From NCBI RefSeq assembly GCF_900110145.1, contig NZ_FOCP01000015.1, positions 1-64,000 of the forward strand: 64,000 nt of DNA. The letters are read 5' to 3'. Shown here one piece after another: positions 1 through 64,000 of this stretch (the first letter of the stretch is position 1; each line of letters opens with the position of its first letter). Made by a program: the position numbers and the translations under genes. Origin of the DNA: Nitrosomonas marina (lineage in GTDB: Bacteria > Pseudomonadota > Gammaproteobacteria > Burkholderiales > Nitrosomonadaceae). The notes beneath the pieces are model-generated. The model saw only the letters and a list, made by a program, of their open reading frames with translations, made no database searches and was not told the origin of the DNA.

Positions 1-133
1 GTCCGTGCTTCGCCCTCAATGAACCTACTCATGGAATACTCCAATTAACTGGAAAGTAAAATTATATAACCAATTGGGTTTTCACACAGTCTGGGCCAAA
101 TCCAGTCAGTCAAATTCTGTCGATATATAAATC

Positions 134-281
134 CCTTATAATCTGGTTTAGTTATAATGAAACTAAATCAAAGTATTAACATGTAAATTATAGTGATAGC
201 ATGCAACTTGAAGTGTTAGATTTCATTTTTGACGTAATATATTGTTGTGTGTCATTTCGGATGTCTAATCTCTAGTTAGAT
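134..281 (+). repeat. Leader related to the one at 2054-2290
   Basis: AT-rich stretch ahead of the first gene. The block 134-168 matches 2054-2089 (TTATAAT-TGG-TT--TTATA spaced alike, then AAA-CTAAAT). The block 216-245 matches 2097-2130 (TTAGATT--ATTTTTGAC). The end 256-281 (TTCGGATGTCTAATCTCTAGTTAG) also resembles 2265-2290. Two GTTAGAT heptamers (215-221, 275-281) fit the integron core GTTRRRY, so a cassette boundary may lie here. The first 130 bases of the window hold nothing I recognise. Confidence 0.5.
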
Positions 282-300
282 TTAAAAGGGCACGTATCCA

Positions 301-750
301 TTGAGTAGTATTTTTCCAAACTGGATGTCTGATTTGGCAATAGCTAGTTCAATAATCGGACTAGGTGTAACTGTGTTTCTTTTTTTTGAAGCGCGAGCGA
401 TTAAAAATTCTTTCTTGCGTAGAGCTAGACTTCCCGAAGTCCTGGAAGAGCTCGTTCAGGCTAACAGAAAGATTTCAAAACATCTCAAAAATTGGGAGGC
501 AGAGTACAGAGAAGGACTTGAGCAATTTTCAATTGCCAAAAGCCTTCTAGATAATGTGCAACAAAAACTCCCTGAGCCAGAAAAGAAAAAAGTTGCAGTG
601 TATCTACGTTCCCTTGAAACACGTAAGTTCTGGGTGCTGAAAAAGCCGATAATTACCGCAACCGAGGATGAAGCATGGGAACTATACACCGGTTTATCCG
701 GGTTAATCACTAGCCTAAAGCAACTTCAAAAAGACTCCAAGTGGGATTGA
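301..750 (+). CDS. Small membrane-anchored protein of unknown function
   Basis: A 149-residue protein with one hydrophobic segment near residues 10-28 and a charged, helical, probably cytoplasmic remainder (coiled-coil-like around 45-85). I do not recognise the family. It starts at TTG 301 behind an AAAGGG stretch; ATG 325 is an alternative start that keeps the membrane segment. Its stop overlaps the next start (TGATG), so the two are probably co-translated. It lies in what looks like an integron cassette, where unknown small genes are common. Confidence 0.6.
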   Translation: MSSIFPNWMSDLAIASSIIGLGVTVFLFFEARAIKNSFLRRARLPEVLEELVQANRKISKHLKNWEAEYREGLEQFSIAKSLLDNVQQKLPEPEKKKVAVYLRSLETRKFWVLKKPIITATEDEAWELYTGLSGLITSLKQLQKDSKWD

Positions 751-1124
751 TGATGGATATTGAAGATAAATCTGAGAAGCTAATTGTAAAGCTCACACGA
801 GAAACATATTCCGCCAGTGTTTCGTGGGAGGTAAAAAAACCTCCTACAGGACTTACGGAGGGATCAAATGATGTCTTTCCGCTTTACCTAGAAACTCATT
901 ACAAAAACGTAGACATCGGTTTGTTCCAAAAAAGGTATAAGCATTTCTACGATGAACTTGAGTATTCCTGGGCTGAAGAAATTGGCATGTGCATTACCGG
1001 CGAACAGGGGCGCGTATTGTGGGAATACAAAGAGAGCTCTCCCGCGTTGCTGAATCTGTTTGAGGCAGCTCGTGAACAAGCATCTGGCATAAATGGCATC
1101 CTCGATAACTTGCTCGAAGACTAA
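750..1124 (+). CDS. Unknown soluble protein, coupled to the gene before it
   Basis: About 124 residues, acidic and soluble, with no signal peptide or membrane segment; family not recognised. The start is taken at ATG 750, which overlaps the upstream stop as TGATG; GTG 741 and ATG 753 are also possible. Tight coupling to the membrane protein before it suggests the two act together. The TAA stop (1122-1124) falls inside the left core of an attC-like site, as is usual for cassette genes. Confidence 0.6.
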   Translation: MMDIEDKSEKLIVKLTRETYSASVSWEVKKPPTGLTEGSNDVFPLYLETHYKNVDIGLFQKRYKHFYDELEYSWAEEIGMCITGEQGRVLWEYKESSPALLNLFEAAREQASGINGILDNLLED

Positions 1125-1255
1125 TCAAACAGACGGTCAAACCGTTCGCCAGCGGCTCACTCGAACATTCAGCACTCTGCAGCGTTTGCGCATAGCTTCG
1201 CCATTGTTGCGCAAACAGCGCTTCATGCTAAATGCCGCTTATCTTGGCGTTAGGC
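1119..1255 (+). other. attC-like cassette recombination site (long form)
   Basis: The right end reads GCCGCTTATCTTGGCGTTAGGC, with the GTTRRRY core at 1249-1255 and the spacing of a typical attC right half. The middle is a large imperfect hairpin: GCGTTTGCGCA pairs with TGCGCAAAC-a-GCGC (one unpaired base), and CATTCAGCA pairs with TGCTAAATG. The left core at 1119-1125 (GACTAAT) is degenerate, 5 of 7 to the complement of the right core. Length 137 bp, within the range of long attC sites. Confidence 0.55.
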
Positions 1256-1270
1256 TCAAATAAGGAGTAA

Positions 1271-1957
1271 TTGGAATTGGAAGAAGTTTTCGGTGGAAAT
1301 GCGATTGCTCTATTTGGGGCCATGTTTGCTGCGATTGTGGCAGGCTTTTTTGCTTTCATGAATTTGATATCTTCCAAGGAACAGAAGGTATCTGAATTTA
1401 GACAAGATTGGATAAATTGTTTACGTGATTCTGTTTCGAATTACATTTCGTCACTAACGTATTTATCTACACTATATAAGCATTACACCGAAAGTACGAA
1501 CCCGAAGAAGGATAAGTTCGAAATGGCGAGGGGAGTTGAGGATGTGTACTCGAAAGTAAATACCTCATACAACGATATAGTTTTCAGAATCAATGAAAAC
1601 GAAAAAAATCCTAAAGGGAGAAAAATTAACGACAGATTTTTAAAAGCACTTTCAGTTACAAGGCAACACTACAATAAATCTGAATTTTCCAAGGCAAGAA
1701 ATTCTTGTGATGAGTTAAGAGAGGCTACAAAGCCTCTTTTAAAATTTGAATGGGTTCGAGTAAAGTCCGGTGAACAAAACTACAGAATTGCTAAAATTGT
1801 TTCGATAATAGTTTTGATCATTGGTATCGTAATAGCAGTTTTAAATGCACATTTGATCTGGCAATACAATAATCATCAGCAAGCTCAAAATTCAGCACCT
1901 AACAAAAAACTCAACAGGGACGAGGCGAAAAACGCCTCGTCCCTTAAAGTACACTAG
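1271..1957 (+). CDS. Two-helix membrane protein of unknown function
   Basis: A 228-residue protein with an N-terminal hydrophobic segment (about 10-32), a long polar helical middle (35-170) and a second hydrophobic segment (about 172-195). The tail is low complexity because it runs into the attC site. Family not recognised. It starts at TTG, either 1271 or, better spaced from AAGGAG (1262-1267), TTG 1277. Flanked by attC-like sites on both sides, it looks like a single-gene cassette. A membrane effector role is possible but unsupported. Confidence 0.65.
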   Translation: MELEEVFGGNAIALFGAMFAAIVAGFFAFMNLISSKEQKVSEFRQDWINCLRDSVSNYISSLTYLSTLYKHYTESTNPKKDKFEMARGVEDVYSKVNTSYNDIVFRINENEKNPKGRKINDRFLKALSVTRQHYNKSEFSKARNSCDELREATKPLLKFEWVRVKSGEQNYRIAKIVSIIVLIIGIVIAVLNAHLIWQYNNHQQAQNSAPNKKLNRDEAKNASSLKVH

Positions 1958-1970
1958 TTAAGCGTTATAC
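1897..1970 (+). other. attC-like cassette recombination site (short form)
   Basis: The left core ACCTAAC (1897-1903) fits RYYYAAC. The right end GCGTTATAC has its core at 1964-1970. Between them is a perfect 11-bp hairpin, GGGACGAGGCG (1917-1927) with CGCCTCGTCCC (1933-1943), loop AAAAA. CTCAACAGGGAC beside it recalls Vibrio-type repeats. Total length 74 bp. The stop codon of the preceding gene (1955-1957) lies within the site, as expected for a cassette. Confidence 0.65.
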
Positions 1971-2302
1971 TGTATAAAGGAATTTGCCATATCAGACCGG
2001 CCACTATGGATCGCTTTCAGCCAAAACCGGGAAGTCATTTTTTTCAAAAAATCACTTATAATTTGGCTTCATTATAGTAAAAGCTAAATTTTCGCTTTAG
2101 ATTATATTTTTGACTAAATATAATATTTCGTTATCCCAGATTTCCCGTTCGGAAAATTTCTAATGGAAGCCATTAGAAAAACTTGTTGAATATAAGGTTG
2201 TTTCTATAAGTATTTGATTGGTTTTTCGTTATTGGGAATTCGCTAATGGAAAATCTGGGGTTATTCCGAAGTCTAATTCTCTAACTAACGCTTATAAAGA
2301 GG
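1971..2302 (+). other. Non-coding leader before the YiiX-like gene
   Basis: 332 bp without a convincing gene. It holds the second copy of the leader repeat (2054-2290) and a perfect hairpin at 2158-2180 (TTTCTAATGG, AAG, CCATTAGAAA). A partial longer inverted match joins CCCAGATTT (2135-2143) to AAATCTGGG (2251-2259). A role in expression of the cassette gene is possible. Confidence 0.45.
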
Positions 2303-3004
2303 ATGGAAAATGATATGCAACCTAACAACAATTTTCGAAATGTTGCAGAATTAAGAACGGGAGATGTACTTTTATGTCACTGTGACCCATCAAAAGATTT
2401 TGTTGCCAAGAAGATAAATGATGTTACTGGTAGCGAGTATTGCCATGCTGCAATTTACTATGGCGATTCATTGGCGGCAGAGTCAAGAGCTAAAAACGGA
2501 ATCAAGAAAGGAAAAATAGAGAAGGTCAAGGCGTCTGATTTAGTTTCGAGGTACGGACATATTGCTGTAGTTCGTCAACCTGATGCATGGGTAAGTGATA
2601 ACAGAGTTTCAGCGTTAAAATTATTTATTGATAAAGTTGTCGAGAATCAAGTCAAGTATAATTTTGAAGGCATATTAAAATTTAAAAATAGCAAGGAATT
2701 GCACGAATTTCATATTTATGAAAAATTAGTTAGCTACTTTGACGACGATTTAATACCGGAACCAACTGATAAACATCAATATTTTTGCTCGGAGTTTGTT
2801 TGTGACTGCTTCATTGCAGTTGGTTTTCTTCAACCCAGCGCTGCAATACTGTATCAATCTAACACTTTTTCCCCTGGCGATTTAAGCAAAGATCCTACTT
2901 TTGGAACTTTCTGGGGTTATTTAACCGACAGAAATAATTACAGCGTAAGTGATAATGACCATTTCTACTACGCTACACCGTACGATGTGTTATTTGACGT
3001 ATAG
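2303..3004 (+). CDS. YiiX-like permuted NlpC/P60 (papain-fold) hydrolase
   Basis: A 233-residue protein with the circularly permuted layout of YiiX/YebB-like cysteine hydrolases: an L-R-T-G-D-V-L start (17-23), the catalytic His in YCHAAIY (His48), and the Cys in FCSEFV (Cys162) further on. The family includes peptidases and amidases that cut peptidoglycan or acyl-type bonds; the substrate here is unknown. No signal peptide is visible, so it is probably cytoplasmic. It starts at ATG 2303 after AAGAGG. It appears to be a cassette gene with a long leader. Confidence 0.7.
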   Translation: MENDMQPNNNFRNVAELRTGDVLLCHCDPSKDFVAKKINDVTGSEYCHAAIYYGDSLAAESRAKNGIKKGKIEKVKASDLVSRYGHIAVVRQPDAWVSDNRVSALKLFIDKVVENQVKYNFEGILKFKNSKELHEFHIYEKLVSYFDDDLIPEPTDKHQYFCSEFVCDCFIAVGFLQPSAAILYQSNTFSPGDLSKDPTFGTFWGYLTDRNNYSVSDNDHFYYATPYDVLFDV

Positions 3005-3071
3005 CAAGTACAGTTCGGACACAAACTACTACTCTATGTTCCGTTTGCGTAGCACAGCTTCAACGTTAGAT
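3001..3071 (+). other. Possible attC-like site after the YiiX-like gene
   Basis: Ends in CAGCTTCAACGTTAGAT with core GTTAGAT (3065-3071). An imperfect stem joins GACACAAAC (3018-3026) with GTTTGCGTAG (3043-3052). The left core is unclear. Position right after the stop codon supports the call; sequence support is weak. Confidence 0.35.
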
Positions 3072-3083
3072 TTCTATAGGAAG

Positions 3084-3233
3084 ATGACATGCACGAAATT
3101 GAAAAAAATAAGCCATGTTAATAATTCACATCGACTAATACGGTACTTGTTACGAAAGCCTAGTTTTATGTTTGCTGCATTATGCATGTATGCAGGCATG
3201 GGTGAGCTAATACAAGCAAACATAAAACGTTAA
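3084..3233 (+). CDS. Possible small protein next to the phage element
   Basis: A 49-residue reading frame (MTCTKLKKIS...) beginning just after the possible attC site. It is basic at its N terminus and has a short hydrophobic stretch (FMFAALCMYAGMG). Its second half runs through a perfect 14-bp inverted repeat (3163-3176 with 3215-3228), which may be the reason the frame is open. No family recognised; AGGAAG lies too close to the start to be a good ribosome site. Confidence 0.2.
   Translation: MTCTKLKKISHVNNSHRLIRYLLRKPSFMFAALCMYAGMGELIQANIKR
3163..3228. repeat. 14-bp inverted repeat at the left edge of the Mu-like element
   Basis: GTTTTATGTTTGCT (3163-3176) and AGCAAACATAAAAC (3215-3228) pair perfectly across a 38-base loop that itself contains TGCATTATGCATGTATGCA-type dyads. 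It is followed by CGTTAAG, close to but not a proper attC core. It could be another degenerate cassette site or a terminator for the cassettes. Confidence 0.45.
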
Positions 3234-3281
3234 GAAATTAATTCAATACCAAACTGAATTTATTTGGTTCTCAAATCAAAC

Positions 3282-3935
3282 TCACAGGGATGATTCCGTT
3301 GATAACGTTAGTAAATCTTCAATCAACTCCAAATCAACTTTTCCACTCACTTTGAATGTGCGGTATAGCGATGTGACTATTAGAGCTTGTTTTTTAGGAG
3401 ACGGTATAAAACTGTTGTTCTTTTTAACTAATTCTAATTTTTCAAGTATCTCTCCGAGTAATTCATGATCAATAACTTGTAAATGTTTGCCAAAATCACT
3501 GTCTAAGGCTTTAGCAGTCAATATTTCAGATATAGTAATTAAAAAGATTTCTTCAAATGCTGCTGTGCTTTCATTGGGCGACAAGTTTTTATACTCATCA
3601 TTTTCCATCGTAGAATCAATCGAATGTATTGCAGAAAGTAGATCATCTTTGCTTAGTTTGAAGAGTTTCATCAAGACAATCCCAAGATTTATCAAATAAA
3701 ATTCGTCAACACCTGTTTGTTCATTCTGGAACGATGAATGCCGTTTGTTGGTTAAGATATAAGTAACATCCACCCCCAAGCTTATTGCCCGTTTTAAATA
3801 GCTGGTATCTGGCTCTCTATCGCCTGATTCATAACGTTTCTGACTACTAATAGAAACACCAACATTTTTAGCAAAAGTGGTCTGACTCAGACCAAGTCTT
3901 TTTCTTTCTTGAACAAGTCTTTTACCTATATCCAT
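3282..3935 (-). CDS. Phage repressor, XRE-type helix-turn-helix
   Basis: The N-terminal DNA-binding domain has the Cro/CI pattern (MDIGKRLVQERKRLGLSQTTFAKNVGVS...). The C-terminal part (about 90-215) is helical and unrecognised, and lacks the Ser/Lys self-cleaving domain of LexA-type repressors. The start is set at ATG 3935, where the domain begins; an upstream ATG at 3977 would add 14 residues. It is divergent from the Ner-like gene across a short operator region, as in Mu-like phages, and presumably keeps the transposition genes off. Confidence 0.8.
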   Translation of the reverse strand: MDIGKRLVQERKRLGLSQTTFAKNVGVSISSQKRYESGDREPDTSYLKRAISLGVDVTYILTNKRHSSFQNEQTGVDEFYLINLGIVLMKLFKLSKDDLLSAIHSIDSTMENDEYKNLSPNESTAAFEEIFLITISEILTAKALDSDFGKHLQVIDHELLGEILEKLELVKKNNSFIPSPKKQALIVTSLYRTFKVSGKVDLELIEDLLTLSTESSL

Positions 3936-3985
3936 AAATTTATCTTGACATAGCCCCTTACGGAGCCTATATTCCAATCTATTCG

Positions 3986-3999
3986 GTTCCGTTTGGAAC
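3986..3999. promoter_or_regulatory. Likely repressor/Ner operator
   Basis: A perfect palindrome, GTTCC-GTTT-GGAAC, in the 80-bp gap between the divergent repressor and ner-like genes. A half-site ATTCC lies just to the left (3971-3975). The position suits control of both divergent promoters by the phage regulators. Confidence 0.5.
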
Positions 4000-4018
4000 T
4001 ATTTTAAAAGGAGTATCT

Positions 4019-4225
4019 GTGAAAACTGAAAAATTACGTACACGTGAACAAGTACTTAGTGATTTTAAACGTAAAGGAATCAGTCTGGCTAGTTGGTCTA
4101 AAAAAAATGGTTTTTCACCGGTAACAGTTTTCCAAGTATTAAATGGAACAAATTCATGCAGTAGAGGTGTCGGCCACAAGATAGCCGTTACTTTAAGAAT
4201 TAAAGAAGGCGAAATAGTTGAGTAA
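4019..4225 (+). CDS. Ner-like phage DNA-binding protein
   Basis: A 68-residue helix-turn-helix protein resembling the small regulator upstream of the transposase in BcepMu-like phages (BcepMu gp16 / Ner type). The recognition region is SLASWSKKNGFSPVTVFQVLNG. It starts at GTG 4019 with AAGGAG at 4008-4013. In Mu, Ner dampens early transcription and repressor synthesis; that role is inferred here. It is followed by a hairpin terminator before the transposase. Confidence 0.75.
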   Translation: MKTEKLRTREQVLSDFKRKGISLASWSKKNGFSPVTVFQVLNGTNSCSRGVGHKIAVTLRIKEGEIVE

Positions 4226-4262
4226 AAACCCGTGAAAAAACTTTTTGTTAATCACGGGTTTT
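4225..4262 (+). terminator. Hairpin between ner-like gene and transposase
   Basis: AAAACCCGTGA (4225-4235) pairs with TCACGGGTTTT (4252-4262), an 11-bp stem ending in T's. More CACGGGTTT/AAACCC copies follow to 4292, allowing other pairings. It could be a terminator or attenuator limiting transposase expression. Confidence 0.55.
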
Positions 4263-4312
4263 GCACGGGTTTGATTAAAACCCTTGAAACCCTTAATATT
4301 TTATATTAATCA

Positions 4313-6442
4313 ATGAGTAATATAAAAAAATCGGTAAAAGGGGAAAATTTAGAAAACACGGGTTCTGACGCCGATTTTTGGTTACCAGTTTCTGCTGTTT
4401 CTAAACTTACCGGAAAACATGAAGATTCTATAAGGGAAGCTTGTGCTGAACGAAGTGGAAAATATCGCGGTGGCAGTTACATTTTTAGAAAACAAGGTAA
4501 ACGTTATGAAATTCTTCTAACCAGCTTACCAGATGCGGCACAATATAATTACTGGCTTGACCATCATCGACCTGCTGAAATCAACTTCCCTGTAGCAATT
4601 CAAGACCAAAATATTTCTTTCATTGATCATGAGACGTTAGAGGTAATAGCAGACAACTACAGCCACAAATCCTCAGGTTTCAAAGAAGAAGCTCAAAGAA
4701 GAGTTCTTATTCTTGATGAATATTTAAAATTAGTAACTGGCGGGATTAAGAAAGGCAGTGCATTAGAAATCATTAAATCACGTCACGAAAATATTTCAAA
4801 AGCAACTTTATGGCGATGGTTAAAAATTGTAAAAAATTACCCACGTCAGTATTGGGAAATAGCGCTTGCTCCGGAGTATAAAGGCCGCGAAAGAAAAGAG
4901 ATACCGCCTGAAGCTTGGCATTTCTATCGTCATAACTACGGTCAACAATCAGAACCAGATGCAACTGTCATCTATCATGAAACAAAGAGACAAGCCAAGG
5001 CCAAAGGATGGGGCGATTTACCGAGTCTCAAAACATTCATTCGTCGCTGGAAAAGCGATGTTCCAGAAAATGAAAAGATATTGGCTAGAAAAGGGAGAAA
5101 AGCATTAAAAGAACATTTGCCTTACTTGAAGCTTGATTATAACTCTTTGGTAATTCATGAAGTATGGGAATCGGACGGACGAATAGCAGATATATTTTGC
5201 AAATTTCCTGACGGAAAAATTTGCAGGCCGTGGATCGTGTTAGTACGTGAAGTTAAATGTCGCAAGACGCTTTCGGTTCGATTATATACAACGATTAATG
5301 TTGCATTAGTAACTGATGCATTTAGAGCAGCCATGATCCGTTCAGGCACAACGCCCGAAAAGACAAAAATTGATAGTGGTACGGAGTATTCAAATAATGC
5401 ATTTACTGGAGGACAGAAAAGCCCTTACCGTGCCTCCATACCGGTTACTGATCAACCACTTGGAATGCTCACACTAATGGGAATTGATGTAGTGTATGCA
5501 ACACCTGAACATGGTCAAGCCAAGTCAATGGAAAGATTTTGGGATGTTATTGCCAGATATGTTGATAAATATTTTGCTAAAGCATATACCGGAAGAAATC
5601 CGGTGGAACGCCCTGAATATTGCGATCCGAGGCATGCCATTCCCATTGAAGAATATTTAGCGCGGCTATTGTATGTAATTGAGGCTTATGAGAAAGGTGA
5701 GTTTGGCAAGAATCGCGGCCAAGGAATGAATGGTAAATCACCTACAGAGTTATATGAAGAATTAATGAACAATCATAAAAGTAGGCCGGCACCCTCTGTT
5801 CATTTGAATATCATGCGTCCAATGGTATTTAGGAGAACACTCGACAGACATCTAACTTTCACATTGACAATACCAGGCTATGGTCAAGTCCAGTATGAAA
5901 TACATGATAACCCAGAAGTTAAGCGAGGCTATAAATATGACCTATGGCCTGACGCACAAGATCCTAGAGAGCCTGCTTTAGTCTATGAAGGGATGCGCTA
6001 TATTGGCACGGCTAGTTTCAAAGAATTTACACCTGTATTGGATAATGAAGCTGGTACAAAAATTAATCAGTTACGTGGCAGCCTGACTAAAGAAGCAGTG
6101 GCTGGTAATAAAGCTGTAGAGGAATTAGCTAAAAGGAATGATCTTGTACCAAATAATGCGACATTAACGGTTTTACCAGAGTTACCTCAAGCACCCATGC
6201 TGGATGTTTTAAGACTTCCAGAAAGTAAAGCACTTGAACCGGAAGACAGCATACAAGTTTCTGAAGATGGAAGCGTTACAAATACCCAGACTGGAAATGT
6301 TATCAAGTATCAGGAACGAACAGTATTCCCTGAAAACTCAGAGAAAAATAAAGCGGAGGAACGCGAACGAAAACTTAAAGAAATGAGAGAAAAGGCTGAA
6401 AATGAAAGGCTTTCGAAATTATTCAGGCGGCAACCTGAATAA
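4313..6442 (+). CDS. Mu-like transposase A (DDE recombinase)
   Basis: 709 residues, close to MuA length. An N-terminal winged-helix region (about 20-80) precedes further DNA-binding domains. The catalytic core carries the triad: Asp288 (WESDGR), Asp354 (KIDSGTEY) and Glu407 (KSMERFW). A beta-barrel domain (Mu-transpos_C) follows near 500-570, then a charged coiled-coil tail (about 660-709) that in MuA-type proteins contacts MuB. It catalyses strand transfer of the element ends. All catalytic residues are present and the frame is intact. Confidence 0.9.
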   Translation: MSNIKKSVKGENLENTGSDADFWLPVSAVSKLTGKHEDSIREACAERSGKYRGGSYIFRKQGKRYEILLTSLPDAAQYNYWLDHHRPAEINFPVAIQDQNISFIDHETLEVIADNYSHKSSGFKEEAQRRVLILDEYLKLVTGGIKKGSALEIIKSRHENISKATLWRWLKIVKNYPRQYWEIALAPEYKGRERKEIPPEAWHFYRHNYGQQSEPDATVIYHETKRQAKAKGWGDLPSLKTFIRRWKSDVPENEKILARKGRKALKEHLPYLKLDYNSLVIHEVWESDGRIADIFCKFPDGKICRPWIVLVREVKCRKTLSVRLYTTINVALVTDAFRAAMIRSGTTPEKTKIDSGTEYSNNAFTGGQKSPYRASIPVTDQPLGMLTLMGIDVVYATPEHGQAKSMERFWDVIARYVDKYFAKAYTGRNPVERPEYCDPRHAIPIEEYLARLLYVIEAYEKGEFGKNRGQGMNGKSPTELYEELMNNHKSRPAPSVHLNIMRPMVFRRTLDRHLTFTLTIPGYGQVQYEIHDNPEVKRGYKYDLWPDAQDPREPALVYEGMRYIGTASFKEFTPVLDNEAGTKINQLRGSLTKEAVAGNKAVEELAKRNDLVPNNATLTVLPELPQAPMLDVLRLPESKALEPEDSIQVSEDGSVTNTQTGNVIKYQERTVFPENSEKNKAEERERKLKEMREKAENERLSKLFRRQPE

Positions 6443-6475
6443 CCCGATATTTATGAACTAACTTTAGGAAACATT

Positions 6476-7633
6476 ATGTTAAACCAAGAAATTAGTAATT
6501 GCAAGCACGAGGCAAATACTGGTGTTATTTCAGATGAAGAGCTTAACGATTTGAGAAAAATAGAGCCTCAAGTACAACCTGCAAAACCCTATGATATGGC
6601 TCGTTATGAGCGGCTAAAGCATCGACTTGCTGACGAGTTGGAGCGTGATAACAATACACTGCTAAAAATTGCAAATATCACAAAGCCTGAAGATTTTCCA
6701 GATAGCAAATATTCAAATAATTTGTGGTATGACCGGCTAGTCGAATGGACGAAAAACAGTGAAAAATTACGTCAACCGGCTCGATATGTAAATATGATGG
6801 TAATAGCTGAAGTTATTGAGAGCGCTTTGGAACAGTACTTTAAAGAGCTGGATGAAAGCCGGGCAAATAATAAGCTATATGGAGAATTTGTGGAGACCAG
6901 TGTTTTCCGAAAAATTGCACAAGGCTTTTTGATGGCACGTGATTTATGCCGGATGGTCGAAATTTCAACTGTACCAGGAAGTGGAAAAACAACCGCTGCA
7001 AAGCACTTCCTTTCGAAAATTCAAAAACATGAAGGTTTTACATGCCCAATATGGATGATAACGTTAAACGAATGCAACATTGTTAGTAGGTTAATCACTT
7101 GGGAAATTTATAAAACAATCTATGGAAATAACAATTTTGTCGATGATTTCGGAAGCCCCGAAAAAATATCAGAATATGAAATGAATGAAAGAATTACCGG
7201 ATTATGTGCAAATAATCCCGGTGGTTTGTTGATCATAGATGAAGCGCAACATATAGGACAATTTCATGGCAATGTGCGGCCGAACAGCTTAAATATTATA
7301 AATACTTTGCGTAATTACTGTGATCTTGGTTTATTTGGTATCGCCTTACTCAGTAATGGTGAAGTTTATGACCGTGCCAAAAAAACAAAAAACAGCACTC
7401 AGCTCTCCAGTCGTATTTTACGTGTAAAAATAAACAAGCCGAGTGAAAACGATATTGATTTAATCATGTCATCGTGGAATGTCGCAGGCAAGCGGGAGCG
7501 TGAGATATCCATTGAATTGGGTACTGGTGATGGATGTTTGCGAACTCTTACCGATGCTTATCGACTTGCAGGGTATAAATATCCTGATAATCCTATTTCA
7601 TACGACACAATAAATGCAGCATTACGTGGTTAA
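6476..7633 (+). CDS. MuB-like AAA+ ATPase, transposition target selector
   Basis: A 385-residue protein with Walker A VPGSGKTT (about 166-173) and Walker B LLIIDEAQH (Asp255-Glu256), then a sensor-like SSRILRVKIN stretch. In Mu, the B ATPase coats target DNA and activates the transposase; BcepMu-type B proteins are also of this size. It lies 33 bp behind the transposase with an AGGAAAC ribosome site, so is probably in the same transcript. N-terminal 100 residues are unrecognised and charged. Confidence 0.85.
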   Translation: MLNQEISNCKHEANTGVISDEELNDLRKIEPQVQPAKPYDMARYERLKHRLADELERDNNTLLKIANITKPEDFPDSKYSNNLWYDRLVEWTKNSEKLRQPARYVNMMVIAEVIESALEQYFKELDESRANNKLYGEFVETSVFRKIAQGFLMARDLCRMVEISTVPGSGKTTAAKHFLSKIQKHEGFTCPIWMITLNECNIVSRLITWEIYKTIYGNNNFVDDFGSPEKISEYEMNERITGLCANNPGGLLIIDEAQHIGQFHGNVRPNSLNIINTLRNYCDLGLFGIALLSNGEVYDRAKKTKNSTQLSSRILRVKINKPSENDIDLIMSSWNVAGKREREISIELGTGDGCLRTLTDAYRLAGYKYPDNPISYDTINAALRG

Positions 7634-7651
7634 ATTATACGGACAAATGGA

Positions 7652-8134
7652 ATGAAACAAACCGGTAAAAAATCACCACGTAATAAACTCATTGCTTTGG
7701 TGCATATCGCCGCGCAGCATCTTGATATAGAGTATAACAGCGCAGAATATCGTACATGGCTTGAAAAGCTAAGCGGTGAAACCAGCTGCAAGGATTTAAC
7801 GAACGAACAGCTTACCGGTCTTGTGGATCGTTTAAGGCGGGAAGGGTGCCTGGAACAAAAAAAGACCGGAAGCGCACCTAACCGCCCTACGCTTGGGCAA
7901 TGGCGTAAAATGGAAATACTCACGCGTCAACTTGGTTTTAATCATAAAAATGATGCTGGTTTTGTAACGTTCGTTAAGCGTGTCACGAAATTGGACGATC
8001 CGCGGTTTCTAACTCGGCAATCAATTAGTAAAGTAATTGTAGGGTTAGAAAAATGGCTTGAATATGAGAAAAAGCAGAAAAATAATTTTGGCGAGTCAGA
8101 ACATGCCAAAAAAACACCGTTAAACACACGTTAA
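7652..8134 (+). CDS. GemA-like protein (DUF1018), Mu gp16 family
   Basis: A 160-residue protein with the GemA pattern: an N-terminal KLIALVHIAAQHL, a central LSGETSCKDLTNEQLTGLVDRLR, and the WRKMEILTRQLGF motif near residue 90. Mu GemA affects host gene expression and DNA supercoiling; the biochemical role is not well settled. It follows MuB by 18 bp, the usual place for this family in transposable phages. Confidence 0.8.
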   Translation: MKQTGKKSPRNKLIALVHIAAQHLDIEYNSAEYRTWLEKLSGETSCKDLTNEQLTGLVDRLRREGCLEQKKTGSAPNRPTLGQWRKMEILTRQLGFNHKNDAGFVTFVKRVTKLDDPRFLTRQSISKVIVGLEKWLEYEKKQKNNFGESEHAKKTPLNTR

Positions 8135-8297
8135 TTTCTCATGAAAAATTTTATGAATGCTATTGATGCCAAAAATAAATAAAATTGTTCTAAGGGGCGT
8201 TTTCGTTGAATTTAACGCACTCATGCAAAAAAACACCACTTGACGCCATTTAATTATAGCGTTAATGTGGCTTTTAAGACGCGGCAAAAGCCGCGCC

Positions 8298-8321
8298 GGT
8301 ATTGGCGTACCGAAGACAAGG
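8298..8321 (+). promoter_or_regulatory. Stretch complementary to the C4-like RNA
   Basis: The complement of this 24-base stretch nearly matches 8419-8440 of the C4-like element (CCTTGT-CGGTACGCCAA in common). It is about 100 bases upstream of that element and on the same strand, so both would be in one early transcript. A short hairpin, CGCGGC-AAAA-GCCGCG (8280-8295), precedes it. It could be an antisense target or one arm of a long-range stem. Confidence 0.5.
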
Positions 8322-8382
8322 CGGACGGCCGCCATAAAGCGGTTATTTTTTGTCCGTTGATACACACATGCACGCTAAGTTT

Positions 8383-8460
8383 TGGCGGGCTGTACGGGGA
8401 GCCTTGTGCTCGCCGGTACCTTGTCCCGGTACGCCAACCCGTACAGTTCCGCTCCCCTGA
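8383..8460 (+). ncRNA. C4-like phage antisense RNA
   Basis: The outer stem CTGTACGGG (8390-8398) with CCCGTACAG (8438-8446) is perfect and encloses two short hairpins (GAGC/GCTC and CCGGTACC/CCGGTAC). The conserved-looking CCTTGTCCCGGTACGCCAACCC loop region is the part I associate with C4 RNAs of phages P1/P7 and related prophages, which base-pair with an anti-repressor message. It is GC-rich within an AT-rich phage. Assignment rests on memory of that motif plus the structure. Confidence 0.55.
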
Positions 8461-8511
8461 TTGGCGTCAGGAAAGCGGGAGATATAACCGCAAGACAAGG
8501 AGAGAAACATC

Positions 8512-8760
8512 ATGTGTAACAATTTAAACCCCATCTTAATTGATACTCATCTAAAAGTGGCCTGGTTAAAGTCATTATCCGTAGCATCCAGCATAATCCT
8601 TTCAGGGGGTGAATTGCCAAGTGAAGTGCAGCGTGAATCAGTAGGGCTGTACCTACTCGACATAATGAATTTTATCGCTACCGAAGTTGAGGAAGAGCTA
8701 TCTGAAAAGGTCGTAGCCTTATATTCTGCGAACCATAAAACAGGAGGCGGCCATGAATAA
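8512..8760 (+). CDS. Small phage early protein, unknown
   Basis: An 82-residue acidic helical protein without recognised domains. It has a strong ribosome site (AAGGAGAG, 8498-8505) and follows the C4-like RNA directly, so translation could be under RNA control. It overlaps the next gene by 8 bp, indicating coupled expression. Its place between GemA and Mor is one where Mu-like phages carry variable small genes. Confidence 0.6.
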   Translation: MCNNLNPILIDTHLKVAWLKSLSVASSIILSGGELPSEVQRESVGLYLLDIMNFIATEVEEELSEKVVALYSANHKTGGGHE

Positions 8761-9049
8761 CCATACCAACGAAGAAGTTGAAATCGTCCCAAATTACGAA
8801 AAGATTCCCGGCACACGTGAAAGCTATCGAAAAATTGCTGATGATTTTGAATATTCAAGTACTGCGCTTGCTGCATTGGGTGATTTGATGATCAAAGCAG
8901 AAAACGAGCGTTTGAGTGAACATACTCTAGAAGGCATTGGCTACCTGTTGCTTATCGTAAGTGATAGCCTTTTAGATAAATGCCTTTCTTCATTAGATAT
9001 GGCAGCAGAAGCTAAGAAACTCGGGCAGGAAAACGAGCCAACACATTAA
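8753..9049 (+). CDS. Small phage early protein, unknown
   Basis: A 98-residue acidic, mostly helical protein. ATG 8753 is preceded by AGGAGG (8741-8746) within the end of the previous gene. No family recognised. A segment of it (SSTALAALGDLMIKAENERLSEHTLEGIGYLLLIVSDSL) recalls the helical pattern of small phage proteins usually annotated as unknown. It is the last gene before a palindromic terminator. Confidence 0.6.
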   Translation: MNNHTNEEVEIVPNYEKIPGTRESYRKIADDFEYSSTALAALGDLMIKAENERLSEHTLEGIGYLLLIVSDSLLDKCLSSLDMAAEAKKLGQENEPTH

Positions 9050-9059
9050 TTTCCTTTCA

Positions 9060-9077
9060 GGCGGAACGCGTTCCGCC
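9060..9077 (+). terminator. Palindromic terminator-like site
   Basis: A perfect palindrome GGCGGAAC-GC-GTTCCGCC followed by TTC, located 10 bp after the stop of the preceding gene and 70 bp before mor. Lacks a strong T-run, so could equally be a protein-binding site. Confidence 0.4.
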
Positions 9078-9148
9078 TTCACTTACCACATATCACTTGG
9101 CACTATAAAGAGGAAATCTTTCCTCACAAAAAACGTTAACAAGTTGGC

Positions 9149-9499
9149 ATGACATTTCGAAAAAATAGCGATAGCGAAGCCCTTTTAAGTTTGATCGGAG
9201 AAGGTGCCTTTACCCGGCTATGCATGGTTTTTGGAGGCACGCGCTTGTATATCTCCGATACGAAGCGATCGAGGCAAAGACTTACTGTTATTGTCGGGGA
9301 AGAGTTAGCAGAAAAAATCATGTTTCATTACAAGAGCGCATGTTTGAATTTGCCTAAATTGTCTGTGCTTGAAATTGAAAGGCGCAAACAAGCAATCATT
9401 GATGATCACAAAAAAGGCATGAGCCATAGAGATTTAGCCATGAAATATGATGTGACCGACCGCCACATAAGAAATATCGTTTCTAACCAAGTTATTTGA
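9149..9499 (+). CDS. mor: Mor-type transcription activator
   Basis: A 116-residue protein of the Mor family of transposable phages. The N-terminal dimerisation part includes GGTRLYISDTKRSRQRLTVIVGEELAEKI and the C-terminal helix-turn-helix is MSHRDLAMKYDVTDRHIRNIV. In Mu, Mor switches on the middle promoter leading to late genes. Here no late genes are found downstream, so the target may be the gene at 9803 or nothing. The frame is intact. Confidence 0.85.
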   Translation: MTFRKNSDSEALLSLIGEGAFTRLCMVFGGTRLYISDTKRSRQRLTVIVGEELAEKIMFHYKSACLNLPKLSVLEIERRKQAIIDDHKKGMSHRDLAMKYDVTDRHIRNIVSNQVI

Positions 9500-9636
9500 T
9501 TTGTTGCTCATTATTAAGCTGGATTCTGCATTAAGACAGGCAAACCATAGATGCAGATTAGTTTAATCATGGGTGGCACTGGATTGTTTTCCACGCTGTT
9601 CGGTGCCGGATTGATTGCCTGTTATGGTTTGCTTTG

Positions 9637-9725
9637 GAGTTCATTTTTTAGCTTCGATTCATAATTAAAGAATGAACACGAGCCGTCCACAGCCATGTAG
9701 GGAAACATGGGTGCCCCCGGTTTCT
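9637..9725 (+). repeat. Structured repeat, copy 1
   Basis: About 89 bp matching 10395-10480 along its whole length (GAGTTC--T-TTTAGC-TCGAT, CATAATTAAAG-ATGAACA-GA-CCG, then CCATG-AGGGAAACATGG). It folds as nested stems: GAGCCG with GGTTTC outside, CCATG with CATGG inside around TAGGGAAA. Copies sit on both sides of the gene at 9803. The gap 9500-9802 holds no convincing gene. Confidence 0.65.
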
Positions 9726-9802
9726 TTTCCGTCGTACTATTGCAAAATTAACGCCTTATTTGGTACCTAACAATCTGTCAATTAAATCACCAGGAGCCAC
9801 CA

Positions 9803-10387
9803 ATGAAAGAATTACTTAAAGTACATCAAGCTGACAAGCAGAAATACGCACAAGCTATCGCAGAGCTCGATAAGTTGCAACTGAGTGAAAATGAACTGAA
9901 AGGAAAAATAAACATACTTGCAAGCAATGTATTGAATGCTGAGCAAATGATAGCCAGAGCACTGACAAACGAAAGTCTAGAAAAAGCACGTGCCGAGGTT
10001 GAAGCAGCTCTAAGAAAGGAAAACGATGCAAAAACGTTACTAAGCAACACTCAGAGGGCAATTCGTGAGTTAAAGGAAAAATTACCTGCATTGCATAACG
10101 ACGTTTTACTAGCAGAGCAAGATATCTGGAAAGCACAACAGGAACGGTTGATTCAGGAAATAAAAACCAACACGGATGTGCTGCGTCTTATTATGAAAGC
10201 CTATACTGCCTGCTGGCAAATTGGCTATCGTTGGAAGTTAGAAGAATTTATCCGTGAAAAAATTCTGAATGCGGATTTTTGCGGAGATCCTGATATTCTG
10301 ATTTCATTCAAAGATGAAATGGTAGAGCAAATATGGACAGAATCTAAGACACAAGCTTCAGATATAACGAGCAAACCATCCGTTTGA
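9803..10387 (+). CDS. Coiled-coil protein of unknown function
   Basis: 194 residues. Residues 1-115 are almost pure heptad-type coiled coil, rich in Ala, Lys, Glu and Leu; 115-180 form a mixed domain (IMKAYTACWQIGYRWKLEEFIREKIL). No signal peptide or membrane segment. It starts at ATG 9803 after CAGGAG. It lies where Mu-like phages have middle or lysis genes but matches none that I know. It is bracketed by two copies of a structured 86-89-bp repeat, suggesting it was inserted or duplicated as a unit. Confidence 0.6.
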   Translation: MKELLKVHQADKQKYAQAIAELDKLQLSENELKGKINILASNVLNAEQMIARALTNESLEKARAEVEAALRKENDAKTLLSNTQRAIRELKEKLPALHNDVLLAEQDIWKAQQERLIQEIKTNTDVLRLIMKAYTACWQIGYRWKLEEFIREKILNADFCGDPDILISFKDEMVEQIWTESKTQASDITSKPSV

Positions 10388-10394
10388 ATTTAGA

Positions 10395-10480
10395 GAGTTC
10401 GTTCTTTAGCGTCGATCATAATTAAAGTATGAACATGAACCGTTCATAGCCATGAGGGAAACATGGTCACCCCCGGTTCT
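10395..10480 (+). repeat. Structured repeat, copy 2
   Basis: Second copy of the 9637-9725 element. Pairing is kept with compensating differences: GAACCG pairs with CGGTTC and CCATG with CATGG around AGGGAAA. It ends at the stop of the convergent gene at 10479, so it may also act as the transcription end for both directions. Confidence 0.65.
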
Positions 10481-10844
10481 AATATCCTAAATCTTTTAGT
10501 GTACCTGTTGTTGGCAACAAAATAGGAACTTTGAATTTTATTCTATTCATAGAGCTATTTTGAGTGATGCTAGAACTTGCCGGAGATACTGATATTGATC
10601 CTATTGAAGCGTTATTCCCGTCAGAAGCCGATTTCTCCTCGGATACTGTTACAGCAACATCAAATGCGACAACTTGTAACGGTATACCAGTTTCTGAACA
10701 AACCAAACGGTTTTCATTTGAACCATGTAGTCTCCCAGTAACTGGGTTAATATTTGCTTTTTGAGTGTTACCAAACTCTTGTGCTTTTACTACACCTGTA
10801 ATTATTTGCTTCAATGTTTCAGCAACGAAATCGTCTAATTTCAT
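10479..10844 (-). CDS. Unknown protein paired with the gene at 10848
   Basis: 121 residues. It opens with an amphipathic helix (MKLDDFVAETLKQIITGVVKAQ), continues with a linker, and ends in a beta-rich part (VVAFDVAVTVSEE... NRIKFKVPILLP). This layout of a regulatory helix followed by a small beta domain recurs in uncharacterised bacterial proteins, but I cannot name the family. It starts 4 bp from the stop of the preceding gene, so the two form an operon. Confidence 0.6.
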   Translation of the reverse strand: MKLDDFVAETLKQIITGVVKAQEFGNTQKANINPVTGRLHGSNENRLVCSETGIPLQVVAFDVAVTVSEEKSASDGNNASIGSISVSPASSSITQNSSMNRIKFKVPILLPTTGTLKDLGY

Positions 10845-10847
10845 TCA

Positions 10848-11438
10848 TTACCTCAATAAAGAAAGGATAATAGAAATAATCGATGCTATGCTTCCAACTT
10901 GAGGAAGAGCAGCGAGAAGTGTTTCAACTACGGCTTTACTTGGATTTTTATTATTCATTTGAACTTCTACTGCATCAATTATTTCTTCAGCTTTTTTTTC
11001 GTCGTTAGAATCAAGATGTAAATGTTTTATTTCATCCCGAAGGGATTGAATATATCCTTGTATCTCTGTATTAGGCTGGACAATATTTACAGAATTATCC
11101 ACTGAGTTTTGGTTAATGCGTGTATTCATACCACTGATATTGTAGGTAATGTTCTGTACCGCTTGTTTTGCTTCAGGTATGCCTAATTTACTTACATACA
11201 TCTGATACCCAGCGGGTATATCGTGAAATTTTTCATGATATCCTGGGTCAACTACTTTATATGTTTCCTCTGCTCCATTAGACATATTTCTTTGTATAAG
11301 ATCACCCATTTCAATCAAAAGGTCTGAGCGTTGAATATATATTTTATTTTTTTGTATGCTGGCTTTAATTCCTTCATATATTTGACCATTTTTCTTTAAT
11401 AATTTCACACTATCTGTAAGTAAATCGTCAAAACTCAT
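10848..11438 (-). CDS. Unknown protein with C-terminal hydrophobic helix
   Basis: 196 residues. Residues 1-85 look like a compact beta domain (SVKLLKKNGQIYEGIKASIQKNKIYI...DIPAGYQMYVSKLG). A short NISGMNTRINQNSVDNSVNIV segment follows, a motif I have seen between sensor and effector parts of uncharacterised proteins. A helical stretch leads to a hydrophobic tail (about 172-195, VGSIASIISIILSLLR) that could insert in membrane. First gene of a two-gene minus-strand unit. A defence or toxin role is a guess. Confidence 0.6.
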   Translation of the reverse strand: MSFDDLLTDSVKLLKKNGQIYEGIKASIQKNKIYIQRSDLLIEMGDLIQRNMSNGAEETYKVVDPGYHEKFHDIPAGYQMYVSKLGIPEAKQAVQNITYNISGMNTRINQNSVDNSVNIVQPNTEIQGYIQSLRDEIKHLHLDSNDEKKAEEIIDAVEVQMNNKNPSKAVVETLLAALPQVGSIASIISIILSLLR

Positions 11439-12012
11439 CGCCTAATGCCTCTTTATAACAGAGAATCAATTATATAATTTTTTAAATCAATATTTGTTGT
11501 TATTGTAATGTTGGTATTGTTAGTGACATTCAAGTATGTTTGCCTTAGTTGATTGCTAACAATATTAAATAGTTAAGTAATAGATATATTAATCAGTTAA
11601 TTACTTATTTCATAAAAGTTTAAAATTAAAGATTAGTTTTAAATGGAGAATCTTTCTTTGAAATATTTAAATATCCTCGTGGCTTAATATAGAAGTTAAC
11701 TCGTGCTCAAAAAGTGAATAAATTTAATTAATAAATACCACGCCAACCAATTTACCCGAGGTATATAAATAGGTAAATCGGCTAGGCCTACCTAATAGGC
11801 AACAAGAAGTAAATGAGCAAAAAACCAGTACCAAAATCGGGTACTGGTTTTTTAAATGACACATCCATATCAATGATCAAATAGAAAGGCTTAGATGCTT
11901 TAAGATAGATATTCGAATTCAGTCATTCATTCATTAATATCCCGCGTTATATATTTGAGACTGTGATAGGAAATTGAGATTTATTTCAATTCATTTGTCT
12001 CAATGTATTAAT
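11439..12012. other. AT-rich gap with one strong hairpin
   Basis: 574 bp with no credible gene. Upstream region of the minus-strand pair ending at 11438, then a strong bidirectional terminator (11819-11853), and small dyads such as TTTACC/GGTAAA (near 11750 and 11772) and TAGGCCTA (11783-11790). Confidence 0.5.
11819..11853. terminator. Strong bidirectional terminator
   Basis: AAAAAACCAGTACC (11819-11832) pairs perfectly with GGTACTGGTTTTTT (11840-11853), a 14-bp stem with flanking A and T runs, so works on both strands. It insulates the minus-strand pair at 10479-11438 from genes to its right. Confidence 0.75.
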
Positions 12013-12315
12013 CTAATTGTCCGCCGTCAAGATTGAAAAAGAAATTTTGTATTTTGTCCGTAAGCCTTCTATTGTAACGTCTACGGTTAATTTTACATAA
12101 TATAAATTATAAGCAATGGGAAAGTCGCAGAAAATACTGCAGAAAAGCTGATTAAGAGCACGACATAAAAGTCGCAGTTCTTCCGGATCAACGCCTGCTT
12201 CTAGCAGGCGTTTTTTTTCGGCTGCAACATATCGATAATAACGGCGCTTTATACTGGAATTTCGGTTGTATCGAATATGCCAATATAAATTTGTGATTTT
12301 TGAAAACATGCTCAC
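12013..12315 (-). CDS. Small basic protein behind the KAP NTPase
   Basis: 100 residues, basic and aromatic N-terminally (YWHIRYNRNSSIKRRYYRYVAAEKKRLLEAGVDPEELRLLCRALN), with no recognised family. It starts 7 bp after the KAP ATPase stop, so it is the second gene of that operon. The AEKKRLLEAGVDPEELR stretch is typical of a helical protein-protein or nucleic-acid contact region. A partner role for the ATPase is inferred only from spacing. Confidence 0.55.
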   Translation of the reverse strand: MSMFSKITNLYWHIRYNRNSSIKRRYYRYVAAEKKRLLEAGVDPEELRLLCRALNQLFCSIFCDFPIAYNLYYVKLTVDVTIEGLRTKYKISFSILTADN

Positions 12316-12322
12316 AAGGAAT

Positions 12323-13738
12323 TCACTGGTTGTAAATAGATCCGCTTGTCCATTGATCTAAATTTTCAATGTGTTTATAAATCCCATGAAAATTGCTATT
12401 AGGGCCAGAACCCCATCCTTGTACAAATTTGATTAACGAACTTTCAAAAGCCATTTCATCTAAAGGCAAATTTAATAATTTTATTATTGCTTTATATGGT
12501 CTATCCTTATTTATTATTTTAAGGCCTTTGCCCGTAAGGCAAAGCTTAAACCACCAATAATCAGAATTATTCATTGATAAACCCTCAAAGAGTTCATAAA
12601 CATCATTAGGCTCAAGCTGCCCGGTACCTAATGTCTGATAAAACCTTTGATTGCGAACTCTTAATACTAGAAGCAGAATGGTTCCAGTAACCACACACCA
12701 TTCTAAATGTCTATTATCATTTGAAGTAGTTTCACCTATGTGTCCTAATATCCTAAAGATTTCCTGCACTTGTCTGGGAGTTAAATTAAAAACTTCAATA
12801 AGGCCTGCAATACGATTCTTTGTGGTGTCATCAAAGCCCATCACTGAATATCTTGTACCATTACCCTTAATATATTTATTGACATACTCATCTACTAATT
12901 TTTTACAGCTTAAGCTTGTTATGACCGGCAGATTAATTTCACGATGGACAAACTTACGATAATACTCACTGAATTCAAGGTCTTTACCAAATGTGGTTCT
13001 TGCGGAATTTTCTAGCTGGCTGCGATCAACAGCAAGAAGAAAAACAATACCTTTTATATCGAATATATGCTTAATCGTTTCTAAATATGCAATAGCGTAA
13101 TCGGGTCTACACCGATCTAACTCATCAACCATAAATATAATACTTGGCTTCGAAGTATCATTAACTAAAGAAGTAATTACATCTTTTAGATGGGCCATTG
13201 CTACTTTTCTATGTTGATATAAAGAAAATGAATCATGATTTAAAATGTTTTCATTATTTCTTTCATCGTTTTTGTTCATTGCATCATTGGCCGCGATTTT
13301 TGGACTTGCACCTAATGCAGATTCCATAAATTGAGTACCAAGTGAAGTCATGAACCAACCCAAATCTTTGGCCGCCTCAATCAGCTTGGTTTTATTTTCG
13401 TTATCATTTTTCCCTAAGCTATCGACAAGAGCTGAAACAACAGCGAAAAGAGGATCACCCATGTAATCACTTTCCCAAGCATTTAATAAAACAATTAAAG
13501 GCTTTTCACTAAACTCATGGATTTTTGACTTCAACTCATCTTCATTATCAAAAGAAGATTTCCACATATCTAAAAAAGCGGTTTTGCCAGCTCCATACTT
13601 TGCATTTAGACTTATAACAAGACTGCCATCAACAAATTGATGCTCAACGGCTATGAATTTTTCCAAACGCTCCGACAGTTTCTGAATATCATCACCTAAT
13701 AAATTTTTATCAAAAGCCGAAATATTTTGAGTGCTCAT
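12323..13738 (-). CDS. KAP-family P-loop NTPase
   Basis: 471 residues. Walker A is AKYGAGKT (46-53) and Walker B is IIFMVDELDRC (around 205), followed by the KAP-typical DYAIAYLETIKHIFDIKGIVFLLAVDRSQLENS. The two transmembrane helices inserted in many KAP proteins are absent; a hydrophobic patch near 355 (VVTGTILLLVLRV) is the only candidate. KAP ATPases include the phage-exclusion protein PifA of plasmid F. Here it heads a two-gene minus-strand unit in the accessory region. Confidence 0.85.
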   Translation of the reverse strand: MSTQNISAFDKNLLGDDIQKLSERLEKFIAVEHQFVDGSLVISLNAKYGAGKTAFLDMWKSSFDNEDELKSKIHEFSEKPLIVLLNAWESDYMGDPLFAVVSALVDSLGKNDNENKTKLIEAAKDLGWFMTSLGTQFMESALGASPKIAANDAMNKNDERNNENILNHDSFSLYQHRKVAMAHLKDVITSLVNDTSKPSIIFMVDELDRCRPDYAIAYLETIKHIFDIKGIVFLLAVDRSQLENSARTTFGKDLEFSEYYRKFVHREINLPVITSLSCKKLVDEYVNKYIKGNGTRYSVMGFDDTTKNRIAGLIEVFNLTPRQVQEIFRILGHIGETTSNDNRHLEWCVVTGTILLLVLRVRNQRFYQTLGTGQLEPNDVYELFEGLSMNNSDYWWFKLCLTGKGLKIINKDRPYKAIIKLLNLPLDEMAFESSLIKFVQGWGSGPNSNFHGIYKHIENLDQWTSGSIYNQ

Positions 13739-14034
13739 TTCTTATTCCTGTCTTATTAAATAATATTCTGTTCAAAGATGCGTATTCGAGGCCAGAAGTG
13801 CTATCGGAATTAATATTGAAATCAATGGAAAACCTCCAATGTATAGAATTCAATTTAATTAGCCCAGCGTTATTTCTGTATTATTACTCTATTACTTCCT
13901 CTTTCAAACGTTTTTTGTTTTTAAGAAAGCATTGTCAGATTTAAATTCTGACACCGTTAGGGTTCGGGCACATGTCCGCCATGCGGCCATACCCCCGAGC
14001 CGGTCGGCGGCGCGGCCCTTGTTCTGTTTTCTGT
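13739..14034. other. Intergenic gap with a GC-rich structured island
   Basis: The left part is AT-rich and includes the KAP gene promoter region. From 13951 to 14030 the base composition changes sharply: GGTTCGGG pairs with CCCCGAGCC, CCGC-CAT-GCGG forms an inner dyad, and GGTCGGCGGCGCGGCC follows. It lies directly after the stop of the minus-strand gene at 14035. No protein reading fits it well. Confidence 0.45.
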
Positions 14035-14316
14035 TTAAAGTTGATTATCTAATTTTTCTGCAGATCGCAAATGTGGAAATTTCTCACAATGGATTTCATA
14101 AAGTGCGTGTATTTCATCCATTGCTTCACGGGGAAATCCATTTCTGCCTGCACGTTCGTTAGTATTAACCAGCAGCTGATTAATGAATGGATAAAATTCT
14201 GGGTATCCCCAGTGCCATACGATTTTATCTGCAACATGGATGAAATCGCGCTCTAAAACCGATGGCTTATTTTTCAAATAAATTTTGAATTCTCTTATTT
14301 GTCTTCTCAAAGGCAT
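14035..14316 (-). CDS. Small unknown protein, paralogue of the one at 17418
   Basis: 93 residues from ATG 14316. That start is chosen because the paralogue at 17418 begins at the same point (MPLR); a longer frame to 14409 adds an unrelated hydrophobic stretch. The shared core is LERDF-HVADKI-HWGYPEFYPFIN-LLVN and EIH-LYEIHCEK-P-LRSA. Family unknown; it appears soluble and all-helical. A GC-rich structured element follows its stop. Confidence 0.6.
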   Translation of the reverse strand: MPLRRQIREFKIYLKNKPSVLERDFIHVADKIVWHWGYPEFYPFINQLLVNTNERAGRNGFPREAMDEIHALYEIHCEKFPHLRSAEKLDNQL

Positions 14317-14491
14317 TTTTTTTATCCAAAAATTAAAGTAGGCAAATTTTACTAGCCAGGTATTTACAGAAAATTCAAAAAAAATAGCAATTTCTATGTT
14401 TCTCAGCAAATTCAGAGTTAAAAGAGGTGATGTATACGTTTGTACACCAACAATCGGAAAATGAATTATTCTGCCCTCAAACCCTAAAACT

Positions 14492-14517
14492 ATTAAAGCC
14501 CCTCGCGGGGCTTTAAT
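14492..14517. terminator. Terminator, same sequence as at 16543
   Basis: ATTAAAGCCCC-TCGC-GGGGCTTTAAT, an 11-bp stem. It follows the stop of the minus-strand gene at 14539. The hairpin at 16543-16568 is identical but for one loop base, and some 30 bases to the right of each also resemble one another. Confidence 0.7.
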
Positions 14518-14538
14518 TTTTAGCCTCTGTAATATCTT

Positions 14539-14871
14539 TTACTGGACACTATAGATATTAAATTCAGATGGATTTTTTTTACTATTGCCTTCGTTACTGC
14601 AACAAAATTCTTGAAATAAACTATTATTATCAAATGTAAGAACAGTTTGATAATCATATTCACGCCCAGATATATAAGACGCAATTGCTTCACAGGCTTT
14701 AATGTAACTGCTGAATTCTTCCTCAAATCCTGAATCATCGGCTAACACATAACCAAAGCCGTTTTTAATGACTTCGACCTTAAAGATAATTTCATCTACA
14801 TGATCCGCTGTTTGTTGGTAGATTTTCACAAAATCAGCTGTCTTTAGTGTTTCATAATTGCATGTTTCCAT
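14539..14871 (-). CDS. Unknown acidic protein
   Basis: 110 residues, acidic, with a mixed alpha/beta look (ADHVDEIIFKVEVIKNGFGYVLADDSGFEEEFSSYIKACEAIASYISG). It has a Cys-Cys pair near the C terminus. No signal peptide or membrane segment and no family recognised. Good AGGGAG ribosome site upstream at 14881-14886 on the minus strand. Ends just before a strong terminator. Confidence 0.5.
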   Translation of the reverse strand: METCNYETLKTADFVKIYQQTADHVDEIIFKVEVIKNGFGYVLADDSGFEEEFSSYIKACEAIASYISGREYDYQTVLTFDNNSLFQEFCCSNEGNSKKNPSEFNIYSVQ

Positions 14872-14936
14872 TTTGCATTACTCCCTTGTTATTGATTTAC
14901 CAACTTTTTTTGTTTGCGTCCACCTGTGCTCAGTGG

Positions 14937-15176
14937 CTAGTTCACTTCAGAGAAAACGCAAGCAGCTATTCGATTCCAGTCATAATCACGAGAAACCAAT
15001 GCATGAAGAAGTAAACCGGCCTGTATGGGTTTTTCCTCCGGCTTTGTGGGTTGTATCTTTATAACGGGCGTTTTTTCTTCAGATTCAGGTTTTACTTCGG
15101 TTATTTGTTCATCTTCAGAATTTTTGAGCTTATCCAGAACTTTCGACGTAGCTGCATAATGAAGAAATATCGGCAC
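14937..15176 (-). CDS. Possible small protein with Lys/Glu/Pro-rich middle
   Basis: 79 residues from GTG 15176. The middle is low complexity (EVKPESEEKTPVIKIQPTKPEEKP), which is typical of spacer sequence. It begins 2 bp after the stop of the preceding minus-strand gene, in another frame, so could be its operon partner or the remainder of a longer protein broken by a frameshift. Coding status is uncertain. Confidence 0.35.
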   Translation of the reverse strand: MPIFLHYAATSKVLDKLKNSEDEQITEVKPESEEKTPVIKIQPTKPEEKPIQAGLLLHALVSRDYDWNRIAACVFSEVN

Positions 15177-15178
15177 CG

Positions 15179-15862
15179 CTAGGAAACGGCTATGGAAATA
15201 TAAAGTAAAGCCGGTTTTTTTCGCTCGACTTTTGTATGCTTGGATGCCGAGTAATACAGTTCAAAACTTTGTTCCGGTATTTTGTATTGTGTTTTGACTG
15301 CGTTTAACTGGTTGGTTCTGGCTTTTGGGTTTGATGTTCGCATTAAATTACACTGTGTTGCACTGGCGGAAGAGAAATCAAAATACGGACTTTGTGCTGC
15401 AAATAATTCACATGCGATTGAAGCGGCGGTAGACGATTTTAAATCGTTGCCATTAACCGTGCATCCAAAGCCGGTACAGTAATAGGCGGCTTCAACAATA
15501 ATATAAGGGTAGCCAGGTAAACTTGGATTGCCGCTTGTTGTCCTGACACCATCAACATCACAAATGCTGGTTTCAGCGCAAATATATGCAACAGTCCCAG
15601 CCGCCATACCCAGAGGCGTTAATTTTCTGGCCAATGATGCCAGTGCGCCCCCTACTTTCTCCAGATCGACAAATGAAAGCTCAGAAACCGTATTTGCCAC
15701 ATATTTCCAAGGCCCTGATATCGCAAGACAATTTTTTACTAATATTTCAGCTAATGTTTCAATAGAAGGTGGCTCTATTTCAGCTGGTGGTGCACCTTTA
15801 CTGGGTGGCTCTGCTGGGGGTTCTTGGATCAGATTAGTTGCAACAAATAATGCTGGAAGCAT
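15179..15862 (-). CDS. Cysteine-containing protein of unknown function, possibly truncated
   Basis: 227 residues. A Pro-rich N terminus (EPPAEPPSKGAPPAEIEPPS) leads to a domain with Cys in pairs (AYICAETSICDVDG; AYYCTGFGCTVNG), suggesting disulfides and export, but only a weak hydrophobic start precedes it and no proper signal peptide. The start ATG 15862 is back to back with the plus-strand fascin-like gene with no room for promoters. This suggests a rearrangement junction near 15860 that cut both genes. Confidence 0.5.
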   Translation of the reverse strand: MLPALFVATNLIQEPPAEPPSKGAPPAEIEPPSIETLAEILVKNCLAISGPWKYVANTVSELSFVDLEKVGGALASLARKLTPLGMAAGTVAYICAETSICDVDGVRTTSGNPSLPGYPYIIVEAAYYCTGFGCTVNGNDLKSSTAASIACELFAAQSPYFDFSSASATQCNLMRTSNPKARTNQLNAVKTQYKIPEQSFELYYSASKHTKVERKKPALLYISIAVS

Positions 15863-16530
15863 ATTATGTGAAGATGAAGTAGAAATACAACGATTTAGTA
15901 GTCCGGGCGTCTATTCTTCAGCATCAATTTCACCCAGAACTGAAAATTTGAATTGTACGGCCAGAAATCCGGATGGCGGTACAGTGGAGGCAAAAGTTAT
16001 TCTTCGTGCTTGGGCTGATGCTGGTGGATTTGCAGGTGCAAACTCACAAACAAGAATTGATGTCAATACAATCAGTACTCAGCATTGTAATATGCTTGGT
16101 TCCGAGCCTGGAAACTGCCGCCTTGCTAGTTTAAGAAGTTTTCATAATAGGTTTCTTGTAGCGGAACAAGATGGCAATGCAAATGCTAATCGTGAGAACA
16201 ATCGTACATGGGGAAAAATGGTTCTTATGTGACGACAACGGTGGCGATCTCGTGTCAGGCGACCCTGTGCATTTGCTCGGTTTTCATGGATTTTATCTTG
16301 TAGCGGAGCAAGATGGTCGAGCAAATGCAAATAGACCTCGGGCACGCGAATGGGAAACCTGGGAATTGATTGACATCAATGGCGGCAGCTTAGTTTCTGG
16401 TGATACTGTTGTATTAAGAAATACAGCCCACGGTGAAGCAAGATTTCTTGTTGCCGAAGAAGATGGTCGAGCAAATGCAAATCGAACGTCAGCTGGTGAC
16501 TGGGAAGCTTGGACAATAACCTTCCATTAA
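15863..16530 (+). pseudogene. Fascin-like beta-trefoil gene with frameshift and missing start
   Basis: Reading plus-strand, residues VEIQRFSSPGVYSSASISPR onward look real, and three repeats of the fascin-like motif FLVAEQDG-ANANR follow (near 16145, 16295 and 16441). The frame breaks at the A5 run 16214-16218: with four A's it would read RTWGKWFLCDDNGG straight into the second half. No start codon or ribosome site is visible for the first half, which runs out into the opposite gene. Fascin-type domains bind actin or sugars; function here unknown. Confidence 0.55.
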
Positions 16531-16542
16531 TCAATTTGCTGT

Positions 16543-16568
16543 ATTAAAGCCCCTCTCGGGGCTTTAAT
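16543..16568. terminator. Terminator, same sequence as at 14492
   Basis: ATTAAAGCCCC-TCTC-GGGGCTTTAAT directly after the fascin-like gene stop. The gap 16569-16707 to its right holds no clear gene, though part of it resembles 14518-14545. Confidence 0.65.
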
Positions 16569-16707
16569 CTTGTGCCTTTGTAGCTATTTCCCACCGGACG
16601 ATGCCATTCATTAAAGTCGATCATTTCATTTTCTCCGTTTATACAACAAATCAGGCATTTGTTATTGTGTATGGAATCAAGGCTAATAACAATTGCTTCT
16701 AATCGTC

Positions 16708-17244
16708 TTAAGACCGGCTGCTTAAAACATCATAAATCGCTTCACGAACAAACCCGACCTGGTACGCTGATTTTGTATCGAATCGTATAAGCCGGATGTT
16801 GGCGCTCTGGCAGACTTCATTTACAAGGCGATCTCGGTTCGAATTGTTTTCGGCGTTATGGCTTGAGTCATCCAGTTCTATGATAGCCATGATGGTCAAT
16901 GTTTCCGGATCGCAAATAACGTAATCAAAATGCTTCGACTGGATTCGGTTAAAAGCGATTCGCCATGATTTCTGATTTAAATGCTTTCCGGGTTGTATCA
17001 CATCGGCGATTCGTACTTTTCCGAATATTTCGAATTTTTCTGAAACTGCCTGTTTCAATACATGATAAAAGGATAATTCAGTGGGCGTAAATAGATTGGA
17101 TACCGAACGATATGTAATATTTCTCTGGTTTGCCTTAATTGATTTGACTAGAGTTGAGAAAAAAAACAGCAACAGGAATGTTGTAATAAAGATCATCGTA
17201 AAATCATGATCCAGTCGAGTTAATACCACGTCCATCGTTTCCAT
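16708..17244 (-). CDS. DUF2726 protein with N-terminal membrane anchor
   Basis: 178 residues. One hydrophobic segment (about 14-35) precedes a DUF2726 domain: LFTPTELSFYHVLKQAV near 52, FDYVICDPETLTIMAIIELDDSSHN near 108-132, and a final ANIRLIRF. The domain has the core pattern of restriction-endonuclease-like folds (D in ICDPE, E-x-D in ELDD). Nuclease activity is unproven for this family. Stands alone on the minus strand in the accessory region. Confidence 0.7.
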   Translation of the reverse strand: METMDVVLTRLDHDFTMIFITTFLLLFFFSTLVKSIKANQRNITYRSVSNLFTPTELSFYHVLKQAVSEKFEIFGKVRIADVIQPGKHLNQKSWRIAFNRIQSKHFDYVICDPETLTIMAIIELDDSSHNAENNSNRDRLVNEVCQSANIRLIRFDTKSAYQVGFVREAIYDVLSSRS

Positions 17245-17417
17245 TTGACAGTCTCCTCTGACCTAAAGCTTTATTAACGTCCTGTTTTATGAAAAATAAA
17301 CCCCTTATTGAATATCAGTATTATTAATTTGTAAATTCTTTTTTAAACATTCACTTACAGTCATCTTATGAGCCGGGCTGTTTGGAGGCGCGGCTCATGA
17401 TGAACGAAGTCCGGCTT
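17245..17417. other. Gap with hairpin after the gene at 17418
   Basis: ATGAGCCG (17369-17376) pairs with CGGCTCAT (17392-17399), a terminator-like hairpin for the minus-strand gene at 17418. Its GC-rich sequence on that strand is related to part of the island after the paralogue at 14035 (shared GCCGCGCC-CC...CGGCTC). Confidence 0.4.
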
Positions 17418-17702
17418 TTATTGGTAGCGTTGACTGTCTGTCTTTACTGCTGATCGTAATTCAGGATATTTCTCACAGTGGATTTCATAGAGAGTATGTA
17501 TCTCTTCCATTACTTCCTGAGGAAAACCATTTCTTTTCCGGTCATGATCATTGACGAGCAATTTATTTATGAAAGGATAAAATTCCGGGTAACCCCAGTG
17601 CAATTCAATTTTATCCGCTACATGCTTGAAGTCGCGCTCCAGTAAGGATTCATTATTTTTTAGGTACATATTGAATTCTCTGACAAGTTTTCTTAAAGGC
17701 AT
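17418..17702 (-). CDS. Small unknown protein, paralogue of the one at 14035
   Basis: 94 residues from ATG 17702 (ATG 17714 would add four). About two thirds of residues match the 14035 product, including HVADKI-HWGYPEFYPFIN-LLVN and EIHTLYEIHCEKYPELRSA. Family unknown. The gene is framed by a perfect 14-bp inverted repeat: TTATTGGTAGCGTT at 17418-17431, covering its last codons, and AACGCTACCAATAA at 17768-17781, upstream of its start. Confidence 0.65.
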   Translation of the reverse strand: MPLRKLVREFNMYLKNNESLLERDFKHVADKIELHWGYPEFYPFINKLLVNDHDRKRNGFPQEVMEEIHTLYEIHCEKYPELRSAVKTDSQRYQ

Positions 17703-17879
17703 TGTTCTAATCATCCAAATACTAAAACTAAATTTTAATCAGTTACTGATTATTGGAGAATTTGAATAACGCTACCAATAATGACGTTTTTAACTGAATT
17801 AACCATGGCACGTATATTGTAATTGGACACAGATAAAATCCAAATAATATTATTCCGCAATATAAAACGTAGTTCTGGT

Positions 17880-18467
17880 TTACTTATTTAGTAGTTTAAC
17901 GACAGAATCTTCAATAAGATTTTCCAGATCCTTCTGGGAAAATCCCGCTCTGGCCATTGTCGTCATCCCAGTAATTAATGCTGTCACATGATTTGCAATT
18001 GACTGGCTGTCAGTCTCAAGCGTAATTTCGCCATTTTCCTTGTCTTTCTCAAGCCGTTGAATAATTCGGTCACGCAGTAGATTTAATGCAGAACTCAATA
18101 TATTTTTTGATTGTTCATCATGTTGCTCACTTTCTAATATAGAGAGGATAACCAGGCAACCACCCGGGTGTGATGGATTAAAATGTAAATGTATCACTTC
18201 CATTAGCACCGACTTTAGTGCATTTTCTGGAGAGTCTGCGCTATCCAGCGACTCTATAAATCTGACAAGGATATGCTGTAGATAATAGTTAAGCGCTTTT
18301 TCAAACAGGGCGCGTTTATTTCCATATGCATTATAGATGCTGGTTATTGTAAGCCCCATTACATGTTCTAGCTCTTTCATGGAGGTGGCGGAATAGCCTT
18401 TTTTCCAGAAAAGAAGCATTGCCTGTTCCAGTGCTTTGTCTTCATCAAAACTTTTTGTTCGGGCCAT
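17880..18467 (-). CDS. TetR-family transcriptional regulator
   Basis: 195 residues. The N-terminal helix-turn-helix is GYSATSMKELEHVMGLTITSIYNAYGNKRALF, and the C-terminal ligand domain resembles TetR_C of the AcrR/YcdC group. It probably represses itself and the divergent gene at 18671: a perfect 8-bp-arm palindrome lies between them, next to a good sigma70 promoter. The neighbours (MAPEG-like, AhpD-like) suggest a response to reactive small molecules, which is inference. Confidence 0.85.
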   Translation of the reverse strand: MARTKSFDEDKALEQAMLLFWKKGYSATSMKELEHVMGLTITSIYNAYGNKRALFEKALNYYLQHILVRFIESLDSADSPENALKSVLMEVIHLHFNPSHPGGCLVILSILESEQHDEQSKNILSSALNLLRDRIIQRLEKDKENGEITLETDSQSIANHVTALITGMTTMARAGFSQKDLENLIEDSVVKLLNK

Positions 18468-18505
18468 AATTTTATTTATTCAAAACTGTATTCATAATTT
18501 ACTAT

Positions 18506-18582
18506 TTTATAGTGTTTACTATAAAAATACTTGACATTGATTTCAACAGATTATATTGTATCGTTTACTACATTATAGTGTT
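18506..18582 (+). promoter_or_regulatory. TetR operator and divergent promoter
   Basis: TTTATAGT-GTTT-ACTATAAA (18506-18525) is a perfect palindrome. It is followed by TTGACA (18531-18536), a 17-bp spacer and TATTGT (18554-18559). A second, imperfect ACTA-CATT-ATAGTG element overlaps the start area (near 18562-18582). Binding there would block transcription of the 18671 gene. Confidence 0.65.
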
Positions 18583-18670
18583 TTTTTTATATTTTGGAGA
18601 AAACAAACATGTGTAATCGAATATCTCGATAACACATGTTTTCAGCAAAATTAATTAAGGAGAACCAGCA

Positions 18671-18940
18671 ATGACAATATTAACAATTGGCACCCTGGCA
18701 CTAGCTCTCTTTCAATTATGGTTATTGCCAAGCTGCCTTGAATATCAAAAATCTGGCTTACATGCTGAGCAGCCGCTGACCAGCATTCAACAAGTTGATC
18801 AAGTAGTGGCAGCCAACATATGGTTGAGTTTGAGGGTTCGTTACATTCCTTGTTACATGCTTAACATCATTTATGTGCGTACATTGGTATGGTTAAGCTC
18901 CTTGGGCTGCCTGATTTACATGGCTGGTAAACTTATCTAG
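18671..18940 (+). CDS. Short MAPEG-like membrane protein
   Basis: 89 residues with hydrophobic segments at the start (about 3-20) and end (about 60-88). The end, RYIPCYMLNIIYVRTLVWLSSLGCLIYM, resembles the last part of MAPEG proteins (eicosanoid/glutathione metabolism family, ~130 residues). The two middle helices appear to be missing, so it may be an internally deleted relative. Strong AAGGAG site at 18657-18662. Likely controlled by the divergent TetR regulator. Confidence 0.5.
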   Translation: MTILTIGTLALALFQLWLLPSCLEYQKSGLHAEQPLTSIQQVDQVVAANIWLSLRVRYIPCYMLNIIYVRTLVWLSSLGCLIYMAGKLI

Positions 18941-19049
18941 TCAAATTAGATTCAGTATAAGCAAAAATAATCAGTAATTAATTAAATTCAATAAGGATAC
19001 GGCCATTGTAATGGCTCTTTTTTCAACCAAAACTTATTAGGAATTCAAA

Positions 19050-19616
19050 ATGCGAACAATTAGTGGAATTGTAGATGACGGTCATATATCACCAGAAATT
19101 GATGAGACATTTGTCAAAATACGAAAAGCGCTTAAAGCGCCTTTCACGCCGAACTTTTTTCGAGTATGGGCGGTATCGCCTGAATCACTCAAAGGCATAT
19201 GGCCGGTAATGAATCATATACTGACGAGTGGCCGTGTAAGCCGCCGACTCAAAGAAATGATTTTCGTAGCAATATCTTCATTAAAAGACTGTCATTATTG
19301 TGAGGCCGCCCATCACGCCTTTTGTCTGAGTATAGGTGTTACGCCAGAACAAATTGACAGCCTGATTAAAAGCTATACAGCAGACACTGCTGATCCAAAA
19401 GAAAAAGCCGCAATAGATTTTGCGGTCAGGCTCGCGAAAGATTCTCATTCATCAAGTGAACAGGATTTTGAGTCATTGAGAAGATTGGGGTTTGAAGACG
19501 AGGAGATTATGGAAATTATTGCTATGTCAGGTATGGGAGTTTTTTATAACCATTTGGCGAACGCAACCAAAATAAATATTGACGATGGATTTACCAAAAA
19601 AATTTCAGGTAAATAA
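19050..19616 (+). CDS. Carboxymuconolactone decarboxylase / AhpD-like protein
   Basis: 188 residues with the AhpD-type active site CHYCEAAHHAF (CxxC with following His, about residues 92-102). Such proteins act as alkylhydroperoxidases or, for uncharacterised members, as peroxidase-related enzymes. The surrounding pattern (FFRVWAVSPE...; VSRRLKEMIFVAISSLKDCHYC) matches the peroxidase-related group. It lies 110 bp behind the MAPEG-like gene and may be part of the TetR-controlled set. Confidence 0.8.
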   Translation: MRTISGIVDDGHISPEIDETFVKIRKALKAPFTPNFFRVWAVSPESLKGIWPVMNHILTSGRVSRRLKEMIFVAISSLKDCHYCEAAHHAFCLSIGVTPEQIDSLIKSYTADTADPKEKAAIDFAVRLAKDSHSSSEQDFESLRRLGFEDEEIMEIIAMSGMGVFYNHLANATKINIDDGFTKKISGK

Positions 19617-19776
19617 AACTGTTACCCATAGCAAAAATTCAGAAATGAGGTATGGATTGTGATTCAACATTAGAACGGCAGAAACATGTTTTAAATGATG
19701 CATTACATATTTTTACGTTCTTCTTAATCTAACAAACAAAAAAAACGCTCCTACATCAGGATTCCATCCTGTGGCT

Positions 19777-20094
19777 TCAGAGGAGGGGGAACAGAATGCT
19801 CACCCAGCTGCTGCTAATATCGATCTCTATGGTGCGGCAGATAGCTTGAAGCGGAATATCTTCCATTTTGTTATCAAATGGATCTTCTGTCCGCCCTCCT
19901 ATTCTTTCCGTAGTTGAAAAGACAGTAGCGATGGCAACATAAACTGGCAGCATCATCCAATCAAGATGCTGCACCAGTCCTAACGGCATAAAAAATACAA
20001 ACAACCACACGAAATGTTGCGTAAAAAAGCTGTATTGCCGAAGAAGCGGTGTGTTTTTAATGCGTTCACAGATTCCATGAAAAAGGAAACTGAT
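19777..20094 (-). pseudogene. C-terminal remnant of a bestrophin-like channel gene
   Basis: Read on the minus strand, the frame gives HGICERIKNTPLLRQYSFFTQHFVW..., then HLDWMMLPVYVAIATVFSTTERIGG-TEDPFDN...DIPLQAICRTIEI, the typical end of bacterial bestrophin-family proteins (UPF0187). A stop at 20095-20097 lies just upstream and the first two thirds of the gene are absent. It is a decayed fragment, not an independent small gene. Confidence 0.65.
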
Positions 20095-20228
20095 TTAGAA
20101 TGCAATAACACTCCCGTAAACAATAAAATACAGGATATATCACCCTTCAATCTTTAAAAACCACTTTAGGCTATATGTGCGCCGAATAAGCATTTCTGTT
20201 TTTCAAATCTGAACAGTTCACTTAAGAA

Positions 20229-22055
20229 TCAATGGCCCGCATACAGTTTTTCAATTTCGGCTTTGTGCCGCTCCAAAATGTTTGCTCGACGCAATTTTAG
20301 AGTCGGGGTCATCATCTCGTTTTCTATGGACCAGGATTCGGAAATGACGGCAACTTTCCGGATACGCGCATAACCCGGAAACTCATGCGTTTGCTGCGTG
20401 ATTTTCTCAAGAAGAATTTCTTCAATTCGCTCTTGTTGTTCGTTGTCAGTTGTGTCTGCGTCAATGTTATGTTCGCTGGCAAATTTTTTCCAGTTTTCAG
20501 GGTTTAATACGACGAGTGCGCACAGATAGGGACGCGCTTCACCAATGACCAGCGCCTGGTCGAATATGAGGTCGCGCATAATAGCTGCTTCCATATCGCC
20601 AGGCGGTATTTTTTCACCGGTTGACAGCACGATGATATCTTTCAATCGACCGGTAATCGTAATATGGTCCTCCGAATCAATCGTGGCGATATCACCAGAA
20701 TTTAACCAGCCGTCAGCTGACAGCACGGCCTCTGTTGCCTGTGCGTTATTCCAGTATCCCATCATCACATTCGGCCCACGAATCAGCAATGCGCCATCAT
20801 CTCCAATTTTGACACCCACGCCTGCGATTGGCACACCTACGCTGGAAGGCACATTATCACCATGCCGGTTGACACTGACAACCGGACTGCTTTCAGTCAT
20901 GCCATAACCCTGCAATATCGGCAGCCCAAGCCCGATGAACACGCGAGAGATTTCAGCCGATAATGCCGCCCCGCCACTCATGGCATGGCGCAGTCGTCCG
21001 CCCAGCTTGTTAATCAGTTTGGCAGCTACCAGCTTGTTCAGCAACGGCCATAACAAAAATGCCGGACGCCAGCTCGCACGGTTCTGCCGGTATTCAAAGC
21101 GGCTGTACCCAACCTCAACAGTGAAATTAAACAACCAGCGGGCAAAAGCTGAACCTTCATCAAGCTTGGTCTGGACACCAGCGTAAATACGCTCGTAAAT
21201 TCGCGGTACAGAAATCAATATGGTCGGACGTACGTTCTGCAGGTCTTCCTGCAGTAACGGGATCGAACGTGCATAAGCGACAGTCGCACCGCACATTATA
21301 GGCAGATAGTAGCCAACGGTTCGTTCAAAAGTGTGCGACAACGGCAAGAAAGACAGCAGCAGATCATCGTGATTAACCTGTACGGCCTGAAGACTGCCAT
21401 GGGCATTCGACAGGATATTGTGATGATTCAGCATAACGCCTTTGGGGCGTCCGGTTGTCCCGGACGTGTAAATAATAGTGGCCAGAGTGTTAGGATCATC
21501 ATTGATATGCTGAACAGCTTCAGAGTTTTCAGGCAACCAGTCTGATAACACAGTCAAGTGCCGACTATCTGCAGCTGCCGCTTCAGGACCCAAATCGGAA
21601 TCGGCAGCGTTGACCGGATCAATCAGCACAACACGCTGCAGGCTGTTAACCTTGCTGCCCGCCTCAAACACTTCAAGCCATTGTGAGGATTTTTCCAGCA
21701 GCAACAGTTTGACTTCGGCATCCGCGAGCATATAGGCGACATTATCCGCCCTGTCTTCGGTATAAAATGGCACGACGACAAGACCCAGGCCAAGTGCAGC
21801 CTGGTCAAACATGACCCATTCCGGTCGATTACGCATCATTACGGCAACGCGGTCACCGGGTGTCAATGACTCTCTGATCAGCGCCGCCTGCCATTGAGCG
21901 ATATGCGTATACATGGCCTGCCACGTATGAACGCACCATGATTTCTGCTTTTCATCGTAATAACGATAGGCCTCGCCTTGCGGTGTTGCGTGGACACGCT
22001 CCTTAAATAATCCATCCAGAGTTTTCGCTTGCTCGACAGAAATTGTTTGGCTCAT
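20229..22055 (-). CDS. fadD: Long-chain fatty acid-CoA ligase
   Basis: 608 residues, AMP-forming acyl-CoA synthetase. The AMP-binding motif is TIIYTSGTTGRPKGVML (about residue 195) and the later motif is QGYGMTESSPVVSVNR; LNSGDIATID and GRLKDIIVLSTGEKIPPGDME follow. The length and GEKI/PGDME type fit the long-chain (LC_FACS) group. It activates fatty acids for beta-oxidation or lipid reuse. It lies 11 bp behind fadE, so the two form an operon. The exact chain-length preference cannot be read. Confidence 0.85.
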   Translation of the reverse strand: MSQTISVEQAKTLDGLFKERVHATPQGEAYRYYDEKQKSWCVHTWQAMYTHIAQWQAALIRESLTPGDRVAVMMRNRPEWVMFDQAALGLGLVVVPFYTEDRADNVAYMLADAEVKLLLLEKSSQWLEVFEAGSKVNSLQRVVLIDPVNAADSDLGPEAAAADSRHLTVLSDWLPENSEAVQHINDDPNTLATIIYTSGTTGRPKGVMLNHHNILSNAHGSLQAVQVNHDDLLLSFLPLSHTFERTVGYYLPIMCGATVAYARSIPLLQEDLQNVRPTILISVPRIYERIYAGVQTKLDEGSAFARWLFNFTVEVGYSRFEYRQNRASWRPAFLLWPLLNKLVAAKLINKLGGRLRHAMSGGAALSAEISRVFIGLGLPILQGYGMTESSPVVSVNRHGDNVPSSVGVPIAGVGVKIGDDGALLIRGPNVMMGYWNNAQATEAVLSADGWLNSGDIATIDSEDHITITGRLKDIIVLSTGEKIPPGDMEAAIMRDLIFDQALVIGEARPYLCALVVLNPENWKKFASEHNIDADTTDNEQQERIEEILLEKITQQTHEFPGYARIRKVAVISESWSIENEMMTPTLKLRRANILERHKAEIEKLYAGH

Positions 22056-22066
22056 AACTATTTTGC

Positions 22067-24814
22067 CTAATGGTTTTTCGTTTCTTCTGTTTGAATACTT
22101 TCACCTTGTTTCATCCGTTCGGATCCAGTTTTCTCAGTTGGTGAATCATCAGTTTGCCGCCACCCTTCCTGATCAGCCGTTATAGAGTGCTTTTCCTGCT
22201 CTGATGCAGCATCCCGTGTATTAGTCTCGTTATTTCCTGTTACCTGTTCAGACACCGGCGCTTCGTCCGTAAAAAGATCAGAGGCCGCAATTTCACTTAA
22301 TTGCCCGGATTCCAGGACATTGGAACGTTCGATATCAGTGGCCAACTGCTCATTCTGATCTCCAGCCACGGTAACATCGGAATGTTCCGGTTCGCTTGAT
22401 GCAAACGAGGTTGCAGTTGTTGCCGCAATTGTCGATTCTGTAGTCGTAACCGAAGATGTAGCTGGCGGCGACGATACAGTAAGGTCGACTGAACCAGGCG
22501 CTTCATAGGAAAAATCCTGCGAAAAATCGTCAACTTTGATAACCCTGCTGCGCAAATCCCGCATCTTGTGCAGCAAGTCAGCCTCAGTTACAGTTATCAC
22601 GTTTAGATGGTATGCCTGCGTAACCTGTTTTTCACTCTGCTGCGTGGTAATTTTGCCTGATTTGACAGCATTACGCACTTTTGCCTCGAGCGGTGCACTT
22701 TCAATCGCGCACTCCAGCGCCTGCTCCAGGTCAGACAATGGTTCACCCGATCTGGTTGGCAGATAAACACCCGCTGTCAGCCTGTCACGCGCTTTATTCG
22801 GCTCGAGCAACATCTGGGATATTTCATGTCCAAGCTTATCGGTTGGCGGCAAATACGGTTTTCCCAGCGGGAAAATACATTTTCTCAACAGCCATACAAA
22901 TACCTTATTACCGGGAAAATTACTCAGCAATTCGTCAAAGGCCTGCTGAACGCGGTATATGGCATCCTGAACAGACCAGTGCAGCAACGGTAAGTCGGCT
23001 TGTGGCCGACCATTGTCTTCAAAACGTTTGAGCGTTGCCGATGCAAGATACAGCAGACTGAGAATATCTCCAAGGCGCGCGGATAAACGTTCCTTTCGCT
23101 TTAAGGACCCGCCCAGCTTTATCATGGCAACATCGGCAAGAAATGCGAAATTCACGGCGAACCGGCTAAGTTGTAGAAAATATGGTGCTGTCTCCGGGCT
23201 GCAGTTTTCAGGAATATTGCTTTTAATGTACTTACCAAACAAACCATACACCGGACACTTGATTGCATTACGCATACTGAATAGAACATGGCCGACCAGA
23301 GCCGAATCGAACGCTTTGGAAGCACGTTTTTTATCTGTATCGTGCGCTGCGGTGATTTCCTGAAGTATATACGGATGACAGCGGATTGCGCCCTGTCCGA
23401 AAATTATCATGTTACGCGTCAGAATGTTGGCGCCCTCGACCGTAATACTGACAGGCATATGCTGATAAGTTCGTCCGAGGTAGTTGCGCGGTCCAATACA
23501 GATGCCTTTGCCGCCGTGTATATCCATCGCATCATTAATGGTCTGGCGTGCCCGTTCTGTCAGATGATACTTGACTATTGCGGATATCACAGACGGCTTT
23601 TCACCCAGATCGACAGCACCGGCAGTCATAATGCGCGCCGCATCCATCATATAGGTATTGCCGCCGATGCGCGCCAGCGCTTCTTCAATTCCTTCAAAAT
23701 ACCCGATAGGCAGATTGAACTGCACACGCACCCGGCTATACGCACCACTTGTTCTTGCTGCAAGTTTTGCGCTGCCGGTACTGGTGGCCGGCAATGAAAT
23801 CGAACGTCCGGCCGCCAGACAGTTCATCAGCATGCGCCATCCCTGACCGACACCATTTTGGCCGCCAATGATCCAGTCCATGGGTATAAATACATCTTTG
23901 CCCCAGTTCGGTCCGTTTTGAAATGCCGCGTCAAGCGGCAGATGACGTCGCCCGATATGCAGACCCGGTGTATCGGTCGGAATCAGTGCGAGTGTTATGC
24001 CCAGATCTTCCTGATTACCAAGCAGATGATCGGGATCATACAATTTAAATGCCAGGCCAAGAATGGTTGCTACAGGACCCAGTGTAATATAACGCTTTTC
24101 CCAGGTGACACGCATGCCCAGAACATCCTGTTTGCCGTCAAATTCTTCCCTACATACCACGGCGTAATCGGGTATGGAGCCAGCGTCCGATCCTGCATCC
24201 GGTGACGTCAGTCCAAAACAGGGAACCTCTAATCCCTGGGCCAGACGCGGTAAATAATAATTTTTTTGTTCGTCTGTACCATAATGCATCAATAATTCAG
24301 CAGGTCCTAGCGAATTGGGCACCATGACTGTTACTGCCGCCGTTCCGCTGCGCGAACCGATTTTCATCACAATCTCGGAATGTGCCAGCGCCGAAAAACC
24401 ACGTCCTCCATATTGCTTTGGGATTATTAATCCAAAAAAACCATTGTCTTTTATGAATTGCCAGACCTCTGGCGGCAGATCCTTCAGGTCATGCGTGATC
24501 TTCCATTCGTCGAGCATGTCGCAAAGCTGTTCGACAGGGCCATTGAGAAAGGCCTGTTCCTCGTCGCTTAATTGCGGTGTCGGATAAGCCAGCAGCTTAC
24601 TCCAGTCAGGTTTACCGCTGAATAGATCGCCATCCCACCATACAGTGCCGGCATCAAGCGCTTCCTGCTCGGTCTGGGAAATGGGTGGCAGCATCTTGCG
24701 AAAAATTTTCAACAATTGATTGGAAATAATCAGGCGCCTTAACCACGGAACGAATAAAACCAAGGCGACGATCACCAGCAATGATATGAAAACAAGTAAT
24801 AGCGACTCGAGCAT
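22067..24814 (-). CDS. fadE: Acyl-CoA dehydrogenase FadE, with long C-terminal extension
   Basis: 915 residues; E. coli FadE is 814. An N-terminal membrane segment (about 3-30) leads to the acyl-CoA dehydrogenase domain (PKQYGGRGFS; CFGLTSPDAGSDAGS; TVEGANILTRNMIIFGQGA) and then the FadE-specific C-terminal domain to about 770. The remaining ~140 residues are a Ser/Thr/Glu-rich low-complexity tail (SSPPATSSVTTTESTIAA...) not found in the usual enzyme. Operon with fadD. First step of beta-oxidation at the inner membrane. Confidence 0.85.
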   Translation of the reverse strand: MLESLLLVFISLLVIVALVLFVPWLRRLIISNQLLKIFRKMLPPISQTEQEALDAGTVWWDGDLFSGKPDWSKLLAYPTPQLSDEEQAFLNGPVEQLCDMLDEWKITHDLKDLPPEVWQFIKDNGFFGLIIPKQYGGRGFSALAHSEIVMKIGSRSGTAAVTVMVPNSLGPAELLMHYGTDEQKNYYLPRLAQGLEVPCFGLTSPDAGSDAGSIPDYAVVCREEFDGKQDVLGMRVTWEKRYITLGPVATILGLAFKLYDPDHLLGNQEDLGITLALIPTDTPGLHIGRRHLPLDAAFQNGPNWGKDVFIPMDWIIGGQNGVGQGWRMLMNCLAAGRSISLPATSTGSAKLAARTSGAYSRVRVQFNLPIGYFEGIEEALARIGGNTYMMDAARIMTAGAVDLGEKPSVISAIVKYHLTERARQTINDAMDIHGGKGICIGPRNYLGRTYQHMPVSITVEGANILTRNMIIFGQGAIRCHPYILQEITAAHDTDKKRASKAFDSALVGHVLFSMRNAIKCPVYGLFGKYIKSNIPENCSPETAPYFLQLSRFAVNFAFLADVAMIKLGGSLKRKERLSARLGDILSLLYLASATLKRFEDNGRPQADLPLLHWSVQDAIYRVQQAFDELLSNFPGNKVFVWLLRKCIFPLGKPYLPPTDKLGHEISQMLLEPNKARDRLTAGVYLPTRSGEPLSDLEQALECAIESAPLEAKVRNAVKSGKITTQQSEKQVTQAYHLNVITVTEADLLHKMRDLRSRVIKVDDFSQDFSYEAPGSVDLTVSSPPATSSVTTTESTIAATTATSFASSEPEHSDVTVAGDQNEQLATDIERSNVLESGQLSEIAASDLFTDEAPVSEQVTGNNETNTRDAASEQEKHSITADQEGWRQTDDSPTEKTGSERMKQGESIQTEETKNH

Positions 24815-25018
24815 CTTTTCCCCTTATGATCGAATTCAATAATTGAGTGCTTTATTGCACATCACTCAGTGCGAATTTTGTATCAGGCGTGTAGAATTCG
24901 CTTTTAGTAGCAAGCCCTAAATTTACATGATAATCATCCAAATCCATACACCCGAATAAAAGTTTTGAACTGAAAGTGTTGTTAAATACATACACTGCAA
25001 GTGCGCGTAGTGATTTGA

Positions 25019-26173
<1,155 letters not shown>

Positions 26174-26219
26174 TTACCCCTGAAAAATCACTGCGGGCAT
26201 GGCAGTGAAAGCCTATGCC

Positions 26220-26312
26220 TTATACTGAAAGTAATGTAAGGGCTGTCAGATATTTTCCAGCCACTGCAGCAATACACAAGGCGACAACAATGTTTTTAAT
26301 TTCAGTTTTCAT
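26220..26312 (-). CDS. Possible 30-residue membrane peptide
   Basis: MKTEIKNIVVALCIAAVAGK then YLTALTLLSV: one hydrophobic segment, with TTGGAG 9 bases before the ATG. It is short, so chance is possible. On the minus strand it follows a hairpin terminator (26346-26389) and a promoter with paired sites (26452-26519), so expression would need read-through of that hairpin. Converges with dapE. Confidence 0.35.
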   Translation of the reverse strand: MKTEIKNIVVALCIAAVAGKYLTALTLLSV

Positions 26313-26345
26313 GACAATATGCTCCAATATCAACTTTCTTGCAGG

Positions 26346-26458
26346 CTACAAAAAAAGTAAGCCGTCGAAAATGGCTGGAAACGGCTTACATATAGAAAAA
26401 GAGAAGTAATGTAATAAAAAACAAAATCGTCATTCATGGATTACGTTAAACATACTAA
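26346..26458 (-). ncRNA. Candidate small RNA or attenuated leader
   Basis: Minus-strand stretch from just after the TAGTAT -10 box (26452-26457) to a terminator: GTAAGCCGT (complement of 26381-26389) pairs with ACGGCTTAC (26357-26365) and a T-run follows. The transcript would be near 90-100 bases. No reading frame of note lies within it. It could be a free small RNA or a leader with an attenuator before the 26220-26312 peptide. Confidence 0.4.
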
Positions 26459-26519
26459 TTCTTTTTTTTTAACAAACCTATTGGGGAAACTATTGTTTTC
26501 ATATCAGGGAAACCATTAG
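26452..26519 (-). promoter_or_regulatory. Promoter with paired sites, copy A
   Basis: On the plus strand: GGGGAAACTATTG (26483-26495) and GGGAAACCATTAG (26507-26519), 23 bp apart by their common C. On the minus strand the inner site ends exactly 25 bp before TAGTAT (26452-26457). The same layout recurs at 27155-27222. The sites probably bind a regulator, perhaps the response regulator encoded next door. Confidence 0.6.
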
Positions 26520-26597
26520 ATTAGATTTTTCTGAACGACTGGTGTTTCGGGTCTGCAGGCATACCGGATTTCAGTGTAAAGCGGATTGTAATGCATT

Positions 26598-26639
26598 AAA
26601 AACCCGACCAGTCTGGCAATACAGCCTGGTCGGGTTTTT
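26598..26639. terminator. Strong bidirectional terminator
   Basis: AAAAACCCGACCAG (26598-26611) pairs with CTGGTCGGGTTTTT (26626-26639), 14-bp stem with A and T runs on both sides. It ends transcription of the minus-strand lipoprotein gene at 26672. Confidence 0.8.
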
Positions 26640-26671
26640 AGTGTTGCTTGATGAAGACGGGTTACTGAATA

Positions 26672-27121
26672 CTACAAGGCGTCATGAAAATCATCTGCCG
26701 TTGGCGGCGCGCCTTTCTCCTGTCTGAATCTCGCTTTATCAATCTGTTCGGTAGCGCCCGGCTTGCTGTATCTATCACGATTTGCCTGCTCCTGAGCGAT
26801 TTTCTTATGATAAGCGGCCTTGGCAAAGTTTAGCTCAGCTTCTTTTTCATATTTATTAATCCGCCAAATAACGCGATTTTTTGAAAGCTGCGCATTCCTG
26901 CCGAATTTACGAACCCGGGATCTCTTTTTTACTATTTGTTTCTGTTCTTCAGCCTTGGATTGCATTGTTCTGGCCAGATTCTCATGATATTTCGTCAGTG
27001 CGGCATGATTAACGTTTTCCATACCTTTATTTACTGACGTTTGCGGAGTCATCGGCGCACAAGCGGCAGCCAGAATACAAATTGTAAAAACTGCCAGGTA
27101 TTTAACTGTTATGGTTTTCAT
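26672..27121 (-). CDS. Lipoprotein of unknown function
   Basis: 149 residues. Signal peptide with lipobox LAAAC (Cys21), so attached to a membrane on the periplasmic side. The mature part is basic and helical with many Lys, Arg, Glu and Gln (LARTMQSKAEEQKQIVKKRSRVRKF; YEKEAELNFAKAAYHKKIAQEQANRDRYS). No family recognised. Its promoter (TAATAT at 27155-27160) carries the paired-site arrangement also seen at 26452-26519. Likely under the adjacent two-component system. Confidence 0.7.
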   Translation of the reverse strand: MKTITVKYLAVFTICILAAACAPMTPQTSVNKGMENVNHAALTKYHENLARTMQSKAEEQKQIVKKRSRVRKFGRNAQLSKNRVIWRINKYEKEAELNFAKAAYHKKIAQEQANRDRYSKPGATEQIDKARFRQEKGAPPTADDFHDAL

Positions 27122-27154
27122 TAATAATTCCCCAACGCATTCAAGACAGGTACC

Positions 27155-27222
27155 ATATTAGCCAAGTCAGCGCAGTTTTAATATTGGGAAAACTATTGTT
27201 TTTTGGTAAGCGAAACCATTAG
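27155..27222 (-). promoter_or_regulatory. Promoter with paired sites, copy B
   Basis: GGGAAAACTATTG (27186-27198) and GCGAAACCATTAG (27210-27222), again 23 bp apart, with exactly 25 bp from the inner site to TAATAT (27155-27160, minus strand). It sits upstream of the lipoprotein gene and directly after the response-regulator gene. Confidence 0.65.
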
Positions 27223-27266
27223 GAGTGATTTGCTATCGGATTGCGATCAATAGCAATTGATATCGT

Positions 27267-27926
27267 TCATTGCTTCTCTTCCGAGATCCAGCGAGTGGCT
27301 AACCGAATCAGATCAGCGCTATCTTTCAGTTTCAATTTGGTACGTATGTTAAAGCGATGGGTTTCAATCGTTTTAATACTGCGCTTCAGCAAGTTGGCGA
27401 TTTCCTGGCTGCTGTGCCCGGCACCAATCAGATGCAGTACTTCAAACTCGCTGGGAGTGAGTTTATTGATCGGAGATTCCGGCTCGGCCTGGCCCGCTAC
27501 AATCCGGTTGAGCAGTTTTTCGTGCAATTTTCCGCTCAAATAAATTTTGCCCTGCAGAACTTCCCGTATGGCATTGATCAATACCTCTCCAGGTTCCTGT
27601 TTCATAACATAGCCGCGTGCACCTGCACGCAGGGCGCGTTCGGCATAAATTGTTTCATCGTGCATGGAAACAAAAAGCACAGGCAGATCGGGATAATGGC
27701 TATGGATATTTTTTATGACCTCTAATCCCGAGATGGTTTTGAGCGTTACATCCAGCAATACTATATCAATTTGTTTATTTTTTCTGAGAATCGCCAATGC
27801 CTCTTCGCCATCCCCGGCTTGTGCAAACACCTCAAGATCAGGTTCCATATTGATGAGCATGGCCATCCCGTGACGCATCATTGGGTGATCATCAACGAGT
27901 AGAATTTGTGCAATTGAATCCGGCAT
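27267..27926 (-). CDS. NarL/LuxR-family response regulator
   Basis: 219 residues. The receiver domain (1-120) has the acidic pair in LLVDDHP, the phospho-acceptor Asp59 (VLLDVTL) and a Lys in YVMKQEPGE. The C-terminal LuxR-type helix-turn-helix is LTPSEFEVLHLIGAGHSSQEIANLLKRSIKTIETHR. It lies 2 bp behind the sensor kinase gene, so the two are a pair. The repeated sites at 26483-26519 and 27186-27222 are candidates for its binding sites. Confidence 0.9.
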   Translation of the reverse strand: MPDSIAQILLVDDHPMMRHGMAMLINMEPDLEVFAQAGDGEEALAILRKNKQIDIVLLDVTLKTISGLEVIKNIHSHYPDLPVLFVSMHDETIYAERALRAGARGYVMKQEPGEVLINAIREVLQGKIYLSGKLHEKLLNRIVAGQAEPESPINKLTPSEFEVLHLIGAGHSSQEIANLLKRSIKTIETHRFNIRTKLKLKDSADLIRLATRWISEEKQ

Positions 27927-27928
27927 TT

Positions 27929-30397
27929 TTAAACCATCCCCATTTCGAGACGTACTTCGGTGCCACCCTCCACACCTGACAGAAACTTGAGTTTGGCGCC
28001 CAATTGTTTGGCACGATACTGCATGATTTTAATACCCATTCCAGATGTCCCCGGGTCATTTGTATTCAGAGAAAAACCACAGCCGTCATCAAGAATAGAT
28101 AAGATCAGTTTATCATTTTTCGCAACAAGAGATATTGTCAAATGCTGGGCTTCGCCGTGACGAATAGCGTTATTTGCCGCTTCCTGGGCGATTCTGTAAA
28201 AATTCAGCGCCAGGTTTTTATCGTTGATTCGTATTGTATGCTCACAAACAAAGTCACATTTGATTGAATAGGTTTTGGCAATTCTTGTCGCGAGTTTCTC
28301 AAGCGCTGCGACTACGCCGTTTGCTTCCAGTTCAAATGGCAGTAACCCCTGGGCCAATTGCTTTATCTGCACGACAGCAGTTTGCACCTGCGTTGCTATT
28401 GAAGCGGCGATGGCTGCCATCGATTCATTACCCAGGGAGGTGATTTTTTTCTCCAGCGCCCTGGCTTGATATCCGATAGCCGCAATTTGCTGGCCAAGGT
28501 TGTCGTGCAGTTCCTGCCCGATGGTATGCGCCTGTTCCTCTGCAACAAATACCAGCGTTTGTTCCAGACGTTTGCGGTCAAGCCAGCTCTCCAGATCACT
28601 GGCTATCGCATCCAAGAGTTTTTGTTCCTCCTGGATGAGAAATGGCTTGTCTTCCGGATATGTTACTTTGATATAGCCGTACTTCTTGCCACCGAGGTTG
28701 ATATCCGATTGTAAAACATGACCTATGGAGTCACGGGAATGGTAACAGTCATTACATACACGTTCGCTATTGGCTCTGGAAAACATCAGTTTCCCATCAC
28801 GCACATCGTATTTTCCGGATTCAAAATGCCTGCCGTCAATTTCAATGACAGCTGTGGCAATTTCTGGAAACTGCATTGCAGGTATCAAATAATCGAAAAT
28901 ATTCCGGCAGATTTTATCCACTGATAGTTCTGTACTGATACCTCGCCGTATTTCGTAGAGGCAAGTGATTTCTTTCAATCGCTCACGCAACAGCTCATCG
29001 ACCTGCTTTCGTTCAAGCCAGTTTGCCAGATCGACTGTAATGGTATCTATGAGTTTTTGTTCTTCAATTTCAAGGAAAGGCCTGTCCTCGGAATAAAAAA
29101 CACTGAGTTGACCACATACTTTTCCATTGACTTTGATATTGGAAACCAGAGCATTACTGTGTGCTTGATTGCTGGCAGCTGAAACGAAACGGTTTCCGTC
29201 GATCTCAATCGAAGCCGAGGCTGACTCCGGATATTGCATGGCAGGAATCAGATGTTTGAAAATCTGCTGGCATACCTCTTCAACCGATAATTCCGTTCCG
29301 ATGCTGCGCCGAATCTCATACAGGCAAGTAATTTCTTTCAAACGTTCACGAAGCTCAAGTTCTTTCAAACTCAATTCAAATGAAAACTGCTCGGCTTTAT
29401 CTTTCGCCAGTTTTGCGCTTTGTTCCGAATTGATCAATTTTCGAATAAACCAGTTCAGCAACAGCACCTCGGCGATGATCAGAATGCCGAGATAAACCAT
29501 AATAATTTTGAGTTCTTCAGTTACAGGCTTGAACAGTTCCGCTTCATCCAGTTTAAGAATCATACCCAGACCAATAGCTTCTAAAGGTGCGTAAGCCTCA
29601 ATAACCGGCACATTCCGATAATCGATAACTGCAATAACGCCACTTCGACCATCGAGCGCGTAATCCATCGGTAACACGCCTCCTTCAACCACCCGTGTCA
29701 GAGTCTTAAAGCGTACGCCATCAATCTGGCTAATCAGACAAGGCATTTTCTGATCACTTACAGAGGTAGGGGCGCATAACATGAATGTGCCGGTTTCGTC
29801 GATCGACCTGATTTCACTGAAACTGCGTGTCAACTGCGGCAAGGTTGTTTCCGTCATGATACTGCCGATATGCTGACCGTCTGGACCGAACACTGCTTCA
29901 CGCGTGTGCAGAACAAACTCGCCGTCCCATATTAATGTGGTTTCATTCTTCTCGCCAAGAGGTAATGCCTGTGCGTGTTTTTCTGAAAAATGCCCGGCTC
30001 TTACCAGCTGATTGCCTTGCGCATCGTAAACAACTGCCGCTGTAAAACCGGATTGAATCAATGAATGGATATTGTTTTCCAGATCACTGCGTGCTGCTTG
30101 ATTTTCGTTCTGGTCACGCAGTTGCCGTATCGATTGAATCAAGAAAGGACGCGTAGCCAATGCACGCGTGTCAGCCAGGCCCTTTTCTATCTGGCTCTCG
30201 AGCAAATGCGCTTTGCCCTGCAATGCCACATCGAGTCCTCTGCCAAGCGATGATTCAATTTGCTGACGCATCACGCTGTATACAGCAACACCCGTAACCA
30301 GGGTGAGGCCCATCAAAAGCAAACCGCCAATCAACACAATTTTATCGTTCTTCTGGATTGAAATTGCGTGACTGTTATTATTATTGGATTTTTCCAT
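27929..30397 (-). CDS. Sensor histidine kinase with sensory and two GAF domains
   Basis: 822 residues. Two membrane helices (about 23-42 and 296-315) enclose a periplasmic Cache-like sensor. Then two similar GAF domains follow, each opening with RERLKEITCLYEIRR (about 352-460 and 470-600). The second contains an extra CNDCYHSRDS motif that could bind metal or a redox group. The kinase part is of the HisKA_3 type (ELHDNLGQQIAAIG) plus an HATPase (DDGCGFSLNTNDPGTSGMG). Cognate to the regulator at 27267. Confidence 0.88.
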   Translation of the reverse strand: MEKSNNNNSHAISIQKNDKIVLIGGLLLMGLTLVTGVAVYSVMRQQIESSLGRGLDVALQGKAHLLESQIEKGLADTRALATRPFLIQSIRQLRDQNENQAARSDLENNIHSLIQSGFTAAVVYDAQGNQLVRAGHFSEKHAQALPLGEKNETTLIWDGEFVLHTREAVFGPDGQHIGSIMTETTLPQLTRSFSEIRSIDETGTFMLCAPTSVSDQKMPCLISQIDGVRFKTLTRVVEGGVLPMDYALDGRSGVIAVIDYRNVPVIEAYAPLEAIGLGMILKLDEAELFKPVTEELKIIMVYLGILIIAEVLLLNWFIRKLINSEQSAKLAKDKAEQFSFELSLKELELRERLKEITCLYEIRRSIGTELSVEEVCQQIFKHLIPAMQYPESASASIEIDGNRFVSAASNQAHSNALVSNIKVNGKVCGQLSVFYSEDRPFLEIEEQKLIDTITVDLANWLERKQVDELLRERLKEITCLYEIRRGISTELSVDKICRNIFDYLIPAMQFPEIATAVIEIDGRHFESGKYDVRDGKLMFSRANSERVCNDCYHSRDSIGHVLQSDINLGGKKYGYIKVTYPEDKPFLIQEEQKLLDAIASDLESWLDRKRLEQTLVFVAEEQAHTIGQELHDNLGQQIAAIGYQARALEKKITSLGNESMAAIAASIATQVQTAVVQIKQLAQGLLPFELEANGVVAALEKLATRIAKTYSIKCDFVCEHTIRINDKNLALNFYRIAQEAANNAIRHGEAQHLTISLVAKNDKLILSILDDGCGFSLNTNDPGTSGMGIKIMQYRAKQLGAKLKFLSGVEGGTEVRLEMGMV

Positions 30398-30581
30398 CAG
30401 GCTGACCGGGGTAATTAAACCGTTTAATAAGCGCTGCTATAAAGGTCGAATGATTAATTTAAATAAAATTAACGTGCAGCAATTAAATGAAATGACGTTT
30501 CTAAAAAGACGCTCAAATATCGATCATGCTGCAGCGAAAATACGATCTGGTTGAATATGTCAACGCGGCAACCGAAAGCAA

Positions 30582-32081
30582 TCAATTCAATACAGCCTGC
30601 ACAGCATGTTTCCAGCCAGCATACAGTTTATTTCGTTCGTCCTCTGCCATCTGCGGTGTGTAGCGTCGTGAACAAACCCAGGTTCTGGAAATATTGTCGA
30701 GCCCGGTAAAAAGCCCGCTATACAAACCAGCCAAAGCAGCCGCTCCCCAGGCTGTGCTCTCCATCACTTCAGGTATTTCGACCGTACGCCCCAACATATC
30801 GGCGAGAAACTGGCAAACAAAGGTATTACCTGTCATACCGCCGTCTATGCGCAGCGCGTCTGCTGTATCCGTATTGACTAATTCGGACTCCATGGCTTCA
30901 ATCAAATCACGGCTTTGATACCCTTGAGCTTCCAAAGCTGCCCGAATGACATGTGCGCTGTTACTCTCCCGACTGATGCCTGTGATAGCAGCACGCGCAT
31001 TCGGCTTCCAATACGGTGCGCCAAGCCCGGTAAACGCGGGAACAAAATAAACTTCATTACTATCAGTAACCGACTGTGCGACCGCTTCGCTTTGCGCCGC
31101 ATCAGACAGCAGCCCAAGATTATCACGCAGCCATTGAACCGCCGCACCGGCCGTAAAAATGGATCCTTCAAGTGCATAACAGGTATCCCCGCCGATTCGA
31201 TAACCAATTGTCGTCAACAGCTTGTTTCTGGAAATTGTACAGTTGTGTCCGGTATTCATCAATGCAAAGCAACCGGTGCCATAAGTTGCTTTAATCATAC
31301 CGGGCTCAAAACACCCCTGCCCAACCAGCGCTGCATGCTGGTCTCCAGCCATCCCGCCTATAACATAGGCGGCTCCCAGCAATTCCGGTCTTGTTTCGCC
31401 AAAAAAAGCAACGTTATCACTGACATTCGGCAAAATGCCGGCAGGGATATTGAATAACCGCAGCAGGTCACTATCCCATTGCCGGGTCACAATATTAAAT
31501 AACAGTGTGCGTGATGCATTGGTAATATCCGTCGTGTGCGCTTTTCCCTGTGTCAGCTTCCACAGCAGAAATGTATCCACCGTACCAAATGCGAGCTCGC
31601 CCTTTTCTGCCCGTAGACGCGCACCTTCAATGTGATCAAGAATCCAGGAAATTTTGGTCGCTGAAAAATACGGGTCGACCAGCAATCCGGTTTTTTTCGC
31701 AATCTGTTGTTCATGTCCGGATTTTTTTATCGCGTCGCATAAATCAGCAGTTCTGCGGTCCTGCCAGACAATTGCATTATAAATCGGTTCTCCGGTCTCC
31801 CGATCCCAAATCACAGTGGTTTCACGTTGGTTCGTAATACCGATACCGGCAATTTTGATATCGTTTCTTTGTGCGTCAGCAATCACATTCCGGCAGACCC
31901 ACAGCGTATCTTCCCAAAGATCGCCGGGGTGTTGTTCGATCCATCCTTTGTATGGATGCAGTAATTTCAGTTCTTTCTGGCTGACCGCGAGAATTTTACC
32001 CTGAACTGAGAACAATATGGCGCGCGTGCTGGTGGTTCCCTGATCAATGGCCAGCAACGCCAGGTTTTTAACTGAACTCAT
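30582..32081 (-). CDS. glpK: Glycerol kinase
   Basis: 499 residues, full length. The FGGY family motifs are clear: AIDQGTTSTRAILF at the start, GITNQRETTVIWDRETGEPIYNAIVWQDRRT, GGMAGDQHAALVGQGCFEPGMIKATYGTGCF and GGMTGNTFVCQFLADMLGRTVEIP. It phosphorylates glycerol to glycerol 3-phosphate. No glycerol facilitator or glpD is nearby, so it is a lone gene, perhaps for phospholipid recycling alongside fadD/fadE. Confidence 0.92.
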   Translation of the reverse strand: MSSVKNLALLAIDQGTTSTRAILFSVQGKILAVSQKELKLLHPYKGWIEQHPGDLWEDTLWVCRNVIADAQRNDIKIAGIGITNQRETTVIWDRETGEPIYNAIVWQDRRTADLCDAIKKSGHEQQIAKKTGLLVDPYFSATKISWILDHIEGARLRAEKGELAFGTVDTFLLWKLTQGKAHTTDITNASRTLLFNIVTRQWDSDLLRLFNIPAGILPNVSDNVAFFGETRPELLGAAYVIGGMAGDQHAALVGQGCFEPGMIKATYGTGCFALMNTGHNCTISRNKLLTTIGYRIGGDTCYALEGSIFTAGAAVQWLRDNLGLLSDAAQSEAVAQSVTDSNEVYFVPAFTGLGAPYWKPNARAAITGISRESNSAHVIRAALEAQGYQSRDLIEAMESELVNTDTADALRIDGGMTGNTFVCQFLADMLGRTVEIPEVMESTAWGAAALAGLYSGLFTGLDNISRTWVCSRRYTPQMAEDERNKLYAGWKHAVQAVLN

Positions 32082-32138
32082 GGCTGGTTATTTGTGCCTG
32101 AGATGGGATTGTTGTTTATTTATCGTAAGTAACAGCAG

Positions 32139-32336
32139 TCAATTGGATTTTTTATCTACATCTGACATTAAAAATTTGACCAGCATGGCTATAGCAAATG
32201 GCAGCGCACTTAAACCGGTAATCATATAATGCTCGGCAGTAAACTGATCGCCTTCATCCATCAGGATATACCCGAAAAATACAGTCACCGGTGCCAGCAA
32301 TGCGAGTAGCTGTATCAGTAAAAAAAAACGTTTCAT
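32139..32336 (-). CDS. Small two-helix membrane protein
   Basis: 65 residues with two hydrophobic segments (about 4-25 and 37-56) and a charged tail (MSDVDKKSN). Good ATG with AAAAGAG upstream. Family unknown. It lies between glpK and cutA, on the strand of glpK, and could be transcribed with it. Genes of this size and pattern are usually conserved unknowns. Confidence 0.55.
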   Translation of the reverse strand: MKRFFLLIQLLALLAPVTVFFGYILMDEGDQFTAEHYMITGLSALPFAIAMLVKFLMSDVDKKSN

Positions 32337-32529
32337 CTCTTTTTAATCCTGTTAACGCAAAAATTAGGTAATACTCGTCTATTCTGATCAATAAGGCTGC
32401 AACCATCAAGACTTTCGTGCATAAAATTAATCGTCGTGCCCTGAAGTGATCATAATTCGAACCATCAGTCATGCAGAGTAAAGGATTAAAAGGACAAAGC
32501 CATACAAACATTTTATAATAACTGTCATT

Positions 32530-32847
32530 ATGACCGAAGCCATCCTTGTTATAACCAGCTTTCCAAATAAAGAGAGTGCGCAGGTATTTGCGCAAGCCTT
32601 GATTGACAGAAAACTGGCGGCCTGCGTAAATGTGATGCCAGCATGTACATCCGTTTACCGCTGGCAGGACAATATCGAAACCGCGGAGGAGACCCCAGTT
32701 TTCATAAAAACGCGATCAGCGAGATATCAGTCAGTGGAAGAACTCATTTTATCGATGCATCCTTATGAACTACCCGAAGTGATAACTGTCCCTATTTCCG
32801 AAGGGTTACCCGCTTACTTGCGTTGGATTATCGAAGAAACAACCTGA
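32530..32847 (+). CDS. cutA: CutA1 divalent-cation tolerance protein
   Basis: 105 residues, typical length, with the family signatures AACVNVMPACTSVYRW and ETAEETPVFIKTRSARY plus the C-terminal YLRWIIEET. CutA1 is a trimeric cytoplasmic protein linked to copper tolerance; its exact biochemical role is not settled. It is followed after 10 bp by dsbD, the same order as in E. coli cutA-dsbD, so the two are probably one operon. Confidence 0.9.
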   Translation: MTEAILVITSFPNKESAQVFAQALIDRKLAACVNVMPACTSVYRWQDNIETAEETPVFIKTRSARYQSVEELILSMHPYELPEVITVPISEGLPAYLRWIIEETT

Positions 32848-32857
32848 CATAACTGTA

Positions 32858-34816
32858 ATGTATATGCGCTTACTAATAATTCTAACGGTACTGATTTGTC
32901 TGGTCAGTCCGAACGCTGCTGCACAAGAGAACAGTTCTTCTTTTGGCAGCCTGTTTTCAAAATTACAAGAACTTGGCATTAATCTGGGACAAAATAACCA
33001 GCAGGAATTACTTCCTCCGGATGAAGCATTCCAGATGACGCTGGAGGTGAAAGATGCAAAGACCCTGATTGCCAACCTGGCGCCTGCCAAGAATTATTAT
33101 GTCTATCGCGACAAGATCGCGTTTGAACCCCAGTCGACGAATACCCAAATAGAAAAGGTTGCATTGCCTCAGGGCAAAATGAAGGAGGATCTGACTTTTG
33201 GTCATGTCGAAGTTTATTACGAACCGATCCAGGCTATCATTACTCTGAAGCGCGAAGCGGTGTCTGAGCAGCCATTGTCGCTCGCCGCAACGTACCAGGG
33301 ATGTAATGATCCTGTGGGTGTCTGCTATGCGCCGATCAAAAAGGAATTCGACCTGACTTTACCTGCCATGCAGGCGGTCAATGCTGTAGCAAATGCGGTC
33401 AGCGGACCTGCTGCCGCGGCTCCATTTGATCCTGCAGCAGAACTGTTTCAAATGCCATCACAATCCTCTTCTCGATCGCCCGTCATCGAAACCGAGGCCT
33501 ATAAAATCGACCGCATGTTTGAAACAGGTAATTTCTGGCTGATACTCAGCGGTTTTTTCGGTATCGGGCTGCTACTGGCATTTACCCCGTGTGTTTTTCC
33601 CATGTTTCCAATTTTATCGGGCATTATTGCACAGAAAGGCAAGCATATGACCAGGCGCAAGGGGCTGACGCTGGCGCTGTCGTACGTGCTGGGTATGGCA
33701 ATTACCTATGCAATAGTCGGTGTGATTGCCGGACTTTCCGGTTCGATGCTTTCCGCGGCCTTGCAGAGTGCCTGGGTGTTGGGAACCTTTGCATTGATTT
33801 TTGTCTTGCTTTCATTTTCGATGTTCGGCTTCTATGAATTGCAATTGCCGGGCAGCCTGCAAAGCAAATTAACCGAGGAGGCTGGGCATTTAAGAGGCGG
33901 TCACTTAACCAGTGTTTTCGGTATGGGTGCATTGTCTGCCTTGATAGTCGGCCCATGCGTAGCCGCACCACTCGCCGGCGCGCTGCTCTATATCAGTCAA
34001 ACTCGTGATGTTGTACTGGGTGGCTCAGCTCTTTTTGTAATGGCGCTGGGGATGGGTGTGCCATTGCTGCTGCTGGGCGCTTCAACCGGTGCTTTGCTGC
34101 CAAAGGCAGGCCCATGGATGGAATCGATCAAACAGTTTTTTGGCGTGCTTCTGCTCGCTGTCGCAATCTGGCTGATTTCTCCGGTCATTAATGAAGTTGC
34201 GCACATGCTGCTATGGGCTGCGCTGCTGATTATCTCGGCCATTTATCTTCATGCGATTGACCCCTTGCCCCCGCGATCGTCCGGTTTAAGAAAATTCCTA
34301 AAAGGTATCGGTGTCATTGCGTTACTGGTCGGCATTGCGTTACTCATTGGCGTTTTATCGGGCAGCCGTGATGTGTTGCAACCATTATCCAAATTCAACA
34401 TTGCCACTTCGGCAGTAAACAGCACGGCAGGTGATGAATATTCAGACAGCCATATCCCATTCCAGCGTGTAAAAACAATCGCGGAACTGGATGAACAGAT
34501 ACGCCAGGCCAGCGAAAACAATCAATACGTTATGGTTGATTTTTATGCGGACTGGTGCATTTCCTGCAAGGAAATGGAACGATTTACGCTATCTGATGAA
34601 AAAGTGAAGGACAGACTCAAAAATGTCAAACTCCTTCAGATTGACGTTACCCATGGCACTCCCGACGACACCGCTCTTCTGCAGCGATTCAACCTGTTCG
34701 GTCCACCCGGAATTCTTTTTATCGATCAGAATGGCAATGAAATACCTGACATACGAGTTATCGGATTTCTCAACAAAACCGATTTCCTGACGGTTTTAAA
34801 CGCCGTGCTGATTTAA
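32858..34816 (+). CDS. dsbD: Thiol:disulfide interchange protein DsbD
   Basis: 652 residues. Signal peptide (1-22), an N-terminal DsbD-alpha domain (about 45-170, Cys in YQGCNDPVGVCYAP), eight-helix transmembrane domain (220-495) with Cys in FTPCVFPMFPI and VGPCVAAPLAGA, and a C-terminal thioredoxin-like domain with CISC (DWCISCKEMER). It passes electrons from cytoplasmic thioredoxin to the periplasm, for cytochrome c maturation and disulfide isomerisation. Operon with cutA. Confidence 0.92.
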   Translation: MYMRLLIILTVLICLVSPNAAAQENSSSFGSLFSKLQELGINLGQNNQQELLPPDEAFQMTLEVKDAKTLIANLAPAKNYYVYRDKIAFEPQSTNTQIEKVALPQGKMKEDLTFGHVEVYYEPIQAIITLKREAVSEQPLSLAATYQGCNDPVGVCYAPIKKEFDLTLPAMQAVNAVANAVSGPAAAAPFDPAAELFQMPSQSSSRSPVIETEAYKIDRMFETGNFWLILSGFFGIGLLLAFTPCVFPMFPILSGIIAQKGKHMTRRKGLTLALSYVLGMAITYAIVGVIAGLSGSMLSAALQSAWVLGTFALIFVLLSFSMFGFYELQLPGSLQSKLTEEAGHLRGGHLTSVFGMGALSALIVGPCVAAPLAGALLYISQTRDVVLGGSALFVMALGMGVPLLLLGASTGALLPKAGPWMESIKQFFGVLLLAVAIWLISPVINEVAHMLLWAALLIISAIYLHAIDPLPPRSSGLRKFLKGIGVIALLVGIALLIGVLSGSRDVLQPLSKFNIATSAVNSTAGDEYSDSHIPFQRVKTIAELDEQIRQASENNQYVMVDFYADWCISCKEMERFTLSDEKVKDRLKNVKLLQIDVTHGTPDDTALLQRFNLFGPPGILFIDQNGNEIPDIRVIGFLNKTDFLTVLNAVLI

Positions 34817-34891
34817 TCTCCGCTCCACTTACCGCCACGGTCGATCGACGCTACAGTGCGGTAGAACACCGCTATCAAAAGGAATATATAA

Positions 34892-35485
34892 ATGTCCAAA
34901 CTGAGTCAAATTCTCCTGTTCTGCGCAGCCGCTATTGTGGCCATGTCTGCTGGCGTCTGGTTACGGGCATATTTTATGGACGGCCCTCAGCCGCCGTTGT
35001 CTGAAGAAATGAACAAACAGGGGGCCGGAGCCATATTATCGGCAAATCTGCCGGATCTAGACGGTGTGTCGCAACCGATCGCACAATGGAAAGGCGATGT
35101 GATCGTCGTCAATTTTTGGGCTACCTGGTGTACACCATGTCGCGAAGAAATCCCTGAGTTTATCGAAATGCAGCAGCAATATGGTGATCAAGGCCTGACA
35201 TTCATCGGTATCGCGGTTGATCAGTTAGAAAAAGTCTTGCCCTACAGCAAGGAACTGGGTATCAATTACCCAGTCCTGGTAGGCGGTCTGAATGCAATGT
35301 CTTTTGCTGAGGCAGCGGGTAACGAAATGTCTGTTTTGCCATATACAGTCGTTTTTGACAGACAGGGAAAGATAGCGGATACGTTTGTGGGCCGCGTTCA
35401 TCAAAAAACACTGGAAAAATCCATTATGCCGCTACTGCATTCTGATCGGGCAGAGCCCGAACTATCCAAGCAACCGAGTCTGTAA
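34892..35485 (+). CDS. TlpA-family periplasmic thioredoxin
   Basis: 197 residues. One N-terminal membrane anchor (about 5-27) and a TlpA/ResA-type thioredoxin fold with active site WATWCTPCREE. Cis-Pro equivalent in VLPYTVVFD. It is likely reduced by DsbD, encoded 75 bp upstream, and to serve cytochrome c maturation or related reduction in the periplasm. It is one of two TlpA-type proteins in the window (the other is at 62010). Confidence 0.85.
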   Translation: MSKLSQILLFCAAAIVAMSAGVWLRAYFMDGPQPPLSEEMNKQGAGAILSANLPDLDGVSQPIAQWKGDVIVVNFWATWCTPCREEIPEFIEMQQQYGDQGLTFIGIAVDQLEKVLPYSKELGINYPVLVGGLNAMSFAEAAGNEMSVLPYTVVFDRQGKIADTFVGRVHQKTLEKSIMPLLHSDRAEPELSKQPSL

Positions 35486-35496
35486 TTTCAGCGTGC

Positions 35497-35862
35497 ATGC
35501 TGCTAGCTGATATTGTCCTGTTGTTCCATCTGCTATATGTGCTGTTTGTGGTCGGCAGCCTTCCTGTCATCTGGATAGGTGCATATTTAAAGAAAACATT
35601 TGTCAGGAATCCCTGGTTCCGCTATCTGCACCTGGCTGCAATTTTGTTTGTCGTCGCTGAATCCCTGCTTGGAGTAGTCTGCCCCCTTACTGTATTAGAA
35701 AACCTGTTGCGACAGGTCGAAACAGAAGACAGTTTTATCCAGTTCTGGGTGCATAAAATTCTATTTTACCGTTTTCCGGAATATGTATTCACCATCATCT
35801 ACGTTGTATTTGCCTGTGTCGTGGCGTTGACATTTAAGCTGGTGCCACCAAAACATAACTAG
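35497..35862 (+). CDS. DUF2784 membrane protein
   Basis: 121 residues with four hydrophobic segments. The LLADIVLLFHLLYVLFVVGSLPVIW start, the conserved PWFRYLHLAAI and the ESLLGVVCPLTVLEN region are typical of DUF2784. Function not known. It begins 11 bp after the TlpA stop at ATG 35497, so probably lies in the same operon. Convergent with ttcA. Confidence 0.8.
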   Translation: MLLADIVLLFHLLYVLFVVGSLPVIWIGAYLKKTFVRNPWFRYLHLAAILFVVAESLLGVVCPLTVLENLLRQVETEDSFIQFWVHKILFYRFPEYVFTIIYVVFACVVALTFKLVPPKHN

Positions 35863-35883
35863 AAGCACTGGCCAATCAGCCAA

Positions 35884-36780
35884 TCAGCTGGAATTACCTG
35901 TTTTTTCAACCAGCGAGAGCATCATTTCTTCAATTGGCTGGTCGAATGTTTCCTCGTCAAATGCCATATCGCCATTTGCATAAGGGGAACCCTGTGTTTT
36001 CAATCCCTTGAAATCAAATTTTGCCGTATCAGCAAGGTGCGAAAGCTGTACGTTTTGCAACGATCTGAACATGGTTTCAAGTCTGCCGGGAAAACGCCTG
36101 TCCCATTGCTGCAACATCTCTTTGATAACCTGTCGCTGAAGATTTGGTTGGGATCCGCATAAATTACATGGAATAATCGGGAAAGCAGCACTTTCAGCAT
36201 AGGTTGCAATATCTTTTTCCCTGCAATAAGCTAGCGGGCGTATCACAATATGCCGGCCGTCATCACTGACCAGTTTGGGTGGCATTGCTTTAAGTTTCCC
36301 GCCATAAAACATGTTTAGAAAAAGTGTTTCCAGAATGTCGTCACGATGGTGGCCCAAAGCTATTTTTGTTGCGCCAAGCTCGCTGGCAACGCGGTACAAA
36401 ACACCCCGACGTAAACGTGAACACAAGCTACAGGTCGTTTTTCCCTCCGGCACAACACGCTTGACGATGCTATACGTATCCTGTTCGACTATGCGAAATG
36501 GAATGCCAAGCTCGCCAAGATATTCCGGCAAGACTTTTTCAGGAAAACCAGGCTGCTTCTGATCAAGATTGACAGCAATCAATTCAAATCCCATTGGTGC
36601 ATGCGCCTGAAGATTCAGTAATATGTCAAGCAGTGCATAGCTGTCTTTACCACCGGATAAACAGACCATGACGCGGTCTCCGGCTTCGATCATATTGAAA
36701 TCTGCGATCGCAGTACCGACCAATCGTCTCAGGCGTTTATGCAGTTTATTAGTTTGATAACGTTTTTTCTGGGTTAACAT
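35884..36780 (-). CDS. ttcA: tRNA 2-thiocytidine synthetase
   Basis: 298 residues. The PP-loop ATP-binding motif is [10 protein letters not shown] (about 41-50), and two CxxC motifs, CSLC (about 118) and CNLC (about 204), bind the iron-sulfur cluster. It thiolates cytidine 32 of certain tRNAs in an ATP-dependent reaction. Convergent with DUF2784, divergent from the copper gene cluster. Residues after 270 form a short acidic tail. Confidence 0.9.
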
Positions 36781-36903
36781 CAGTCACAAAGTTGTTGATC
36801 AACTGTGCAGTTTATTGGACAAAATAATTGGAACAATTTAGCATTGGCGGTTTCTAACTACAATTGGATAACAAGAATCCAACTGCAATTTTACCAGCAC
36901 CTC

Positions 36904-37371
36904 ATGAAGAATAAACATCTGCTGATTATATCACTGGCTGTGTTGTTCCTGTATTCAGCTGGCACGAATGGACAGATGGATTATATTCCTGCGGCGGACA
37001 GTATCGGCAGGCCCGGTATCGCCAGTGATGTAACACGAACCATCAAAGTGACGCTTGTGGAGTACATGTTTCTACCAAATGAAATCTGGGTAGAAAAAGG
37101 CGAAACGGTTCGTTTCGTGATCAAAAACGGCGGAGATAAAAACCATGAAATGCTCATCGGTTTTGATGATGATCTGAGAAAAGCCGCCAAAGCGCGACGC
37201 AAACATATAGACAACTTAAATGAATGGGAAGCTGGACTGGCACAATTAATGCCCGGTGAAAAAAAAGAGTTGGTCTGGTTTTTTGACGAAGCTGGCGCTA
37301 TCGATTTTGCCTGTCCTTTGCCGGGTCATTTCAAGGGTATGCGTGGAACGATTTTTGTGGAGACAAAATGA
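36904..37371 (+). CDS. Exported cupredoxin (type I copper protein)
   Basis: 155 residues from ATG 36904; a longer frame exists from TTG/ATG 36805 but the signal peptide starts at MKNKHLLIISLAVLFL. The cupredoxin fold has copper ligands in KNHEM (His), CPLPGH (Cys, His) and KGM (Met). The product is a periplasmic blue-copper-type electron carrier or copper store. Its stop overlaps the DUF411 start (ATGA), giving translational coupling in a copper gene cluster. Confidence 0.85.
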   Translation: MKNKHLLIISLAVLFLYSAGTNGQMDYIPAADSIGRPGIASDVTRTIKVTLVEYMFLPNEIWVEKGETVRFVIKNGGDKNHEMLIGFDDDLRKAAKARRKHIDNLNEWEAGLAQLMPGEKKELVWFFDEAGAIDFACPLPGHFKGMRGTIFVETK

Positions 37372-37934
37372 AAAAACATTTATGTAATTTAATTACCGGA
37401 TTTTTTATAACATCAGGCATGCTGAGTTTATCCGTGCCGGCACTCGCAACGACAACTATAGAAGTCTATAAAAGCCCAACCTGCGGCTGCTGTTCGAAGT
37501 GGGTAGACCATATGCGTGATCATGGCTTTACCGTAATTACCAAGGATGTTGGTAATAAGGAAATACGCAAAAAAGTCGGCATGTCTGAAACACTCGGTTC
37601 CTGCCACACTGCCCTGGTCAACGGTTATGTGATGGAAGGCCATATCCCGGCGCCTGATATTATCCGTTTTCTAAAGGAGAAACCGGATGCACTGGGACTG
37701 GCGGTACCGGACATGCCGCACGGATCGCCAGGTATGGAAGGACGTCGTGTTGATCCTTATAATGTGTTGAAAGTCAACGCACCCGGAGATACACGCAGAG
37801 ACGCCGAGATTTATCAGCGATATGACCCTTATGCCAACAAAGCAGCCAACAAAGCCGCATCGACTGCTCCGGCCACGCCTGCGTCAAAAAACGATGCTGA
37901 GGGTTTCTCTTCCATTATGCGTCTGAAGAATTAA
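37368..37934 (+). CDS. DUF411 periplasmic copper-binding protein
   Basis: 188 residues: signal peptide (1-28), then DUF411 with YKSPTCGCCSKWVDHM, LGSCHTALVNGYVMEGHIP and a Met/His-rich MPHGSPGM. DUF411 proteins are implicated in copper handling (CopG-like metallochaperones). The C-terminal 50 residues are Ala/Lys-rich and disordered. Overlaps the cupredoxin gene by 4 bp; cytochrome c gene follows after 11 bp. The three genes form one operon. Confidence 0.88.
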   Translation: MKKHLCNLITGFFITSGMLSLSVPALATTTIEVYKSPTCGCCSKWVDHMRDHGFTVITKDVGNKEIRKKVGMSETLGSCHTALVNGYVMEGHIPAPDIIRFLKEKPDALGLAVPDMPHGSPGMEGRRVDPYNVLKVNAPGDTRRDAEIYQRYDPYANKAANKAASTAPATPASKNDAEGFSSIMRLKN

Positions 37935-37945
37935 ACGAACTCATC

Positions 37946-38413
37946 ATGCCAGTCCGCATTTTGCTCATGTTTGTTGGGGGTTTCCTGCTCACAGCCTGTG
38001 ATGATTCCGGGCAGCAGGAAACACGTTCACTCAAGGAAATTCTAAACCTGAGTTCAGAGCGCGTAGTCAGGAGCTTTGATCCCGAGCAGATTAAACGTGG
38101 AGAGCGTGTTTTCCAGGCAAACTGCGAGAACTGTCATGGCAAAAATGCAACAGGCACGGCAGACTGGCGCACACCAACTGCAGATGGCAAATTTCCACCT
38201 CCCCCGTTAGATGGTACCGCACATGCATGGCATCACTCCACGGCCGTATTGAAAAAAACAATCCTGCAAGGTGGACCGCCGGAATTCAGTACGATGCCTG
38301 CTTGGGAAGGCATTCTGACCGAGCAGCAAGTGGATGATGTCATCGTATGGATCAAGTCCTTATGGCCTGATGAGATTTATACGACCTGGTACCATAATTT
38401 CGAGGAAAAGTAA
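37946..38413 (+). CDS. Class I cytochrome c lipoprotein
   Basis: 155 residues. Lipoprotein signal peptide with lipobox LLTAC (Cys18). One heme-binding motif CENCH (about 63-67), with a likely axial Met in STMPAWEG (about 114). Monoheme cytochrome c attached to a membrane. As last gene of the copper operon it may take electrons from, or give them to, the cupredoxin. Confidence 0.88.
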   Translation: MPVRILLMFVGGFLLTACDDSGQQETRSLKEILNLSSERVVRSFDPEQIKRGERVFQANCENCHGKNATGTADWRTPTADGKFPPPPLDGTAHAWHHSTAVLKKTILQGGPPEFSTMPAWEGILTEQQVDDVIVWIKSLWPDEIYTTWYHNFEEK

Positions 38414-38508
38414 CACAAACAAATCATGGGGTATTCTGACAAATCATTTTGCAATTCCTGCCTGATGAATTTCATATACAGGTAACAGGAAACGGGACGG
38501 CGCTGATA

Positions 38509-39900
38509 ATGTTATCGACATCAAAGTCTGAACCATCAATCAGCAAGCCCAAGGCAGTACGCGGTTCCATTTTCTATCTCACGGATGATCCTGGCTCCCA
38601 ATCAGATCCATTTGGCTGTTACGAATACTATGAAGACGGCATCCTCGTACTGCGAGACGATGGTCATATACTGGATGTCGGACCGAGCGCCCAGATAACA
38701 GTTAAACATAGATTGCTTGCAAATGAGATTGCTGACTTCAGCGGCAGGCTGGTAATACCCGGTTTCATCGATACCCATATTCATTATCCTCAGGCTGAAA
38801 TCATAGCGGCTTACGGCGAACAACTGGTGCATTGGCTGGAAAAATACGCATATCCGACCGAATCACGTTTTGCGGACAGATCATATGCGCAGGCAGTCAG
38901 CCGTTTTTTTCTTCATGAATTGCTTCGTAACGGCACCACAACTGCTTTGATATTCGGCTCCGTCCATAGAAGTTCGATAGACGCTTTATTCAGAGAGGCT
39001 GAAAAGCTGAATCTTCGCATTATCGGCGGGAAAGTGATGATGGACAGAAACGCTCCGGAGCATCTACTCGATACAGCAGAAACTACCAACGCAGACAATG
39101 AGGCGCTAATCGCAACATGGCATAACAAAGGCCGTATTCAATATGCTATCACACCTCGTTTTGCGATTACTTCCAGCCCGGCACAACTGATTGTTGCGGC
39201 AAAGTTGTATCATGCACGTGACGATCTGTATCTACATACACATGTTGCTGAAAATTTAAATGAAATAGCTTTGACTCAACAGCTTTACCCCTCTGCAAAA
39301 AGCTATCTGCACGTGTATGATGATTTTGGTCTCGTTGGTTCAAGATCTCTGTTTGCACACGGTATTCATTTAACGGACGATGATTTCGGCTTACTGGCAG
39401 AAAAACAGGCCGCTCTATCCTTTTGCCCGACTTCTAATCTGTTTCTTGGAAGCGGATTGTTCAACTTCAGCAAGGCATGCAAGAAAAATATACTGCTTGG
39501 CATTGGAACAGATATTGGTGCGGGAACCAGTTTTTCCATGTTCCAGACCATGAATGAAGCGTACAAGGTTGTTCAGCTGCAGCGGTCATCTCATCACCAG
39601 ACGCAAACCGACAGCGAGACACACTTGACCCCTTTTAAAGCATTTTATCTAGCCACATTAGGCGCGGCGCGCGCCTTATATCTGGACAATATGCTGGGTT
39701 CTTTCCAGCCTGGCAAGGAAGGTGATTTCATCATTCTGAACCTTGAAGCTACGCCACTGCTAAAATTTCGCATGCTGCATACACAGTCGCTGTCTGAACG
39801 ATTATTTGTTTTGATGATGCTTGCTGATGATCGAGTGGTGGATGCAGTATACATAATGGGGCGCTATTGGTATGGACACAGTGCAGATGCAGCCATATGA
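38509..39900 (+). CDS. guaD: Guanine deaminase
   Basis: 463 residues from ATG 38509; a TTG start at 38449 would add 20. Amidohydrolase fold with metal ligands in GFIDTHIHYPQ, HTHVAEN, AHGIHLT and the Asp in GTDIGAGTSFSM. Typical GuaD features SFCPTSNLFLGSGLF and ALYLDNMLGSFQPGKEGDF are present. It deaminates guanine to xanthine in purine salvage, in the cytoplasm. Apparently a single-gene unit, with no xanthine genes nearby. Confidence 0.88.
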   Translation: MLSTSKSEPSISKPKAVRGSIFYLTDDPGSQSDPFGCYEYYEDGILVLRDDGHILDVGPSAQITVKHRLLANEIADFSGRLVIPGFIDTHIHYPQAEIIAAYGEQLVHWLEKYAYPTESRFADRSYAQAVSRFFLHELLRNGTTTALIFGSVHRSSIDALFREAEKLNLRIIGGKVMMDRNAPEHLLDTAETTNADNEALIATWHNKGRIQYAITPRFAITSSPAQLIVAAKLYHARDDLYLHTHVAENLNEIALTQQLYPSAKSYLHVYDDFGLVGSRSLFAHGIHLTDDDFGLLAEKQAALSFCPTSNLFLGSGLFNFSKACKKNILLGIGTDIGAGTSFSMFQTMNEAYKVVQLQRSSHHQTQTDSETHLTPFKAFYLATLGAARALYLDNMLGSFQPGKEGDFIILNLEATPLLKFRMLHTQSLSERLFVLMMLADDRVVDAVYIMGRYWYGHSADAAI

Positions 39901-40151
39901 TTCAGCTTTAACCCTATACTTCCAGTCTAGACGGTTTATTTGAATACAATCAACCGACCCGTCACTGTAATTTGTTCCTTCGCAAACAAATCGTGATTTT
40001 TCACAGGTTGTTGTGTATTATTAAAAGCTGCACTGTATAGATTGATATATCGATGTTTTTTAGGAAGTGCAAGCCGCTTGCAAAAACCGTGAGGCTCACT
40101 GATAGCTTCTAATTAATAATAACGGCTTCAAACCAGTATAAGGAAAACCCC
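39901..40151. other. Intergenic gap without visible features
   Basis: 250 bp; no gene, tRNA or strong hairpin seen. GCAAGCCGCTTGC (40070-40082) is a small palindrome. The right part must hold the promoter of the gene at 40152. Confidence 0.4.
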
Positions 40152-40589
40152 ATGGGTGCAATCTTTTTCTATATTTTTATTTATTTCATTGGCTATTACG
40201 GATCGGCAATTTTTAATATGTTTTCTGTCCGCCCTTTGGTCACTAACCGATTTATGGCTGCTCTTGTTCCTGTTGTTGCAGTGGCCATCGCACACGCGTA
40301 TATGATTGTGACCAAACCACCGCCAGCATCACAGGATATCACTGTGGAATCTGCGCTGTTTACCTACGTAATCATGCCGGTGGTAATTGTCTCGCTAGGC
40401 GCAGTATATTTTATGTGGAATTCCCGCCGGTCAGAAGAAGAACAAGCCGACACAGACGAGTTAGAAACTGAGGAAATTGATGATACTGTTGCGAAAAGCG
40501 TTGATTCTGAAAGGCCTGTAGAGACCGATACGCCTGAAGTTTCGGACAACGATCAGGAAAATGCCAGCAACAAAGATAAAACGGTATAA
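40152..40589 (+). CDS. Membrane protein with acidic tail, unknown
   Basis: 145 residues. Three hydrophobic segments (about 2-25, 33-52, 70-90) followed by a strongly acidic, disordered tail of about 50 residues (SEEEQADTDELETEEIDDTV...). No family recognised. AAGGAAA upstream of ATG 40152. Followed by a strong bidirectional terminator. Confidence 0.6.
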   Translation: MGAIFFYIFIYFIGYYGSAIFNMFSVRPLVTNRFMAALVPVVAVAIAHAYMIVTKPPPASQDITVESALFTYVIMPVVIVSLGAVYFMWNSRRSEEEQADTDELETEEIDDTVAKSVDSERPVETDTPEVSDNDQENASNKDKTV

Positions 40590-40633
40590 CCAGACGAGAA
40601 TTCATCAAGTCTGTATTCTGAAAAATTGGATTG

Positions 40634-40689
40634 AAATGGCCTTATTCTCCCGCTGATGATGTCGTCCGGCGAGATCGATAAGGCCATTT
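40634..40689. terminator. Bidirectional terminator
   Basis: AAATGGCCTTAT (40634-40645) pairs with ATAAGGCCATTT (40678-40689). The loop includes a second small hairpin (CCGCTGATG...). It separates two convergent genes. Confidence 0.7.
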
Positions 40690-40714
40690 TAATTGCTGAT
40701 TTCCGTGCTGATGA

Positions 40715-41461
40715 TTAATGAATCGTTGCTGATTCTTTTTCAGGTTCGCACTTCAGGTTTGCACAGTAAGTGTCATGGATACCGTCAAGAAAACCCCATA
40801 AAGCATCACATGCTTCACGTGTAGCAGCCAGCACTTCTTCCTGTTTTTCAGGCGTGTCCGCAAAGCGCTCAATGATTTCCCACTCTGCCTGAGAATGATA
40901 AACATCCGCCTGTTGATGTACTGAAAAGAATGCATAATCCTTGGGGTCGGTCATTCCATAAAACTTGGCCAAACCGTCAATCTTGACTGCCGCGATGTCC
41001 GGCACTTGAGACTCAAATGCATGCAATGCTGCCAGTCCCGCATAAAACGGCCGATTCAGACAAATATCTCTGAATGTAGAAACCAGTTTCTCTGTATTTG
41101 GCAGTGCTTTTGCATCCGTCAGGCTTTTGTCGTCAGCACCCAATGCACATGCGAATTTCTTCCACAGCGCCGGATGATTGGTTTCACCGTGCTCTTCATC
41201 AATCAGATTTTGTAAAACTTCCTGACGCACACTGATATCACCAGAGTTCGACTCTGTACTGAAATGCGGCGTGTTAAAGTGAACGGCGCTTAAATAGGTA
41301 GGTTCCGCCAGCACATTATAAAAATACTGCTCAGCATAATGGCGTAATTGTTCTTTTGTCAGTTTACCTTCTGTCCAGGCCACGTAAAAGGGATGTTTCA
41401 GTAGGTGTCTGGCACTGATTGCATCACTGACTTTTTGCTTAAATAGATTATTGGTTGTCAT
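40715..41461 (-). CDS. CADD/PqqC-like protein, probable 4-aminobenzoate synthase
   Basis: 248 residues of the TenA/PqqC-like diiron fold. Metal ligands appear in LIDEEHGETNH (Glu, His) and VHQQADVYHSQAEW (His), with a Tyr in HPFYVAW and Lys in AAVKIDGLAKFYG near positions used for self-sacrificial chemistry in chlamydial CADD. The Nitrosomonas europaea homologue NE1434 has been reported to supply 4-aminobenzoate for folate in place of PabABC. The gene lies next to metE as I recall for that genome. Confidence 0.8.
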   Translation of the reverse strand: MTTNNLFKQKVSDAISARHLLKHPFYVAWTEGKLTKEQLRHYAEQYFYNVLAEPTYLSAVHFNTPHFSTESNSGDISVRQEVLQNLIDEEHGETNHPALWKKFACALGADDKSLTDAKALPNTEKLVSTFRDICLNRPFYAGLAALHAFESQVPDIAAVKIDGLAKFYGMTDPKDYAFFSVHQQADVYHSQAEWEIIERFADTPEKQEEVLAATREACDALWGFLDGIHDTYCANLKCEPEKESATIH

Positions 41462-41578
41462 ATAGGTTTTCCTTTTAGATTTTCCTTTTTCATTAAAGAA
41501 ACTGTGTTACCAGTTATTGTCACAATAAGCTATATTCTAGTTTGCATATCATCGCTAATTAATACCACCAAGTCAAAT

Positions 41579-43876
41579 TTAGCTGACTCTGAAAGTTTTG
41601 AAATGGCTCGCCAGATGCCGGCTCGCGGTAACCATGTTCCGCAGCGCCGGCCTGACTTCATCCCAGCTGCGTGTTTTTAAACCACAATCCGGGTTAACCC
41701 ACAATCGATCAATGGGTATCCGTTGTGCGGCCTTTTTCATCAAGTCAATAATTGATTCCACTGAAGGTATGTTCGGAGAATGAATGTCATAGACACCGGG
41801 CCCGATTTCATTGGGATATAGAAACTGATCAAAAGCAGTTAAGAGTTCCATATCCGATCGGGAATTTTCAATAGTGATCACATCCGCGTCCATTTCGGCG
41901 ATAGCTACAATGATATCGTTGAATTCGGAGTAACACATATGTGTATGAATCTGGGTTGTATCCTGAACACCACCGGCGGCAATGCGAAACGCACGTACAG
42001 CCCAATCCAGATAGGATTTCCATTGTGATTTACGCAGCGGAAGACCTTCTCTGAGAGCAGCCTCATCTATCTGGATAATACCAATCCCTGCTTTCTCAAG
42101 CGCGAGCACTTCATCTCGAACAGCTAAAGCCAGCTGCAGACAGGTTTGTTCTCTGGACTGATCATCACGCACAAATGACCAGTTGAGCATAGTAACCGGT
42201 CCAGTCAGCATACCTTTTACTGGTTTGCTGGTTAGTGACTGCGCATACTGTATCCATTCGGTACTGATTGGATGTGTATGAGCAACATCACCGTAGATAA
42301 CCGGCGGTTTGACACATCGAGACCCGTAAGACTGCACCCATCCGAATTGAGTAAAAGCATAACCGGCCAATTGCTCACCAAAATACTCTACCATATCATT
42401 GCGTTCAGGTTCTCCATGTACAAAGACATCCAGCCCCAGCGCTTCCTGCTCGCGCACACACGTCTCTATTTCCTGTTGCATCAACGCCCGATATTCTTTT
42501 TCTGACAGCCTGGATTGCCGTAAATCGAGTCTGGCCTGACGAATTTTTTGTGTTTGCGGAAATGAACCAATTGTCGTTGTTGGAAAAAAGGGTAGTTTAA
42601 TTTTCCTGCGTTGTTGTATGGCACGTTCTTGATAAGGTGATTTTCTGCCCGCCGTTGTATCATCGATTTCACTGATACGCGCCTGCACTGTTGACAAGTG
42701 CACACGGTCTGACTGCCTGCGGCTTTTTAAAGCAATCGAATTTTCTTCTAAATGGGACGAAACACTGTTTCTGCCATGATTCAAAGCTTTTGCCAGTATG
42801 TCGATTTCGTCCAGTTTTTGTATTGCAAACGCAAGCCAGGAGCGAACTCCAATTTCCAGTTTTTGCTCGCTCTCCAGGTCAACCGGTACGTGCAGCAGCG
42901 AACACGACGGCGCAAGCCATAAGCGATCCTGCAATGCCGAATGTATTGGTTCCAGCCAATCCAGCAATCGATTCAAATCGGCTTTCCAAATATTCCGACC
43001 ATTGATAATCCCCAAAGATAAGGCCTTGTGGTTCGGCAGCCAGTCGATGATTTTTGCCACTTCATCTGCGGCAGTGACCGCATCAATATGTAATCCGTTT
43101 ACAGGCAATTCACACGCCAGTTGCAAATTGTTCTGCAACTCCCCGAAATATGTCGCCAGCATTAATTTAACCGGTATGGACTGTAACTGGTAATAGGCTT
43201 TTCTCAAAGCATGCTGCCAGTCCTGATCAAGTTCCAGAACAAGTACTGGCTCATCAATCTGTACCCATTCACAGCCGATGTGCTCAAGCATTGTTAGTAA
43301 TTCAGCATAAACGCTGACCAGGTTATCAAGCAAACCCAGTTTATTGGTACCGTCTTTCGATTTGCCCAGCCATAGATAAGTCACCGGCCCCAGAATAACA
43401 GGTTTTACCTTGAAGCCTTGTGCGCGCGCTTCGTTAATTTGTTCGATTAATTGCCCGGCTTGCAAGGAAAAAGCTGTGCTTTTGTCAAATTCCGGAACGA
43501 TATAATGATAATTTGTATCGAACCATTTGGTCATTTCACATGCATTAACACTGTATTCACTTGCATTATCCGTAGCCGCTCGACCTCTGGCCGCCCGAAA
43601 ATAATAATCCAGCCTGTCTCCAGGTCGTGAACAAACACGATCGGGTATATTACCAAGCAGGAAACTGGTATCGAGCACATGGTCATACAACGAAAAATCC
43701 CCTACGGGCACCCAGTCCAGTTTTGATTGATTAGTCCAGTGCTGTCTACGCAATCCTACCGCTGATTTAAATAAATCTTTTTCCGAAATGCTTTTCTTCC
43801 AGTAATCTTCTAAAGCAAATTTTAATTCCCGTTTTTTGCCAATACGCGGGAATCCAAGGTTGTGTGTTGTTACCAT
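41579..43876 (-). CDS. metE: Cobalamin-independent methionine synthase
   Basis: 765 residues, typical length. Two homologous barrels: N-terminal ([20 protein letters not shown]) and C-terminal ([20 protein letters not shown]). Zinc ligands are in HTHMCYSEF (His, Cys) and in NPDCGLKTR (Cys), and WVNPDCG is the family end signature. It transfers a methyl group from 5-methyltetrahydropteroyl-tri-glutamate to homocysteine. It is divergent from metR; TTGACT and TAATAT form a probable promoter at 43889-43915 on the minus strand. Confidence 0.93.
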
Positions 43877-43981
43877 TGTTTCATCACCATATTATTTTTC
43901 AAAAGAATGAGTCAATTGTACAAACAAACAATGATGCATAATAATGATGATTTTTATTATTCTGATTAGGTTTATTTATAA

Positions 43982-44884
43982 ATGATTGAACACAGTCATC
44001 TGAAAATTATCCAGGCCTTGCATACAAACGGTACGTTAACTGAAGCTGCCAACAGGTTGTGCCTGAGCCAGCCAGCGCTTTCTCATCAAATCAATTATCT
44101 GGAAAAAAAACTGGGTATTGCCTTATGGCAGAAAGAAGGCCGTAATCTGCGCCTGACACAGGCTGGAATATTGTTACTGAATGTGGCAAATCAGGTGTTA
44201 CCGGTACTGTCGCAGGCTGAGCAAACGCTCACAGCCTATAGCGAGGGGCGTTGCGGTATTCTACGCATCGGTGTTGAATGCTATCCCTGCTTTGAATGGC
44301 TGAACGCTGTAATCGGGCAATTTATGCGGCAAATGCCAGAGATTGACATTGACATTGTACAAAAATTTCAATTTTCGGGGCTGGAGGGATTGTTAAATCA
44401 CCACATTGATCTATTAATCACCCCCGATTTGATAAAAAAAGAAATGATTCATTACGAAACGTTAGCTGAATATGAACTCATGCTGCTGGTTTCCCCCGAT
44501 AATCCGCTAGCAGGAGAAAAACTGCTGACACCGAAGGCCTTGAGCCGAGAAACCCTCTTAACTTTTCCGGTTTCAATGGATCGACTGGATATTTTAACGC
44601 GCTACTTGACACCTGCTCATCTTGAACCTGCAAAAATAAAACGAATTGAGTCACTCGAAATCATGCTTCAGATGACCGCTTTAAACCGTGGCGTCTGTGT
44701 TTTACCGGATTGGCTGGCTGACATAAAAATGAAACAATTGAAACTGATAAAAAAACCAATCGGAAAGCGCGGTCTCTCTCAACAGCTGTTCCTGGCCATG
44801 AGAACATGCGACAACTCTATACCCTATATCATGAAATTTTTGCAGGTCGGCCGGCAATCGGCCAGTAATGCACTTAAGGATTAA
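43982..44884 (+). CDS. metR: LysR-type regulator MetR
   Basis: 300 residues. N-terminal winged helix-turn-helix (HTNGTLTEAANRLCLSQPALSHQINYLEKKLG) and a LysR effector domain. Its divergent neighbour is metE, the classic metR-metE layout, so it probably activates metE with homocysteine as co-activator. The 105-bp gap between them is AT-rich; I could not pick out a clear TGAA-N5-TTCA site. Confidence 0.88.
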   Translation: MIEHSHLKIIQALHTNGTLTEAANRLCLSQPALSHQINYLEKKLGIALWQKEGRNLRLTQAGILLLNVANQVLPVLSQAEQTLTAYSEGRCGILRIGVECYPCFEWLNAVIGQFMRQMPEIDIDIVQKFQFSGLEGLLNHHIDLLITPDLIKKEMIHYETLAEYELMLLVSPDNPLAGEKLLTPKALSRETLLTFPVSMDRLDILTRYLTPAHLEPAKIKRIESLEIMLQMTALNRGVCVLPDWLADIKMKQLKLIKKPIGKRGLSQQLFLAMRTCDNSIPYIMKFLQVGRQSASNALKD

Positions 44885-44961
44885 TACGTCATTACTTCAA
44901 AACCGGATTACAACCGGGATTTGTATAGTAAACTCACACTCTTTTTTACTGAAAAAACCTT

Positions 44962-45402
44962 ATGGATGAACAATCAAGCTTGCTCGCACTATTTACCAGC
45001 AGCTTTCTGGCCGCAACGTTGTTGCCAGGTGGTTCAGAGGCCGTTCTCGTCGGTGTTCTGGTGGCATACCCCGATCTGCTTTGGAGTGCGATGATTCTGG
45101 CAACCATTGGTAACACGCTGGGTGGTATGAGTTCTTATTTAATTGGTCGTTTACTGCCTGACAAAGAAGCCTTGCTGAAAAAAACCGGTGGCAGCTCACG
45201 CAGTCTGGACTGGGTACATGGCCATGGCGCGCCCATCCTTTTACTATCGTGGACCCCGGTGATCGGTGATGCATTATGCGTTGCTGCCGGTTGGTTGAGA
45301 ATAAACTGGCTGCCGGCCCTGTTATTCATGGCTGCTGGAAAATTTGTCCGTTACTGGATAGTCGCTGCTGCGGCCAATACTGTGGCCGCATCTTTCATTT
45401 AG
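44962..45402 (+). CDS. YqaA-family membrane protein (DedA-like)
   Basis: 146 residues with four to five hydrophobic segments. The SFLAATLLPGGSEAVLVG start, the GNTLGGMSSYLIGR signature and the PVIGDALCVAAGWLR re-entrant-type motif are those of YqaA/SNARE-associated (VTT-domain) proteins related to DedA. Members are thought to take part in lipid scrambling or membrane homeostasis. Apparently a single gene, convergent with grxD. Confidence 0.85.
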   Translation: MDEQSSLLALFTSSFLAATLLPGGSEAVLVGVLVAYPDLLWSAMILATIGNTLGGMSSYLIGRLLPDKEALLKKTGGSSRSLDWVHGHGAPILLLSWTPVIGDALCVAAGWLRINWLPALLFMAAGKFVRYWIVAAAANTVAASFI

Positions 45403-45419
45403 CAAATACAGTTTTTTTA

Positions 45420-45731
45420 TCAGCTATCCTCAAACAATTTCTGCAGTTCGCCATTCTGGTACATTTCTGTAAGAATATCTGACCCACCAATAAACTCGCC
45501 TTTCACATAAAGCTGAGGAATAGTTGGCCAGTCTGAATAATCCTTGATGCCCTGACGTATTTCCTGATCCTGCAGTACATCGACGGTAAAAAGATTCTCC
45601 ACTCCGCAGGCATTGAGAATATTTATAGCATTTGCTGAAAAACCGCACTGCGGCTGTTCGGGCGACCCTTTCATATACAACACTACGGGATTGTTTTTGA
45701 TTTGGTGCTCAATAGTGTCTTCTACGTTCAT
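45420..45731 (-). CDS. grxD: Monothiol glutaredoxin
   Basis: 103 residues. The monothiol active site is CGFS (PEQPQCGFSANAI, about Cys29), with a glutathione-binding WPTIPQLYVKGEFIGGSDI and the C-terminal LQKLFE. Grx4-type glutaredoxins bind and pass on [2Fe-2S] clusters in the cytoplasm. Lies downstream of prmC on the same strand but separated by 129 bp. Confidence 0.93.
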   Translation of the reverse strand: MNVEDTIEHQIKNNPVVLYMKGSPEQPQCGFSANAINILNACGVENLFTVDVLQDQEIRQGIKDYSDWPTIPQLYVKGEFIGGSDILTEMYQNGELQKLFEDS

Positions 45732-45860
45732 CTTTAATATGCTCCTTATTATTTAAAAACTTTACTAATAAAATTATCTGTTACAGTAATTGATTGATAA
45801 TGACAGCTGCTATAGAGCCCGGTCATCACTATATCAGGTCAGCACAAACCGCAAACCGGT

Positions 45861-46739
45861 TTAACCACTATGGCTGTAACTGCCACCGCTAACGCGTTCT
45901 ATCCCCGCCAGATCCAAATGCGAATGTATCTTTCGAAATCCGTTTCCTTTAAATAACTGCTGACAGGCTACAGCTTGATTATATCCATGTTCCAATAACA
46001 ATTCGCCCCCGTCAACCAGAAATACGGGTGCAGTTGAGATTATATGGCGAATACAGGCCAAGCCGTTATCCTGAGTTGATAACGCCAAGCCGGGCTCGAA
46101 ACGCAAGTCTCCTCGTGACAGGTGTGGATCATTCTCGGCGACATAGGGTGGATTGGATACTATCAGATCAAATTTTATGTTTGCTGCAAGTGGGTCAAAC
46201 CAGTTTCCTTGAATGATATGTATATTATCCACAGAGAGTTTCCTGGCGTTCCATTGGGCAATCTCAACGGCATCCATTGAGACATCCACGGCGGTCACAT
46301 GCGCCACTGGCCGTTGTTTGGCTATGGTTATGCCAACTGCACCGCTTCCGGTGCCAAGATCAAGCACATGGCATGGCTGTGACTTTGGTATGTGTGCGAT
46401 CGCGATTTCTACAAGCAACTCGGTTTCGGGGCGCGGAATCAGCACTGCAGGAGAAACTTTGAATGTTAGATCAAAAAATTCGCGCTCACCGGTGAGATAA
46501 GCAACGGGCATACCCTGTTCGCGGTGCAAAACCAGTTTCAGGAATTGCTCGATATCTCCCATAGCCATTTTGTTTTCTGCATGTGCAATCAAGAATGCGT
46601 GATTCACTCTCAACACATGCTGCAACAACACACGCGCGTCAACCCAATCAATTTTTCGACATGACCAGTTTAGTGCTTGCTGAATGGTCAGGGAAAAACC
46701 GGTTAGCATGCACTGCTCACGTAAAATTGGATTCAACAC
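45861..46739 (-). CDS. prmC: Release-factor glutamine methyltransferase
   Basis: 292 residues. S-adenosylmethionine motif VLDLGTGSGAVGITIAKQRP (about 122-141) and the catalytic NPPYVAENDPHL (about 191). It methylates the Gln of the GGQ motif of release factors; the substrate PrfA is encoded directly upstream (36-bp gap). The start could also be the internal ATG 46709; ATG 46739 is the longer choice. Confidence 0.92.
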   Translation of the reverse strand: MLNPILREQCMLTGFSLTIQQALNWSCRKIDWVDARVLLQHVLRVNHAFLIAHAENKMAMGDIEQFLKLVLHREQGMPVAYLTGEREFFDLTFKVSPAVLIPRPETELLVEIAIAHIPKSQPCHVLDLGTGSGAVGITIAKQRPVAHVTAVDVSMDAVEIAQWNARKLSVDNIHIIQGNWFDPLAANIKFDLIVSNPPYVAENDPHLSRGDLRFEPGLALSTQDNGLACIRHIISTAPVFLVDGGELLLEHGYNQAVACQQLFKGNGFRKIHSHLDLAGIERVSGGSYSHSG

Positions 46740-46775
46740 AGTTTTCTGGAATAAACAAATAACAGAAACGTACGA

Positions 46776-47855
46776 TTATTCTTCCATCGAGGCAGCCAGT
46801 TGATCTGCCTGGTGTTCGGCCATCAATGCGGAACATATTTCGTCGAGATCACCATCCATAATCTGATCCATCTTGTACAATGTCAAATTAATGCGATGAT
46901 CTGTTACACGCCCTTGTGGAAAATTATATGTGCGTATGCGCTCCGAGCGCTCTCCTGTTCCAACCAGCGATTTCCGGGTTGCTGCCTGTTCGGCCTGCTG
47001 TACCTGCATTTGCTTTGCATGAATTCGTGCCGCCAGCACACTCATCGCCTGCGCTTTATTTTTATGCTGCGAACGGCCATCCTGACATTCCACCACAATA
47101 CCGGTCGGCAAATGGGTAACTCTGACTGCAGAATCGGTTTTATTGATATGTTGACCACCGGCCCCCGATGCACGGAATGTATCAATTCGCAATTCAGCCG
47201 GATTCAGTTCCACTTCACTGATTTCATCCGCTTCCGGTATTACCGCAACTGTGCATGTCGAGGTATGAACGCGACCCTGCGTCTCGGTGACGGGTACGCG
47301 TTGAACACGATGACCACCGGATTCAAATTTCAAACGTGAATAAGCACCCTGCCCCGTTATTTTGGCGATAATTTCCTTGAAGCCGCCCACGTCCGACGGG
47401 CTTTGAGAAATAATTTCAACCTGCCAGTTTTGTCTTTCGGCATAGCGCGTATACATTCGAAACAGATTACCGGCGAAAAGCGCAGACTCGTCGCCACCAG
47501 TTCCCGCTCGAATTTCCAGAAATATATTACGGTCGTCGTTGGGATCTTTGGGAAGTAATTGTTTCTGCAGTTCAGTCTCGATTATTGCAAGTTTATCCTT
47601 GCCTGACTGCACTTCTGCTTCAGCAAATTCGCGCATCTCTGGATCATCTGACATTTCCCTGGCAGTTTTAATATCTTGCTCGGTTTGCTGATATGCATGA
47701 TACAAATCTACTATAGGTATTATTTCAGCATGTTCGCGTGTCAATTTGCGGAAATTATCGAGATCATCAGTTGCAGTCTCGCTGCTCAACAGCTGATTGA
47801 GTTCTTCCAGACGCACACTGAGCCGTTCGAGTCTGTTGGTCAGGCTGGATTTCAT
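46776..47855 (-). CDS. prfA: Peptide chain release factor 1
   Basis: 359 residues, full length. The GGQ motif ([18 protein letters not shown], Gln near 235) and the stop-codon-recognition region near 185 ([24 protein letters not shown]) are complete. Recognises UAA and UAG. Start ATG 47855 overlaps the end of hemA by 4 bp, so hemA-prfA-prmC is one operon, as in many proteobacteria. Confidence 0.95.
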
Positions 47856-49105
47856 TGCGGCCGATGCAATTGATAAAGCCTGTTAACCAGTTCAACCAGT
47901 TGCTCGCGTTCTGCAGCGTTGGCATGATTTAATGAACTCGATGGAACATGCAGAAACTTATTCATCAGGCCTTGACTTAGGGATTCCATGACTTTCATCG
48001 GATCTTCGCCCTTGGCCAGAAGCTTGCTGGCACGCTCCAGTTCATGCCGTCGATAACGTTCACCCTGGTCACGTAAAGCACGAATAGTCGGAACCAGTTC
48101 ACGCGTTTCCAGCCAACGCATGAAATCGATAACATTATTGTCAATAATCGTTTCGGCCTGTGCAACTGCGCTTTGCCGCGCGTCCATGCCTTCTTTGACA
48201 ATATCTGAAAGATCATCTACATAATACAGAAAAACATCGTCCAATTCGGAAACTTCTGTTTCAACATCCCGTGGCACCGCCAGATCCACAATGAAAATAG
48301 GTCGGTGTTTACGCGTTTTTATAGCCCTTTCAACCATGCCTTTTCCAAGAATCGGCAACGGACTGGCTGTACAGGTTATGACGATGTCGTGCAAAGCCAG
48401 TTGCTCAGGCAAATCGGCCAGTGTAATCGCTCGGGCGTTAAAGCGCTTGGACAGTGCCTGAGCGCGCTCTATGGTGCGGTTTGCGACAGTGATATTCTGG
48501 GGATTGCGCGATGCAAAATGACTGGCACATAAATCGATCATTTCACCGGCACCTATAAACAGCACGCGTTGTTCGCTTATTTCACCGAAAATACGCTCAG
48601 CAAGCCGCGCAGCAGCAGCAGCCATGGATACAGAATTCGTGCCGATTTCGGTCGATGTACGGACTTCCTTCGCTACATAAAACGTATGCTGGAATAATTT
48701 ATGTAGCAGCATTCCTAATGTGCCCGCGTTTTCTGCCGACTTTACAGCACTTTTAAGCTGCCCAAGAATTTGTGGTTCGCCCAGAACCATGGAATCGAGA
48801 CCGCTGGCAACGCGAAACGCATGCTTAACAGCATGTTCACGCATCAGTTTATACAAATAAGGTTCCAGATCATTCGCCGACAAATGATGAAAATCTGCAA
48901 GCCAGCTCATGGCTTCTTCAGGTTTATCCGTACTGCAATAGACCTCTGTACGATTACAGGTTGAAACGATAGCCGCTTCTTTAATTTGATTACGACCGGC
49001 CAGATCATGCAAGGCATCTTCCATGGCATTTTCAGGAAACGTCACCTGTTCGCGCACATCCAGTGGTGCTGTATTATGGTTTATACCAAAGGCAAATAGC
49101 TGCAT
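47852..49105 (-). CDS. hemA: Glutamyl-tRNA reductase
   Basis: 417 residues. Active-site Cys in [11 protein letters not shown] (about residue 50), NADPH-binding [16 protein letters not shown], and the [27 protein letters not shown] stretch, followed by a C-terminal dimerisation domain. Reduces glutamyl-tRNA to glutamate-1-semialdehyde, the first step in tetrapyrrole synthesis, important for a cytochrome-rich cell. First gene of the hemA-prfA-prmC operon. Confidence 0.95.
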
Positions 49106-49512
49106 GAAAATTTAATGTATAAGCAATTGGCGAAAATCGCAAAGAACAAAGAATGAAAAACCCGTCATTATAATATCAAGAGTATTTAAATACTATCCGT
49201 GTTATTAATTTGTCCATTCTAACGCGAATATGTTCACAAAAGCACTTCATCTCAACGGATTGAGACAGATGGGGCAAATATCAAGCGTTTTCTGGCGCCG
49301 ATTATTTTAACTTGATCGAGAATGGTATTTTTATTTTATTTTGCATCGAAAAACAATGAACTGTGCAACATTATATTTTGGGGGTATACTTCGGCTGCTA
49401 ATGATGTACAGTGTAAAATCAATGTTTTGCACATCGTACTTCAGCTTATTGATTTTAAAACTATCTCTCACTAGCAATTTAGGTGAAAGTAAAATTTAGT
49501 TACGGAGTTTTT
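49106..49512. other. Divergent intergenic region
   Basis: About 400 bp of AT-rich sequence between hemA and the plus-strand gene at 49513. It must carry both promoters. No strong operator palindrome or RNA element was seen. Runs such as TTTTATTTTATTTTGC occur near 49330. Confidence 0.4.
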
Positions 49513-49974
49513 ATGAAAAAAAATATAGCTTACGTTCTTTTATTTCTGGCGCTGAGCATTCCCCTTACGGTTTCTGCCAGTACAAAAGAAGAAAATTCTG
49601 ATACTGTTGAAGCCGAGACAGAAGCGCAACCAGAGGAAACAAATGAACTGGAAAGCGGAAACGGATGGAAAACCGTGCTCATCGCCGAACTGGGCAAATC
49701 AGGAAAAAAAGTAAACATGGTACTTGTTGAACAAAAACGGCATACCGACAAAACTGTTTACAGCAACGCTATTTCCCGTTTATGCCAGGGCGAGGACGAA
49801 TTCTGCAGAGTGCGGTTCTGGAGCGATGCGCGCTTCATACCAGAACGCGCCTCCCTGACAGCCGAGCAGAACAAGCAATTAAAAGCGGATTACCTGTTCA
49901 ATAAAACGGCAGGTATCAGGGAATTGCGCTGGTCTTGCGGCGTTGATCCAAACAGCCAGAATTGCCTTCCTTAA
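49513..49974 (+). CDS. Exported protein of unknown function
   Basis: 153 residues from ATG 49513, which follows ACGGAG by 6 bases; a GTG 49483 start would extend it by 10. Signal peptide (about 1-22, cleaved after VSAS), then an acidic spacer (TKEENSDTVEAETEAQPEETNELES) and a domain with three Cys (LCQGEDEFC; LRWSCGVDPNSQNC). Not recognised. Followed by a bidirectional terminator. Confidence 0.65.
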   Translation: MKKNIAYVLLFLALSIPLTVSASTKEENSDTVEAETEAQPEETNELESGNGWKTVLIAELGKSGKKVNMVLVEQKRHTDKTVYSNAISRLCQGEDEFCRVRFWSDARFIPERASLTAEQNKQLKADYLFNKTAGIRELRWSCGVDPNSQNCLP

Positions 49975-49992
49975 AGGACAACAATGATTTTT

Positions 49993-50032
49993 AAAACGGC
50001 TATACATAATAAATTTTATCTATAGCCGTTTT
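49993..50032. terminator. Bidirectional terminator
   Basis: AAAACGGCTATA (49993-50004) pairs with TATAGCCGTTTT (50021-50032), 12-bp stem, with A/T runs. It lies between convergent genes. Confidence 0.75.
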
Positions 50033-50128
50033 ACATTCTCCAGCATTTTTCAGCTGACAAAACAGCCGATATTACAAGCGACATTACCGTACCTGAAAGT
50101 GCAACAATCGTAAATCAATATACCTATA

Positions 50129-51592
50129 CTATATGTGCAGCGCCCGCTTGTTAGTATCCAGTGAGGCCTCATGCAATACTTCTGATAATGAAGGATGCGC
50201 ATGTACAATGCTGGCAATATCCTCACTGCTGGCAGCAAATTCCATAGCCATCACCGCTTCGGAAATAAGCTCCGAGACATGTGGGCCGAGCATGTGAATA
50301 CCAAGTATGCGATCTGTATCGGCATCTGCTATTACTTTTATGAAACCGGATGTGGTATTCATAGCACGTGCACGGCCGTTGGCAATAAAAGGAAATTGAC
50401 CGACTTTATATGCAACGCCTGCTTTTTTGAGTTCCTGCTCAGTCTTGCCTACCCAGGCAATTTCAGGAGCGGTGTAAATGACCCACGGAATTGTATCAAA
50501 GTTGACTGGCTCGGTTGATTTGAGCTGATGCCCTTTTTCTCTGGCCGCTATGGCCTCGGCGACGGCTACACCCTCCTCCGAGGCCTTGTGCGCCAGCATG
50601 GGTCCACGTACCACATCACCTACCGCATAAACATTTGTCAAATTTGTCTGGCAGTACTCATCTACAGCAATAAAACCGCGCTCATCCAGATCAAGACCGC
50701 TTTCATCGGCTTCCAGGTCCCTAGTATTCGGCACCCTGCCAATGGCTACAATTAATTTGTCAACTTCAAGTTTCTGCTCATTTCCGTCTGCATCCCGATA
50801 TTGAACTGTAACGGATTTTTTACTGGTTTTAATAGATTCTATTTCAATACCCGTATGGATAGCCAGGCCTGGTTCCTTGGAAAAGATTTTCTTTGCTTCT
50901 TTTGCGATTTGGTCATCGGCAGCGGCAAGAAAATCGGGCATGGCTTCGAGCACTGTCACTTCCGAACCCAAACGACGCCAGACGCTACCCATTTCCAGGC
51001 CTATAACACCTGCACCTATCACCCCCAGATTCGCTGGAACCTCGGACAAATCCAATGCGCCGACGTTATCAAGTATCTTTTCATTGTCAATGTCAATCAT
51101 CGGTAATTGCCGTGGTACCGAGCCTGTAGCTACTATGACATATCGGGCCTGAATTGTTTGCTTATTCTCACCGTCATTGACTTCTACACGCCAGGTATCA
51201 TCTTTATCAGTGCGCTTGAGGAGTCTTCCCGTACCCAGCATCGACTTAACCTTGTTTTTTTTAAATAAGGAAGCAATACCAGTGGTAAACGTTGTAACAA
51301 TTTTGTCTTTTCTGGCAATCATCGCCGGCACATCCACTGTAGCGTTTTCTACCTGAATACCATGCGCCGAAATTTTATGTTGGATTTGAAAATATTGCTC
51401 CGAAGATTCGAGTAAGGCCTTTGAAGGAATGCAACCGACATTAAGACAAGTTCCTCCGAGACTTGCGCGACCGCGCGCATTTTTCCACGCGTCGATACAC
51501 ACTGTATTCAAGCCAAGCTGCGCACAGCGAATCGCCGCAACATATCCGCCGGGACCGCCACCAATAACTGCCACGTCTGCTATTTCTGACAT
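50129..51592 (-). CDS. lpdA: Dihydrolipoamide dehydrogenase
   Basis: 487 residues, flavoprotein. FAD-binding [17 protein letters not shown] at the start, redox-active disulfide [16 protein letters not shown] (about 47-63), NAD-binding [17 protein letters not shown], and the C-terminal [13 protein letters not shown] with catalytic His. It is the E3 subunit for pyruvate, 2-oxoglutarate or glycine complexes. No E1/E2 genes adjoin it here. Single-gene unit, terminator between it and 49974. Confidence 0.93.
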
Positions 51593-51868
51593 ATTTTTTC
51601 TTTCGTATTAATTAATCTGGCTTGCTATTTTACTAAAGTTTAAAGTTTGGCAAAGCAATAAACGCAACAGGCTAGCACAATAATAATCTGTTGCCTGTAT
51701 ATAAAACAACATTCGGTTAAACGCTAAACCTGCTTGAATATCCATCCGCTCAAGGTAAAATATCACACATTTTGTCTTCAACAGTGGCTTGTATGGCTTT
51801 TATCTTCAGCCTGATCGTGGATACATTTATCCGCATCTGCACGATAAAGCAAAACCACGATATTTATT

Positions 51869-53902
51869 ATGTTCGAATTTGTATCTAATCTGGGTCGGTG
51901 GGCGCAATTAACAGCTAATCTGATTTTGTTTGGCAGTTGTTTTTTTCTTGCCATCACCTGGCAGAAAAAAACAGTGCTTGAGATTCCATCTTCATGGCTT
52001 TCCCGGCTCGAAAAGGGTTTTACCTGGCTGGCGGCGCTGGTTGTAGTTGGCCTGATCGTTGTTCTGGCGTCAACAACTGGAGAAGCAACCGGTGATGTAT
52101 CCAATGCTCTGGATCCTGCAGCATGGCAGCAGTTTATCTGGCAGACCAAGGTCGGATTTATCGCGTTGATCCGTGTCATACTGGCTGCAATGCTGTTCAT
52201 TGTAATTATCGGATTGTTACGCAAAAACCGGGCACGCTGGCATTATGGCGTTTGCGCTTTGTTCGCGTCATTACCCTTGATTGCAGGGACATTTGTCAGC
52301 CATTCAAGCGCTGATGAAATGTCGCTTGTTTCTATCGCGCCTTTTGCGCTGCATATACTGCTGGCCGGAATATGGTTTGGCGGATTGCCTGTGTTTATGT
52401 TGATTATTCTGAACAGTAACAGAGAATTTGACAAAGTCACTCGTGTACTCAATGCCACATTTCTGAAGAAATTCTCCGACATGGCGCTTCCGGTTATGGT
52501 GTTACTGATAGTCACTGGATTAATCGTGACCGATCGTATGATAGAAGATGATTATCATACCCTGGTATCAAGCCCCTATGGCTGGTTGTTAAATCTGAAA
52601 CTGATGATGCTGATGTTCATTCTGGCCATTGCATACAAGGTGCGTACCACATGGCTGCCTCTGTTTTCACAGGTTGATATCAATGATCAGATCAGGCGGG
52701 GTATCGCTCATCTGAGAAAATGGATACGGCTGGAATTACTACTGGCCCTGGTGCTGATGTTTGTAGCCACAATTCTGGCCAACACACTGCCTGCCAAGCA
52801 CACAATCATCGAGCACTGGCCGTTTCCTTTCCGATTCGCATTTGACAGCACCTCGGAAGAATCGCTTGATGAAGTATTGTTCTGGTCCGGTTTCCTATTA
52901 TTTTCGATTGCGCTATGTCTTGTCTGGATGGGCATGCATTTACGCTGGAACTGGAAAAATAAATTTTTTCTGCCGAGCGCGCTGGCTGTTGCTGCCATGG
53001 CCGTTGCGCTGCCACCGATCACAATCGAAGCCTATCCTGAAACCTATATGAAACCGCAAATTCCCTTTGATACACTGTCAATATCGCATGGCTCGCATCT
53101 GTTTGCCGAACACTGTGCGGATTGTCATGGTCCACAGGGTAAAGGCAACGGCAGACTCGCCCAGACATTATCAACCAGCCCGACCGATCTGCTTACTGAA
53201 CCGCACACGGTCCGGCACACCGTTGGCAATTTTTATCATTGGATAGCACGTGGTGTACCTGGCACCAGTATGCCAGGTTTCGCCAATATTCTGACCGATG
53301 AAGAAATCTGGGATGTGGTCAATTTCCTGCATGCCCTGTCACGCGGATTTGATGCTCGTTTGCTCGGCACCATGATTATTCCTGAAGTACCGGCTATTGC
53401 TGCACCAGTCTTTTATTACTCAGCCAGTGGCGGCGGCAGTGGCGATCTTAAGGATTTTCGTTACAACAAGAATACTATACTGGTTTTTTTCTCCTGGCCG
53501 CAGTCGCAGCAACGACTGATTCAGCTCAAACATGCGTATGAGCGTGTAACACAGGATCATAATGCTGAGATTCTTGCGATTCCGATGCAAAAGCTCGATC
53601 AACAGGAGTTACAGGAAATCAGCGATCTTGCACCTTTCCCGGTTGTCACGGAAGGTTCTGCAGAAATCACCGACACATACCTGCTTTATCGGCGGGTCAG
53701 AGCTGTGCCGGACTTAAACGGCGCTGGTTTGCTACCTGTACATATGGAATTCATGATTGACCGTTTTGGTTATTTACGTGCGCGCTGGAACGCGCAATTT
53801 GAAGGCTTCGGTTGGCAAAATATCAATGCGTTGACACAACAACTGGCACTGCTCAACCAAGAGAGTGAAATCATGCCGCCACCCGACGACCATGCGCATT
53901 AG
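51869..53902 (+). CDS. CopD-type membrane domain fused to cytochrome c
   Basis: 677 residues. Residues 1-385 have about nine hydrophobic segments and a CopD (copper resistance D) core with LHILLAGIWFGGLPVFML and FSDMALPVMVLLIVTGL. A cytochrome c domain follows with CADCH (416-420) and a probable axial Met in GTSMPGF. The last ~170 residues (KNTILVFFSWPQSQQRLIQ..., PFPVVTEGSAEI) look like a peroxiredoxin/SCO-type fold without clear catalytic Cys. Probably an inner-membrane copper-related redox protein. Confidence 0.8.
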   Translation: MFEFVSNLGRWAQLTANLILFGSCFFLAITWQKKTVLEIPSSWLSRLEKGFTWLAALVVVGLIVVLASTTGEATGDVSNALDPAAWQQFIWQTKVGFIALIRVILAAMLFIVIIGLLRKNRARWHYGVCALFASLPLIAGTFVSHSSADEMSLVSIAPFALHILLAGIWFGGLPVFMLIILNSNREFDKVTRVLNATFLKKFSDMALPVMVLLIVTGLIVTDRMIEDDYHTLVSSPYGWLLNLKLMMLMFILAIAYKVRTTWLPLFSQVDINDQIRRGIAHLRKWIRLELLLALVLMFVATILANTLPAKHTIIEHWPFPFRFAFDSTSEESLDEVLFWSGFLLFSIALCLVWMGMHLRWNWKNKFFLPSALAVAAMAVALPPITIEAYPETYMKPQIPFDTLSISHGSHLFAEHCADCHGPQGKGNGRLAQTLSTSPTDLLTEPHTVRHTVGNFYHWIARGVPGTSMPGFANILTDEEIWDVVNFLHALSRGFDARLLGTMIIPEVPAIAAPVFYYSASGGGSGDLKDFRYNKNTILVFFSWPQSQQRLIQLKHAYERVTQDHNAEILAIPMQKLDQQELQEISDLAPFPVVTEGSAEITDTYLLYRRVRAVPDLNGAGLLPVHMEFMIDRFGYLRARWNAQFEGFGWQNINALTQQLALLNQESEIMPPPDDHAH

Positions 53903-53933
53903 TATGATGAGATATGGATTACCCTGTTTTGTT

Positions 53934-54764
53934 TTATCCGTACAGCTGGCGCCTCAGACCGCAGCGCGTCAGTATAATCGCGCTGATTTCCTCTATCGAG
54001 ATCCGCGTCGTATCAAGATATGGAACGCTGCATTTACGGAACAGCGATTCCTGCCACTGAATTTCTTTCTCACACTGTTCAAGCGATGCGTATTGACTGT
54101 TCGGACGACGCTCGCTACGGATTGAGTGCAGTTGTGCTGCACTCAGAGTCAGTCCGAATAGTTTGCTTTTAACGTTTTCCAATACTTGTGGCAAAGCATG
54201 CCTATGCATATCATCCGGTGTCAACGGATAATTGGCGGCAGCGATTCCATATTGCAACCCCAGGTACAGACATGTGGGCGTTTTTCCCGTACGGGATATA
54301 CCAATTAAAATAATGTCAGCCTCGGCATAGTGCTTGGGACTGATACCGTCGTCATGAGCAAGTACGTAATTAATGGCCGCAATCCGCTTGAAATACGATA
54401 AATGATGCTGCAACCCGTGAGAGCGACCGGCCATGCGGGCAAACGGCAGGTGCAGCTCCTCCTCGATGGAGCGGATAAACGTTTCAAAGAAATCAAAAAT
54501 ACGGCAATTGGACTGTTTGATAACCTCAAGTACTTCAGGATTTAGCAGCGTACTGAATACCAGTGGCCGGCAGTCATCTTGCTCGGCAGCTTCATTGATT
54601 CTTATCGATACGGTCCGGGCTTTTTCGATATCATCCAGAAAGGGTACGCTGACGACTTCCCATGCGATACCATCAAATTGCGTCAACAGGCTGTGTCCAA
54701 GTGTTTCCGCGGTTATTCCAGTACGGTCAGACAGATAGAAAACGGTCCGCTGCTGCTTATTCAT
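53934..54764 (-). CDS. ppsR: PEP synthetase regulatory protein
   Basis: 276 residues starting at ATG 54764 ([23 protein letters not shown]), the family's usual N terminus; longer frames upstream are spurious overlap with ppsA. The P-loop is [15 protein letters not shown] (DUF299). It is a bifunctional kinase/pyrophosphorylase that inactivates or reactivates PEP synthase. It overlaps the end of ppsA by 8 bp, so the enzyme and its regulator are in one operon. Confidence 0.93.
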
Positions 54765-57162
54765 GCCGGTTTTTTGCCAAATCAAGCCATGTTTGCATAA
54801 CCGAATCCGGATTGAGCGAGAGGCTGCTGATACCCTGATCGTAAAGCCAATGCGCAAAATCCGGATAATCCGAAGGGGCCTGCCCACAGATACCAACATA
54901 TTTGTTCTGTTTGCGGCAGGCATCTATCGCCATTTTCAGCAATTTTTTTACCGCAGGATTGCGCTCATCGAACACATGTGAAATCAGGGCCGAATCACGG
55001 TCAATACCAAGCGTCAGCTGCGTCATATCGTTTGATCCAATGGAAAAACCATCAAAAAATTGCAGAAATTCGTCTGCAAGCAATGCATTGGATGGAATCT
55101 CGCACATCATGATCAATCGCAGACCATTAGCACCACGTTCGAGTCCCTGCGATGCCAGCAGCGCTGAAATCTGTTCGGCCTCTTGCAATGTGCGGCAGAA
55201 CGGGATCATGACCTCTAGATTGGTCAGCCCCATTTCATTACGCACCTTGCGCAGCGCCCTGCATTCCAGTTCAAAGCAATCCTTGAAATCGGGGGAAAAA
55301 TAACGGGAAGCGCCGCGAAAACCAATCATGGGATTTTCTTCATGAGGTTCATACCGGTCACCCGCGATCAAATTTGCATATTCGTTAGATTTGAAATCAG
55401 ACGTTCGCACGATAACCGGATGCGGATAAAATGCGGCTGCCAAAGTAGCGATTCCTTCAGTTAGTTTTCCAACATAAAAATCGACGGGATTTTTGTAACC
55501 GGCGGCGCGTTTGCCGACTTCCCTCTTCAAGTCATCTGGAAGCTGGTCGAATTCAAGCAGTGCTTTCGGATGCACACCAATGGTATTACTGATAATGAAT
55601 TCCAGTCGTGCAAGACCAACGCCATGATTGGGAATACGGGAAAATGAAAATGCGTATGACGGGTTGCCGACATTAATCATGATTTTAACCGGAAGCTCAG
55701 GTAGCTCCCCAGCACTGACACTGCTATGTTCGTAATTTAACTTACCCTCATACACATAACCCGTGTCGCCTTCGGCACAGGAAACCGTCACAGCAGCGCC
55801 ATTTCGAATGCTGGTCGTTGCATCGCCACAGCCGACTACCGCCGGGATACCCATCTCTCTTGCAATAATAGCGGCATGACAAGTACGACCGCCACGATTG
55901 GTAACGATAGCAGCAGCACGTTTCATAATGGGTTCCCAATCCGGGTCCGTCATATCAGTGACTAGCACGTCGCCAGGCTGAATTTCGTGCATTTGATCAA
56001 TGCTCATGATCTGGCGCGCGGCCCCTTGGCCTATTTTCTGTCCGATTGCGCGCCCTTCAACCAGTACTGTACCTTTGTCAACCAGTCGAAAACGCTCCAT
56101 GACCGGCTTGTCCCGGCTTTCTACAGTCTCTGGTCTAGCCTGAACAATGTATAACTGACCATCCACTCCGTCCAGCGCCCATTCAATATCCATCGGGCGG
56201 CCATAATGCTGTTCGATGATCAGCCCCTGATGCGCCAACGCCTCAATTTGACTGTCTGACAAGGCAAATCGCTTGCGCCGCTCATCATCAACATCACGAA
56301 TTAGTGTCGCCGCTTCACCGGGAACGCGGCTGCCAGCGTAGATCATTTCTAAAGCCTTGGAACCCATACGCCGTGAAAGTATCGCGGGTCGCCCAGCTCT
56401 CAATCCGGTTTTATACACATAATATTCGTCCGGATTGACTGTACCCTGAACAATGGTCTCTCCAAGTCCGTATGCCGCTGTGATGAAAACAGCGTCGCGG
56501 AAACCGGATTCAGTGTCCAGTGTAAACATGACGCCGCTGGCACCCAGGTCACTGCGCACCATTTTCTGGATTCCAGCCGACAAATACACCTTGTCGTGTG
56601 GAAAATTCTGATGTACCCGGTACGCAATGGCTCGGTCGTTATAGAGCGAGGCAAACACAATTTTGATTGCTTCAAACAACGCATCCAGCCCGCTAATATT
56701 CAATAAGGTCTCCTGCTGTCCGGCAAACGAGGCGTCCTCCAGGTCTTCAGCAGTTGCAGAAGAACGTACAGCAAATGATATTTCTTCACTGTCCGCAAAG
56801 TCAGCAGTCAGTTTCTCGTAGGCGTGTGTGACTGCCTGTCTAATGCTGTCCGGCATAGTCGATTGATAGACCCACTCACGTATTGTCCTGCCCGCTACGG
56901 TCAACGCAGAGATATCGTCGACATCCAGCGAATCCAGTACATTGTTGATGCGATCGACAAGCTGATTGGCCTCCAGAAATTCTTGATAAGCCGCAGTCGT
57001 CGTCGCGAAACCGGGAGGTACATTGACCCCGGCCCGAGAAAGATGATAAATCATTTCTCCGAGTGAAGCATTTTTACCACCCACGCGCCCCACATCGTTC
57101 ATCTTCAGCTGATCAAACCATAGGATATACTCAGTCATTATATGCAAACTCCTGTCGATCAT
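54757..57162 (-). CDS. ppsA: Phosphoenolpyruvate synthase
   Basis: 801 residues. N-terminal ATP-grasp domain ([34 protein letters not shown]), the phosphohistidine domain [23 protein letters not shown] (His about 434) and the C-terminal barrel with [16 protein letters not shown] and [14 protein letters not shown] (Cys). It makes PEP from pyruvate and ATP, needed for gluconeogenesis in an autotroph. Start at ATG 57162 (MIDRSLHIM) or ATG 57138 ([11 protein letters not shown]), the latter the usual family start. Confidence 0.93.
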
Positions 57163-57365
57163 TCATTGGTTGAACTCCATCTGGATTAAGATATAGTTCA
57201 ATATTCAAACTTCAATTGTAGCCTAAAGTACCTAGATCACTCTGTATTGTTTTTTGCTAAAAGTGTTATAAACAGTGATCAATAGGCTTAAACTGATGCA
57301 TGAACGTCGTCAAGCATGATTAAAGCGCAAGAGCTAAATCATTTATTCATATACACTATTAAAAA

Positions 57366-57958
57366 ATGATTTATGAATTACTTAAACTGGCACATATCAT
57401 CGGCGCCATTCTGATTGGCGGCGGTTTAATCGGCGTATGGATACACGATATGCGATCGCGCCAATCCAGCGAATTGGTCCGTTTTTCGGAATCCGTACGC
57501 AACATCGCATATTTTACGATGCAGTAGTCGTACCGGGCGCAGTTATGTTGCTCATTTCGGGCAGCTGGTTGATCGCTGTTTTCCATGACGGCTGGAGCTT
57601 CATTCATACTCCATGGCTTGCCGGCATGGTGCTTCTATTCATCTTTGAATTTATTGAAGGCAACACAGTGATTCGCATTTATTTTGTCCGGTTAAACCGC
57701 CTGGCAGAGAAAGCCTTGCAAACAGCTAAGTTCACACCGGAACTGAGGCGGACCCGCGCACAAAACATCCCAACATTTACACATTTTCTTGATTTGCCGA
57801 TCCTGCTCCTGATTGTCATGCTTGGCGTACTTAAACCGGATAACTGGCTGCTGCTGATCTATGGCACGATCTTTGCTATTGTCACTGCGGCGGCTTTAAT
57901 GCTGCTGGTTACCCGTTTATATCCACATTATGAACAAAATTATAATACTGGGAGGTGA
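57366..57958 (+). pseudogene. DUF2269 membrane protein, frameshifted
   Basis: The frame from ATG 57366 reads MIYELLKLAHIIGAILIGGG, LIGVWIHDMRSRQS... and stops after NIAYFTMQ. The next frame continues FYDAVVVPGAVMLLISGSWL to 57958. One more T in the T4 run (57512-57515) would join them as ...NIAYFYDAVVVPG..., the continuous sequence expected for DUF2269 (predicted integral membrane, four to five helices). Either a real disruption or a sequencing error in the T run. Confidence 0.75.
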
Positions 57959-58023
57959 ATGTTTCTAACCATGTACGTATTGATGCATCATCACTTCAAC
58001 GCCGCCTGCATCGTCTTTACACG

Positions 58024-58935
58024 TCACTCGGCATCTAGCAAAGAACCGCCCGTCCCCCCTTTGGTATCTATCCATAAATGCGGCAATCCAAGATCTCGCA
58101 GCCAGTCCGCCCCCAGCGCTTCCTTCAACATCCCGATGGTCGACGCGCTGCCTGCAACGACACAGAATTCTCCCACGACGCTGACCGCAGCCATATGACT
58201 GACAGGCCATCCTGTTTTTGGGTTGAGCACATGGCCATAACGTCTGCCGTTGATAGTGATACATCGCTCGTAATCGCCGCTGCTGGCCAGTGCACCGGAC
58301 TGGAGCAACAAGATTTTCAGTGCCACATCGGGATTGCGTGGATGCTGAATTGCAATTCGCCATGGACTACCGTCCGGATGAGGACCGATAATCTTGATGT
58401 CTCCACCTAAATTGACGACACCATGTTCGATGCCAGCTTCAAAACACAGTGCAGCAGCCCTATCAACAGCGTATTCCTTGACTACACCGCCAAAATCGAT
58501 TTCCATTCCTGGCACACCAAACGATAAAACCGGACGTTCCCATTTTAACCGGTGCCAGCCAATTCTTTTCTTTATCTGGTCTATTTCTGCATTTGTCGGC
58601 AACTGGTTGGATTTAAAATCCCATACCTGGCGTAATATGCCCGAAGTAATATCAAAAAGCCCACCACTCTGCTGGTAACACGTTGCAGCGTAATCCAGCA
58701 AACCGGCCGTTTCGTCGTCGACAGAAATACTGCCGGCTTTTGCAGCTACCCGATTGATTTTTGATAAAAAACTGTCTGCACGATAGCGGGAATACAGTGA
58801 TTCAAGCCGGCTGATATCTGCTATGGCTGCTTCGGCAGCATTCTGCCCCTTTTTTTTACTTTTTGCATACAACTGAATCGAACAAGGGGAACCCATTGCC
58901 TTGAAACTGAACGGATAATATTTTAGTCGCGTCAT
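58024..58935 (-). CDS. apbE: FAD:protein FMN transferase
   Basis: 303 residues. ApbE motifs: AMGSPCSIQLYA at the start, GMEIDFGGVVKEYAVDRAA (Mg-dependent active region), VNLGGDIKIIGPHP, and GRRYGHVLNPKTGWPV. No clear lipoprotein signal or membrane anchor is visible from ATG 58935, so it may be periplasmic by another route or start further upstream. It attaches FMN covalently to Ser/Thr of extracytoplasmic redox proteins. Last gene of the DUF3570 operon. Confidence 0.88.
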   Translation of the reverse strand: MTRLKYYPFSFKAMGSPCSIQLYAKSKKKGQNAAEAAIADISRLESLYSRYRADSFLSKINRVAAKAGSISVDDETAGLLDYAATCYQQSGGLFDITSGILRQVWDFKSNQLPTNAEIDQIKKRIGWHRLKWERPVLSFGVPGMEIDFGGVVKEYAVDRAAALCFEAGIEHGVVNLGGDIKIIGPHPDGSPWRIAIQHPRNPDVALKILLLQSGALASSGDYERCITINGRRYGHVLNPKTGWPVSHMAAVSVVGEFCVVAGSASTIGMLKEALGADWLRDLGLPHLWIDTKGGTGGSLLDAE

Positions 58936-58996
58936 AGCTATTTATCGCACTGTTCGGCGTACCCATCAACACACTGTGGCAAGCACCGCCCAAAGG

Positions 58997-61756
58997 TCAG
59001 AACCGGTAACTCCATGACGCTGTCAGTGCGCCCTTGCGATCCAGTTGAAACCCGTTGACATCCGTGTGCACGGGCTGTAACCATTCAAAGCCGAAGTGAT
59101 GCCCTGCAAACCGGCCATCGGGTATAACAGCATTTACACCAAATCCGACATTCCAAAACTGTCCGCCATAATTGGCTGGAAAATCCATAGGACCGATGCG
59201 CGCATTTAATATGTTAAAATCACCGTGGATCCGGTCTTGTAATGTATACAAGCCCCTAACAGAAGCAGTCAGCCACGACGTCAGATCAAATCCGCCCCAT
59301 GCCGTCGCCTGAAAAAGATCGCCGAGGCGATATCCCGATTCGTTCCGGTTCTCCATACGTTTGATACCGCTGACCTGAGCACCCCAGTTCCAGCGATTAT
59401 ATTCACCTGTATAGGTCAGACTAGGGACAAAGTCCCAAGTACCGCTGCCCAGTTGCATACCAAAATGTATCGCTCCACCATCGACCCTGAAAACCCGCCG
59501 TATCTGCAAGTCGGTTTTTCCCGTTGGCGCGCTGATTCCCAGGCCCGCGTGAACACGGTGACCCTGCCTTTCATACAATTTGATCAATGATGCAATCAAT
59601 GTGTCGCCTATTACGCCAGTCGTATGGCCGCCAAAATGCTGATGTTCACCCGGCTCAGGGGGCGGTCTGCCTTCGAGCTCTTGCAGATGCATTTCCATAT
59701 CCATGAAACGCGGCATCAGCATCAGATTGAGCCAGCGGGTCGGCGCATACATGATGTCCAGCATATGCATACGCATGTCCATCTCCGCAGGCTTGAAGGT
59801 GCATAAAATTTCAGAACTGCAGCCCTCGCTGACAATAGTCGGATCGCTGACAGTGTTGCTGCCGTGCAGCATGTTGCCCCCCATGCGACTGTACATAAAA
59901 TTGTACCCCACCATGAATTCACCCGGATTGTCCAGCATGTGTGCAAACATCAGGCCGGCCGGCTGAAGATGATGACGGCTATGTTTGTGGGAGTTATCTT
60001 TACCGGTATGTGCATGGTGGTGCGCATGACCGCTTGAGCCCGGCAGGCTCATAATCCCGGGATTAATTGTCAATGCAGCATTCGCGACATAATAGTTAAA
60101 ATCTGCAAAGCTGTTGCCGCCATCGCTACCCAGCTTCATTGAACTGGCTCGCGTGTAATACTCGAACCCGGCCTCCAGAGCAATACCCTTGGCAAACTCT
60201 TTACGCAGCGTAACACCGCCGCTCAATGCGCCAAACCCCGCCAGCCGGTGATCGCTGGAAAAATCACCCGGCAGTTTGCCGGCATCGAAAGGGATTGTTT
60301 TGGGTTGCACATCCGAAACGTTAACAATATTGCCTTCGCTGTCCAGTAAATTGAAGTTCTCGTCCCTGACATATTCAATATCAGGATTAGTACTGTCAAC
60401 CCAGATATCCCTGCCCAGACTATCTACTGCCTGAGTGGAAAAATTTTGTTGCGTAATCAGATAAGGTTGATAGAAATCAGCAGAATCCTGCGAGTAATAT
60501 CGAATTCTTGGCGTTAACGTCCAGCCGCCCGGTAACGGTTGAATCCAGTTTGCACTGAATGTATTGGTATTGATTCCCCAGTCATCGGTAGAGAACCGAT
60601 AATTCAAATGAAGCGCGGCATCCAGTGGGCTGATGTGCTGAATATATTTTGTGCTGAAAGCAAACTGGTTGCGCTGACCGGGACGCTGTTCAAGCAAGGC
60701 GCGTACGTCACCCAGTATCGGTGTTGTCTGGCCGTTGTTCAACACCTCCGGATCGACAAATATTACCGTTACCGCTTTATAAGGGTTTTCCAGATAACCA
60801 TTACTGTGCGTGTAACCCAAATTGGCGTCAACCAACGAATGCTTTGTGAGAACCTGGGTGACACCGATATTTGCCGCCCAGTCCTGGCGTTCAGCACGCA
60901 AAATCTCCGCACCATCTTCCCGGCGCTGGATCTGATCGCTGAAAGCCGTCTTGGTCAGATACGGCGAGGCGTCATGGTCGAGAATAGCACTGATATTGCT
61001 GCTGGTATAACCGGCGCCGAATTTGACACTGGTCAGTTTCTGATTGAAATCCAGCCTGCCGCCGAGGTTGCCAAAGCTGGATTTGTAATCGTTCTCCAGT
61101 GAAAAACCCGCGCTGGCATTGATTTCAGCCTCGTCCCATTCGTAGCCCATCCTGAAATTGGCCTGGTTTCGTGTTTCTGGTGACGCTGTAGCAAGCACCA
61201 ACACAGAGCGGGTATCCTGCATGCCTGTATCGCGCTGAAGAGGATTCAAATTCCGGTCAAGGAGCACTCCCTCCGATGGATTCATGAGAGGCGATGCCCC
61301 TGCAACAACAGCGCCCGACGAAGTATTTCTACGTATCGGGCTATAAGGATTGGCTGCTAATGGCGAAGTGACAATCGGTGTTGCGCCGGACCAGATGTCC
61401 TGTGTGTAACTAAACGCGAATTTGGCACGGTCAGTCAGGGTAAACAAGCCACTGCCGTGCAGGACATCCGCACGAATCGGATTCTGACTGTTTGGTATGC
61501 CAAACAGATTGCGCTTGCTTTCCTGATAGCGGCTAAATTGAAAATTAATATGATCACCATCTGCTGCCTGTGCAGACGGTAGCAACAGACCCGGTAGCAT
61601 GACTGCAGCCGAAGTCAGCGCCTGCAACGCTTTGCTTGAACCGACAGCCGCTACTGAAGAGCCAGGTTGCCTTCCACCGGAAACTGGTTTGTTGCTGGCA
61701 ATCGATTTAACTACACGCTTCAGGCTTATTTTTGGCTTATTGTTTTTTTTGGCCAT
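58997..61756 (-). CDS. DUF3570 outer-membrane-type barrel fused to a second Met/His-rich barrel domain
   Basis: 919 residues. Signal region ends near 64 (PSAQA). A DUF3570 domain (about 65-540) begins INFQFSRYQESKRNLFGIPN. A His-rich linker (about 560-590: HAHHHAHTGKDNSHKHSRHH) leads to a second beta domain with Met-rich clusters (AEMDMRMHMLDIMY; MLMPRFMDMEMHL) ending in WSYRF, the C-terminal aromatic typical of outer-membrane barrels. DUF3570 proteins are commonly ~400 residues, so this is a fusion. Role unknown; the His/Met residues suggest copper. Confidence 0.75.
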   Translation of the reverse strand: MAKKNNKPKISLKRVVKSIASNKPVSGGRQPGSSVAAVGSSKALQALTSAAVMLPGLLLPSAQAADGDHINFQFSRYQESKRNLFGIPNSQNPIRADVLHGSGLFTLTDRAKFAFSYTQDIWSGATPIVTSPLAANPYSPIRRNTSSGAVVAGASPLMNPSEGVLLDRNLNPLQRDTGMQDTRSVLVLATASPETRNQANFRMGYEWDEAEINASAGFSLENDYKSSFGNLGGRLDFNQKLTSVKFGAGYTSSNISAILDHDASPYLTKTAFSDQIQRREDGAEILRAERQDWAANIGVTQVLTKHSLVDANLGYTHSNGYLENPYKAVTVIFVDPEVLNNGQTTPILGDVRALLEQRPGQRNQFAFSTKYIQHISPLDAALHLNYRFSTDDWGINTNTFSANWIQPLPGGWTLTPRIRYYSQDSADFYQPYLITQQNFSTQAVDSLGRDIWVDSTNPDIEYVRDENFNLLDSEGNIVNVSDVQPKTIPFDAGKLPGDFSSDHRLAGFGALSGGVTLRKEFAKGIALEAGFEYYTRASSMKLGSDGGNSFADFNYYVANAALTINPGIMSLPGSSGHAHHHAHTGKDNSHKHSRHHLQPAGLMFAHMLDNPGEFMVGYNFMYSRMGGNMLHGSNTVSDPTIVSEGCSSEILCTFKPAEMDMRMHMLDIMYAPTRWLNLMLMPRFMDMEMHLQELEGRPPPEPGEHQHFGGHTTGVIGDTLIASLIKLYERQGHRVHAGLGISAPTGKTDLQIRRVFRVDGGAIHFGMQLGSGTWDFVPSLTYTGEYNRWNWGAQVSGIKRMENRNESGYRLGDLFQATAWGGFDLTSWLTASVRGLYTLQDRIHGDFNILNARIGPMDFPANYGGQFWNVGFGVNAVIPDGRFAGHHFGFEWLQPVHTDVNGFQLDRKGALTASWSYRF

Positions 61757-61771
61757 TTAAATCGGAAATAC

Positions 61772-61999
61772 TCAATAGCATCCGCAACCTCCGCCACCAT
61801 CGGAGGAATGGGTACTGGCAGCAGCTTCCCGACTTGAATAATTATGCAGTTGAATGTGATTTTGTAATGGATACGGATCAACAGCCATTTGATGCTTGGC
61901 AAGATGTCCGCGTTCCCATACCGGCACTTGCGCACAGCCCGATGCCAACACGCACGTAACTGATGTTAATAGAATTATAATAAACTGTTTTATCTTCAT
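61772..61999 (-). CDS. DUF4266 lipoprotein
   Basis: 75 residues. Signal peptide with lipobox LASGC (Cys22) followed by AQVPVWERGHLAKHQMAVDPYP, the DUF4266 signature, and a C-terminal SREAAASTHSSDGGGGCGCY. The Gly-rich, CxC end suggests a metal site or a modified tail. DUF4266 genes usually stand beside DUF3570 and ApbE genes; function is not known. The gene is 15 bp upstream of the DUF3570 gene in this operon. Confidence 0.85.
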   Translation of the reverse strand: MKIKQFIIILLTSVTCVLASGCAQVPVWERGHLAKHQMAVDPYPLQNHIQLHNYSSREAAASTHSSDGGGGCGCY

Positions 62000-62009
62000 G
62001 ATTGGGCCA

Positions 62010-62552
62010 TCAGGGCTGATGCTTTAAAAGCTGTTCAACGATTATCCGGATTTTATCCGTTTCTCCTGAGCGAAAACCGCGATGAATATAACGTACAATA
62101 CCTTCGCGGTCGATCAGGTACGATGAAGGCATTGCAATCACGTCGAAATTTTTTGCGCATTGCCTAGTGGGATCCGCTGCAATGGTAAAATCTGCGCCAT
62201 ATTTATTTAGAAACACATCGGCGTCTGCGGTTTTTTCATCTAGATTCACTCCGATAATTCGCAATCCTTGTTCGCTAAATTCATGATGCAACTGGTTCAA
62301 AAACGGAAAAGATTCAACGCATGGCGGACACCAGGATGCCCAGAAATCCAGATACACAACTTCGCCTTTTAATGCCTGCACATTTCCAAACGGTTCCCCT
62401 TCGAGTGTTGTAAGTTCGCATGAGGGCGACATCTCGTTGGCAAGCTGTGCAGCTACCGCTCCTGTCGCCATAAAAACGCAGGAAAACAAAATCGTCATGA
62501 TGAGAATAATCATTGTGTCCACGACCTGGGTTACTGTTTTCACCACAGACAT
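62010..62552 (-). CDS. TlpA-like thioredoxin of the DUF3570 operon
   Basis: 180 residues from ATG 62552 (MSVVKTVTQVVDTMIIL...), giving a signal peptide or anchor; the frame is open further upstream to 62702 but without a plausible start. The thioredoxin fold has active site WASWCPPCVESFPF and a cis-Pro in IAMPSSYLID. Periplasmic reductant, likely to keep Cys of the DUF4266 or DUF3570 products reduced. Its neighbours are 10 bp (DUF4266) and 55 bp (unknown periplasmic protein) away. Confidence 0.88.
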   Translation of the reverse strand: MSVVKTVTQVVDTMIILIMTILFSCVFMATGAVAAQLANEMSPSCELTTLEGEPFGNVQALKGEVVYLDFWASWCPPCVESFPFLNQLHHEFSEQGLRIIGVNLDEKTADADVFLNKYGADFTIAADPTRQCAKNFDVIAMPSSYLIDREGIVRYIHRGFRSGETDKIRIIVEQLLKHQP

Positions 62553-62607
62553 TTTCAGGTTCTCAATTAAACGAATAAGGCAAACGGGCCACCAATAATT
62601 CATATAT

Positions 62608-63069
62608 TTAATTAAATTGAGATATTGATATCTCTGTTCCTGTATGTATGTTGTCGACCGTTTGACAGTGCCACTCGGCATCAACCGAGCGCGCGCCGGC
62701 ATCTGTTTTGGTGATGATCATATAATAAACGCCGGGGCCGCCGTGTAGCGTTACATATGGACTGTAGTCCGCATCGCCGGAAACAGTATCGGTGATACTG
62801 ATTGCTTTATTACCTTTGAAAAGCTGTAAATTGACGAGCAATCCCGGCACCGGCGGTGAATTATCACGTACGCGGGCAATCAGATTTTCTGCGGGTCCGT
62901 TATCGTCATCAAAACAGGAAACCAGCACCACGGCGGTAAACGTCCGGGACACGCCCGCGGCATCCAATGTTGCGCCACCACCATGCGCGCTGCTGCTTGC
63001 TGCATGAACCAGTAAATATAGCGTCAAATAAAGTCTGATTGAAAATTTAGAAATAAATCGATTCTGCAT
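62608..63069 (-). CDS. Exported protein with possible N-terminal His, unknown
   Basis: 153 residues from ATG 63069, which has ATGGAG 6 bases before it (ATG 63081 is in frame but is the ribosome site). Signal peptide ends AASSSA, so the mature chain may begin HGGGATLDAAG. Beta-rich with two Cys (LVSCFDDDNGPAENL; AEWHCQTVD), which may form a disulfide, and FKGNKAISITDTVSGDADYSP. Family unknown. First gene of the operon; a palindrome lies 125 bp upstream. Confidence 0.65.
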   Translation of the reverse strand: MQNRFISKFSIRLYLTLYLLVHAASSSAHGGGATLDAAGVSRTFTAVVLVSCFDDDNGPAENLIARVRDNSPPVPGLLVNLQLFKGNKAISITDTVSGDADYSPYVTLHGGPGVYYMIITKTDAGARSVDAEWHCQTVDNIHTGTEISISQFN

Positions 63070-63193
63070 TGCAAACTCCATCTGCTGCCGTTACAGCCGT
63101 GTGGCCATATCGATTTGTATTGTTGCAAATCAACAAAAACGGCATGGTTTAATAATTAATACCGATTATCCTTATCAATCGTTTGGATAGCAA

Positions 63194-63210
63194 TGCGACA
63201 AAATGTCGCA
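63194..63210. promoter_or_regulatory. Palindromic operator, copy 1
   Basis: TGCGACA-AAA-TGTCGCA, a perfect 7-bp-arm palindrome. It lies 125 bp upstream of the first gene of the DUF3570 operon. A close copy is at 63802-63818. Confidence 0.55.
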
Positions 63211-63319
63211 CCCGAAATAACCTTATGAATATAGGCGATATCTATCAATGTGATCGGTTTCAGGATTTTTATAAGTGATCTATCAGCGTAGTAGCCGCTT
63301 ATGGCAACGGCTACACTTG

Positions 63320-63607
63320 CTATCCGTCAAGCTTGATTGACATATCATAATTGATCTGGGCCGCTGAACGTTTCAATTCAACTGCAACGCCTTTTGCACA
63401 ATCTTCGGGCAGCGGATTATTTGCCAGGTCACGATTGATGGTGAATGAAGCCGGACCGGGATCGGTTCCAGCATTAACAGCGAAAAGCAGGTCGCGATCA
63501 TATGGTGTGCCAATGCCTGTATGTGTCCATAATTCAACTGTGTCTTCCCCGAATTCATTTACGTCAGTGATCTCACAATTATCTTCAATGGAAATGTAAA
63601 TCTTCAC
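63320..63607 (-). CDS. Small protein of unknown function, paralogue of the one at 63923
   Basis: 95 residues, mostly beta, acidic (MKIYISIEDNCEITDVNEFGEDTVELWTH...). No signal peptide is visible from this start and the true start may differ. Its end, RSAAQINYDMSIKLDG, resembles the end of the partial gene at the window edge (SAEQVNRDMPVKIDG). An operator palindrome lies about 195 bp upstream. Not recognised. Confidence 0.55.
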   Translation of the reverse strand: MKIYISIEDNCEITDVNEFGEDTVELWTHTGIGTPYDRDLLFAVNAGTDPGPASFTINRDLANNPLPEDCAKGVAVELKRSAAQINYDMSIKLDG

Positions 63608-63801
63608 ATTTACAACGCAGAATAACGGTTCAATGCTTGCAGCAGTCAGTCTGCATCATATTTACATGTACTGCGCGTACAGCGTCAAACTGAACAGCTG
63701 GACACTTATCAGTGCGTCGTGCGGGTTATTCATGAAAGCATCTGGACTGTGTTGCTGCGTACACTTACAGCCAGCATCAGGGTATATACCGCAAAGTGCA
63801 G

Positions 63802-63818
63802 CGCGACAAAATATCGCA
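63802..63818. promoter_or_regulatory. Palindromic operator, copy 2
   Basis: CGCGACA-AAA-TATCGCA, matching copy 1 (63194-63210) in 15 of 17 positions. It lies between the partial gene at 63923 and the gene at 63607. Confidence 0.5.
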
Positions 63819-63922
63819 TTTGAAAATTACATGCTTCTGAAAACGACAATGGCCACCTGAATTATCAGGCAGCCATTTTTGGTACCACTAATTTTCAGCC
63901 GGTTCTCTACCGGCAACGGGAA

Positions 63923-64000
63923 TTAAGGCAGCGGCCAGACCTGTTGACCGTCTATTTTGACTGGCATGTCGCGGTTCACTTGTTCCGCTGACGGTATGAT
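63923..64000 (-). CDS. C-terminal end of a protein running off the window
   Basis: Only the last 25 residues are visible: IIPSAEQVNRDMPVKIDGQQ then VWPLP and stop (63923-63925). The middle resembles the end of the 63320 product, so the two are probably tandem paralogues. The start is outside the window. Confidence 0.55.
   Translation of the reverse strand: MIPSAEQVNRDMPVKIDGQQVWPLP

What the first reader, a model, noticed from the sequence alone, without database searches (positions are those of the whole stretch)
26346..27222. Two promoters with the same paired-site layout; one appears to drive a small RNA
Sites GGG(G/A)AAACTATTG and G(G/C)GAAACCATTAG occur twice, 23 bp apart both times, and both times exactly 25 bp from a TA(A/G)TAT -10 box on the minus strand. 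One promoter serves a lipoprotein gene. The other leads to a short transcript ending in a clean terminator (26346-26389), then a 30-residue membrane peptide. A LuxR-type regulator and its kinase are encoded next door. This looks like a compact signalling unit with a small RNA output.
Basis: partly seen in the sequence, partly recalled or inferred. Interest (0 to 1): 0.7.

Follow-up and report, generated by a model that had tools for sequence, protein, structure and literature searches.

The report
Nitrosomonas envelope regulon with small RNA
Two matching promoters in this ammonia-oxidising bacterium belong to an apparently undescribed set of genes, widespread in Nitrosomonas, that one signalling protein probably switches on together; one of the two promoters appears to make a short conserved RNA just ahead of a tiny membrane peptide.

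Summary
The layout is real and far beyond chance. The window is from a Nitrosomonas. The two operators (23-bp direct repeat, -10 box 60 bases from the operator start) are copies of one activator-type promoter. A profile built without this genome finds it 10 times here and in 62 of 85 Nitrosomonas genomes at E<=1e-4. In 94 curated loci, 91 have TANNNT at offset 60 or 61. It tracks the neighbouring NarL/LuxR-type regulator: 61 of 68 genomes with the regulator have it, 1 of 17 without. Targets are mainly exported helical-hairpin proteins (6 of 6 paralogues here), plus porins, a PII-like protein and membrane peptides. Binding by the regulator is inferred, not shown.

The small RNA is plausible but local: leader and terminator occur in 3 of 85 genomes, yet are better conserved than neighbouring genes in the most distant one (88% versus 73-79%) with no conserved reading frame. 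Another relative has the promoter and a similar 30-aa peptide without the terminator. The core is a widespread envelope regulon; the RNA is a lineage-specific addition. My seven library searches found no paper describing it.

The parts
27929..30397 (-). Sensor histidine kinase, 822 aa (HisKA_3 + HATPase_c)
   Evidence: Pfam HATPase_c 39.4 bits and HisKA_3 32.2 bits, both above cut-off; NCBIfam matches to NarQ/UhpB/MctS/NarX far below cut-off
27267..27926 (-). NarL/FixJ (LuxR-HTH) response regulator, 219 aa, candidate activator
   Evidence: Response_reg 95.8 and GerE 47.4 bits, above cut-off; co-occurrence with the promoter over 85 genomes
27187..27221 (-). Tandem operator of the lipoprotein promoter (two sites 23 bp apart)
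   Evidence: 0 mismatches to the paired pattern; profile R1, built without this genome, E 4.8e-16
27155..27160 (-). -10 box TAATAT; predicted transcription start near 27148
   Evidence: offset 60 from operator start, as in 54 of 94 loci (60) and 37 of 94 (61)
26672..27121 (-). Lipoprotein, 149 aa, member of an expanded helical-hairpin family
   Evidence: 6 paralogues in this genome, matches in 70 of 85 congeners; no Pfam/NCBIfam family above cut-off; AlphaFold2 helical hairpin 39-68/75-119
26598..26640 (-). Terminator of the lipoprotein gene
   Evidence: folded 60 nt around it: -29.3 kcal/mol
26484..26518 (-). Tandem operator of the leader-RNA / 30-aa peptide promoter
   Evidence: 0 mismatches to the paired pattern; R1 E 1.5e-13
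26452..26457 (-). -10 box TAGTAT; predicted transcription start near 26445
   Evidence: offset 60
26350..26446 (-). Predicted leader RNA / small RNA of about 95-100 nt
   Evidence: homologues in 3 of 85 genomes; 97% and 88% identical in the other two versus 91-93% and 73-79% for genes; MFE z -3.05
26350..26389 (-). Intrinsic terminator: stem-loop 26357-26389, U7 at 26350-26356
   Evidence: -13.6 kcal/mol, z -3.45; similar fold energy in the three species
26220..26312 (-). 30-aa hydrophobic peptide ORF (MKTEIKNIVVALCIAAVAGKYLTALTLLSV)
   Evidence: 30-aa homologue with AGKYxxALxxL behind the same promoter type in G006 and in N. marina Nm71; truncated by frameshift in the Nm51-like genome

Best explanation
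The two promoters belong to a Nitrosomonas regulon. The kinase (27929-30397) most likely phosphorylates the NarL/FixJ-type regulator (27267-27926); two regulator dimers then bind the tandem sites, centred near -66 and -43, and recruit sigma-70 RNA polymerase to promoters with a fixed -10 box and no good -35 box. The regulon makes many exported or lipoprotein helical hairpins, porins, a PII-like protein and membrane micropeptides. In the lineage of this window (also N. marina Nm71 and a genome that appears to be Nitrosomonas sp. Nm51) the unit of the 30-aa peptide carries a conserved leader RNA of about 95-100 nt ending in an intrinsic terminator: most transcripts would stop there as a small RNA and the read-through fraction would yield the peptide. 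Shown here by sequence: the shared promoter, its spread, its association with regulator and targets, conservation of the RNA. Inferred: phosphorylation, binding, activation, termination efficiency and any target of the RNA. The signal is unknown.
For: Paired pattern 9 vs 0 and 104 vs 12 against the reversed control; 41 of 48 exact stretches among 84,980 species are Nitrosomonas/Nitrosomonadaceae/AOB; -10 at offset 60/61 in 91 of 94 loci; profile without this genome finds 10 promoters here and hits in 62 of 85 genomes, including one upstream of each of the 6 helical-family paralogues of this genome; regulator+/promoter+ 61, +/- 7, -/+ 1, -/- 16; promoter within 1.5 kb of the regulator in 8 of 17 orthologue loci, about 1% expected per locus; leader RNA conservation and terminator fold.
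Against: No binding, expression or phosphorylation data. Co-occurrence is not corrected for phylogeny; restricted to the 70 genomes with helical-family genes it is weaker (60/6/1/3, p 0.006). G054 has the promoter without the regulator and 7 regulator-positive genomes have no hit at E<=1e-4, though that search used stricter filters. Some regulator-positive genomes (e.g. G018, 8 helical genes) carry few promoters. Of 92 helical-family places used, 43 have no operator at <=3 mismatches. Against Nm71 alone the leader is not significantly better conserved than the kinase gene (p 0.14). In the Nm51-like genome the second promoter is not found by the profile and the peptide ORF is frameshifted, so the RNA module may be decaying there.
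Confidence: 0.72

Rival explanations
1. The regulon is real, but another transcription factor, not the neighbouring response regulator, binds the operator; the regulator is merely a neighbour or itself a target.
For: Only association links the two; the promoter is within 1.5 kb of the regulator in 8 of 17 loci, not in all; G054 and seven other genomes break the pattern.
Against: 61/7/1/16 co-occurrence over 85 genomes; 3 of 4 genomes with helical-family genes but no regulator lack the promoter; tandem imperfect dyads at about -43 and -66 fit a NarL/FixJ-type activator (inference).
Confidence: 0.2
2. The terminator is only an attenuator or leftover in the 5' leader of the 30-aa peptide gene; no small RNA acts on its own.
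For: Terminator and peptide lie in one transcription unit; G006 has promoter and peptide without a terminator; the RNA is in 3 of 85 genomes only.
Against: The leader is more conserved than neighbouring genes (88% versus 73-79%; p 0.002 to 0.03) while the peptide ORF is frameshifted in the same genome; the Phe/Tyr-rich leader frame is not conserved.
Confidence: 0.35
3. The repeated layout is a chance resemblance or a recent duplication.
For: The two promoters lie 703 bp apart; a single site is only mildly above chance.
Against: 9 vs 0 and 104 vs 12 against the reversed pattern; 68 non-redundant copies; 62 of 85 genomes.
Confidence: 0.01

Closest known systems
NarL/FixJ-family two-component activators (NarL, FixJ, UhpA, MctR)
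   Same: Receiver plus LuxR-type HTH, partner kinase with HisKA_3 and HATPase_c; dyad sites in tandem upstream of a -10 box.
   Different: Best NCBIfam match MctR at 154.5 bits against a cut-off of 300, NarL 130.8 against 250, so not a member of those named groups; the operator TAATRG-TTT-CCCTTA with 23-bp period does not resemble the NarL, FixJ or DosR motifs that I recall.
Terminated leader RNAs and mRNA-derived small RNAs
   Same: Short transcript from its own promoter ending in an intrinsic terminator just ahead of an ORF.
   Different: No Rfam family at E<=5 on either strand here, apart from one sub-threshold eukaryotic snoRNA match at 24801-24902; no target known.
Type I toxin-antitoxin pairs (TisB/IstR, ShoB/OhsC; recalled)
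   Same: Small hydrophobic peptide next to a short RNA; terminator loop can pair with the ORF.
   Different: Same strand and same transcription unit; pairing is short and its word is common in these genomes; toxicity not testable here.
Helical-hairpin periplasmic proteins (Spy/CpxP/CnrX-like; recalled)
   Same: Small exported two-helix hairpin; invariant His39 and His105 would fit ligand or metal binding (inference).
   Different: No Pfam or NCBIfam family above cut-off; 0 PDB matches at E<=0.001 among 128 up to E 10.

Membership tests
NarL/FixJ-type two-component system | Receiver domain plus LuxR-type HTH in the regulator | tested here: met
   Response_reg and GerE above cut-off
NarL/FixJ-type two-component system | Partner kinase with HisKA_3 and HATPase_c encoded beside it | tested here: met
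NarL/FixJ-type two-component system | Regulator binds the operators | not testable with these tools
   only co-occurrence and neighbourhood
Named NCBIfam groups (MctR, NarL, UhpA, FixJ) | Score above the curated cut-off | tested here: not met
   MctR 154.5/300, NarL 130.8/250, UhpA 104.1/258, FixJ 77/255 bits
Trans-acting bacterial small RNA | Own promoter and intrinsic terminator | tested here: met
   predicted only: R1 E 1.5e-13, terminator z -3.45
Trans-acting bacterial small RNA | Sequence conserved without coding potential | tested here: met
   three species; frame broken in the Nm51-like genome
Trans-acting bacterial small RNA | Detectable transcript and a regulated target | not testable with these tools
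   no expression data; loop complements gave no clear target
Type I toxin-antitoxin | RNA complementary to the mRNA of a small hydrophobic peptide | tested here: inconclusive
   10-11 contiguous pairs; 2-14 of 2000 ORF shuffles and 42-73 of 2000 synonymous recodings as good, but the word is over-represented
Type I toxin-antitoxin | Peptide is toxic when the RNA is absent | not testable with these tools
   none

The most novel reading that the evidence does not exclude
One two-component regulator drives a Nitrosomonas-specific envelope regulon whose outputs are an expanded family of exported helical-hairpin proteins with invariant histidines and several membrane micropeptides; in one lineage a promoter of that regulon has acquired a dual-function transcript, a terminated small RNA whose terminator loop is antisense to the micropeptide gene it precedes, so that the RNA limits its own read-through product.
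Probability: 0.1. Interest if true: 0.75.

Novelty: new member of a known kind. Interest (0 to 1): 0.55.

Why it matters
Ammonia-oxidising bacteria carry out the first step of nitrification, yet my searches of the open library found no two-component regulon of this kind described in them. The operator, its layout and its targets give a ready hypothesis for a regulon present in most of the Nitrosomonas genomes searched, tie together a large family of exported proteins that no Pfam or NCBIfam model covers, and point to micropeptides and a small RNA that are easily missed in annotation. Each prediction can be tested by one footprint, one knock-out transcriptome or one northern blot.

Tried and rejected
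Leader-peptide attenuation: the Phe/Tyr-rich 35-aa leader ORF has no Shine-Dalgarno that I can see and its frame is broken in the Nm51-like genome; rejected. Known RNA family: none on this stretch. A protein search with the 30-aa peptide found only the window's own copy in 41 genomes at E<=10; that is insensitivity of a 30-residue query, since the G006 homologue was found by position. Trans targets of the terminator loop: complements with <=1 mismatch give scattered places, no clear target (places were not inspected one by one). Fold search with the lipoprotein model: nothing significant. The C23 promoter of this genome has no convincing ORF behind it. The promoter of G008:C147 / G016:C16 leads only to a short ORF that looks like a remnant.

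Counting choices. One search used 78 of the 108 places; I dropped 30 that looked scattered, among them a recurrent word that I take, from recall, for gapA coding sequence. Of the 78, 50 lie within 700 bp upstream of a helical-family gene on the same strand and 28 do not; of 92 family places used (of 93 listed), 43 have no operator at <=3 mismatches. In one search I left out by hand the 7 non-Nitrosomonas loci, L007 and L088, and did not use L010-L087; identical copies were counted once. Alignment A1 took 56 of 65 non-redundant promoters with a -10 box: the 8 of this genome were left out on purpose, and one copy shifted by a repeat. Requiring a -10 makes those columns of A1 invariant by construction; the 91 of 94 count precedes that choice.

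Full report
What is there. Each holds two AATRGTTT words 23 bases apart. The hexamers TAGTAT (26452-26457) and TAATAT (27155-27160) start 60 bases from the operator start in both. Downstream are a 149-aa lipoprotein gene (26672-27121) and, from the other promoter, a leader with a terminator followed by a 30-aa hydrophobic ORF (26220-26312). The lipoprotein unit has its own strong terminator at 26598-26640, so the second promoter starts a separate unit.

Beyond chance. A single site is only mildly above chance (15 matches, 9.05 expected, 4 of 100 shuffles as many). The paired pattern is not: 9 places in this 3.5-Mb genome at up to 3 mismatches and 0 for the reversed pattern; 104 against 12 in the genome and 24 congeners, and 4 hits (0 control) in 16 genomes of other genera of the order. 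A scan of genomes of 84,980 species for the paired pattern gives 48 stretches; 41 are titled Nitrosomonas, Nitrosomonadaceae or AOB, the other 7 are scattered taxa; by hand I would expect about 2 by chance at even base composition. The host is therefore taken to be a Nitrosomonas.

The promoter. I collected 94 loci (selection told under Tried and rejected). In 91 a TANNNT word starts at offset 60 (54 loci) or 61 (37 loci); no other offset from 36 to 84 exceeds 19. The 68 non-redundant copies give roughly TAATRGTTTCCCTTAG-NN-AAAAACAATRGTTTCCCYAATATAC, then about 17 bases, then a -10 box like TARNAT. The first site is an imperfect dyad (TAATRG-TTT-CCCTTA; some copies read TAATGG-TTT-CCATTA). If the -10 starts at -12, the site centres are near -66 and -43, and I see no good -35 box: the geometry of an activator that binds as tandem dimers and touches polymerase (inference). 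A further repeat in the same 23-bp step occurs at some loci, e.g. L174.

The regulon. A sequence profile from 56 promoters of other genomes (R1) finds 10 promoters in this genome at E<=1e-4 and has hits in 62 of 85 Nitrosomonas genomes. Each of the 6 helical-family paralogues found in this genome has one upstream. The family has 1 to 13 matches in 70 of 85 genomes and no Pfam or NCBIfam model above cut-off. The window member is modelled as a helical hairpin, residues 39-68 and 75-119, with pLDDT 81-99 by ten-residue block from residue 41 to 120 (mean 73.8 overall, pTM 0.53), and has no significant PDB match. His39 and His105 are invariant in 23 sequences. Other genes behind such promoters, seen in different genomes: a BBP2 porin (PF07642), a PII-like protein (PF00543), a SulP-type transporter (PF00916), an HDOD protein (PF08668), a globin match below cut-off, and in this genome a 491-aa porin-like protein (ExtI-like, below cut-off, behind a partial operator match) ahead of what looks by eye like a urease cluster. 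Membrane-type peptides of 39-60 aa follow the promoter in four genomes: G000, G006, G007 and G010 (judged by eye).

The regulator. In 85 Nitrosomonas genomes the regulator clade (E<=1e-75) is in 68 and the promoter (E<=1e-4) in 62: both 61, regulator only 7, promoter only 1, neither 16. Fisher gives 5e-11, and 2e-9 in the 70 genomes of better quality, but related genomes are not independent; within the 70 genomes that hold the helical family it is 60/6/1/3, p 0.006. Of 4 genomes with helical-family genes and no regulator, 3 have no promoter. The promoter lies within 1.5 kb of the regulator in 8 of 17 orthologue loci, against about 1% expected per locus. This makes the neighbouring regulator the best candidate; binding is not shown. 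Exceptions are G054 (promoter, no regulator) and seven regulator-positive genomes without hits; G018 has the regulator and 8 helical genes but few promoter hits.

The small RNA. The predicted leader of about 95-100 nt folds with an upstream hairpin, a single-stranded CU-rich stretch and a 10-bp terminator with U7 (MFE z -3.05 for the whole, -3.45 for the terminator). Clear homologues are in 3 of 85 genomes: this one, G049 (N. marina Nm71, also held as L132) and G090 (appears to be Nm51). Against Nm71 it is 97% identical while genes are 91-93%; against the Nm51-like genome it is 88% (terminator 95%) while lipoprotein, dapE and fadE are 73%, 79% and 78%. The excess over these genes in the Nm51-like genome has p 0.002, 0.03 and 0.02, and over the peptide ORF p 0.11. 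Against Nm71 alone it is not significant over the kinase gene (p 0.14) though it is over the nearby intergenic DNA (p 8e-6). The leader reading frame is broken in the Nm51-like genome. This is the pattern of a conserved RNA, but on three species. In the Nm51-like genome the operator and -10 layout of this promoter are lost by a deletion and the profile no longer finds it, and the peptide ORF is frameshifted near its end, so the module may be decaying or differently expressed there. In G006 the same promoter type leads to a 30-aa peptide with the same AGKYxxALxxL motif and no such terminator. Peptide and promoter are thus the more widely shared pair; the RNA looks like an addition.

A lead, not a result. 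The terminator loop UUUCCAGCCAUU can pair with the AVAGK codons of the peptide gene in the three species (10 or 11 contiguous pairs in the computed duplexes). Shuffled ORFs reach that energy in 8, 2 and 14 of 2000, synonymous recodings in 42, 47 and 73 of 2000. The word is over-represented in these genomes (19 places versus 1 in the reversed control in this genome), which weakens the lead.

What is known. Seven searches of the open library (listings only) showed no paper on such a regulon or on this RNA in Nitrosomonas. I read passages and section 19 of PMC5960693, which reports abundant uncharacterised proteins in three ammonia oxidisers but by accessions I could not map, and passages of PMC8510549, which predicts CRP/FNR-family, not two-component, regulons in Nitrosomonas. 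Most subscription papers are not covered.

Verdict. Observation confirmed; interpretation partly supported. A new regulon of a known kind, with a plausible lineage-specific small RNA.

Noticed in passing
window 27929-30397 (kinase); L132, L108, L125: The kinase holds a C-x2-C-Y motif followed by a conserved D and LQS in a GAF-like region; the pattern was found in the window and 3 of the 11 loci examined, some of which hold only part of the kinase. It could be a redox, metal or gas-sensing site.
   Followed up: partly
G000:C48:164449-170340 (L207): Two further regulator paralogues (68% and 70% identical) lie in tandem near a urease-like cluster, an ABC transporter and a porin-like gene with a partial operator; G002:C13 (L208) has the same arrangement.
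   Followed up: partly
L174 3647-3745; L148 4647-4749; G007:C57:19901-19957: At some loci a third repeat continues in the same 23-bp step, suggesting longer arrays of regulator dimers.
   Followed up: no
L217 8714-9212; L218 3943-4568; L220 308-1001: PII-like and globin genes of the regulon have long leaders of about 170-270 nt after the operator, which may hold structured RNA.
   Followed up: no
L223 2380-2653; L226 2319-2592: A conserved regulon promoter in G008 and G016 leads to no intact gene, only a roughly 20-codon ORF that looks like a remnant.
   Followed up: partly
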